NCBI RefSeq assembly: GCF_004103825.1
Contig: NZ_RYFI01000029.1
Span: forward strand, 1 to 33,426
DNA length: 33,426 bases
Origin: Hansschlegelia zhihuaiae
Lineage (GTDB): Bacteria > Pseudomonadota > Alphaproteobacteria > Rhizobiales > Methylopilaceae
Direction: 5' to 3'
Of the stretch, positions 1-33,426 are shown in pieces (positions within the stretch are counted from its first letter, which is position 1; each line of letters starts with the position of its first letter). Position numbers and translations under genes: made by a program. The notes below the pieces were generated by a model. The model ran no database searches. It saw only the letters and a list, made by a program, of their open reading frames with translations, and was not told where the DNA came from.

Positions 1-50
1 TCACGCCTCGACGGAATCCCAACGCAGAATCGGAAAACCAAGGACCCGCT

Positions 51-482
51 CTAATGTCTGACGCCGGCGCGCGGAAGTTGCGACGACAGCACGGCGAAGA
101 TCGCCGCGGTCGACCATCCCAGCACGAGAATGACGTTCATCGCAGTCAATGGGCCGATCAGCTCCCATCCGGGCGCGGGCAAGACGTCGCCATAGCCGAG
201 CGTGGTGAAGTTCACGAGCGCGAAGTAGAACGGCCTCGCGCTCTCGGGGCCGACCCCGAGGATCCAGTAGGCCGCGGCCCAGATCGCGACCTCAACCACA
301 TGGGCGAGGTTGAGCAGAGCCACCACGGCGGTCATGAGAACGACCAGGCGGATGTGAGATTTCGCGGGGCCCGAGACGGCCTGGCGCCGCCTGAACGCCA
401 GAACGATCGCGGCCATCGCGGCGGAGTGAACCGCGATCGTCGCAAGACTGACCGCGCCGCCGATGAGCAGCTGTCGCAACAC
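51..482 (-). CDS. Small two-pore-helix potassium channel family protein
   Basis: A short membrane protein that probably forms a potassium-selective pore in the inner membrane. The selectivity filter TTLGYGD is visible at about residues 93-99 and matches the canonical K+ channel signature. Hydrophobic segments lie near the N-terminus, before the filter and after it, so this is an Ion_trans_2 type pore without a voltage sensor or a RCK/TrkA regulatory domain. The frame stays open up to a GTG at 548. I prefer the GTG at 482 because a GGGGGAG ribosome-binding sequence lies eight bases before it and the extra upstream residues look non-membrane and low in conservation. It faces away from other genes, and the aspartate operon on the same strand ends just upstream. 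Ion selectivity is inferred from the filter only. Confidence 0.8.
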   Translation of the reverse strand: MLRQLLIGGAVSLATIAVHSAAMAAIVLAFRRRQAVSGPAKSHIRLVVLMTAVVALLNLAHVVEVAIWAAAYWILGVGPESARPFYFALVNFTTLGYGDVLPAPGWELIGPLTAMNVILVLGWSTAAIFAVLSSQLPRAGVRH

Positions 483-567
483 GGCGCGCTCTCCCCCAGG
501 CTTCGACTGCCGGTGGACGGAGCTGGAGCCTAACGAGGCCGGTCTCACGCGCGCCGGCCGTCACGTT

Positions 568-2175
568 TCACTGGCCTTGAGAGGCCTTGAACGCGTCGTA
601 ATAGCCCCGCCCGACCGTGCGGATCGCGGCGCCGATCTGCTCATAGACCTCGTCCGGCAGGTTGGCGAACGACACCCGCACGCTCCATTCGGGGGCGTCG
701 AAGCCGCCGCCGTTCAGCAGCACGATCGAGTGGTCGTTGGCGAGCTTGTAGACGAGATCGAGCGGGTGAACGTTGGCCTTCAGCCAGGTCACCATCTCCT
801 CGCCGGCGTATTCCCGGAGCCAGAACTCGAAGTCGATCGTGCCGTAATAGGCCGCGAAGTTCGGGTTGGGCTTCACCTGCAGGGGCAGTCCCTTCAGCAG
901 GGTCCTGACCCGATTGTGGCAGATCTCCATACAGGCCTTCTGGTAGACCTTGTCGACGTCCATCAGCTCGGCCAGCGAGAAAAACGTCATCATCACCTGC
1001 TGCGGCAGCGACAGGCCGGCCGTGTGGTTGAGCGCGACGTCGCGGCTGTCCGCCACAAACCGGTCGATCATCTTGAGCTTGCGCGGCTCGAGCGTCAGCG
1101 CGCCGTAGCGCTTGTCGAGCGCCGCCAGTTCGTCGGCCGACAGATTGGCGAGCTTCTCCTCGAACACATTGTCCTCGTGCAGCGCGATGATGCCCAATCG
1201 CCAGCCGGTGCATCCGAAATATTTCGAGTAGGAGTAGACGCCGATGGTGTTGCGCGGCAGCTCGGCGAGCAGCGACCGGAAGCCTGGCACGAAGGTGCCG
1301 TAGACGTCGTCGGTCAGCAGGATCAGGTCCGGCCGCTTGGTCTTCACGAGGTCGACGATCTTCGACATCGTCGGCTCGTCGATCGCCATAGACGTCGGGT
1401 TGCCGGGGTTGACGACGAAGAACGCCTTGACGGACGGATCCTCGAGCTTCTTGAGCTCGTCGTCCGAATATTGGAACCGGTTCTCCTGCCTGGCGCGGAT
1501 GTGCACCTGGTTGAACGCGTAATCCTCGAGGCCCGCGATCTCGACATAGGGCGTGAAGATAGGCACGCCGATCGCGATGGTGTCGCCCTTCTTGAGCAGG
1601 CGGTTCGCCATCAGCGACTTGAAGAGGTAGCACATCGCCGCGGTGCCGCCTTCCGTCGCGAACAGGTCGTAGCGGCCTTCGACCGGCTTGGCCCCGCCCA
1701 TGGCGAATTCGATATATTTGTGTGCGACCTTCTCGGCATGGATGAGCATACGGTCCGGCACCGGGTAGTTGTCGCCGATGATCGAATCCGCGAGCTCGAA
1801 CACGAAGGCGTCGGCGTCGAAGCCGAGCGTCCCGACGCCGTAGTCGACGGCGTTCCGGATGAACTCTGCGCCGGGCGGGCTCGAATTCTCGCCGAGCCAG
1901 GCGGTCAGCCGTTCAGCGATTCCGGCCGGCTGCGGCATGCCCGCAAGTCCCGCGCCGAAATCGTCCCGGCTGCGCCGGCAGTCCGCGATCGCGAACTGGC
2001 CGAAGGTGAAGAACGCCTCGCGTGGCGTGGTCGCGACCCAGTTCGGGTTGCCGCGGCCAGCGTTCAGCATGACGTGCGCGGCCTTCTTGGCGCTGCGGCT
2101 GGCGAGCCTGATCAGGCCGTCCTTGATCTCGAACGGGCTCATATGCTCGTAGGGCGTGAAGTCCATTGCGTTCAT
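568..2175 (-). CDS. asdA: Aspartate 4-decarboxylase / aspartate aminotransferase
   Basis: PLP enzyme converting L-aspartate to L-alanine and CO2, with a side aspartate aminotransferase activity. The protein is about 535 residues, the usual size for bacterial aspartate beta-decarboxylase. The Schiff-base lysine is in SYSKYFG, at about residue 318, followed by the fold-type I phosphate-binding arginine in GWRLG. The motif NPGNPTS, typical of class I/II aminotransferases, precedes it. The start at 2175 is chosen because GGGAGG lies five bases upstream; an in-frame ATG 13 codons earlier lacks such a site. The gene lies 79 bases downstream of aspT on the same strand, so the pair is probably one transcript. 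Together they give an electrogenic aspartate/alanine cycle that consumes a cytoplasmic proton. Confidence 0.93.
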   Translation of the reverse strand: MNAMDFTPYEHMSPFEIKDGLIRLASRSAKKAAHVMLNAGRGNPNWVATTPREAFFTFGQFAIADCRRSRDDFGAGLAGMPQPAGIAERLTAWLGENSSPPGAEFIRNAVDYGVGTLGFDADAFVFELADSIIGDNYPVPDRMLIHAEKVAHKYIEFAMGGAKPVEGRYDLFATEGGTAAMCYLFKSLMANRLLKKGDTIAIGVPIFTPYVEIAGLEDYAFNQVHIRARQENRFQYSDDELKKLEDPSVKAFFVVNPGNPTSMAIDEPTMSKIVDLVKTKRPDLILLTDDVYGTFVPGFRSLLAELPRNTIGVYSYSKYFGCTGWRLGIIALHEDNVFEEKLANLSADELAALDKRYGALTLEPRKLKMIDRFVADSRDVALNHTAGLSLPQQVMMTFFSLAELMDVDKVYQKACMEICHNRVRTLLKGLPLQVKPNPNFAAYYGTIDFEFWLREYAGEEMVTWLKANVHPLDLVYKLANDHSIVLLNGGGFDAPEWSVRVSFANLPDEVYEQIGAAIRTVGRGYYDAFKASQGQ

Positions 2176-2254
2176 GGCGGCCTCCCGTGGGACGTTTGTC
2201 TTGGCGACGCCCAATATGAGAATGCTTTTTTTGCCGATACGCGTGGGTCCCGAG

Positions 2255-3943
2255 CTAATGCAGCAGCAGAACGATGATCAGTCCGCAGATCGTGAGCAGC
2301 GTGTTGCCGACCGCATAAGGCGCGCCGTAACCGAGAGCCGGAATCTTGCTCTTGGCCGCGTCCTGGATCATGCCGAGCGCCGCCGTCGTGGTCCGCGAGC
2401 CGGCGATCACGCCCAACAGCAAAGCGGGGTGGAACTTGAAGACGTAGTGGCCGAGGTAGAGAGCCGCGACCATAGGGGCGAGCGTCGCGAAGATGCCCCA
2501 GAGGAACAGGCTGATTCCGACCTCCCTCAGCCCCGCGACGAAGCCGGGTCCGGCCGAGATGCCGACGACCGCGATGAAGACGTTCAGACCGATCGTGTTC
2601 AAGACCCAGAGCGCCGGCCCGGGAATGCCGCCGAAGGTCGGATGGACCGACCGCAGCCAGCCGAGCGCGAGACCCGCGAGCAACGCGCCGCCGGTGGTGG
2701 ACAGGCCGATCGGAATGCCGCCGAGCTTGATCGACAGGGCGCCGATCAGTCCGCCGACGGTGATGCCCGCCGCCAGGAACGCGATGTTGGTCGTCTCTGT
2801 CGGTCGGTCGGCGTAACCGAGTTCCGCCACGGCGCTTTCAACATGGCGCCGGCCGCCGATGATCGTGACGATGTCGCCCCTGAAGATCTCGGTCTCGGCC
2901 AGGACAGGAATCTCGACGCCGCCGCGCGTGATCTTCCGGACGTAGACGCCGCGCGCGAAGGGCGCCTTGGCGAGGTCCCTGAGCGTCGCTCCGTGATAGC
3001 CCTTCTTCGCCACGAACACGTCCAGCGCCTCGGCCGGCACGTCCAGCAGAGCGACGTCGTCGACTTCGTTGCGCACGGCGCCCAGTCTTTCCACCAGGAT
3101 CGCCCGCGGCCCCGCGACCGCAACGACGTCGCCCGCCCGAAGGACCGTTTCGGTGGTGGCGTCGAAAATCGCGCCGCTGCGACGAATGCGCTCGACGAAG
3201 ACGCGGTCAGGCAGCGCCAGCCGCTCCAGATCGCCGACGTTCCGTCCAACCGCAGGCCCGCCTTCGGCCACGAGATAGGCGCGTAGTTCCCAGTTCCGCC
3301 GGGCCGACACGACGCCGGGCTCGCCCGCGCCGGCGCCGCCCGACATCTGCTTCTCATAGTCTGCGCAGACTTTCGCGAGATCGATCCCGGTGAGCTTGGG
3401 GCCGAGCTGCGCCAGGAACCAGGCCGTTCCAATGGTTCCGAAGATGTAAGTGACCGCATAGGCGATCGGGATCTGGTTGATCAGCGGCTTCGAGACCTCC
3501 GGCGGGAGGCCGAGCTGGTTGATCTGGTCCGTCGCCACGCCGATGACGGCGGAGATCGTCTGGGACCCGGAAAACAGCCCGGCGGCGTAGCCGAGCTCCA
3601 GTCCCGCGAACTGCGCCGCGACGATGCTCGAGATCAGGCAGAGCGCCACCACGATGACCGCGAAGAGCATCTGCTTCGGGCCGTCCTTGCCGAAGGCCCG
3701 CATGAACTGCGGTCCGACGCCATAGCCGACGGCGAAGATGAAGAGGATGAAGAAGGTCGACTTGACGTTGGGCGAGATCGACAGGCCGAGCTGTCCGATC
3801 AGGACGCCGGCGAGCAGCGTGCCGGTCACGCCGCCGAGCGAGAAGCCCGCGATCTTGTAGGAGCCGATCCAAAAGCCGATCGCAAGCGACAGGAAGATCG
3901 CGATCTCGGGATAGCTTTTCAGGACGCCGACGAACCAGTCCAT
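2255..3943 (-). CDS. aspT: Aspartate-alanine antiporter, AAEx family
   Basis: Membrane exchanger of 562 residues that takes up aspartate and exports alanine. The layout fits the aspartate:alanine exchanger family: an N-terminal membrane block (about residues 1-160), a central soluble part with two TrkA_C-like segments (about residues 200-370), and a second membrane block to the C-terminus. Glycine-rich helices such as FSLGGVTGTLLAGVLIG occur in the first block. The start at 3943 has GGAG seven bases upstream; the frame continues further upstream without a ribosome-binding site and is discarded. It is followed by asdA on the same strand. The order aspT then asdA differs from the decarboxylase-first order I recall for Tetragenococcus. 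Substrate specificity is inferred from the neighbour and from family resemblance. Confidence 0.9.
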   Translation of the reverse strand: MDWFVGVLKSYPEIAIFLSLAIGFWIGSYKIAGFSLGGVTGTLLAGVLIGQLGLSISPNVKSTFFILFIFAVGYGVGPQFMRAFGKDGPKQMLFAVIVVALCLISSIVAAQFAGLELGYAAGLFSGSQTISAVIGVATDQINQLGLPPEVSKPLINQIPIAYAVTYIFGTIGTAWFLAQLGPKLTGIDLAKVCADYEKQMSGGAGAGEPGVVSARRNWELRAYLVAEGGPAVGRNVGDLERLALPDRVFVERIRRSGAIFDATTETVLRAGDVVAVAGPRAILVERLGAVRNEVDDVALLDVPAEALDVFVAKKGYHGATLRDLAKAPFARGVYVRKITRGGVEIPVLAETEIFRGDIVTIIGGRRHVESAVAELGYADRPTETTNIAFLAAGITVGGLIGALSIKLGGIPIGLSTTGGALLAGLALGWLRSVHPTFGGIPGPALWVLNTIGLNVFIAVVGISAGPGFVAGLREVGISLFLWGIFATLAPMVAALYLGHYVFKFHPALLLGVIAGSRTTTAALGMIQDAAKSKIPALGYGAPYAVGNTLLTICGLIIVLLLH

Positions 3944-4194
3944 CTCGCGTCTCCATGCTTCCGTGTGGCGGATGCTGGCTTCGCGGCGGCCGATTTGAAA
4001 CGAAGTAACAGTAACCGGCAGGTATCGGACGCAAACGGCGACGCGCTGGGCCGCTGGCGGGTAAAAACGGACTTTTCGGCCTCCGGCCGCGCCGCGGATC
4101 TGCCGCGCTTGAAACTGTGTCGAAACACGCATGGCCGGAAAAAGTCGTTATCCACGCCCGCAGCAATCCGAATCGATCATCGGGAAGGCTTGCG

Positions 4195-4470
4195 ATGCGG
4201 TCGCAGCGCCTTGCGGAGGCCGGCGTGGGAGAAGCGCGAAAGCGGGGGCTCGCCAGGCTGTTGCTGCGATGGCCCAGCAAGCGCGCGGAGCTTCAGCGCC
4301 TCGCGCAAAATGACCCTGTGACGGCCGATCTCTGCGAAGCCTATGAGCTCGCCTGCGCCGCCATCGATTATTGGCAGCGGGTTGCGGGCGGCGCCGCCGC
4401 CGATAGAGTGATTGAGTATGGATCGCTAGCGACTTTGGTGGAAGAAGATATTTTATCGAGGCTTCACTAG
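4195..4470 (+). CDS. Hypothetical protein, 91 residues
   Basis: A small, charged, mainly helical soluble protein that I do not recognise as a named family. It contains a stretch reading NDPVTADLCEAYELACAAIDYW followed by acidic residues near the C-terminus (VEEDIL), which looks like a helical hairpin. The ATG at 4195 is chosen because GGGAAGG lies about seven bases before it; the frame is open upstream to 4117 but that start has no such signal. It is divergent from aspT, with about 250 bases between the two starts, so it probably has its own promoter. The coding bias and ribosome-binding site support a real gene, and nothing in the sequence tells its function. Confidence 0.6.
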   Translation: MRSQRLAEAGVGEARKRGLARLLLRWPSKRAELQRLAQNDPVTADLCEAYELACAAIDYWQRVAGGAAADRVIEYGSLATLVEEDILSRLH

Positions 4471-4501
4471 GGCGATCCGGAAATGACCTTGCCAGGGTGC
4501 G

Positions 4502-5070
4502 ATGTTCGGAGTTTTATCCAACCGGATAAGTGCATTTTTGAGAAAGAGCTGGGTCATTTTTTCTTGCTTTCGTGGTCAGCGAGACGCTCGCCGGGAAAGA
4601 CAAGCGCAGCAAGGCCTATTCCATCGGCGTCGACGTCTTCGGGCGCGCCGCGGATTTCGACCCGAGCATCGATCCGATCGTGCGCATCGAGGCGCATCGC
4701 GTCCGAGCCGCTCTCTCGTCATATTGCGGCGGTCCCCGGGGCGCGCGATCCTGTTCAGGTGATCCTTCCGCCGGGAATGTGGACGTCTATCCGCCGGGGC
4801 CCGGGAAACGCGGTCGTCACAAAAGCCCTCAGGCGCTTGCTCGCACGACCATGACCGCTGCTTGAACTCGACGTCTCGGTTCACGCGCTCTCCGACTGCA
4901 AGCGATATTCGTGGCGCGTCGTCGATCTGCGAGACGGCCGCGGCTGGAGCGGCTGCGCCGATCAGCCCAACGACGCATCGCTGCTGGACCGGCGCGACGC
5001 TCGATGGCATCGCGCGCGCGGCGGCCGACACAGTCGCCGTCGAGGTCGCGCAGATGACGCGAGGTCACCA
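4502..5070 (+). pseudogene. Decayed cyclase/TolB-type regulatory protein
   Basis: Three reading frames together show pieces of one ancestral protein. Frame one near 4502 has LSNRISAFLR. A second frame from about 4572 has VSETLAGKDKRSKAYSIG, then VDVFGRAADFDPSIDP and RIEAHRVRAAL. A third frame near 4745 has ARDPVQVILPPG. These are consecutive parts of the N-terminal domain found in alphaproteobacterial proteins with TolB-like or TPR domains and, often, an adenylate cyclase domain. Further fragments (SWRVVDLRDG, then LDGIARAAADTVAVEVAQM) lie to about 5070 in other frames. No single frame spans the region. I infer a gene inactivated by several indels and a large internal deletion. The family is recalled from memory of the motif pattern, so the name is tentative; decay is clearer than identity. 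Confidence 0.55.
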
Positions 5071-5185
5071 CGAGCGCTGTTCGTCGGATCCCAAGGCTTG
5101 GCGAACACTCTCAAATCATTCAAGGCGACGCTCGGATCGCTCCTTCGACTTGTCGATCAATAAATGCCTCTTACGCCGGGCTCGC

Positions 5186-5203
5186 TCCGCTTCCGGAAGC
5201 GGA
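5186..5203. repeat. Perfect 18-base palindrome
   Basis: TCCGCTTCCGGAAGCGGA is perfectly self-complementary. It lies 40 bases past the stop of the minus-strand SDR gene. There is no T-tract on either side, so it is not a standard intrinsic terminator. It could be a weak transcription-end hairpin or a protein-binding site. Confidence 0.5.
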
Positions 5204-5245
5204 CGTTTGGCCCCCCGCCGCTGGATGCGGAAGCGCTTTGCCTGT

Positions 5246-6088
5246 TCAGGCAGCGAAGCTCGTGGAGAGCGACAGGTCCTTCCAGGCGGCGATCTCGGCC
5301 GCCATCTGATCCAGCTTTCGCTCGACGAGCCCCAGAGCGTCCGCGCCCAGGAAGAGACGGACCGGCGGCTTGTCCGCATCGACCAGTCGCAGAAGGGCCT
5401 GCGCCGCCTTCGTCGGGTCGCCCGGCTGATTTCCGCTCTTGGCCTGTCGCGCCGTCCGCAGGGGATCCATGACGCTGTCGTAGTCTGAGATGCTGCGAGC
5501 GGTGCGCTGCATCGACCGTCCGGCCCAGTCGGTCCGGAACTGGCCCGGAGCCACAGACGTCACATGGACGTCGAACGCTGCGACCTCCTTTCCCAAAGCC
5601 TCGGATATTCCCTCAAGCGCGAACTTGCTGCCGCAGTAGAAGCTGATGCCGGGCATCGTGATGAAGCCGCCCATCGAGGTGACGTTGATGACGCGTCCGC
5701 GTCGTCGTTCGCGCATGCCCGGAAGGACGGCCTTCATCATCGCGACGGCGCCGAACACATTGACGTCGAACTGGCGGCGCAGGTCTTCGATCGAGGACTC
5801 TTCCATGACACCCTCGTGGCCGTAGCCCGCATTGTTGACCAGCACGTCGATCGGCCCAGCGAGGCGCTCGGCTTCGGCGACCGCCGCCGGCATCGCTTCA
5901 AAATCCGTCATGTCGAGTTGCAGCGCGAACGCCCGGCCCGGCGAGAGAGACTCGAACTCGGCCGCCGCGTCCGCGTTGCGAACTGTGCCGACGACGGCAT
6001 GGCCGGCCTCCAGCGCTCCTTGCGCGAACGCCCGCCCCAGTCCGGAACTCACGCCGGTGATGAAGAAGGTCTTGGGTTGATCGGTCAT
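5246..6088 (-). CDS. SDR family oxidoreductase
   Basis: A classical short-chain dehydrogenase/reductase of 280 residues, cytosolic and NAD(P)-dependent. The cofactor-binding motif TGVSSGLG is at residues 11-18, NNAG at 85-88, and the catalytic Ser138, Tyr151 and Lys155 sit in VTSMGG and YCGSK. The arginine after the glycine motif region (TVRNAD) suggests NADP preference, but this is weak. The substrate is unknown. It is transcribed divergently from a TetR regulator with a perfect palindrome between them, which implies that the regulator controls this gene. Such TetR-SDR pairs commonly respond to small toxic or aromatic compounds, but nothing here fixes the ligand. Confidence 0.92.
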   Translation of the reverse strand: MTDQPKTFFITGVSSGLGRAFAQGALEAGHAVVGTVRNADAAAEFESLSPGRAFALQLDMTDFEAMPAAVAEAERLAGPIDVLVNNAGYGHEGVMEESSIEDLRRQFDVNVFGAVAMMKAVLPGMRERRRGRVINVTSMGGFITMPGISFYCGSKFALEGISEALGKEVAAFDVHVTSVAPGQFRTDWAGRSMQRTARSISDYDSVMDPLRTARQAKSGNQPGDPTKAAQALLRLVDADKPPVRLFLGADALGLVERKLDQMAAEIAAWKDLSLSTSFAA

Positions 6089-6140
6089 GAGAGGTAGCCC
6101 TGGCTAGAGAGAACCGGATGGCGCAGCGCTCATCCATGAC

Positions 6141-6156
6141 TTATATCATGATATAA
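6141..6156. promoter_or_regulatory. Probable TetR operator, perfect 16-base palindrome
   Basis: TTATATCATGATATAA is perfectly palindromic and lies in the 99 bases between the divergent SDR and TetR starts. It overlaps TATAAT at 6152-6157, a consensus -10 box reading toward the TetR gene. Its position is that expected for an autoregulating TetR operator that also represses the SDR gene. The role is inferred; the palindrome is seen directly. Confidence 0.75.
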
Positions 6157-6187
6157 TTTTGACGTTGGATCAAAGCAAGGCCCCGGG

Positions 6188-6817
6188 ATGGTCAGGACAC
6201 GCAGCACGCAGACAAGGAGCGAAGCCTCCCGGGAGAAGGTCCTTGCGGCGGCGGAGCGGCTGATGCGCTCGGATCCCGCGCGCTCGTTCTCCATGCGGGA
6301 CCTTGCGGCCGAAGCCGACGTCAGCTTCGCGACGCCCTTCAATCTGTTCGGGGGCAAGGCCCGCATCGCACAGGCGTTGTCCACGCGGCGGATCGAGGAG
6401 ATGGCGGAGCGTGTCAGCGCCGCCCGCCTTGAAGGCGACTGCGTCGACCGCGTGCTGCAAGCGTCGGCGATTGCGATTCAGCTTCTTCTGGAGGAGCCGA
6501 CCCTGAACCGCGCCATGTTGGCCGCCCTTGGCGCCTGGGCTGACGAGCCCGGTGAGGTCAGGGTCCGCTCCCGGGCGCTATGGGCCCTTGCCTTGGGAGA
6601 TCTCGACGGGATCGATCCGCGCCTCAGAGCTGTGGCCTCAGCTAAGCTTGCCGATCACATTGCGATCGTCTTTCGAGGATGCCTGTCGTTCTGGGTCGCA
6701 GCCGAAATCTCCGATGAAGCACTTCCTCACGAAGGTGCGACCGCCGTCGCCACGGCGGTCGCCGCCTTCGCCCCGAAGGAGCGACGCGCATCGCTCCTGG
6801 GCATGAAGTGGGATTGA
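6188..6817 (+). CDS. TetR family transcriptional regulator
   Basis: A 209-residue repressor-type protein. Residues 12-60 form the TetR N-terminal DNA-binding domain, with a helix-turn-helix around FSMRDLAAEADVSFATPFNLFG. The remaining helical part is the ligand-binding and dimerisation domain and shows no family-specific signature that I can read. The start at 6188 has AAGG seven bases upstream. It is divergent from the SDR gene, and a 16-base perfect palindrome at 6141-6156 lies between them, so autoregulation and control of the SDR gene are likely. Confidence 0.9.
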   Translation: MVRTRSTQTRSEASREKVLAAAERLMRSDPARSFSMRDLAAEADVSFATPFNLFGGKARIAQALSTRRIEEMAERVSAARLEGDCVDRVLQASAIAIQLLLEEPTLNRAMLAALGAWADEPGEVRVRSRALWALALGDLDGIDPRLRAVASAKLADHIAIVFRGCLSFWVAAEISDEALPHEGATAVATAVAAFAPKERRASLLGMKWD

Positions 6818-6842
6818 GGTCTGAGAGCCCTTTCGCTCAATG

Positions 6843-7421
6843 TCACGCAGTGCGTTCGCTCGAGGGCTTTCGCGCCAGCGCCACCGTCAGCCAAACGGCA
6901 GAGACGAGAAAGTAGAATGCGCCGAACGCCGCGTAGGGAGCGATGTCCGTGATTCCAGGGGACGTCTCGCCTGCCGCCAGCTTGAAGAAAAAGGCGCCTG
7001 CGAGCGCCGACTGCGCTCCGCTCAGGACCATCGCCCACTGGGCGCCCGCATTCCAGCGCCGCAGGCCGGTGACGAGCTGCGACAGACCCGAGAGGATCGC
7101 CCAGAGGCCGAATGCCGCCAGCACCGCGTGAAGGCCCCATCCAAGCGCGAACGCGACGGCGATGGCGGTGACGGCGCTGACCGCGGCGTTGACGGCCTGG
7201 CTCGGATTCGCCGTCAGGCCGCCGTTTCGGCGCGCGTCGAGGAGATTGGCGACGGCGTCCCAGGCGGGGTAGGCGACCAGGAGGATCGCCGCGACGGGCG
7301 GCATGCTCTTTCCGATGGTCAGAGCGGCCACGATCCAACCGATGGAGACCGCGGCGCGGGTAAAGTAATATGAACTCAGCCACCGCACAGCAATACGGTC
7401 GCTCTGTTGGACGATGTTCAT
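6843..7421 (-). CDS. DUF308-like multi-pass membrane protein
   Basis: A 192-residue integral membrane protein with about six hydrophobic segments. The arrangement resembles the HdeD/DUF308 group, whose members are small inner-membrane proteins often linked to acid or general stress. The start at 7421 is chosen because GGAAGGA lies about eight bases upstream; the frame extends 19 codons further without a comparable signal. It is divergent from an AraC-family gene, which may regulate it. An eight-base inverted repeat, CGAGATTT at 7422-7429 and AAATCTCG at 7477-7484, lies in the shared upstream region. Its function is not known. Confidence 0.75.
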   Translation of the reverse strand: MNIVQQSDRIAVRWLSSYYFTRAAVSIGWIVAALTIGKSMPPVAAILLVAYPAWDAVANLLDARRNGGLTANPSQAVNAAVSAVTAIAVAFALGWGLHAVLAAFGLWAILSGLSQLVTGLRRWNAGAQWAMVLSGAQSALAGAFFFKLAAGETSPGITDIAPYAAFGAFYFLVSAVWLTVALARKPSSERTA

Positions 7422-7532
7422 CGAGATTTCCTTCCATGTGACGTCAAGATGGGAGTCGGAATAGATACCGATCTCCAAATCTCGGGACGGGACCAGGGTG
7501 CGACTTTGTAAAGCTTGAGGCCGACGTCATCC

Positions 7533-8438
7533 ATGACGGAAACGCTTGAAAACTTGATCGATCTTCCGGACAGAGAGGCTCGCGGCGCTGCGTCCGGCGA
7601 TCTCCTGTCGCATGTGCTCGCGCAGATCCGCCTCACCGGAGACCGTGTGCAGTCCCTCAGCATCGCGCCGACGGAGCGGTTGGACCTGGACGCCGGCTTG
7701 GGCCATGTCCTGGTGGTCGCTGAGGGCGCGCTTCACGCCGAAAGCGGGGTCGAGCAGCCCGGCACGGTCGACACAGGCGATCTTGTGCTGCTGCCCCGTG
7801 GGCCCGGAGAAAATCTCTTGGTGGCGTCTGGCGCGGGCGCCGTTGTGATCGCCTGCCGGTTCTGGTTCGATCCCTACAGTCTGCGGGGGATGATCTCCGC
7901 CCTTCCCCAGCGCATCCACATTCGGCGGGCCGAAGGGGCCGGATGGCTCGAAGGCATCATGCCCTTTCTCATGATCGAGGCTGCGGAAACCCAGCCCGGC
8001 GCAGCCCTGATGATTTCGCGGATCATCGACCTCCTGGTCATTCGCACCCTTCGGACCTGGGTCCATCTGGGGCGCACGTCTGGATGGTTGGGAGGGCTTT
8101 CGGACGCCCGGATCGCCCGCGCGCTTAAGCTCGTGCATGAGAAGCCGCTGCGACGTTGGAGCATCGAAGCGTTGGCCGAGGCCGCGGGCATGTCGCGGTC
8201 GAGCTTCTGCGAAAGGTTCATCGCCCTCGTTGGACGCTCACCGGCGCGCTATCAGAACGAGTGGCGGCTGAACCTTGCCCGGGACATGCTTGGCAGGCGC
8301 GATGCGCGTGTGGGCGAGGTCGGGCTCCGCGTCGGTTACCGGTCGGAGGCGGCCTTCAGCCGTGCCTACAAGGCTTTGTTCGGCTGGCCGCCGAGGGATG
8401 AGTTTCATCTGCCGAGTGAAACCGGGTCGCACGGCTGA
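7533..8438 (+). CDS. AraC family transcriptional regulator, cupin N-domain
   Basis: A 301-residue regulator. The N-terminal half resembles the cupin_6 ligand-binding domain of AraC-type regulators, with the string GDLVLLPRGPGE. The C-terminal 100 residues carry two helix-turn-helix motifs: WSIEALAEAAGMSRSSFCERF, then VGEVGLRVGYRSEAAFSRAYK followed by FGWPPRDE. These are the hallmark of AraC DNA-binding domains. An ATG at 7533 and a TTG at 7515 are both possible; the ATG gives the more usual N-terminus. It is divergent from the DUF308-like gene, the likely target. No ligand can be named. Confidence 0.9.
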   Translation: MTETLENLIDLPDREARGAASGDLLSHVLAQIRLTGDRVQSLSIAPTERLDLDAGLGHVLVVAEGALHAESGVEQPGTVDTGDLVLLPRGPGENLLVASGAGAVVIACRFWFDPYSLRGMISALPQRIHIRRAEGAGWLEGIMPFLMIEAAETQPGAALMISRIIDLLVIRTLRTWVHLGRTSGWLGGLSDARIARALKLVHEKPLRRWSIEALAEAAGMSRSSFCERFIALVGRSPARYQNEWRLNLARDMLGRRDARVGEVGLRVGYRSEAAFSRAYKALFGWPPRDEFHLPSETGSHG

Positions 8439-8469
8439 GGCGCTCGCCTGATCCATCGACCGAAGCGAC

Positions 8470-9293
8470 TACGGCCGGTGGCCGACCGATCGCGTCGGAC
8501 GCGGCTGACCGATCGCGCCGCGCATGCGCCAGAAGCGGAAGCTGGCTTGCGATCGAAAAGCCGACGTCCCGCCTCCCGCCGAGCCGCGTTCTGACCGAGT
8601 CCGCTCCGCCCGGGCTGGTCGCGAGATAGGCGGTGAGGGGGTGGATCCCGCCGAACGCGACAAGCGTCCAGGCGAAGAAGGCGCAGATCGCGATAAGCGC
8701 GAAGATCGAAATCAGAATCTGCGGTAGAGCGCGAGTGGCGTGAGCTAAATCTCGCGCGTGAACCATTGGCGCGAGAAGCGGGCCGGCCGGGATCTTCAGC
8801 GCCCGGGCGAGCGGGACGCCGAAGGCCACGACGGCGACTGTCAACAGCAGACCCGGCCAGTCGACGGCGGGAAAGAAGGCGCGCGGCGCAGCCGCTCCGG
8901 TGGGCCCGATCCAGATCCGCGAGACGATCGAGGCCGTCGCGACCACCATCACGACGCGGGCGTATTGCATAAAGGCGACGAGGCGGAAGTCGCGCCATAG
9001 CTCTGGGACATCAGCGTCATGGCGGCGGCGGCTCCCGGCGAGGAGCCCCACACCGCAGTCGTCGCCGGCAGGACGCCGGTGCGCGCGATCGCCCGCCCAA
9101 GCAGGCTGCTGGCGAGCGTGATCGCGGCGATCGGGCCGATCAGCAGCGGCCAGTTCGCGGCGATCTCGCCGAGCGCCGGGGCCGGGACGCCGTGCCCGAT
9201 CAGACAGCCGACGACGCCTTGCGCCACAAGGAAAGCGCCACGGTGCAGGCGCGCCTTGCCGCCCGAAACCGCGACCGCGATCGAGGCGACCAT
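8470..9293 (-). pseudogene. Decayed AbrB/AmoA-type membrane protein
   Basis: The remains of a PF05145-type (AbrB, 'ammonia monooxygenase' family) integral membrane protein, in several frames. From 9293 down to about 8990 one frame reads VSGGKARLHRGAFLVAQGVV and then TTAVWGSSPGAAAAMTLM. After a frameshift near 8990 a second frame reads LVAFMQYARVVMVVATASIV and continues to FGGIHPLTAYLATSPGGADS near 8590. The segment after GPLLAPMV jumps directly to a later helix, so some 40 residues that the family normally has are missing. Past 8590 the frame is lost again. With two frameshifts, an internal deletion and no N-terminus, the gene cannot make a working protein. It is flanked by a CsbD remnant, so this 1.1-kb stretch is a decay zone. 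Confidence 0.75.
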
Positions 9294-9296
9294 TAA

Positions 9297-9425
9297 TCGA
9301 ACAGGACCGCGGTCGGAAAGCGTGAGCAGCTGGAGGGAAAGATCCAGGAGCCCTACGGAGTCGAGAAGGCGAGAGCCAAAGATGAAGTGGACGCCTGGTC
9401 ATCAGGATATGACGGTCGTCACTGA
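9297..9425 (+). pseudogene. CsbD family stress protein, C-terminal remnant
   Basis: The frame ending at the TGA at 9423-9425 reads KREQLEGKIQEPYGVEKAR and then AKDEVDAW before a short tail. This is the conserved C-terminal part of long CsbD-family stress proteins, which usually read GKREQLEGKIQERYG and end with a conserved DDW. A stop at 9294-9296 cuts the frame upstream and no N-terminal CsbD part is present. The gene is therefore truncated, probably by the same rearrangement that broke the AbrB-like gene directly next to it. Its transcription terminator at 9450-9481 is intact. Confidence 0.7.
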
Positions 9426-9449
9426 ACCCAATGCCACGCCGATAAACGA

Positions 9450-9481
9450 GGCCGCGACCTTCGGGTTGCGGCCCCTTTTTT
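9450..9481 (+). terminator. Intrinsic terminator after CsbD remnant
   Basis: A ten-base stem, GGCCGCGACC and GGTTGCGGCC (one G-U pair), closes a TTCG tetraloop and is followed by a run of six T. This is a textbook Rho-independent terminator on the plus strand. It lies 25 bases after the stop of the CsbD remnant and now ends no intact plus-strand gene. Confidence 0.88.
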
Positions 9482-9566
9482 GCGGTCTGATTTGGACCGT
9501 GGGCGAGTATTGGGTGGAAGGTTGGAGAGCCGCGGCCGAGAAAGCCCCGGCTGTCCATTTCGGTTT

Positions 9567-11648
9567 TCAGGCGAGCGTGCGGACGTTCGGTTCGCGATCC
9601 CAATAGCGCTTCTTTGCGGCCTCCACGAAGCCGTTCAGATCGACGACGCCCTCGTCCGGCTCGACGCCCGCCTTGTCGAGCAGCGGCTTGGCGGCGGCGT
9701 TGTGGCCGATCGCCTTAAGATGGGCGAACGCGTCCATGACCCATTGGACGGCGGCGCCTTCCTTGGTCAGTTTCGCAGTGGCCTCATCCGACAACACCAC
9801 CGCGCAGGCATCGACCGTGACAGAGGGCTGACCGAAGAGCTGCGCGTCCGCGCTGATCGTCGAGCCGTCCGAGAGCGGCACCTGGCCGACCTTCGGGGCG
9901 ATGAGCATGGGGCGACCGCCGGCCGTCTTGACGGCCTCCTTCACCTTCTTCAGTTCGCTCGCGTCGGTGCCGTCCGCGAACAAAATGCCGACCGTTCGGC
10001 CCTCCAATGTGTGCTTCTCAAGCGGCCCCCGAATGATCCTCAGCGCTGGAGACGGCTCCATGTCGATCGGCGCGACCTTGGCCGCCGAGGCCTTCGGCAG
10101 CTTCATCGCCAGTCCGTTGGCCACCCGTCGCGCCAGCTCCTCGTCGACGTTGCGAAGGTTCGCCATCACCGCGAGACGGATGTGCTCGATCGACACCTTG
10201 CTGAGTTCGAACACGAAGGCGGATGCGATGTGCGCCTGCTCGGCCGGGTCCATCGATCGCCAGAACAGCCGCGCCTGACTGTAGTGGTCCGCGAAACTCT
10301 CGGCGCGAATGCGCAGCTTCTGCCCCTGCTCCTCCGCAGGATAGGTCTTGAAGCCGTCGGCCGGATCCTCGCGCGGGCCGCCGATCTCCCCGGCAAGATG
10401 AAGCGAGTTCGGCTCGTAATTGGCGCGACCCTTCGGCGATTGCATCTGCATGTGACCGTCGCGCTGGAGATTGTGGAACGGGCAACCGCCCTCACGGCCC
10501 TTGGCTTGGTTGACCGGGATCTGGTGCCAGTTGGTCGAGCCCAGCCGCTTGATCTGGGTGTCCTGGTAGGAGAACAGTCTGCCCTGCAGCAGCGGGTCGT
10601 TCGAGTGATCGATGCCTGGCACGAGATGGCTCGGACAAAAGGCGACCTGTTCGGTCTCGGCGAAGAAGTTGTCGGGGTAGCGGTCCAGCACCAGCTTGCC
10701 GACGATCCGGACGGGCAAAACCTCCTCCGGAATGATCTTCGTGGCGTCGAGCACGTCATAGGGCTGGCCGTTTGCGAACTCCTCGTCGAACAGCTGCACG
10801 CCGAGATCCCACTCTGGATAGTCGCCCCGGCCGATGCGCTCGAACAGGTCGCGGCGCTGATAGTCAGGATCGGCGCCGGCCGTCTTGACGGTCTCGTCCC
10901 AGATCGAAGACGCGAGGCCGGCCTTCGGCTTCCAGTGAAATTTCACGAAGGTGCTTTTTCCTTCGCGGTTGACGAACCGGAAGGTGTGGATGCCGAAGCC
11001 CTCCATCGTGGCGAAGCTCTTCGGCAGCGTCCGATCGGACATCGCCCACATGATCATGTGGGTGGATTCCGGCATCAGGCTGATGAAGTCCCAAAACGTG
11101 TCGTGCGCGGTCGCGGCCTGGGGGTATCCCCGATCCGCCTCCATCTTGGCGGCGTGGATCAGGTCCGGAAATTTCATCGCATCCTGAATGAAGAAGACCG
11201 GGATGTTGTTGCCGACCAAATCCCAGTTGCCTTCGCGCGTGTAGAACTTGACGGCGAAGCCGCGCACGTCGCGCGGCGTGTCGACTGAACCGGCGCCGCC
11301 GGCCACGGTGGAGAATCGGACGAAGACGTCGGTGCGCTGGCCCCTCTTCTGAAACAGATCGGCCCGCGTGATGTCGGCGAGGCTATCGGTGCATTCGAAA
11401 TAGCCGTGCGCCGCCGTTCCGCGAGCGTGCACGATCCGCTCCGGAATGCGCTCGTGGTCGAAGTGGTTGATCTTCTCCCGGTAGACCTCGTCCTCGAGCA
11501 GCACCGGACCTCGAGCGCCAGCCTTTAGCTGGTTCTGGTTGTCGCTGATCGGAGTCCCGTGATTGGTCGTGAGAACCGGGTGATCGGCGTCCGTGGTCTG
11601 GTGGGTTTCGCCGCCATTGCCGGCGTTAAGTGAAACGCTTTTGGTCAT
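9567..11648 (-). CDS. katE: Large-subunit catalase (HPII type)
   Basis: A clade 2 haem catalase of 693 residues that breaks down hydrogen peroxide in the cytoplasm. The distal histidine is His74 in [12 protein letters not shown], within the signature beginning FDHERIPER. The proximal haem tyrosine is Tyr361 in RLFSYQDTQ. The C-terminal 170 residues form the extra flavodoxin/DJ-1-like domain ([17 protein letters not shown] and following) that marks large-subunit catalases; small-subunit enzymes end near residue 500. The start at 11648 has GAGGG about five bases upstream; the open frame reaches 11840 without support. A perfect EcfG-type promoter, GGAAC-N16-cGTT, lies 27-51 bases before the start, so induction by the general stress response is likely. 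Confidence 0.96.
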
Positions 11649-11674
11649 GTCGCCCTCGTTGAACTCATGGGCGC

Positions 11675-11699
11675 AACGGCTGCGCTTTGGACAAGTTCC
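11675..11699 (-). promoter_or_regulatory. EcfG-type promoter of katE
   Basis: Read on the minus strand: GGAAC at 11699-11695, seventeen bases, then GTT at 11677-11675 with a C before it. This matches the alphaproteobacterial general stress consensus GGAAC-N16-cGTT exactly. It lies 27 bases before the katE start codon. Confidence 0.82.
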
Positions 11700-11902
11700 A
11701 GACGTCGGTAGCCTGTTGCGAGAGCGCTGCTCGAAGGGCAGCCGCGCTGCAAGCGGTGTGCTCGAAAACCTGATCCGGTCGGTCGGAACCGCGTCATTCA
11801 AGCGACCATCGCCTTCGCGGGCGGCGACGGTCGTCGCCATCGCGGGAACGCAAGAGAGAACATGGCCGACGCAGATCCGGAGCCGACGAAGGCCGCCGCC
11901 GA

Positions 11903-12694
11903 CTACAGTCGCTCAATCGATCGAGCCGTACGTCTGATCAGGCCGGCGCGCTCGAACCCCACGAGCCACCCCTCCATCGGCCATCGCCCCCATTTTCCGC
12001 GAAAGACCTCGGCATTCCGGATGATGTCGTCGAGGTTCTCGAGCGGCGGATCGCTGACAAAATGATGTTGGTGAAACGCCCGAACGTCTCCTGTCAGCAC
12101 GATAGGGACTCCTGCCGCCTCAGCTGCGAAGCCGAAGTCGGTGTCCTCGCCGCCATAGCCGACATAGGCTTCATCGAAGCCTCCGAGCGCCTCGAATGTG
12201 GTCTTCCGCACACCGAACGCCAGCGACCAGAACAGGCCGGCGTTCGGCTCGACGCGACGTCCGGAGCGTGGAAACGGGCGAACGGGATGCGTGCGGCCCG
12301 CCGCGACGAGATCGGGCTCGTCCCATGCGCCGCGCGCGTCATCCGGGCCGAGATACAGCACCTCCGGGCAGATCAGACCGTCGAGTTCGGCCAGAGCGTG
12401 AGCCATCGCGCCGACCAGCGATCGAGACGGGATGCAGTCGGCGTCGAGGAACAGCAGATGGCGACCGGTCGAACGCCGCGCCGCGAGGTTCCGTGCGGCG
12501 GCGAGCGGAAGCGCCTCGACGGGCAGACGCACGAGCCGAACCGGAAAGCCGCAGGCGCCGACGGCGAGCGCCTCGTCGTTCATATCCACCACGACCAATT
12601 CGTCCGGCGGAACGTCCGACCGACGCAAGCCCTCAACGAGGTTCGTCAGATGCGCAGTCCGGCCGCGCGCGAGGGTAAGGACGCTCAAGGTCAT
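11903..12694 (-). CDS. Family 2 glycosyltransferase
   Basis: A GT-A fold sugar transferase of 263 residues, last gene of a seven-gene operon. The N-terminus reads [20 protein letters not shown], typical of GT2 enzymes. The metal-binding DxD-type motif is in FLDADCIPS, and [17 protein letters not shown] carries the ED acceptor-site motif. The region WSLAFGVRK...[10 protein letters not shown] is typical of the galactosyltransferase-like GT2 C-terminal part. The ATG at 12694 overlaps the TGA of the methyltransferase gene by four bases (ATGA), so translation is coupled. Donor and acceptor sugars cannot be read from the sequence. It probably adds a late residue to the glycan made by the operon. 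Confidence 0.88.
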
Positions 12695-13266
12695 GACACG
12701 CGCCGCCACATGTCGAGCCGGTAGCGCTCGTGGCGCTCGGCGCGGAGCCTCTCGATCGGGACGCGCATGGCGGCGTCGAACTTCGCGACAGCGTCGTCGC
12801 CGCTCTGCGGATAGTCGGTCTCGCCGGTCCAGTGCACCAGCAGCAGGTCGCCGCCGCGCGCGAGCGCCCCGTCGGCCCAACGCCCGGCGGCCGACAGATC
12901 CTGATCGTCGAGATAGTACAGGACCTCGGACAGCACGATCAGGTCGAACAGGCCGTCCGGCGCTTCGGCCGGAAAGGCGCGACGATCGAACCGCGCGCCG
13001 CTGCAGCGGGTTGCTGCGCGCGCCAGCGCCGTCTCGCTGACGTCGATCGCCAGCAGGTCGAGGACATGCGCCGACAGTTTTTCGGTCAGGACGCCGATGG
13101 CGCAGCCGACCTCGAGCGCCGCGCGGTATTTTCGTCCCCCGAGCGCGGCGACGGTGGCCCGGTATTTTTCAGCCTCATAGGCGCTCGTCTCGAACCGCCA
13201 GGGATCGGGGTCCGCCGCGAACATGTCCTCGAAATAGACCGGCGGCAGGCTGTCCCTACGCCGCAT
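12691..13266 (-). CDS. NodS-like SAM-dependent methyltransferase
   Basis: A class I methyltransferase of 191 residues. The SAM-binding motif I is LEVGCAIGVLTEKL at residues 51-64, followed by LLAIDVSETAL (motif II) and FDLIVLSEVLYYL (motif IV region). Size, the N-terminal DPWRFETSAYEAEKY and the motifs resemble the NodS family, which N-methylates the deacetylated amino sugar of rhizobial Nod factors. The upstream PIG-L deacetylase could supply such a free amine. The start overlaps the end of the deacetylase gene by eleven bases. The Nod-factor analogy is inference: there is no NodC-like synthase here. Confidence 0.87.
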   Translation of the reverse strand: MRRRDSLPPVYFEDMFAADPDPWRFETSAYEAEKYRATVAALGGRKYRAALEVGCAIGVLTEKLSAHVLDLLAIDVSETALARAATRCSGARFDRRAFPAEAPDGLFDLIVLSEVLYYLDDQDLSAAGRWADGALARGGDLLLVHWTGETDYPQSGDDAVAKFDAAMRVPIERLRAERHERYRLDMWRRVS

Positions 13267-13942
13267 GCCGGAGCCGCGCCGGATAGAGCAGGTCCGCTGC
13301 CGGCATCCGCCTCAGCCGGTCCGGCACACGAAAGCCGTCGCCATAGAGCGGCGTCATCTGGCTACGATGGGCGGCCAGCGCCAAGCGCCGCGGACCTTGC
13401 GGCGTCACCCCCGTTCGAAAAGCGGGGCCGGACGGATGCTGCTCCGCCCACACGACATAGTCGAACACCTCCACGGGCCGCATCGCCGACCGCGCGACGT
13501 CGCGGGCAAGCGCCGCCACCGCTTGATGGTCGCAATGCGGATCAAGCGGCGAGGTCGCGGCGATTGCGTCGACTTGTAGCCGGCGGCAAAGGCTCCCGAG
13601 CCGGCGCGCGGACCGACGCCATCCTTCATCCTCGCGCAGCGGCGGGCGGGCGTCGGGCCAATCGAGAAACGCCGGCGTGGGAGTTTGCGGGCCTAGCCGC
13701 CGCAGGGCGGCGCGCGCTTCCTGCCGCCGGGTCTCGGCGAGATCGCGCGGACCTTGGGCCCCGTGCGAGCCGCGCCCGTCGGTTACGAACACGACGCCCG
13801 CGAGCCGCCCTGCAGCCGCGGCCTCGGCGATCAGCGCGCCGGCCCCGATGGTCTCATCGTCGGCATGCGGCGCCAGGACCAGCCAGCGGGCCATCGCCCA
13901 CCGACTGCGGGCGAGCGGCGTCGCAAAGCGAGGACGCGTCAC
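13256..13942 (-). CDS. PIG-L family deacetylase
   Basis: An LmbE/PIG-L type zinc-dependent deacetylase of about 228 residues that removes acetyl groups from N-acetyl amino sugars. The metal and catalytic motif PHADDE is at about residues 25-30, and the second metal-binding part is in DPHCDHQAV. I place the start at the GTG at 13942, whose GTGA overlaps the stop of the upstream gene as at the other junctions. The ATG at 13894 (MARWLVLAPHADDE) is an equally good protein start, since the family often begins close to the first motif. With glycosyltransferases on both sides, its substrate is probably a GlcNAc-type sugar in the operon product. Confidence 0.88.
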   Translation of the reverse strand: MTRPRFATPLARSRWAMARWLVLAPHADDETIGAGALIAEAAAAGRLAGVVFVTDGRGSHGAQGPRDLAETRRQEARAALRRLGPQTPTPAFLDWPDARPPLREDEGWRRSARRLGSLCRRLQVDAIAATSPLDPHCDHQAVAALARDVARSAMRPVEVFDYVVWAEQHPSGPAFRTGVTPQGPRRLALAAHRSQMTPLYGDGFRVPDRLRRMPAADLLYPARLRHAA

Positions 13943-15045
13943 CACAGCTCGTCCCCGTCGCCCCACGCATCGTGGTCGAGAAACGCCTTGGCGGCCTCGT
14001 CGCGGGCATGGTCGGGGCCGGCCTGACGCAGATAGAGGCTAAGGTCACGAATGATCTTGTCGATGCGCGAGCCGTCGACGGCGCTCCGCGTGCCGACGAT
14101 GCGGGCGCAGAGCTCCATAACGTCGAGCGCCGCTCGCTCCACCACGCCGCGAGCAAGCAGCACGAAGGGCTTTGCGTCGGGATGCTCGGACGCCGCGCGA
14201 TCGGCGGCCTCGCGCGTCCAGAGGAAAGCGCCGCGCGCGGCGGCGACGGCCTCGGCGAATTTCGCGCGCTGGAGCGGGTCCGCGCGCGCCGCTACGGACA
14301 TCGCCGCGCGGGTCTCGGCCAGAAGCGCTTCGACCCCGCCGAGCTGGACGGCCAAGAATCGCCAGGCGCCGGCCGTGAAGCGCGGCTCGCGGTCATAGTC
14401 GCCTGGCCCGCCGAGCAGTTCCTCTCGAGACGGCCGGAGCCCGGTGAGGTCGTAGGTTCCGCTGACGGTGGCGCGCATGCCTCGGACGCGCCATCCCGAG
14501 ACGTCGGCGCGGGCCTGCTGGTTGGCGGGGACGATCACGAGGCGACGTTCGCCCGAAGCGGGCCGCGCGGTCACCAGCGCGAAATCGAGGCTTCCGGCCC
14601 CGGTCGCGAAGCGCTTCGCGCCCGACAGCCGGGGACCGAACGGGTCGTCGTCGAGCGTCACGCCCGGCGGCGGCTCGGTGGCCCAGACGCCGTAAAGCCG
14701 GCCTCCGTCCAGGTCTTGAACGAGCCTCCGGCGCTGACTGGGCGAACCGTACCAGCCGAACAACTTCAGCGCGTTGACATGGCCCTCGAAGATCCGGCCA
14801 AGGCTGAGATCCGCGCGCCCGACCTGCCGGAGCGCCTGGAGCAGCGCACGGTTCTCCTCCTGAGGCGTCTCGAACGCCTTACCTCCGGCGTCCGGGGACG
14901 CGAAGGCGCGGTGCATGCCGCTTTCGACCAGCAGCGCGACGCTCTCCTGCGGCCAGCCGCCCTCAGCGTCATAGCGCGCGCCGAACTCGGCGAGGCGGCC
15001 GGCGAGCGCGCCGAACTGGAGCTTGGTCGAGGATGGCTGCGTCAT
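13939..15045 (-). CDS. Acyl-CoA dehydrogenase-fold flavoprotein
   Basis: A flavoenzyme of 368 residues in the acyl-CoA dehydrogenase superfamily. Family signs include FGWYGSPSQRRRLVQDL and YGVWATEPPPG in the N-terminal and middle domains, GWRVRGMRATVSGTYDL in the beta domain, and IDKIIRDLSLYL near the end. The usual EGT segment with the catalytic glutamate near the C-terminus is not visible. The RATVSGTYDL string recalls the monooxygenase branch (DszC/HsaA-like, and the amino-sugar N-oxygenases of the same fold). So this may oxidise or oxygenate a sugar or lipid intermediate and not an acyl-CoA. Start and end overlap both neighbours by four bases. The fold is well supported; the reaction is not. 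Confidence 0.8.
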   Translation of the reverse strand: MTQPSSTKLQFGALAGRLAEFGARYDAEGGWPQESVALLVESGMHRAFASPDAGGKAFETPQEENRALLQALRQVGRADLSLGRIFEGHVNALKLFGWYGSPSQRRRLVQDLDGGRLYGVWATEPPPGVTLDDDPFGPRLSGAKRFATGAGSLDFALVTARPASGERRLVIVPANQQARADVSGWRVRGMRATVSGTYDLTGLRPSREELLGGPGDYDREPRFTAGAWRFLAVQLGGVEALLAETRAAMSVAARADPLQRAKFAEAVAAARGAFLWTREAADRAASEHPDAKPFVLLARGVVERAALDVMELCARIVGTRSAVDGSRIDKIIRDLSLYLRQAGPDHARDEAAKAFLDHDAWGDGDELW

Positions 15046-16073
15046 CGGTCCGCCTGTCCGAGAATGAAGGAGGCGGCCTTCGCAGGTCCGTCCGGATCGT
15101 GGAAGCTCGACAACCGCAATGGATCGATCGCTTCCGCATCCGCCAGCACGCCGGGCCATTCCGCCGGCCTTGGCCAGGCGGGCAGGACGACGGCGGCGCC
15201 AGCCTTTTTCAGCGCGTTCGCCTTGGCGCGCTGCTCGTCGAACTGGCGATCCTCGGGAACGCACACGAAGGGCCGCCCCCCGGCCGCCGCCGCCGACAGG
15301 ACTCCGTCGCCAGCGCCGCCGACCACGACCCCCGCGCGGGCGATCTCCTGTTCGGCGTGATCCACCCAACCCGCGACATCGAGATTGGCCGGCGGAGCGA
15401 GGGGCCTCGCCATAGGCCCGATGACACGCCACCGACGCGCAGGCGTCGCGGCCGCCGCGTCTGTGACGTCCTCCGGCGTGGTCTTGGCGCCACCACGACC
15501 GAAGGCCACGAGGACGACGTTGTCGCGCGACGCGGCCGAGGCCGGGGCCGCCCCGAGGCCGGGCAAATAGCGGGTCTTCGATACCACCCAGCCCGGGGCG
15601 TCATAGACTTCGCAGCGCCGGTCAAAGGGCGCGATCAGCGCCTGCGCGCCGCGGAAGGCGTCGAGATGGGCCTCGTCCCACCGCGCGCCCGCGAGCCGAA
15701 CGTAGATCGTCGGCGTCGCGCAAAGCCGCGCCAGCATCGCGATTTCGACCGATACGTCCACCACCATCAACGCCGGACGCCGCTCGGCGATCCAGCCCGC
15801 GACGGCTCTCGCCCGTCCGCGGACGCCGTCATGGTGCACTGGGGCATAGTGCAGCGAGTCCGGTCGTTCGCAGGCGTTGTCTTCTCCGTCGAAACCGCTT
15901 CCTGTTAGGCGATCGTCCGGCAGATCCAGCGTGTCGAACGGACCTTGGAGCCCCGCGACGCCCGTGCCGATCAGCGTCAGACGGCCCGGCGCCTGCTTCG
16001 CGATCGCCATAGCGCGACGCCGGTGGCCTTCGCCGTGATGGTGGACGTAATAGCCGATCGGGGCCTCGGTCAC
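15042..16073 (-). CDS. MurG-like GT-B glycosyltransferase
   Basis: A 343-residue protein with the shape of MurG/UDP-GlcNAc-type GT-B transferases. The N-terminus GYYVHHHGEGHRRRAMAIA is the glycine- and histidine-rich loop of that group, and the C-terminal half holds AGVVVGGAGDGVLSAAAAGG and RPFVCVPEDRQFDEQ, matching the donor-nucleotide site. The GTG start at 16073 overlaps the stop of the upstream GT2 gene (GTGA), and its own stop overlaps the flavoprotein start (ATGA). The enzyme probably acts at the cytoplasmic face of the membrane. The sugar donor is unknown. Confidence 0.82.
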   Translation of the reverse strand: MTEAPIGYYVHHHGEGHRRRAMAIAKQAPGRLTLIGTGVAGLQGPFDTLDLPDDRLTGSGFDGEDNACERPDSLHYAPVHHDGVRGRARAVAGWIAERRPALMVVDVSVEIAMLARLCATPTIYVRLAGARWDEAHLDAFRGAQALIAPFDRRCEVYDAPGWVVSKTRYLPGLGAAPASAASRDNVVLVAFGRGGAKTTPEDVTDAAAATPARRWRVIGPMARPLAPPANLDVAGWVDHAEQEIARAGVVVGGAGDGVLSAAAAGGRPFVCVPEDRQFDEQRAKANALKKAGAAVVLPAWPRPAEWPGVLADAEAIDPLRLSSFHDPDGPAKAASFILGQADR

Positions 16074-17014
16074 GCCGCCGCCTCCGGCGCGGCCGGCGCT
16101 ATCACCACGTCGCAAGCCATCGGCGGCAGCGCCGCTTCCTGCGCCGCGACCGCGGCGTCGCCGCCGGCCAGACGCACCATGCGCCGCCAACGCGCCCGCG
16201 CCCGCCAGTGGTCGAGCGAGGGAACCGCCATGGCGGCCCCGATCCCTTCCGAAAGCTCCTTGAGCTTCGCGGCCATGCCGCCTGCGGCGCGAGCGTCGGT
16301 GCGTGCGGAGACACGCGTCCAGACGTCGATCGGATGCGCCAGCCGGAAGCCCTTGGCCCGCGCCGCGGTCACCAGGGCCCGATCCTCGCCATCGGGGATC
16401 GCGGGAACGCCCCCCGAGGCGCGATAGGCCGCGACTGTCACGGCGAGGCTTCCGCCGGTGTGGTCGCCATGGCGCGGCGGCGGGTCCCAGGAGACCGGGT
16501 CGATCTCGTCCTCGGTCGCCCGCACCGCGCGCCAATAGGCGGCGAGCGCATCCCAGCGCGATCGCACGAGCGGCGATATGTGCTCCTCGTCGTCGAGAAC
16601 CAGCGCTCCGCCGACGAGATCGACGCCGCGCTCGATCGCCTCGAGATTGCGCCTCACCCAGTCGGCGGGCGGCCGCGCGTCGGCGTCGGTCGTGATCAGC
16701 ACGGCCTGCCCGTCGGCGTCCAAGAGTTCCACGCCGATATCCATGGCGAGGCGCCGGGCCGAGCCCGCATGCACGGCCTCGGGTGGAAAAATCCGTTCGT
16801 CGACGCGGATCGCGATGAACGATCGCAACTCGCCCGCTATCCGCTCGACGACCTCGCGGGAGTTATCGGTCGTATTGTTGAGCGCGATGACCACGGGCAG
16901 GACGCCGGGGAGGTCCTGCGCAGCGAGCGCCCGAAGCAGGCGTGGCAGGCGCTCCACTTCGTCGCGCGCCGGCACGCAAACGCAAACCCTGCGGACGAAG
17001 GGGTTTTGACTCAT
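16070..17014 (-). CDS. Family 2 glycosyltransferase
   Basis: A GT-A transferase of 314 residues. The N-terminus VCVCVPARDEVERLPRLLRA and the following ALNNTTDNS are typical GT2 nucleotide-binding strands; the metal motif is ITTDADARPPADW. A later segment, HTGGSLAVTVAAYRASGGVP followed by GEDRAL, is the usual acceptor-site region with the ED pair. There are no clear membrane segments. Start and stop overlap the adjacent genes by four bases each. It is the second gene of the operon. Substrates are unknown. Confidence 0.88.
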   Translation of the reverse strand: MSQNPFVRRVCVCVPARDEVERLPRLLRALAAQDLPGVLPVVIALNNTTDNSREVVERIAGELRSFIAIRVDERIFPPEAVHAGSARRLAMDIGVELLDADGQAVLITTDADARPPADWVRRNLEAIERGVDLVGGALVLDDEEHISPLVRSRWDALAAYWRAVRATEDEIDPVSWDPPPRHGDHTGGSLAVTVAAYRASGGVPAIPDGEDRALVTAARAKGFRLAHPIDVWTRVSARTDARAAGGMAAKLKELSEGIGAAMAVPSLDHWRARARWRRMVRLAGGDAAVAAQEAALPPMACDVVIAPAAPEAAA

Positions 17015-18108
17015 TCGGCCGCCACCAGCGTCGCAGGCGCCGGATCGGGCTGGACGTTCCCGGCCAGGATCCGCCCATAGAGCCGCTCATAGACGCTGAC
17101 CATCAGCTTGGCGTCGCAATGGTGCTCGGCCCTCAGCCGGCAGGCGCGCCGGTCGAGCGAAAGCGCCTTGCGGGCGGCCTCGGCAAGGTCCGCTGCGTCG
17201 TCGGGCGCCGCCAGCACGCCGCAAGTCTCGTCCACGACCTCGGCGATCGCGCCACGCGCGAACGCCGCAACGGGTGTGCCGCAGGCGAGCGCCTCAGCCG
17301 CGACAAGGCCATAAGGCTCCTCCCACCGCGGTGTGAACAGCAACGCGCGAGCGCCGCCAACGACAGCCGCGAGTTCGGAATGCGCCAGGTGTCCGAGATG
17401 GCTCGCGCCGTCGCCAAGCAGAGGCCGGATCTCGCGCTCGAAATAAGCCGAGTCGGCGACGGGGCCTGCAATCCGCAATGGCATTCCCACGATGCGCGCC
17501 GCCTCGATCGCCAGATGAAGACCCTTTTCGGGGACGATCCGCCCTGACCATGCGAGATAAGGCTCGTCCGCAGGCTGTTTCTGGAAGCGGAAGCGGTCGA
17601 GGTCGATGCCGTTGAGCACCACGCCCCTCACGGGCGCGATCGGGCTCCAGAAACGGCGAAGCGCGTCCGACACTGTCACGAAGGTCGAGCGCGAGGAGCG
17701 GCATAGCCGAACGCCACTCTCCAGCCAGCAGAAAGGCGGCGTGTGCAGGGTGGTCACCATCGGCATGGTCAGCGCGTCCGCCATGGCGACGGGCAAATAG
17801 TGGATCGAGTTGTTGTGCACGATGTCGAAGTCGCGGCGTCGCAGCTCGTTCATGAGCCGCAGATAGGCATGGTGCTCTCGGAAGAACGCGACGTTCGTCG
17901 CCTCCGCGAGACCGACCTCGCGGATCGCCATATCTTCGCAGATCGGCTCGACCCCGACCGCGGGGTCGGACCCGTCCGAGGCGAACACTGTGACCTCATG
18001 GCCGCGACGCCGCAGGCCGCGCGCCAGCAGATGAGTGTGGGTTTCGAGGCCGCCGCAGAACGGCTCCCCGATTGGATGCTTCAGATGCGCAATGATGCCG
18101 ATACGCAA
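17011..18108 (-). CDS. Family 4 glycosyltransferase
   Basis: A GT-B retaining transferase of 365 residues and the first gene of the seven-gene operon. The N-terminal half has GGLETHTHLLARGLRRRGHE, the usual acceptor-domain glycine loop. The C-terminal half has WSGRIVPEKGLHLAIEAA and the EX7E motif region EEPYGLVAAEALACGTPV. The start is a TTG at 18108, supported by GAGG about eight bases upstream. The gap to the preceding YciF-like gene is 61 bases and holds a short GC hairpin near 18152-18169, so the operon may have its own promoter or read through. Substrates are unknown. Confidence 0.9.
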   Translation of the reverse strand: MRIGIIAHLKHPIGEPFCGGLETHTHLLARGLRRRGHEVTVFASDGSDPAVGVEPICEDMAIREVGLAEATNVAFFREHHAYLRLMNELRRRDFDIVHNNSIHYLPVAMADALTMPMVTTLHTPPFCWLESGVRLCRSSRSTFVTVSDALRRFWSPIAPVRGVVLNGIDLDRFRFQKQPADEPYLAWSGRIVPEKGLHLAIEAARIVGMPLRIAGPVADSAYFEREIRPLLGDGASHLGHLAHSELAAVVGGARALLFTPRWEEPYGLVAAEALACGTPVAAFARGAIAEVVDETCGVLAAPDDAADLAEAARKALSLDRRACRLRAEHHCDAKLMVSVYERLYGRILAGNVQPDPAPATLVAAE

Positions 18109-18169
18109 GACGTCGCCTCGTTCTGTTCGAGACCGCTGGAGCGGACCGACGGCCCCGCCAATGGCGGGC

Positions 18170-18649
18170 TCAGGCGGCCAACTGTTCCGCGATCTTCGTC
18201 AGGCGCTCGTCGGCGGCCTTCTCCTCTTCCAGCGTCTTCTGCAGCAGCGGCGTCGCTTCGTCATAACCGAGCTTCACCGACCACGCCTTCAGCATCCCGT
18301 AGCGCGCCATCTCGTAATGTTCGACCGCCTGCGCGCAACCGATCAGCACGTCGTCCGACGCAGGCGAGTCTGCAAAATCCTCGAGATCCTCCTCCATCTC
18401 GGATGCGATGCCCTGCATGGCTTCGCAGGTCTTGGCGCGCGGCGCCTTGCCGATGATGTCGAAAATCTCGGACAACCTTTCGATCTGTGTCTCGGTCTCC
18501 TGAAGGTGCTCCTCAAACGCACGCTTGAGGTCCAGTTCTTTGGCGACCTTCGCGGATTTCTTGAGCGCTCGAGCGGAGGCGCGCTCGGCGAAGAGCACAT
18601 CCTTCAGGGTCTCATGAAAGGCGTCAGCGAGCGTCTTGGTCGTCGCCAT
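18170..18649 (-). CDS. YciE/YciF-like ferritin-fold stress protein (DUF892)
   Basis: A 159-residue four-helix protein of the YciF/DUF892 family. Recognisable pieces are the N-terminal FHETLKDVLFAERASARALKK, the middle HLQETETQIERLSEIFDIIG and the C-terminal AVEHYEMARYGMLKAW and LLQKTLEEEKAADERLTKIA. The spaced Glu/His residues in these helices are the putative di-iron ligands. Members of this family are stress-induced in many bacteria. The ATG at 18649 has GAGAGGA about six bases upstream. A GGAAC lies at 18708-18704 but without GTT at the right distance, so EcfG control is not clearly supported for this gene. Confidence 0.9.
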   Translation of the reverse strand: MATTKTLADAFHETLKDVLFAERASARALKKSAKVAKELDLKRAFEEHLQETETQIERLSEIFDIIGKAPRAKTCEAMQGIASEMEEDLEDFADSPASDDVLIGCAQAVEHYEMARYGMLKAWSVKLGYDEATPLLQKTLEEEKAADERLTKIAEQLAA

Positions 18650-18768
18650 TTTAGGTCCTCTCCCGGGTTTGTTTGACAGGGAGAGTCCGGGTGCGGGATG
18701 GCCGTTCCGGCGGTCGCGAGAGAAATCGAAGCTCGCATCAAGATTTGCGGGGATCGGACCGGATTCCG

Positions 18769-19020
18769 TTATACGGATATAAATTCCGCGATCTGGCGGC
18801 CTATCCAGCGCTCGGCTGCGGCGAGGTTTGCAAACAGTGGAGGCTTGGTGCTGTCGACGCCGTTGAAACCGGCTTCGAGGCTCCACTGGCCGAGCGCCGG
18901 CCCGTGATTGGCGTCGTCGAGACGAACCAGCACGGCGATCAGCTTGCCCTCGTGGAAGACGAGCCGGCCTTCCTCGTCGGCAGAGCCGGTCGCCACCTTC
19001 ACGGGCTGGAACTCTATCAC
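18769..19020 (-). CDS. Conserved small protein downstream of Crp/Fnr gene
   Basis: An 83-residue soluble protein that I do not recognise. It is a mix of short strands and a C-terminal helix (LAAAERWIGRQIAEFI). Its start overlaps the stop of the Crp/Fnr-type gene by four bases, so it is translationally coupled and shares the promoter at 19764-19788. Small size and coupling suggest an accessory role in the same response, but no function can be assigned. Confidence 0.7.
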   Translation of the reverse strand: MIEFQPVKVATGSADEEGRLVFHEGKLIAVLVRLDDANHGPALGQWSLEAGFNGVDSTKPPLFANLAAAERWIGRQIAEFISV

Positions 19021-19742
19021 GGGCGCTCCTCTCGATCCTGCCGGAAATGAAGATAGCCCGGGTCAAAGTCAGCGAACGCCTTCAGCGCGGCGACATCCGG
19101 GATCGTGATCTCGCGGCCCGACTGGCTGATCAGCCCTGCGCCGCGGAGGCGCTGAAGCGCACGGTTGACCGACACGGTCGTGAGGCCGACCGTGTCGCCG
19201 AGCTCGTTCTGGGAAAGCTCGAGCTTGAAACTGTCGGCGGTGGCCTGGCCGACAACCTGCAACCGGACCAGCAGTTCGCATAGGATGTGAGCGACGCGCG
19301 CGCTCGGCGTCCGACGGCCCATATTGACCAGCCATTCTCGCAGGATCGATCCGTTGACGAGCTCCGACCACCACAGCGCCCGGGCGAGCGCGGGTCGCGA
19401 GGTCAGCATCAAGACGTGCTCTTCCGTCAGTTGAGCGATCCGGCACTGCGTGCGCGCCGCCATGCCGTGATCCATCCTGTCGAACAGGAAGCCGTAGAGG
19501 TCGCAGAAGTCGCCTGGCACGAGATAGCCGATGATCTGCCGCTTACCGTCGGGCAGAGTCTTGTAGCGAAACCCGTGGCCTTCGATGATGACGTGCACGA
19601 CGTCCGTATGGTCGCCCTCGCGCACGATGTCATCGCCGGCCTTTAGCGTCTTTCCGCGTCCGACGACCGCGTGAAGCAGCTTTTTGTCTTCTTCCGGCAG
19701 CGGATGGAGCGCCTCGAGCTTGCCGATAATCGATTGAGACAA
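19017..19742 (-). CDS. Crp/Fnr family transcriptional regulator
   Basis: A 241-residue regulator. Residues 25-125 form a cyclic-nucleotide-binding type beta-barrel (VVHVIIEGHGFRYKTLPDGK), and residues 150-225 the Crp helix-turn-helix, with LSQNELGDTVGLTTVSVNRALQRLR as recognition region. There are no FNR-type cysteine clusters, so oxygen sensing via an iron-sulfur cluster is unlikely. The start is a TTG at 19742 with GGAG six bases upstream. A perfect EcfG-type promoter at 19764-19788 lies just before it. A 14-base palindrome at 19873-19886 sits further up, between it and the divergent small gene. Confidence 0.9.
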   Translation of the reverse strand: MSQSIIGKLEALHPLPEEDKKLLHAVVGRGKTLKAGDDIVREGDHTDVVHVIIEGHGFRYKTLPDGKRQIIGYLVPGDFCDLYGFLFDRMDHGMAARTQCRIAQLTEEHVLMLTSRPALARALWWSELVNGSILREWLVNMGRRTPSARVAHILCELLVRLQVVGQATADSFKLELSQNELGDTVGLTTVSVNRALQRLRGAGLISQSGREITIPDVAALKAFADFDPGYLHFRQDREERP

Positions 19743-19763
19743 GAAAGGCTCCTTTCGCCGATC

Positions 19764-19788
19764 AACGTAAGCGACCCGGCGCCGTTCC
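19764..19788 (-). promoter_or_regulatory. EcfG-type promoter of the Crp/Fnr operon
   Basis: Minus strand: GGAAC at 19788-19784, seventeen bases, GTT at 19766-19764, with C before GTT. It is an exact match to GGAAC-N16-cGTT and lies 22 bases upstream of the TTG start. Confidence 0.82.
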
Positions 19789-19872
19789 GGCCGAATGCGC
19801 AGGCGGGTGATCGAAGCGAGCGCCGATCAGGCGTCGACCGGAACGGATATCCGCCGAAGGGGAGGCGCCGGA

Positions 19873-19886
19873 TTATACGCGTATAA
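19873..19886. promoter_or_regulatory. 14-base palindrome between divergent genes
   Basis: TTATACGCGTATAA is perfectly palindromic and AT-rich in a GC-rich region. It lies between the Crp/Fnr gene and the small gene at 20026. It could be a -10 region on either strand or an operator for a dimeric regulator. Confidence 0.5.
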
Positions 19887-20025
19887 CGGCCCCTCGTGTT
19901 TTCGCGCGATCTCGTCGCGGCGCAGCGGCGGTTCAGCCTCCGTCGTCGTTGACGCGTGCGGACGCCTGTCCACCTCGCGGTTCTCCGGGCCCTTTGTGGT
20001 TCGCGCATCCGAGGAAGCGGAAACG

Positions 20026-20355
20026 ATGCCTGACATCGACACTGAGGGTCTTTCGTTTGGGGCGCTCGGCAGGGCGGTGGCCGAGCTTCGCGAACTCGCG
20101 GGCCAGCCGACGCCCGACGCTCTGAAGCGGTGCGACAGCGTCGTGGGCCAGCTGGACGCACAAGCGATCGATCGGCGCCATCGCGCGTCGTCGATGAGGG
20201 CGCTGCAGCTTGCGGTGCTGAACCGCATGCCTACGGGGCAGGTGAAGGCCCATGTCGAGGCGCGCCTTTCGGCAATCCTTAAGAGCATCGAGCACGAAGG
20301 CCGGTTCGATGCCTCGACGCGTCAACGCTCCGCATTCTCCGGTATCGGCGGCTAG
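20026..20355 (+). CDS. Hypothetical protein, 109 residues
   Basis: A small soluble helical protein with no family that I recognise. The ATG at 20026 is preceded by GAGGAAG about nine bases upstream. The frame upstream of it is open but rich in arginine and serine and does not look coding. It is divergent from the Crp/Fnr gene, with the palindrome 19873-19886 in its upstream region, and it is followed eight bases later by the EcfG-type promoter of the YdeP remnant. Confidence 0.65.
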   Translation: MPDIDTEGLSFGALGRAVAELRELAGQPTPDALKRCDSVVGQLDAQAIDRRHRASSMRALQLAVLNRMPTGQVKAHVEARLSAILKSIEHEGRFDASTRQRSAFSGIGG

Positions 20356-20362
20356 AGCTTCC

Positions 20363-20387
20363 GGAACGACCGATGTTTTGGCCCGTT
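20363..20387 (+). promoter_or_regulatory. EcfG-type promoter upstream of YdeP remnant
   Basis: GGAAC at 20363-20367, seventeen bases, GTT at 20385-20387, preceded by C. An exact consensus match, 39 bases before the ATG at 20427 of the decayed oxidoreductase gene. Confidence 0.8.
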
Positions 20388-20426
20388 CGATAAAGGAGCA
20401 TCGCGCGAGTCAGTCAGAACAGCCAC

Positions 20427-20707
20427 ATGACAAAGCATGAAAAGTTCAACGTTTATGACGGCCCTGCCGGCGGTTGGGGATCTGCCGGGTCTGTCGGCCG
20501 GGCGCTCGTCCGCGATCGAGCGCCGCTGAAGTCCGCGGCGGCCCTCGCGAAGCAAACAAGCCAGGCGGTTTCGCCTGCGTGAGCTGCCCGTCAGCGAAGC
20601 CGCGCGACCTGCATGTCTTCGAGTTCTGCGAGAACGGCGCTAAGGCGACCGGCTGGGAGCTGACCTCGGAACGATCGGCGCCGAGTTTTTCGCGCGCCAC
20701 ACTCTGA
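20427..20707 (+). pseudogene. YdeP/FdhF molybdopterin oxidoreductase, N-terminal remnant
   Basis: From the ATG at 20427 the frame reads YDGPAGGWGSAGSVGRALV and on to LKSAAALAKQ. After a shift of one base near 20552 the next frame reads NKPGGFACVSCPSAKP and FEFCENGAKATGWELTS. A further shift near 20670 gives IGAEFFARHTL. In order, these are the first 100 or so residues of the YdeP-type (FdhF/YdeP) molybdopterin oxidoreductases, including the CxxC-type GGFxCxxC site. Intact proteins have about 750 residues; here the rest is missing. The promoter at 20363-20387 is still perfect, so this gene was probably stress-controlled and lost recently. Confidence 0.75.
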
Positions 20708-20911
20708 TTACGTAAGCCGAGCGCCAGCAGAATCGTATGTTCTGAGGATATAGTCTCTCAGTTCTGACGCCGAGCCCACGTCAAGGCTGTGGGCCGCCAT
20801 CGTATCATTCCAAATAGCCTCTTCCTTGTGCGCCGCAACTATCAGCGTCTCCCGTGTGCCGGGGTTAAGAGCATCCAACTCGCCTTCGAAATCTGCATCG
20901 GTCTTCGCCAT
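20708..20911 (-). CDS. Hypothetical protein, 67 residues
   Basis: A small acidic helical protein without a recognised domain. The N-terminal half contains GTRETLIVAAHKEEAIWND, and the C-terminal part YILRTYDSAGARLT. The ATG at 20911 has AAGG about eight bases upstream. It lies tail-to-tail against the YdeP remnant, and its stop meets the end of that remnant. A strong inverted repeat at 20964-20999 lies in its upstream region. Confidence 0.5.
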   Translation of the reverse strand: MAKTDADFEGELDALNPGTRETLIVAAHKEEAIWNDTMAAHSLDVGSASELRDYILRTYDSAGARLT

Positions 20912-20963
20912 ATCGCTCGCCTTAGCTCGGTTATGGAGCTTGCAATCATATTGGCCAGCGCGT

Positions 20964-20999
20964 GGTTGGCCGCCGCGGCGCGGGCCGCGACGGCCAACC
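20964..20999. repeat. Long near-perfect inverted repeat (15-base arms)
   Basis: GGTTGGCCGCCGCGG at 20964-20978 pairs with CCGCGACGGCCAACC at 20985-20999 with one mismatch and a six-base loop. It lies between the stop of the 361-residue membrane protein gene and the start of the 67-residue gene, both on the minus strand. There is no T-tract, so it is either a hairpin terminator without a U-run or a processing or binding element. Confidence 0.6.
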
Positions 21000-21025
21000 G
21001 AGAAGCGGATCAGCCTCCATCGGTC

Positions 21026-22111
21026 CTATTTGTTATACGCTAGGCCTTTCCAGATGCGGCCTTCATCGCGGTGCCGGCCGCCCCAGACCGCGCCGATCGT
21101 GGCGGCTGCGGCGGCCACAAGAGCCGATGCGGCCAGCAGGAACGCGGTGAGGATGCCGGCGATCCTTGCGGTCTCCGCAGCATCCTCTGCCTGAGCCTTG
21201 GCGTCTGCGATGCGCTTTTGCGCCTCCGCCTTGAGCCGTTCGCCCTCGGCCTTCGCATCGTCGATGCGCTTCTGGGCCTCGGCTCTCAACTCCTGAGCCC
21301 GGGACACGGCTTCATTCACCCGAGCGTCGACCTGCTCCGGATTGAGCCCGGTGCGAGACGCCACTAGGTTGCGAAGGAAGGCACGGTCGTTGTCCGGGAT
21401 ATTTCCGGTGCGAACGAGGTTCATGAGAATCTCGCCGACCTGCCGCTGAGCTGCCGCCGGATCCTGGGGTTGCGCGGAGCCCTGGCCTCCTTCGGCCGGC
21501 CGAACCATCTGGTCGATCACGTAGTCGACCGGGTTCGACCGCATTCCCTCAGGAAGCAAGTCTTGCAAAGCTGGCGCTGCTGCCCCTCCAGCGCCCTGAG
21601 CGGCTCCCCCGAGCGCCTGGCCGGTTCCGCTGACGGCGCCGCCGACCAGTTGGCCTGCCCCTTGGGCCAGGCCTCCAGCCGCCGAGCCCGCCGCCTGAAT
21701 GGTCGTCTCGGCCGCGCTTCCGACGGTTCGCGTGACTCCGCCGATCGCGGACGCGGCGAAGCTTCCGGCGACAAGCATGCCCAACCCCCAGACGACCAGA
21801 CCATGCAGGCCGTCTCTGGCCGTGACCTCGTCAGCGACCGCGTCACCGAAACGACGGCGCATGCGCCCGGCCACGTAGCCGCCGAGCATGTAGACCGCGA
21901 CGACCGAGACCGCGACGAAGAGGCCGGTGAGGATCAGCCCCAGAGTGCTGACGCCTCCGTCCTTTCCAACGGACACCGATCCCAGGCCAAGCGCGCTTGC
22001 GAAGGTCGACAAGACCAACGACGCCCCGGCCGCCACAACGGCTCCGGCGAAGATCGCGCCCCAGTCCACGTAACCGGAGCGGTCGGCGATGGATGCTGTG
22101 CTGTCGGTCAT
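21026..22111 (-). CDS. Membrane protein with C-terminal coiled coil
   Basis: A 361-residue protein. Hydrophobic segments are near residues 15-45, 55-85 and 105-125. A long Ala/Gly/Gln-rich stretch (about 130-180) follows, then a charged coiled-coil region with repeated AEAQKRI and DAKA units (about 270-320) and a final membrane helix before a short basic tail. The build is that of a YrzE/'DUF' type stress membrane protein, but I cannot name a family. The ATG at 22111 shares one base with the stop of a 24-residue membrane peptide upstream, so the two are co-translated. Confidence 0.75.
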   Translation of the reverse strand: MTDSTASIADRSGYVDWGAIFAGAVVAAGASLVLSTFASALGLGSVSVGKDGGVSTLGLILTGLFVAVSVVAVYMLGGYVAGRMRRRFGDAVADEVTARDGLHGLVVWGLGMLVAGSFAASAIGGVTRTVGSAAETTIQAAGSAAGGLAQGAGQLVGGAVSGTGQALGGAAQGAGGAAAPALQDLLPEGMRSNPVDYVIDQMVRPAEGGQGSAQPQDPAAAQRQVGEILMNLVRTGNIPDNDRAFLRNLVASRTGLNPEQVDARVNEAVSRAQELRAEAQKRIDDAKAEGERLKAEAQKRIADAKAQAEDAAETARIAGILTAFLLAASALVAAAAATIGAVWGGRHRDEGRIWKGLAYNK

Positions 22112-22185
22112 CAGCGTAGTCCCAAGGCCGACAGGATGAACAGAATGATGACGATTAAGCCGACCAGATAGATGATCGAGTTCAT
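22111..22185 (-). CDS. Small hydrophobic membrane peptide, 24 residues
   Basis: The ATG at 22183-22185 opens a 24-codon frame starting MNSIIYLVGLIV and ending SALGLR, which is one hydrophobic helix with a basic end. A GAGAGGGA ribosome-binding sequence lies about seven bases upstream. The stop overlaps the ATG of the 361-residue membrane protein by one base (TGATG), a typical coupled junction. Short peptides of this type accompany stress-linked membrane genes in alphaproteobacteria as far as I recall. It is too short for a routine gene caller. Confidence 0.65.
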   Translation of the reverse strand: MNSIIYLVGLIVIILFILSALGLR

Positions 22186-22365
22186 GGTCTTGTCCCTCTC
22201 CTAGGGGTTCGCCACACAAAACTCTGCGCGAGTTAGGGTGGTCGCATTCGTCCGTTCTGGCTCATCGGCCGTCGAAGGCTCGGGGACCAGAGCTTCTGGG
22301 CGCCCAAGGCTTCGAGTTCAGGCCGCCGTCGCGGAATGCTCTCCGGCAGCCGCCGTTGATGCGCC

Positions 22366-22557
22366 TCAGCTTGGCGTCGGATTGTCCTGATCTCTGGGGC
22401 TATCGTCTTGGCCCTCGACGGGCTCCGGATGCTCGCCCTGATGCTTGGCTGACGCGATCAACGCGGCTTCGCGGCTCGGGTAGCTGCCGAACGTCATGCC
22501 GCCGAACCGGTACGACCAACTCCCGTCCTTCTCGATGATTTCTGGTTCATCAGACAT
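22366..22557 (-). CDS. Small stress-type protein, 63 residues
   Basis: A short soluble protein starting MSDEPEIIEKDGSWSYRFGG. It has a small beta-hairpin and a helix (REAALIASAKHQ) and then an acidic, proline-rich tail. The layout resembles DUF2188-like proteins, but the match is not strong. The ATG at 22557 has GGAGGG six bases upstream. An EcfG-type promoter, GGAAC-N17-GTT, lies at 22583-22607, so the gene probably belongs to the general stress regulon. Confidence 0.65.
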   Translation of the reverse strand: MSDEPEIIEKDGSWSYRFGGMTFGSYPSREAALIASAKHQGEHPEPVEGQDDSPRDQDNPTPS

Positions 22558-22582
22558 GGCGACCCTCCACCCTCGAGGGCGC

Positions 22583-22607
22583 AACCCGCGAGCCGCGACA
22601 TCGTTCC
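22583..22607 (-). promoter_or_regulatory. EcfG-type promoter of the 63-residue gene
   Basis: Minus strand: GGAAC at 22607-22603, seventeen bases, GTT at 22585-22583. The base before GTT is G and not the usual C. It lies 25 bases upstream of the ATG. Confidence 0.72.
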
Positions 22608-22703
22608 GGGCCGAAAGTCTACCTCGCTCGAGCCGCGGTCCGCGGATCGGAAGGTATCACGGTGCGTTGCCCTCGACCGATCATCGGGGGCGGGGAGGGC
22701 TTC

Positions 22704-22904
22704 ATGACCGGCAACGAGATGGTGCCGGCCCTGATGTTCGGAACGCTGGGCATCGCGCTTGCGGTCGTCGGCGCGCCGGGCTGGGCGAGCACGATGATCG
22801 AGCTTTCAGGCAAGCTGACGCGGGTCGAAACGATGACCTTCGATCTTCCCGACGAAGCAGCGGCTTTGGATTGGGTCAACGCGGGCCGCGAGGAAAAGCC
22901 ATGA
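22704..22904 (+). CDS. Hypothetical protein, 66 residues
   Basis: A short protein with one hydrophobic N-terminal segment (ALMFGTLGIALAVVGAPG) followed by a soluble tail containing FDLPDEAAALDWVNAG. The ATG at 22704 has GGGGAGGG about six bases upstream. Its TGA overlaps the ATG of the next gene (ATGA at 22901-22904), which supports a real two-gene unit. No function is recognised. Confidence 0.5.
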   Translation: MTGNEMVPALMFGTLGIALAVVGAPGWASTMIELSGKLTRVETMTFDLPDEAAALDWVNAGREEKP

Positions 22905-23190
22905 TCCGCATCGCCGTCGCGCTCGCCGCCCTCACGGCGTTCGCGAGCTCGCCCGTCGTCGCGAAGTGCTCCGACGAGATCAAAGCTCTCCAGGGCAAGG
23001 CGGCGGGTCGGACGCCGCCGTCTGGCCCGGCAACCAGACCGCCACGGCGGCGTCTGGGACGTCTCCCAGCGAAGGCGGCGGACAGGCCAGCGCGTCCGCC
23101 AAGATCCTCGAGGCGCAGGCGCACGATCAGAAGCGCGACGAGGCCAACTGCATGAAGGCGGTCGAGGAAGCGAAGCAAATGGCGAGGTGA
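22901..23190 (+). pseudogene. Secreted small protein with a frameshift
   Basis: From the ATG at 22901 the frame begins MIRIAVALAALTAFASS, a clear Sec signal peptide with cleavage expected after PVVA, then KCSDEIKALQGK. Near 23005 the sensible reading moves to another frame: GGSDAAVWPGNQTATAASG and later ILEAQAHDQKRDEANCMKAV, ending AKQMAR at 23188. The two cysteines, one in each part, would pair in the restored protein of about 96 residues. A single-base deletion in the GC-rich stretch around 23005 explains it; an assembly error is possible. If the frame is truly broken, the product is an arginine-rich tail with no function. Confidence 0.55.
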
Positions 23191-23363
23191 TGCCACCAGT
23201 TCCGCAGCATCTTGTCGTCGGTCGATTATGACCGTGCCTAGCGGACTTGGCCGCGGGCCGAAAAGACGGTGCGGGCTCACCAACGGTTGGAGGACGCCAG
23301 CGAGCCCGCTGGAGCATACCCCGCTTAGCTCCAACCATAGGCTAACAGAGCAGTCACGGAAAA

Positions 23364-23399
23364 GCCCGGCGCGTCGGGGGATCGCGTCGGGCCTTCTTT
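23364..23399 (+). terminator. Intrinsic terminator
   Basis: A ten-base stem GCCCGGCGCG / CGCGTCGGGC (one G-U pair) with a nine-base loop, followed by CTTCTTT. It lies 174 bases after the 22704-23190 unit and before the promoter of the GSP26-like gene. The 23191-23363 stretch between has no gene that I can support. Confidence 0.75.
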
Positions 23400-23472
23400 A
23401 TGCGAAGCGGATCGGGGGTGTCCGCTTCGGAGGCTAGACGCGCGAAGGGGGTGATTGGTTCCGGACTGTCGA

Positions 23473-23497
23473 GGAACTTCGACAGCGTCCGCCTGTT
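23473..23497 (+). promoter_or_regulatory. EcfG-type promoter of the GSP26-like gene
   Basis: GGAAC at 23473-23477, seventeen bases, GTT at 23495-23497; the base before GTT is T. It lies 37 bases upstream of the ATG at 23535. Confidence 0.75.
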
Positions 23498-23534
23498 TCG
23501 CACTCGACCATCTGCCTCAACAAGGAGAGACAAA

Positions 23535-24032
23535 ATGGCAGCACACGAAGACACAACGCGCGTCTACGACCTCGCCGAGAACATCGGCGTTTGCATGCTG
23601 GTCTCGAAGGCCGGCGCCGCGCTTCGCGCGCGCCCGATGCACGCCAAGGTCGATCGCGAAACCGATGTGATCACGTTTCTGACCGACGCCAGACACCACA
23701 AGGACGACGAGATCGCGGCCGACCCGGATGTTTGCCTCGCCTTCGCCAAGCCAGGCTCCCAGAACTACGTTTCGATCTCCGGCGTCGCCGAAGTCCTTAA
23801 CGACCGGGCAGCGATCAAAGACCGTTTCAACGAAATGGCGAAGGTCTGGTTTCCGGAGGGCGCCGACGATCCAAACGTGCGCCTGCTCGTCGTGCGCCCA
23901 CAATCCGCTGAGTACTGGGACGGCAAGACCAACCCGATCACGGTGGCGTTCGAGATCGTCAAGGCGCGCATGTCGAGCGAACGGCCCGATATGGGCGACA
24001 ACCGCAAAGTCGCGATGGGAGGGCGCTCATGA
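23535..24032 (+). CDS. Pyridoxamine 5'-phosphate oxidase-like protein (GSP26 type)
   Basis: A 165-residue FMN-binding split-barrel protein of the general stress protein 26 group. Typical pieces are GVCMLVSKAGAALRARPMHA, FLTDARHHKDDEIAADPDVCL and NYVSISGVAEVLNDRA, with a C-terminal FPEGADDPNVRLLVV and AEYWDG. It probably binds a flavin or deazaflavin and works as a small redox protein in stress. It is not the vitamin B6 enzyme PdxH, which is longer. The ATG at 23535 has AAGGAGA seven bases upstream, and an EcfG-type promoter precedes it at 23473-23497. Confidence 0.9.
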   Translation: MAAHEDTTRVYDLAENIGVCMLVSKAGAALRARPMHAKVDRETDVITFLTDARHHKDDEIAADPDVCLAFAKPGSQNYVSISGVAEVLNDRAAIKDRFNEMAKVWFPEGADDPNVRLLVVRPQSAEYWDGKTNPITVAFEIVKARMSSERPDMGDNRKVAMGGRS

Positions 24033-24282
24033 TCCGCGCTTCGGGGTGCAGGGGAATGCGCCTGCCGCCGCCCTTCTTCGCCGCCCGGGCCGGCAGCTCG
24101 AGCACATGCCCAACGCCTGACCATGGCCCAGGTCAACCGGGCGACCTCGCAGGCCCTCAGTCCCGCTTGGAGGGTCAGCAAAATGATGACGGCGTTGCGG
24201 TTCGGCGTGCGGCTTCGGCGGGCGAGCGCCAGGGCGCAGCGCACCTCCTTGCCGCCAAGGATCTTGGCGGGCTGTCCACGCA
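24003..24282 (-). pseudogene. Tyrosine recombinase/integrase remnant
   Basis: From 24282 on the minus strand the frame reads MRGQPAKILGGKEVRCALAL, NAVIILLTLQAGLRACEVAR and LTWAMV, which is the start of the catalytic domain of phage-type integrases; the R in GLRACEVARL is the first catalytic arginine. Past about 24125 the frame shifts and continues as ARAAKKGGGRRIPLHPEARI, which is again typical integrase sequence. The part with the HxxR and tyrosine motifs is absent. It lies 400 bases from tRNA-Ser, the usual arrangement of an old tRNA-integrated element. Confidence 0.75.
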
Positions 24283-24771
<489 letters not shown>

Positions 24772-25002
24772 GCGAAACTGGCGAGCCGTCGACGGGTCGC
24801 TCCATACACCGGGAGCCCGGCCGCGCACAAGCGGCGGGACGAGCGGGCAGGGCGGCGATCGAAAGGCTCACGCGGAGCGGCGGCGGTCTCGCGGTCGTGG
24901 CTTGACGGAGGGCGCGGCATTCCCGAGAGGACGCAGGGACACGCGACCCTCCGCGCGATCGATCCGTCGCCGCGCCTCGTCTCACCTTCCGAAGAGCCGT
25001 CA

Positions 25003-25818
25003 ATGTCCGTCCTCGCCCGTCTCGTCGCCCATCCCGTCACCGAGCGCGCCGTCCTCGCGCTCGTCGTCGTCAACGCCGTCACGCTCGGCCTCGAGACCAG
25101 CCCGAGCGTGATGGCGCGCTGGGGCGGCCCGCTGCACCTGCTGGACCAGTTCATCCTTGCGGTGTTCGTCGTGGAGATCGCGGCGCGGCTCGCCGTCAGG
25201 CGCCTCGCCTTCTTCCGCGACCCCTGGTCGGTGTTCGACTTCACGATCGTGGCGATCTCGCTGCTGCCGGCGACCGGGCCGCTGCAGGTCCTGCGCGCGC
25301 TCAGGGTGCTGCGCGTGTTCCGGCTGATCACGCTGGCGCCGTCGCTGAAGCGGGTCGTGGGCGCGCTCGTGGGCGCGCTGCCCGGCATGGGCTCGATCGT
25401 GCTGCTGCTGCTGCTCGTGCTCTATGTCTTCGCCGTGATGGCGACGCATCTCTACGGGGTCGATATGCCGGACAAGTTCGGCACGCTCGGCATCTCGCTC
25501 TACACGCTGTTCCAGCTGGTGACGCTCGACGGCTGGTCGGGCGAGATCGTCAAGCCCGCGATGGAGACCCACCCTTACGCCTGGGTGTTCTTCATCACCT
25601 TCATCCTCGTGTCGTCCTTCACGGTCTTCAATCTGTTCATCGGCGTGGTGGTGAACGCCATGCAGGCAGAGCACGACCTCGAGATGAGCGAGAAGACCGG
25701 CAGGCCGCCGGTCTCGCTGGACGACCTGATGCAGGAACTGAAGCGGCTGCGCGCGGAGGTTCAGGAGCTGAGGGGGGCGACCCCGGCCGCGGGCGGGACA
25801 GGTCCCGCCCGGCTTTGA
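25003..25818 (+). CDS. BacNaV-type voltage-gated ion channel
   Basis: A 271-residue six-helix channel subunit of the bacterial sodium-channel type. Helices S1-S3 occupy about residues 15-90; S4 carries regularly spaced arginines in LRALRVLRVFRLIT (about 97-110), the voltage sensor. S5 and S6 flank the pore loop with filter TLDGWSG at 174-180. Well-studied BacNaV proteins have TLESWAS or similar; here Asp replaces Glu and Gly replaces Ser, so selectivity may differ. A C-terminal coiled coil (LDDLMQELKRLRAEVQELRG) fits tetramer assembly. The ATG at 25003 follows GAAGAG at a normal distance. Confidence 0.9.
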   Translation: MSVLARLVAHPVTERAVLALVVVNAVTLGLETSPSVMARWGGPLHLLDQFILAVFVVEIAARLAVRRLAFFRDPWSVFDFTIVAISLLPATGPLQVLRALRVLRVFRLITLAPSLKRVVGALVGALPGMGSIVLLLLLVLYVFAVMATHLYGVDMPDKFGTLGISLYTLFQLVTLDGWSGEIVKPAMETHPYAWVFFITFILVSSFTVFNLFIGVVVNAMQAEHDLEMSEKTGRPPVSLDDLMQELKRLRAEVQELRGATPAAGGTGPARL

Positions 25819-25838
25819 CGGGCCGCGGGAGCGACGGC

Positions 25839-25943
25839 TCACATGTCGAGCAGCAGTCCGCCGTAGAACATGGAGACGATCGCGGCCGACAGCGCATACA
25901 CGATGATGACCGCGCGCCGCTCGCGGCGGCGGCGGGGCAGCAT
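25839..25943 (-). CDS. Possible small membrane protein, 34 residues
   Basis: The ATG at 25941-25943 opens a frame starting MLPRRRRERRAVIIVYALSA and ending GGLLLDM. It is a basic N-terminus followed by one hydrophobic helix, the build of a small inner-membrane protein. It lies tail-to-tail 21 bases from the channel gene stop. The only ribosome-binding sequence, GGAG, is very close to the ATG, so the start is uncertain. Confidence 0.4.
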   Translation of the reverse strand: MLPRRRRERRAVIIVYALSAAIVSMFYGGLLLDM

Positions 25944-26172
25944 GCTCCATCTGCTCGTGATGGTGTGGGAGTCGGCGGCCGAAGTGTCGCTGGTCAACAT
26001 CTCTTTGCTCGATACGAAGGGCTACGTCCCCCTTTGGGTCGATCTACGTTCGGCGGCGTATCTCATCCATGCGGAGGCGAACCGCGGCGCGTTAAATTTC
26101 CGTAGGGCTTGAAACTCCACCGTATATTGCTCACCTAACCGTATAAGCCCAAGAGAATCAACGACCTCAATG

Positions 26173-26193
26173 TGAGCAAGTCACCCTTGCTCA
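26173..26193. repeat. Perfect 8-base hairpin
   Basis: TGAGCAAG, five-base loop TCACC, CTTGCTCA. It lies just outside the tniQ terminator, in the stretch where a transposon end is expected. There is no T-tract. Confidence 0.5.
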
Positions 26194-26247
26194 GGGCCGC
26201 GATCGGCCTTTTTGCCGGTGCGGAAGCGTCGCGATCTCAAAAGAAAA

Positions 26248-26273
26248 GCGGCCCCGGGGTTCGGGGCCGCTTT
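26248..26273. terminator. Bidirectional intrinsic terminator after tniQ
   Basis: Eight-base stem GCGGCCCC / GGGGCCGC with a seven-base loop, flanked by AAAA on one side and TTT on the other. On the minus strand the stem is followed by TTTTCTTTT, so it can end the tnsABC-tniQ transcript 30 bases after the tniQ stop. Confidence 0.8.
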
Positions 26274-26302
26274 CATGGCGACAAGTTCGAATGCGGGTGA
26301 AG

Positions 26303-28134
26303 CTATGGGATCTGATCCTTCAGATCCTCCCGACGGTAGAACCCGCCCGGCCTTTCAAAAGCCGCCGCCACTCCACGACTGTTTTGGCGTTTCCGAAACG
26401 TGCCCCAACTGACGTCTGCCAGTTTCGCCGCCTCGGCGAGTGGAATGTACGAGGACAAAAACTGCTCGATCGCCGACCGTGAAACGATCTTCATCGGACG
26501 GTTCGTTTTGGGATGCCGGCCGTCGACAGCCGGCAGGATCTTTTGTTCGATCAGCGCGTGCACCGAATTAACGGGCGCTCGCATCATCGCCGCCGCTTCC
26601 TTGACCGATAGAAGGTCTCGGTCTCTCGTCAGCACCAGCGCCTCAACCTCGCGCGGATCGACGAGTACGGAGTTGTAACCTTCGACGCCAATCCGCTTTC
26701 CGACCCGTTGAAGTTTGCCTTCCAGGATCAATCGGACGATCGCCTCAGCACCGCAGAACACTCTTTTCTGGGCCGCGCTGATATTCATCAGGGATGGATC
26801 ATCGCTGTAGCGCTCATCCGCGGCCCGCGTCAGCTGAAGCAAAAATGCGTCGAGGTCGCGCGGTAGAAAGGCGTGGTCCTTCAAGCCGCTCGAGCCAGCG
26901 GCGATCCACGGCTTCAGAAGGCCCGATGCGACCAAGATCGGTTCGTGCGCCTTCGGTGCATTCAGGTACTTCAGAGCCTGTAGGTAGTTCAGACTGGACT
27001 TCGCGTCCTTTAGAAACTGCTCTGATTTGACCGCGTCGAAGGTTTGCCAATTGAACGGCAGATTTGATCTTGCTGGCACCCATCCCATTTCGATCAGCAT
27101 AAGCCGCAGCCGATCGCGATCCATCTTATACTGGCGGCTAGCACTCCAGACCGAATGAACTTTCCGAGTCGACACTTCCTTTCCAAACAGTCTGTCGCCA
27201 GGCCCAACCGGCATGGTGTCCACGATGTGATCCGTGACGATCTTCCGGATCGGGTCGAAGTCCGCCTCGGCATTGGCGTTTGCGAGCCAATAGTAGATCT
27301 GGCCGTACATCGCCGTTGGTCCCTTGGCGTTACCGCCGGTCTTCGCGGTATTCATCGCGTCGAGCGCCGCGCGAACACCAGCCTCGCCCAGCGACACCGC
27401 TTCGAAGCCGATGTTGTCGCTCTCCCGGCGCTCGTCGTCCGAAAGGTCGGACAGCCGAGCGAGATGACCGCGCGTCATCGACGCCCCCAAGAGCGCTGCC
27501 GACTGCATCACGACATGCAGTGGCAGGCCGTCGATCCATGCGTCGCCCGGTGGCTGGTCCAGTCGTTCGAGCACGTAGCGCTCGAACGACGTCACCGGGC
27601 GTTCGACGGCCTGGGCCTCGAGCTGCGGCAGCATGCGTAAGGAGCGCGCAATGATAAGGCTCGTATCGAGCGACTCGCAGGCGGCGGCCATCCGCCCAGC
27701 GGCGCGAGTGCGAGGTGGTGACGCTCACAGGTCTTGATCTGCGAGATGATCCAGTGTGCGCGACGGTAAGGTCGGGCCTCGGCCTGAAAGGATTGCGCGT
27801 CGAGGTCCTCGCGAAAGCACGCAGGGCAGATCCGAACCTGATTTCGAGTGAGCTGGATGGTACGGCTGAACTTATGGGCGCGGTGAAAAATGGAGATTCC
27901 GCGCGGGCTGCCGGCGAAGGCTTCGCGTTCAAGCGCGGCCTGATCGGCTGCGCCGGCTTCCGCCAGCCTGGCCAGCGCAGCGCTTTCGCCGCAGATCACT
28001 GCCTGGACATCGAGGTGAAGGTCGTGAGCCAGCGTTCTCATGTCGCGGATGCAGTTACGGACGGCCAATCGTGACAAAAAGTCGGACGGCGCTTCCCGGT
28101 GACCGAGGGGTACGGTGAGAGGCAATCGCTTCAT
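26303..28134 (-). pseudogene. tniQ: tniQ/tnsD target-selection gene split by a frameshift
   Basis: The N-terminal part starts at the ATG 28134 and has the TniQ zinc-finger pattern: Cys103 and Cys106 in RICPACFRED, then His127, Cys136 and His139/140 in CERHH. Its frame ends at 27592 in nonsense after about residue 147. The remaining 460 residues lie in the -1 frame, which opens after a TGA near 27722 and has an ATG at 27691. They contain AASRQYKM-type helical repeats and two C-terminal helix-turn-helix-like segments (LLSVKEAAAMMRAPVNSVHALI and YIPLAEAAKLADVSWGTF). The join lies between about 27722 and 27690. Joined, the protein would be about 610 residues, a normal TniQ/TnsD size. I see no canonical slippery heptamer. 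So this is a one-base deletion, a reinitiation pair or a sequencing error. The start overlaps the tnsC stop by four bases. Confidence 0.8.
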
Positions 28135-29246
28135 GAACGCCTCCCCGCCGCCTTGGCCGCGGCCACCGTCCGCCGACGGAGCTGGGCGCGCGAAAGAGCG
28201 ACCTCGTCGACGACAGGGGCTTCCCAGAGCGCACCAGCGACATCGATCGTATCGTAGTCCTGGGCGATAAAGACGTTCATCTCCTCCCGTTCGTCGCCGG
28301 TCCGCGATGCGTAGGCGTCTGCGAAGTGATCGCCGTTCAGGACGCGATCGCCGGCTGCCAGGCAGGCTTCCAGCGCGTCCTGAACGAACTCCACCAGAAC
28401 CCCGAACCTGCCGTCGGCCGCATGGATGAGGCGAAGCATGAACTCATCCGTCAGCATCTGCTCGAACTCGACGGTCGGGCACGCTTTCATCAGGTCGCGC
28501 ACGACTTTTCGCATGGCCGGAACGTGGTCGCGGGTAACGCGGTTGAAGCGCACCTGCGAAGTCCGTCTCGAAATCGACCGATCGCCCTGGCAGAATCGGG
28601 CCACCTCGGGGAGGCCCGACAGGATGAGCCAGATCGTCCATTCGGGATCCTGAAGGAGGCCTTTCAGAGTGTTCTCGATCTGCGTCGCAGTCGACCAATT
28701 GACGTGATCGCCGTGCTGCGCCTCATCGATGTGCAGGATGCGGACCTGGTGCTCGCGGAACATGGCCTTGACCATCGGCCACACCTCGGACTGCTTGATC
28801 TCTCGCCTGGAGTGGTAGCCGAGCTTGCGAACGATCTCGTTGCCCAAAACGCCGAGGGTAAATGGCGAGGGCGCCACGACGGACAGTAGGGGGCAGCCCG
28901 ATCCGATCTCCCCGAAGCCGACAAGCTCGGGCCGGGTCTGGTACTGTCGGGACAGCGCACGAGTCTTGCCCACTCCCGCGTCGCCCGTCACGATCAAGAC
29001 CCGGCCTCCGCGCAGCGCCGAAGCCGAGTTTTTTCCTTCGGCCTGCCACTCGATTTCGCGCACGATCGAGTCGAACAGACGGTCGAATTCGACAGTCAGC
29101 AGCTTGTCGTTCTGCGTCGGCACGTAGACCTGCTGAACGGCGGCTACGCTGTCGCTTACTGACGTGCGGATGTCAGACCGGTTCGCCTTGATCCGGTCCA
29201 CGAGGTTGACCGGCGCCTGTACAGCGCCGGTCTTGATGTCGCTCAT
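28131..29246 (-). CDS. tnsC: TnsC/TniB-type AAA+ transposition ATPase
   Basis: A 371-residue AAA+ ATPase that links target selector and transposase. The Walker A motif GDAGVGKT is at residues 88-95, Walker B ILHIDEAQ at 170-177, and a sensor-type segment LILSGLPEVARF follows. The N-terminal 45 residues probably hold the TnsA/TnsB contact region. It lies five bases after tnsB and overlaps tniQ by four bases, so the four genes are one operon. Size and motif order fit TniB and TnsC of Tn7-like and Tn5053-like elements. Confidence 0.92.
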   Translation of the reverse strand: MSDIKTGAVQAPVNLVDRIKANRSDIRTSVSDSVAAVQQVYVPTQNDKLLTVEFDRLFDSIVREIEWQAEGKNSASALRGGRVLIVTGDAGVGKTRALSRQYQTRPELVGFGEIGSGCPLLSVVAPSPFTLGVLGNEIVRKLGYHSRREIKQSEVWPMVKAMFREHQVRILHIDEAQHGDHVNWSTATQIENTLKGLLQDPEWTIWLILSGLPEVARFCQGDRSISRRTSQVRFNRVTRDHVPAMRKVVRDLMKACPTVEFEQMLTDEFMLRLIHAADGRFGVLVEFVQDALEACLAAGDRVLNGDHFADAYASRTGDEREEMNVFIAQDYDTIDVAGALWEAPVVDEVALSRAQLRRRTVAAAKAAGRRS

Positions 29247-29251
29247 CGGTC

Positions 29252-31513
29252 TCAGTCCTCGCCGAGGAAGTCGGCGCCGCTACCGCGGCGGCGACCGGTG
29301 GGCGACGAGCGCTTCACGACGGTCTCGGCGCTGTCGGCGCTGTCGGCCGGGGCGACCGGGGCCTGATCGTCCGGCGCGGCGTCGTCGGGTTCGTCCTCAT
29401 CCAGGCCTTCCAGTGCGCGACCGCGCTCGGTCGCGACCTCGATGTCGAACGAGGCGAACAGGTTGGTCTCGTGGTCCCTCACCATCTCCGACGAGAGCAG
29501 AGTCGGTCCGATGCCGGCGAGTTCGGCGGACGCCAGCCCGTCCTTGCGGATCGCCGCGAGAGCTCTGAGCAAAATCGGCCGGCGGATCTTGGCGTTGTTG
29601 GCGTATCGGCGACGCAGCGCCTCCGCGGTTGCGATCCACTCCTGGGCGCTGACGCCATCGAAGTCCTTCATTTCGATCGGTACGGTGATCCAGCGTTTGT
29701 TCAGGCCCTGGACCGAAATGCTCCCGAGGTTGGAAAGGTCGACACGGATGTTGAGCGGCTGCTGACCGACGCTCTGACGCAGGACAGCGAGCTCGCGCGA
29801 CCGGTAGTGCAGTCCTAGGTGGCGAATGCCTCGATTCGAGATTACGCGGACGTCGCGATGGCCGAACACGGCGCGCATCTGATCGTCGGAGGGGGGAGGC
29901 AGCACGCCATAACGATCGCTGAGGCGGATCCAGGCGTCGTTCGGCGTTTCATGGCCCAGTGAGGAATGCTCCTGGTTGTGATAGACGTCGACGATGTATC
30001 GGACCAGACAACGGGTGAGCACTTCGACCGTTACGTTGGTCGCGGCTTCCCAGTCGTAGTCGCCCTTGCTGGCGACGCTTTTGAACGTGCGGCCAGTGAA
30101 GTGCTGCATGAGCTGGCCGTCGATCGTGCCGAAGGCGCGCTCGACGACCGCCCTGACATCGGGTTTACCGGCCGGGCCGACTTCAGAAGTCGCGCCGTAA
30201 TCGCGCACAACGGCGCGAAACTCCTTGCGGAACTCGGCGCCGCCGTCCGTCGGGACGGAGAGTGCGGTCAGGCAGTGATGCCAGGTCGACGCGCATTCGG
30301 CGGCCTGCGCGATCTTAGTCTTGTCGCGGGCCGTCATTTCCAGGGTCTTGATCGAAACATCGGCCGTCGGATTGAGCGCGAGGCGCACGCCCAAGATCAC
30401 CCGCGAGGCTTCATCGATCGCCAGGCACAGGCTGAGCCGAGTCTTCGCGATCTTCTTCCGCCATTCGTCGGGCATGCCGGCCCAAAAGTGCTTCGGCAGC
30501 TTCAGGGCGCCGACATTGGTCCGCCAGTTGTCCATCAGCACCCGGTCACCGGGCGCCAGACCTGTGTCGTGACGGGCCGCGATCTTGAACTGGCGGTGAG
30601 CGGCTGCAGCCCCTTCACGCGCAAGGACAACGTCGTAGGGCCGGAGCTTGTTGATGCGACGGCGAAAGGTCGAGATCGAGGGCACATCGAGTTCGTCCTT
30701 GCCGTTCTGAAGGCGATCGGCGTTCAGCACCTCGAATTCGTGCAGCATCTGTTTGTAGAGCGCCGGCACCGTCGGCTCATTGCGGTCGAGATAAGCCTGG
30801 ACCCAGCGGCTCATGACCTCCACGACCGTCGCGTCGACGATTGCGGGGAGACGCAAAGTAGCCGCCGTCTTGCGCCCGTCGCGGATCGCGAGGAGGTCGT
30901 TTTGGAACTTGTTGAGGCGCTTCCGATAGGTGCGGTAGGTCGAAGGGCAGATAAGCTTGGGCAGGCTTCTGCCTTCGCGTGAACCCTGGCCTTTCGCGAG
31001 CTTGTTCGCGTTGCCACCCGTCTCGGGCGTCGCGATCGGCTTCGCCTGCTGGGCGACCAATTCCCAGTAGACCCGCGAGATGAGGGGGCGGAGCGCATCG
31101 TCGGTGAGGCTGCTTTCAGTCTGTGCGCGCAGCTTTTCGACGCCATCGACGAGGCGCTTGTAGAAGTCGAGGTATTCCAGCTCTTCGGGCGGGATGTCCT
31201 GGGCGCAATCGATGTCCGCGTTCTGCGCGATCAGCTGCTTGCGAGCGCAGTCGAAGAAGTGCGGCTCGATCTCGATCTTCTTGCTCTGCAGCAGGCTGCC
31301 GATGTCGGCGTGCGAGAAGATCTCAGTCGGCGCGTCCGAGAGCGGGGTCGGCGTGTCGCCGGCCGTGACCTGCGTGAGGATGATGATGTTTGCGTCGCGC
31401 GCCTTCTGAACGTAGTGACGCGGTTCGGGGTCGCTGATCGTGATGCGCGACAGCGGGCTGAAGTTGTACTTCGCGGTGGTGGGGGCGATGGTCTGGCTCA
31501 GGGTCAGGTTCAT
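29252..31513 (-). CDS. tnsB: TnsB-type DDE transposase
   Basis: A 753-residue transposase of the Mu/Tn7 retroviral-integrase superfamily, which cuts and joins the 3' ends of the element. The catalytic triad is Asp328 in RVLMDNWRTN, Asp423 in PTDGGAEF and Glu458 in VVERAFGTIDG. The spacing between the last two is exactly 35 residues, the D(35)E arrangement. The N-terminal 300 residues hold helix-turn-helix DNA-binding segments, and the C-terminal part (LGLHYRSREL and following) is the Mu-type beta-barrel. An acidic and basic tail at the end is the likely TnsC contact. The ATG at 31513 lies 13 bases after tnsA; an in-frame ATG 14 codons earlier is less likely because it overlaps the tnsA end. 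Confidence 0.93.
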   Translation of the reverse strand: MNLTLSQTIAPTTAKYNFSPLSRITISDPEPRHYVQKARDANIIILTQVTAGDTPTPLSDAPTEIFSHADIGSLLQSKKIEIEPHFFDCARKQLIAQNADIDCAQDIPPEELEYLDFYKRLVDGVEKLRAQTESSLTDDALRPLISRVYWELVAQQAKPIATPETGGNANKLAKGQGSREGRSLPKLICPSTYRTYRKRLNKFQNDLLAIRDGRKTAATLRLPAIVDATVVEVMSRWVQAYLDRNEPTVPALYKQMLHEFEVLNADRLQNGKDELDVPSISTFRRRINKLRPYDVVLAREGAAAAHRQFKIAARHDTGLAPGDRVLMDNWRTNVGALKLPKHFWAGMPDEWRKKIAKTRLSLCLAIDEASRVILGVRLALNPTADVSIKTLEMTARDKTKIAQAAECASTWHHCLTALSVPTDGGAEFRKEFRAVVRDYGATSEVGPAGKPDVRAVVERAFGTIDGQLMQHFTGRTFKSVASKGDYDWEAATNVTVEVLTRCLVRYIVDVYHNQEHSSLGHETPNDAWIRLSDRYGVLPPPSDDQMRAVFGHRDVRVISNRGIRHLGLHYRSRELAVLRQSVGQQPLNIRVDLSNLGSISVQGLNKRWITVPIEMKDFDGVSAQEWIATAEALRRRYANNAKIRRPILLRALAAIRKDGLASAELAGIGPTLLSSEMVRDHETNLFASFDIEVATERGRALEGLDEDEPDDAAPDDQAPVAPADSADSAETVVKRSSPTGRRRGSGADFLGED

Positions 31514-31526
31514 GACTGTGGATCTT

Positions 31527-32186
31527 TCAATGTGATGCAGGAACGCGACGCACATGTGCGTCGTAGCTGATGGGTTTATTTGCGCTGGTCTTGAGATGCC
31601 GGGCCCGGATCAGCCGCAGGACGGCGTTGTAACCCGCGGCCTTCAGCCCGCTCGCGTTGACGAGGTCATCGATCAGGAGCCATCCGCTGGTCTGCTGAAC
31701 CAGCTTCGAGACCTTGGCGTCTGCGTCCGGGTCTGGCACCCAGCAGGCGCGCAGGACCGCCTTGGCGTCCGCGACGTCGTCGGGGTGCATGTGCTGCTCG
31801 GTCCGGATGAGGTACCGGTCAGCAAGGCTGGTCCCGTACTGCTCGCGGATCAGCTGCTGCACGAAGACGATGTTGCTGCGCTCGACGAGCGCGGCCGGCT
31901 TGACGTCGACGAGCGCACGCCTTCCGGCATGGGTGACGGCGAGGAAGTCGAAGGTGTGGTGATGCAGGACGCCGTCGTCGTCGAAATATTCGACCGCCGC
32001 CGGCTGCTCCTGGATCATGACGATGGCGGTGGATGCGAGCCACAGCCAGAGCGCATTGCGCTCCAGGCCGCTTTCGAAGGTCAGCTCTATGTTGCGTTCG
32101 TGATCGACGATGTGTCCGCGGTAATTGTACGGCGAACTACTGGAGATCGACCGCGTCGCCAGGGTGGGATGCGGGAGTACGAGCAA
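31527..32186 (-). CDS. tnsA: TnsA-type endonuclease
   Basis: A 219-residue restriction-enzyme-like nuclease that cuts the 5' ends of the element, giving cut-and-paste transposition. The catalytic residues are Glu38/Glu42 in FESGLERNALW, Asp80 in HHHTFDFLAV and Lys96 in ALVDVKPA, matching the E-D-xVK core of TnsA. The C-terminal part (VQQTSGWLLIDDLVNASGL) looks like the winged-helix domain that binds TnsC. The start is a TTG at 32186 with GAGGAGA about seven bases upstream, so the unusual start codon is well supported. The presence of TnsA separates this element from Tn5053-type elements, which lack it. Confidence 0.9.
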   Translation of the reverse strand: MLVLPHPTLATRSISSSSPYNYRGHIVDHERNIELTFESGLERNALWLWLASTAIVMIQEQPAAVEYFDDDGVLHHHTFDFLAVTHAGRRALVDVKPAALVERSNIVFVQQLIREQYGTSLADRYLIRTEQHMHPDDVADAKAVLRACWVPDPDADAKVSKLVQQTSGWLLIDDLVNASGLKAAGYNAVLRLIRARHLKTSANKPISYDAHVRRVPASH

Positions 32187-32313
32187 AAAGTGTCTCCTCG
32201 CCCGTCAACTCGTGACGGGACGCTTGCACTGCGCGATTCGGCGTGAGACAACTGCTTGCGGGCTGGTCAGACCGCCCGCGAAACATTGGTCAAAAGCCGA
32301 TGTTGGTGGAAAG

Positions 32314-32352
32314 CCAAGCGGTTACGGTTTCTGAGGCCTTGGAACCGCTTGG
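32314..32352. repeat. Ten-base inverted repeat next to a terminator
   Basis: CCAAGCGGTT at 32314-32323 and AACCGCTTGG at 32343-32352 are perfect complements with a 19-base loop. A terminator follows nine bases later. The pair could be the 5' stem of a short non-coding RNA on the plus strand. Confidence 0.6.
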
Positions 32353-32360
32353 ACAGCTAC

Positions 32361-32392
32361 AAAGACGCGCAGCCGGCAAGCTGCGCGTCTTT
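32361..32392. terminator. Strong intrinsic terminator, 13-base stem
   Basis: AAAGACGCGCAGC at 32361-32373 pairs perfectly with GCTGCGCGTCTTT at 32380-32392 around a six-base loop CGGCAA, and TTTT follows. It works on the plus strand and probably also on the minus strand, where it would stop transcripts coming from the DUF6634 side before they reach tnsA. Confidence 0.85.
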
Positions 32393-32530
32393 TGTGTTTT
32401 CAGTGGGGTCTCGTGCTCTGGCCATTGAATCCGGTTTCTTAAACTGCTGTCATCGAATTGCTGAGTCGGATGAGTCACTAGGCGACGAATCCGAACTATT
32501 GAATTGATCCGGGACGGAATCGTCTTGGTG

Positions 32531-32576
32531 GAGTCAAGTTAAAGTGATCTAATCACTGTCACTATTGTTTTGACTC
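32531..32576. repeat. Nested inverted repeats near the element edge
   Basis: GAGTCAA at 32531-32537 pairs with TTGACTC at 32570-32576. Inside lies the palindrome AGTGAT-cta-ATCACT at 32543-32557. It lies 51 bases past the stop of the DUF6634-like gene on the minus strand and within the AT-rich part next to the transposition genes. It may be a protein-binding site or the element end. Confidence 0.55.
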
Positions 32577-32626
32577 TTGCTATTTCTTGTGGTCGTCACC
32601 GGCTTATCGATTCGTGCAGGACGCCT

Positions 32627-32908
32627 TCAGCGCTGCGGGTCCTGAAGCTGGTAAAACCGGCTTAGCGTTCGCACCCATCCTTCGCCCTGCGCGAAGACCA
32701 TGGAGGTGGTGACGGGACCTGATCCCAGCCTGGGATGGCCGTTCGCGACGCCGGTGAGGACTGTGATCAGCGACGGAGCTTTTCGCCATTCCGAAAGGAT
32801 CGGAGCGGACAGCATCTGGTCGATGGTGGGGCGCTCTCCATTCGATCCGATCAGGCGCAGGTCGAACGCGAGCCGCTCAAGGCGGTCGGCTTCCCGGTTC
32901 CAGTTCAT
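32627..32908 (-). CDS. DUF6634-like protein
   Basis: A 93-residue soluble protein, starting MNWNREADRLERLAFDLRLI and containing TIDQMLSAPILSEWRKAP. As far as I recall it resembles DUF6634, a small uncharacterised family found beside FtsH-like M41 genes in Hyphomicrobiales. The ATG overlaps the stop of the M41 fragment by four bases (ATGA), so the two were one transcript. Function unknown. Whether it is expressed now depends on the insertion upstream. Confidence 0.6.
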   Translation of the reverse strand: MNWNREADRLERLAFDLRLIGSNGERPTIDQMLSAPILSEWRKAPSLITVLTGVANGHPRLGSGPVTTSMVFAQGEGWVRTLSRFYQLQDPQR

Positions 32909-33374
32909 GACTGGGCCTCCGGGTGCGAAGCGACAAACGCGACCATCTCTTCAGCGCGCATGAACCGGCGTAACGCCAGTTCGCTCGCCAGCGCTCGCAG
33001 GGCCATCACGTTGCGACTGAGAAGGCTAAGTGTGACGTCGTAAGCGTCCTGCAGGTCCTGCTCGACCTCCGCCTTCAGCTTCGCGTCAGTCTCGAGCAAA
33101 GCGAGCGCTTCCTGAACGGTGCCGCGAAACGACAACGTGTCGCCAAGGCCGAATGACATGCGCCGTGCGGCCGAGAGAACGGTTGCCTGCCCAAGATCCG
33201 ACGGTATTCCGCCGCCGGCTCCGCTGTTGGCCATCCCTGTCAGCAGCTCGTCAGCGGCACGTCCCGCCATCAGAATCGTCAGCGCCTGCTCGATGACGCT
33301 TACCGTGAGGACACGAGGCAGAGGTTTGAGGTGGGTCACGCCCCGATCCACATCGACGGCGATGAGGCGGTCGC
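32905..33374 (-). pseudogene. FtsH-like M41 peptidase gene, C-terminal fragment
   Basis: The frame reads GVTHLKPLPRVLTVSVIEQA, then AGRAADELLTG and GGIPSDLGQATVLSAA, which are the C-terminal signatures of M41 peptidases. The Asp in SDLGQAT is the third zinc ligand of FtsH. The AAA+ domain and the HEXXH zinc motif should lie upstream but the sequence runs into a repeat array at about 33375. The remaining part cannot be an active protease. The frame is open to that point without a clear start; a GTG at 33351 is the only late start. The loss is best explained by an insertion sequence. Confidence 0.75.
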
Positions 33375-33426
33375 TGTCAATCGGCGCTGAACTTTGACCC
33401 CTTATCGGCGTCCAATGTTGACCCCC
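33375..33426. mobile_element. Probable IS21-type insertion sequence end (partial)
   Basis: Beginning with TGT at 33375, two 22-base repeats follow: 33380-33401 and 33404-33425. Both have the form ATCGGCG, six variable bases, then (T/G)TTGACCCC, and start 24 bases apart. Tandem repeats with TTGACCCC-type ends are typical of IS21-family termini. The transposase genes would lie beyond the window. The junction coincides with the loss of the M41 reading frame. Confidence 0.65.

Follow-up and report, generated by a model that had tools for sequence, protein, structure and literature searches.

Tn7, which inserts behind glmS, carries tnsABC together with a TniQ-family protein (TnsD), and Tn6022-like elements, associated with comM, have tnsA, tnsB, tnsC and tniQ without CRISPR. 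Type I-F3 CRISPR-associated transposons (CASTs), such as Tn6677 and PseCAST, likewise encode TnsA, TnsB, TnsC and TniQ as separate proteins. In phage Mu, the DDE transposition complex left after strand transfer is disassembled by the host ClpX, an AAA+ unfoldase. ClpX has also been hypothesised to take apart the post-transposition complex of type I-F CASTs, in a report where ClpX raised PseCAST integration in human cells and deletion of clpX lowered the propagation of a PseCAST selection phage in Escherichia coli about 200-fold (PMC12326709); VchCAST was reported to be independent of ClpX in bacteria, and ClpX was not recovered in a screen (PMC12757027).

Tn7-like transposons are defined in PMC11406308 by the presence of TnsB and TnsC with TnsA and/or TniQ, a combination found in the DNA analysed here, a window of 33,426 nucleotides from the alphaproteobacterium Hansschlegelia zhihuaiae. 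The window holds the tniQ-side part of a partly decayed Tn7-like copy (table 1), and this copy is related to a widespread set in Hyphomicrobiales, in which the gene of a predicted soluble FtsH-like AAA+ zinc protease lies just upstream of tnsA. Literature searches found no report of an FtsH-like protease paired with a Tn7-like transposon.

Table 1. Features of the window, and elements of relatives inserted 3' of gyrB (positions in their own genomes).
Feature	Position	Strand	Basis or remark
Ion-channel gene in the flank, possibly the target	24670..25818	+	PF00520 2.7e-43
Candidate TnsB-site pair, tniQ-side end	26120..26145		CCGTATA twice, 19 nt apart
Hairpin following tniQ, probable terminator	26245..26273	-	12-nt perfect inverted repeat
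tniQ, C-terminal part, other frame	26303..27691	-	frameshift near 27673-27697
tniQ, N-terminal part, TniQ domain	27592..28134	-	PF06527 3.3e-14
tnsC, AAA+ regulator	28131..29246	-	TniB 2.3e-13 (Pfam)
tnsB, DDE transposase	29252..31513	-	753 aa from ATG at 31513; open frame from 31555
tnsA, endonuclease subunit	31527..32186	-	219 aa from TTG; PF08722 1.5e-4 (below cut-off), catalytic motifs
DUF6634 gene of the upstream cassette	32627..32908	-	PF20339 3.4e-7
FtsH-like AAA+ protease gene, C-terminal (M41) end	32905..33363	-	5' part missing
Insertion-sequence end (probable IS21 family) at contig end	33362..33426		plasmid-record similarity
Element in Methylopila jiangsuensis (G003), 58 kb	329683-387707		duplication GTGAT/ATCAC
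Element in M. turkensis (G004), 87 kb	116075-203003		duplication GTCGG/CCGAC
Element in Chenggangzhangella methanolivorans (G007), 122 kb	2572025-2694484		duplication CTGAG/CTCAG

Transposition genes

An earlier note on this sequence had described positions 26303-32186 as a Tn7-like operon of four genes. The genes are real, with catalytic residues as stated, but a frameshift divides tniQ in two, and the span ends before the DUF6634 gene (32908-32627) and the FtsH-like fragment, so that the upstream cassette was missed. The tight spacing then noted is borne out for tnsA, tnsB and tnsC, which are open frames closely packed on the minus strand. In Pfam, the tnsC product matches TniB and AAA_22, the tnsB product matches Mu-transpos_C over and rve under the cut-off, and TnsA-like_N falls under it for the tnsA product. 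The residues proposed to be catalytic can all be read: TnsA has the motifs FESGLERN, QEQP, TFDF and DVK, D328, D423 and E458 of TnsB (counted from the ATG of table 1) do not vary among 15 aligned TnsBs, and the Walker A and B motifs of TnsC are GDAGVGKT and HIDEAQ. No close relatives of the window's TnsB were found by single-sequence search of genome contigs. Family profiles including the window's proteins match solved TnsA and TnsC structures, and the TnsA, TnsB and TnsC family profiles match the proteins of type I-F3 CASTs best, with type V-K and Tn7 ranking behind, in support of the Tn7-like class.

The window has no direct repeats of at least 22 nt within 120 bp and therefore no CRISPR array, and no Cas hit was obtained among its proteins scanned. 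The window covers part of the element and, in that part, gave neither of the marks of a CRISPR-associated transposon (an array, or cas genes among the scanned proteins). Besides this difference from type I-F3 CASTs, the window's family has an FtsH-like cassette, and its large TniQ presumably reads DNA directly.

In the window tniQ is not the single frame that had been assumed. Its two pieces, in different frames, match positions 4-142 and 150-608 of the same profile, which has 611 positions, and join at about 27673-27697, so that, with tniQ frameshifted, an intact target selector is missing; the frameshift may be a sequencing error. Single-frame TniQ of 595-666 aa is found in five loci (L062, L043, L044, L064, L065), and TniQ in two successive pieces also in L196 and L203. 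The tniQ relic of G007, to which the C-terminal part is 62% identical over 282 aa, is likewise broken.

Ends and targets

The pattern CCGTATA-N10..16-CCGTATA has its sole match in the 4.6 Mb genome at the candidate tniQ-side end, and the search for a second end by means of this pair found none elsewhere in that genome. The pair is the only candidate for an end in the window, the opposite one lying beyond the contig, and a search for inverted repeats between both window flanks gave nothing convincing. DNA similarity to relatives across the ion-channel gene stops at 25760-25779, and the 3' side of this gene is the candidate target of the window's copy. A tRNA-Ser gene was rejected as target: the ion-channel gene sits between it and tniQ, which are more than 1 kb apart. 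The claim that the module is a mobile element is supported, because the tRNA-Ser/ion-channel locus of G004, G008, G010 and G012 gave no tns match. At the other side, the contig-end stretch resembles stretches in 206 plasmid records; among eight listed matches, istB lies over one and an IS630 transposase over three.

In three cassette-bearing relatives (G003, G004, G007), elements just 3' of gyrB were mapped with both TnsB-site ends and exact 5-bp duplications, as expected of Tn7-like elements, the right ends being located by the end motif. The target duplication that the earlier note proposed to look for is found in these relatives, but not in the window. By coordinates, the protease cassette lies inside the three elements and gyrB outside. 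The end motif is present at the 3' side of gyrB in 3 of 13 genomes of the genus and was not found there in the other ten. When the right flank was compared with element-free genomes, the first 9.7-18.8 kb after gyrB had no match, with the exception of a 67-68% stretch in two. The far end of a second G007 element was not found, and flank comparison in search of an empty site for the G002 element matched the TPMT side alone.

Targeting by TniQ rather than by CRISPR, as had been suggested, is consistent with the data and is borne out by position in the three gyrB relatives, but not in the window's own copy with its frameshifted tniQ. As with Tn7, the duplication of the relatives is next to a conserved gene; unlike in Tn7, the gyrB elements have their tniQ-side end turned towards the target gene, and a protease cassette is found upstream of tnsA. 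From Tn6022-like elements the relatives differ by the target itself. The gyrB 3' site is an additional conserved target for Tn7-like elements, much like parE, where a site has been reported for certain I-F3 elements (PMC11406308).

The protease cassette

The window's DUF6634 product is 49-57% identical to the cassette copies of L062 and L066. The FtsH-like gene, interrupted by the insertion-sequence end, retains the M41 end alone, just below the Pfam cut-off, and groups with the cassette copies of L035/L066 (100/98) and L062 (100/99); neither its N-terminal part nor up196 was found in the window's genome. The relatives have both the AAA domain and the M41 zinc protease of the FtsH family. HExxH and the Walker B DE are kept in 31 of 31 aligned sequences and the Walker A GK(S/T) in all 30 covering that region, the Walker motifs being scored from the alignment and not by pattern search. 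The membrane anchor of true FtsH is lacking, and so is its equivalog score: no clear membrane helix was seen in any of 14 proteins examined for one (highest 19-residue hydropathy 1.29-1.71), and the four that were scanned scored 140-170 bits, where the cut-off is 600.

Some cassettes add a divergent xre, the TnsA-like gene up196 and small genes. The up196 product resembles the TnsA profile (hhalign 94.5%, pairwise E 7.5e-8; controls, TnsC 0.2%, TnsB 0.1%), but is without the catalytic E, D and K, as read from alignments; its PDB search gave E 0.6 at best, and its AlphaFold model (mean pLDDT 37.8) is too poor for use.

Of 28 Tn7-like loci of the order that could be evaluated, 16 have an FtsH-like gene on the strand of tnsA and no more than 3.2 kb upstream of it (L101 and L203 set by hand; the TnsA profile also hits up196); among loci fetched by TnsB rank alone the ratio is 7/17. 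The FtsH-like gene was not found upstream in six of the 12 others, is on the opposite strand in five and is 6.8 kb away in one, and therefore is not essential for the class. The FtsH tree left out L067 (no FtsH profile hit), L190 (a fragment), short second hits (L106, L202), weak hits (L045, L064) and other FtsH-like genes of G000. It conflicts with the TnsB tree, on which the label 'adjacent' needs 10 changes; a shuffled cargo module would also be expected to give such conflict. Three loci (L104, L105, L107) have an FtsH-like gene and a weak up196 match, but nothing that matches tns within the 18-19 kb examined; therefore, cassette-like groups occur apart too.

Possible roles of the protease

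The reading preferred here, to which an even chance is given, is that of a decayed site-specific Tn7-like transposon of the cassette-bearing set, with a protease acting on the transposition machinery. It builds on gene content, ends, duplications, place inside the element and recurrent association, as read from the sequences. In working members, by the Tn7 route, TnsA and TnsB would excise the element, with TnsC coupling the steps, and TniQ would select the 3' end of a conserved gene, gyrB in the three relatives; insertion would create the 5-bp duplication, with the cargo past the cassette. The FtsH-like protease would dismantle, for example, the complex remaining on DNA after strand transfer, as ClpX does in Mu and as hypothesised for type I-F CASTs, and the window's copy may once have worked in this way.

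The cassette might instead be a switch, in which a divergent XRE represses an up196-FtsH-tns operon until the protease destroys it and transposition is turned on, much as ImmA destroys the ImmR repressor in ICEBs1. Such a switch, considered improbable though worth keeping in mind, is suggested by xre being divergent and next to up196 in L062, L035, L066 and L098-L102, and by the Xre-family regulators described as controlling I-F3 CASTs (PMC11406308); yet, of the 14 loci with an adjacent FtsH-like gene that could be tested, eight gave no xre hit at E up to 0.01, which favours another substrate. That the cassette is ordinary cargo, e.g. for anti-phage defence, and lies upstream of tnsA by chance has a small probability. 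Defence cargo is frequent in Tn7-like elements (PMC8649781), FtsH-like/DUF6634 pairs occur without tns in the stretch examined in L068-L073, the cassette and TnsB trees disagree, and the AAA domain matches IetA models. However, the latter matches are confined to the AAA part, the place and strand of the gene by tnsA recur in both TnsB clades, and the nine FtsH-like copies without tns in the examined stretch form a separate clade (99/99 and 100/99). In their order and orientation, the genes of the window and of L062 also resemble glmS followed by Tn7, as if the FtsH/DUF6634 genes were the target site; this is very improbable, and refuted for the gyrB group by both ends and duplications, which enclose the cassette.

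Of possible substrates, the transposition machinery itself is the most likely, by analogy with Mu: the protease would unfold or degrade TnsB or TnsC and so remodel transposition complexes, a role also proposed for host ClpX. An AAA+ unfoldase would in both cases act on a DDE transposition complex; that of the window's family differs in being encoded by the element and in having its own zinc protease domain. As a tentative and rather doubtful extension, many Tn7-like transposons may encode their own AAA+ unfoldase-protease to dismantle or regulate the transposition complex, in part with a catalytically dead TnsA-like partner, independently of host ClpX.

How Tn7-like complexes are cleared off DNA once they have inserted is an open question of practical interest. 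In human cells, a type I-F CAST benefits from added ClpX, which is toxic (PMC12326709), and a transposon-borne AAA+ protease encoded next to transposition genes whose profiles match these CASTs best would be a natural, matched factor for testing.

The tns genes of the window

All four genes of the tnsA-tnsB-tnsC-tniQ set described in the earlier note lie on the minus strand, the TnsA and TnsC motifs named there are present and the TnsB residues D328, D423 and E458, in its numbering, are invariant across 15 aligned TnsB proteins; tniQ, however, is not one frame. A single profile spans the break, matching with positions 4-142 on one side and 150-608 on the other and, as the TniQ domain and the rest are in different frames, either this copy has been damaged or there is a sequencing error at one point, a working two-part gene being less likely. 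Among the loci compared (L numbers), TniQ is a single frame of 595-666 residues in L062, L043, L044, L064 and L065, and is found as two successive pieces in L196 and L203. L106 and L040 each carry two tniQ genes, the second one of L106 being on the opposite strand.

Upstream of tnsA, the M41 end alone remains of a gene for an FtsH-like AAA+/M41 protease. The contig's final 58-64 bases are similar to stretches in 206 plasmid records; as one of the eight matches listed falls under istB and three fall under an IS630 transposase, they are probably an IS21 end.

Coordinates of genes in the window and of the other element ends in relatives
Feature	Position	Strand	Remarks
tnsA	32186-31527	minus	Pfam TnsA-like_N, 1.5e-4, below cut-off
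tnsB	31513 (ATG) to 29252	minus	Pfam Mu-transpos_C and rve
tnsC	29246-28131	minus	Pfam TniB/AAA_22
tniQ, TniQ domain part	28134-27592	minus	Pfam TniQ
tniQ, remainder, other frame	27691-26303	minus	profile match continues past the break
DUF6634 gene	32908-32627		overlaps end of FtsH-like gene
Other end, Methylopila jiangsuensis (G003)	387707		one mismatch to end pattern
Other end, M. turkensis (G004)	203003		two mismatches, TGTA
Other end, Chenggangzhangella methanolivorans (G007)	2572025		exact match to end pattern

A protease cassette upstream of tnsA

The gene order is xre (divergent), up196, FtsH-like, DUF6634 or other small genes, tnsA, tnsB, tnsC and tniQ. A TnsB profile, itself built partly from cassette loci, listed 70 places in 397 genomes of the order Hyphomicrobiales, of which 31 were examined (11 from an earlier set and 20 further ones, mostly the strongest matches) and three excluded for too little upstream DNA. 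An FtsH-like gene is found within 3.2 kb upstream of tnsA, on its strand, at 16 of the 28 evaluable loci, a count including two loci assigned by hand and two fragments (the window and L190); at the other 12, it is on the opposite strand within 6 kb (five), at 6.8 kb (one) or not found (six). The subset fetched by TnsB rank (17 of 20 evaluable) gives 7, 3, 1 and 6, respectively. By our estimate from the four other FtsH-like genes (E < 1e-20) in the 4.6 Mb genome of the window, such a gene would fall at this place by chance in about 0.2% of cases.

First noticed in G007 and used as query against the 397 genomes, up196 has matches in 15; of nine in genomes of the genus, six precede a tnsB by about 4 kb, two are genes at the tnsA position and one is beside a G007 tniQ relic without tnsB. 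By profile comparison, up196 is TnsA-like, one pair of profiles giving 94.5% and E 7.5e-8, against 0.2% for TnsC and 0.1% for TnsB as controls. The catalytic E, D and K are absent from it, and the sole match of its profile among solved structures, the PseTnsAB fusion, is not significant (E 0.6). Neither up196 nor the FtsH N-part matching the window fragment was found elsewhere in the window's genome; other FtsH-like genes were.

Several neighbouring genes may be mentioned. A small protein between the FtsH-like gene and tnsA (L098:11774-12199, L100:7898-8344, L099:11070-11573) is, by eye, like part of a DDE domain; a Pfam scan of the L098 and L100 copies gave no match. A gene starting MCNLYSLTK, which we take to be of the SRAP/YedK type, recurs near FtsH-like or DUF6634 genes without tns in the stretch examined (L067:5203-5868, L069:3504-4319, L072:3798-4535). 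In L043, an M. radiotolerans plasmid, annotated CBASS genes are several kb upstream of tnsA-tnsB-tnsC-tniQ, with no FtsH-like match in the stretch examined.

In the FtsH tree, the nine copies without tns in the examined stretch form one clade (99/99; 100/99), which is not wholly cassette-free, with weak up196 matches at L104, L105 and L107; a second FtsH-like/DUF6634 pair of the window's genome (G000:C7:63110-64782) belongs to it. The window fragment, covering 24% of columns, clusters with L035, L066 and L062. The TnsB tree has two clades, and the label of an adjacent FtsH-like gene takes 10 changes on it (mean 12.7 after shuffling, with 42 of 500 shuffles reaching as low a number). Since L066 and L062 share the FtsH type but not the TnsB clade, and the label needs 10 changes, cassette and tns genes have been exchanged. 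The window's TnsB is nearest to that of L192 (34%), where the 8.5 kb examined upstream showed no FtsH-like gene.

Element ends and target site in relatives

The G004-G007 and G003-G007 DNA alignments continue across the cassette and break off at xre or at most about 80 bp from it; the tniQ side in all three genomes is 1-6 bp past the gyrB stop codon. The element end carries TGTC together with a pair of TnsB-like sites spaced by 20 bp. With up to two mismatches allowed, this pattern occurs at 13 places in five of 13 genus genomes, five of the places being exact and the other ends of the three elements being among them; the reversed pattern occurs at three. The 5-bp flanks are identical in each end pair (GTGAT in G003, GTCGG in G004, CTGAG in G007), and the paired coordinates give elements of 58.0, 86.9 and 122.5 kb, respectively. 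The gyrB 3' flank carries the end motif in three of the 13 genomes and lacks it in 10.

In G007, a second Tn7-like element is in tandem at the same gyrB site, the ends about 9 bp apart (L142; G007:C1:2572015-2572025); its far end was looked for and not found. Another gyrB-type TnsB copy, heavily broken, is present in the same genome (L216, 2459091-2481070). A Bosea MAG (TnsB 52% identical) does not fit a simple rule, having the FtsH-like/DUF6634 pair upstream but on the opposite strand, with no gyrB in the stretch examined.

The locus of the window in relatives

The earlier note proposed a comparison with relatives lacking the module, to find the insertion site and a 5-bp duplication. The tRNA-Ser and ion-channel genes match DNA of five genus genomes, ending at window 25760-25779 in all five, and four of these (G004, G008, G010, G012) have no tns match at the locus. 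Duplications are those of G003, G004 and G007, with none in the window. In the fifth genome, G007, a broken tniQ with 62% identity to that of the window over 282 residues lies some 5 kb away from this channel gene and points the same way; ahead of it are a fragment of an integrase core and an FtsH-like gene without its end. The two copies look like remnants of the same type of element at a shared locus. Near tRNA-Ser, window 23765-24343 resembles by eye a tyrosine integrase fragment; a longer similar frame is present in G012 (L038:545-1120).

Protease features and proposed role

In the open-licence literature searched, no report was found of a Tn7-like element with FtsH and TnsC or of DUF6634, and those on Tn7-like elements with a metalloprotease were unrelated by title; the word 'gyrase' is absent from the main texts of PMC10293859 and PMC8649781, as is 'gyr' from PMC11406308. 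The association can be called undescribed only within the open-licence literature and main texts covered by these searches.

HExxH and the Walker B DE are conserved in all 31 aligned FtsH-like proteins, and the Walker A GK(S/T) in all 30 covering that region, serine replacing the first Walker A glycine in L199, L200, L205 and L208. No clear membrane helix was found in the 14 proteins tested, and the four scanned with the FtsH equivalog model are all far below its cut-off.

Such a protease might cleave XRE, the product of the divergent gene; xre is present at six of the 14 testable adjacent loci and was not detected at eight, so that, if these truly lack it, XRE could not be the general substrate. 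The cassette might also be cargo. As to unfoldases, ClpX is reported to aid PseCAST, with clearance of the post-transposition complex as its hypothesised role (PMC12326709); VchCAST was reported to be independent of ClpX in bacteria, and ClpX did not come up in a screen (PMC12757027). Given the retained motifs, the eight loci without detected xre and these ClpX reports, the favoured role is that the FtsH-like protease would remodel the transposition complex.
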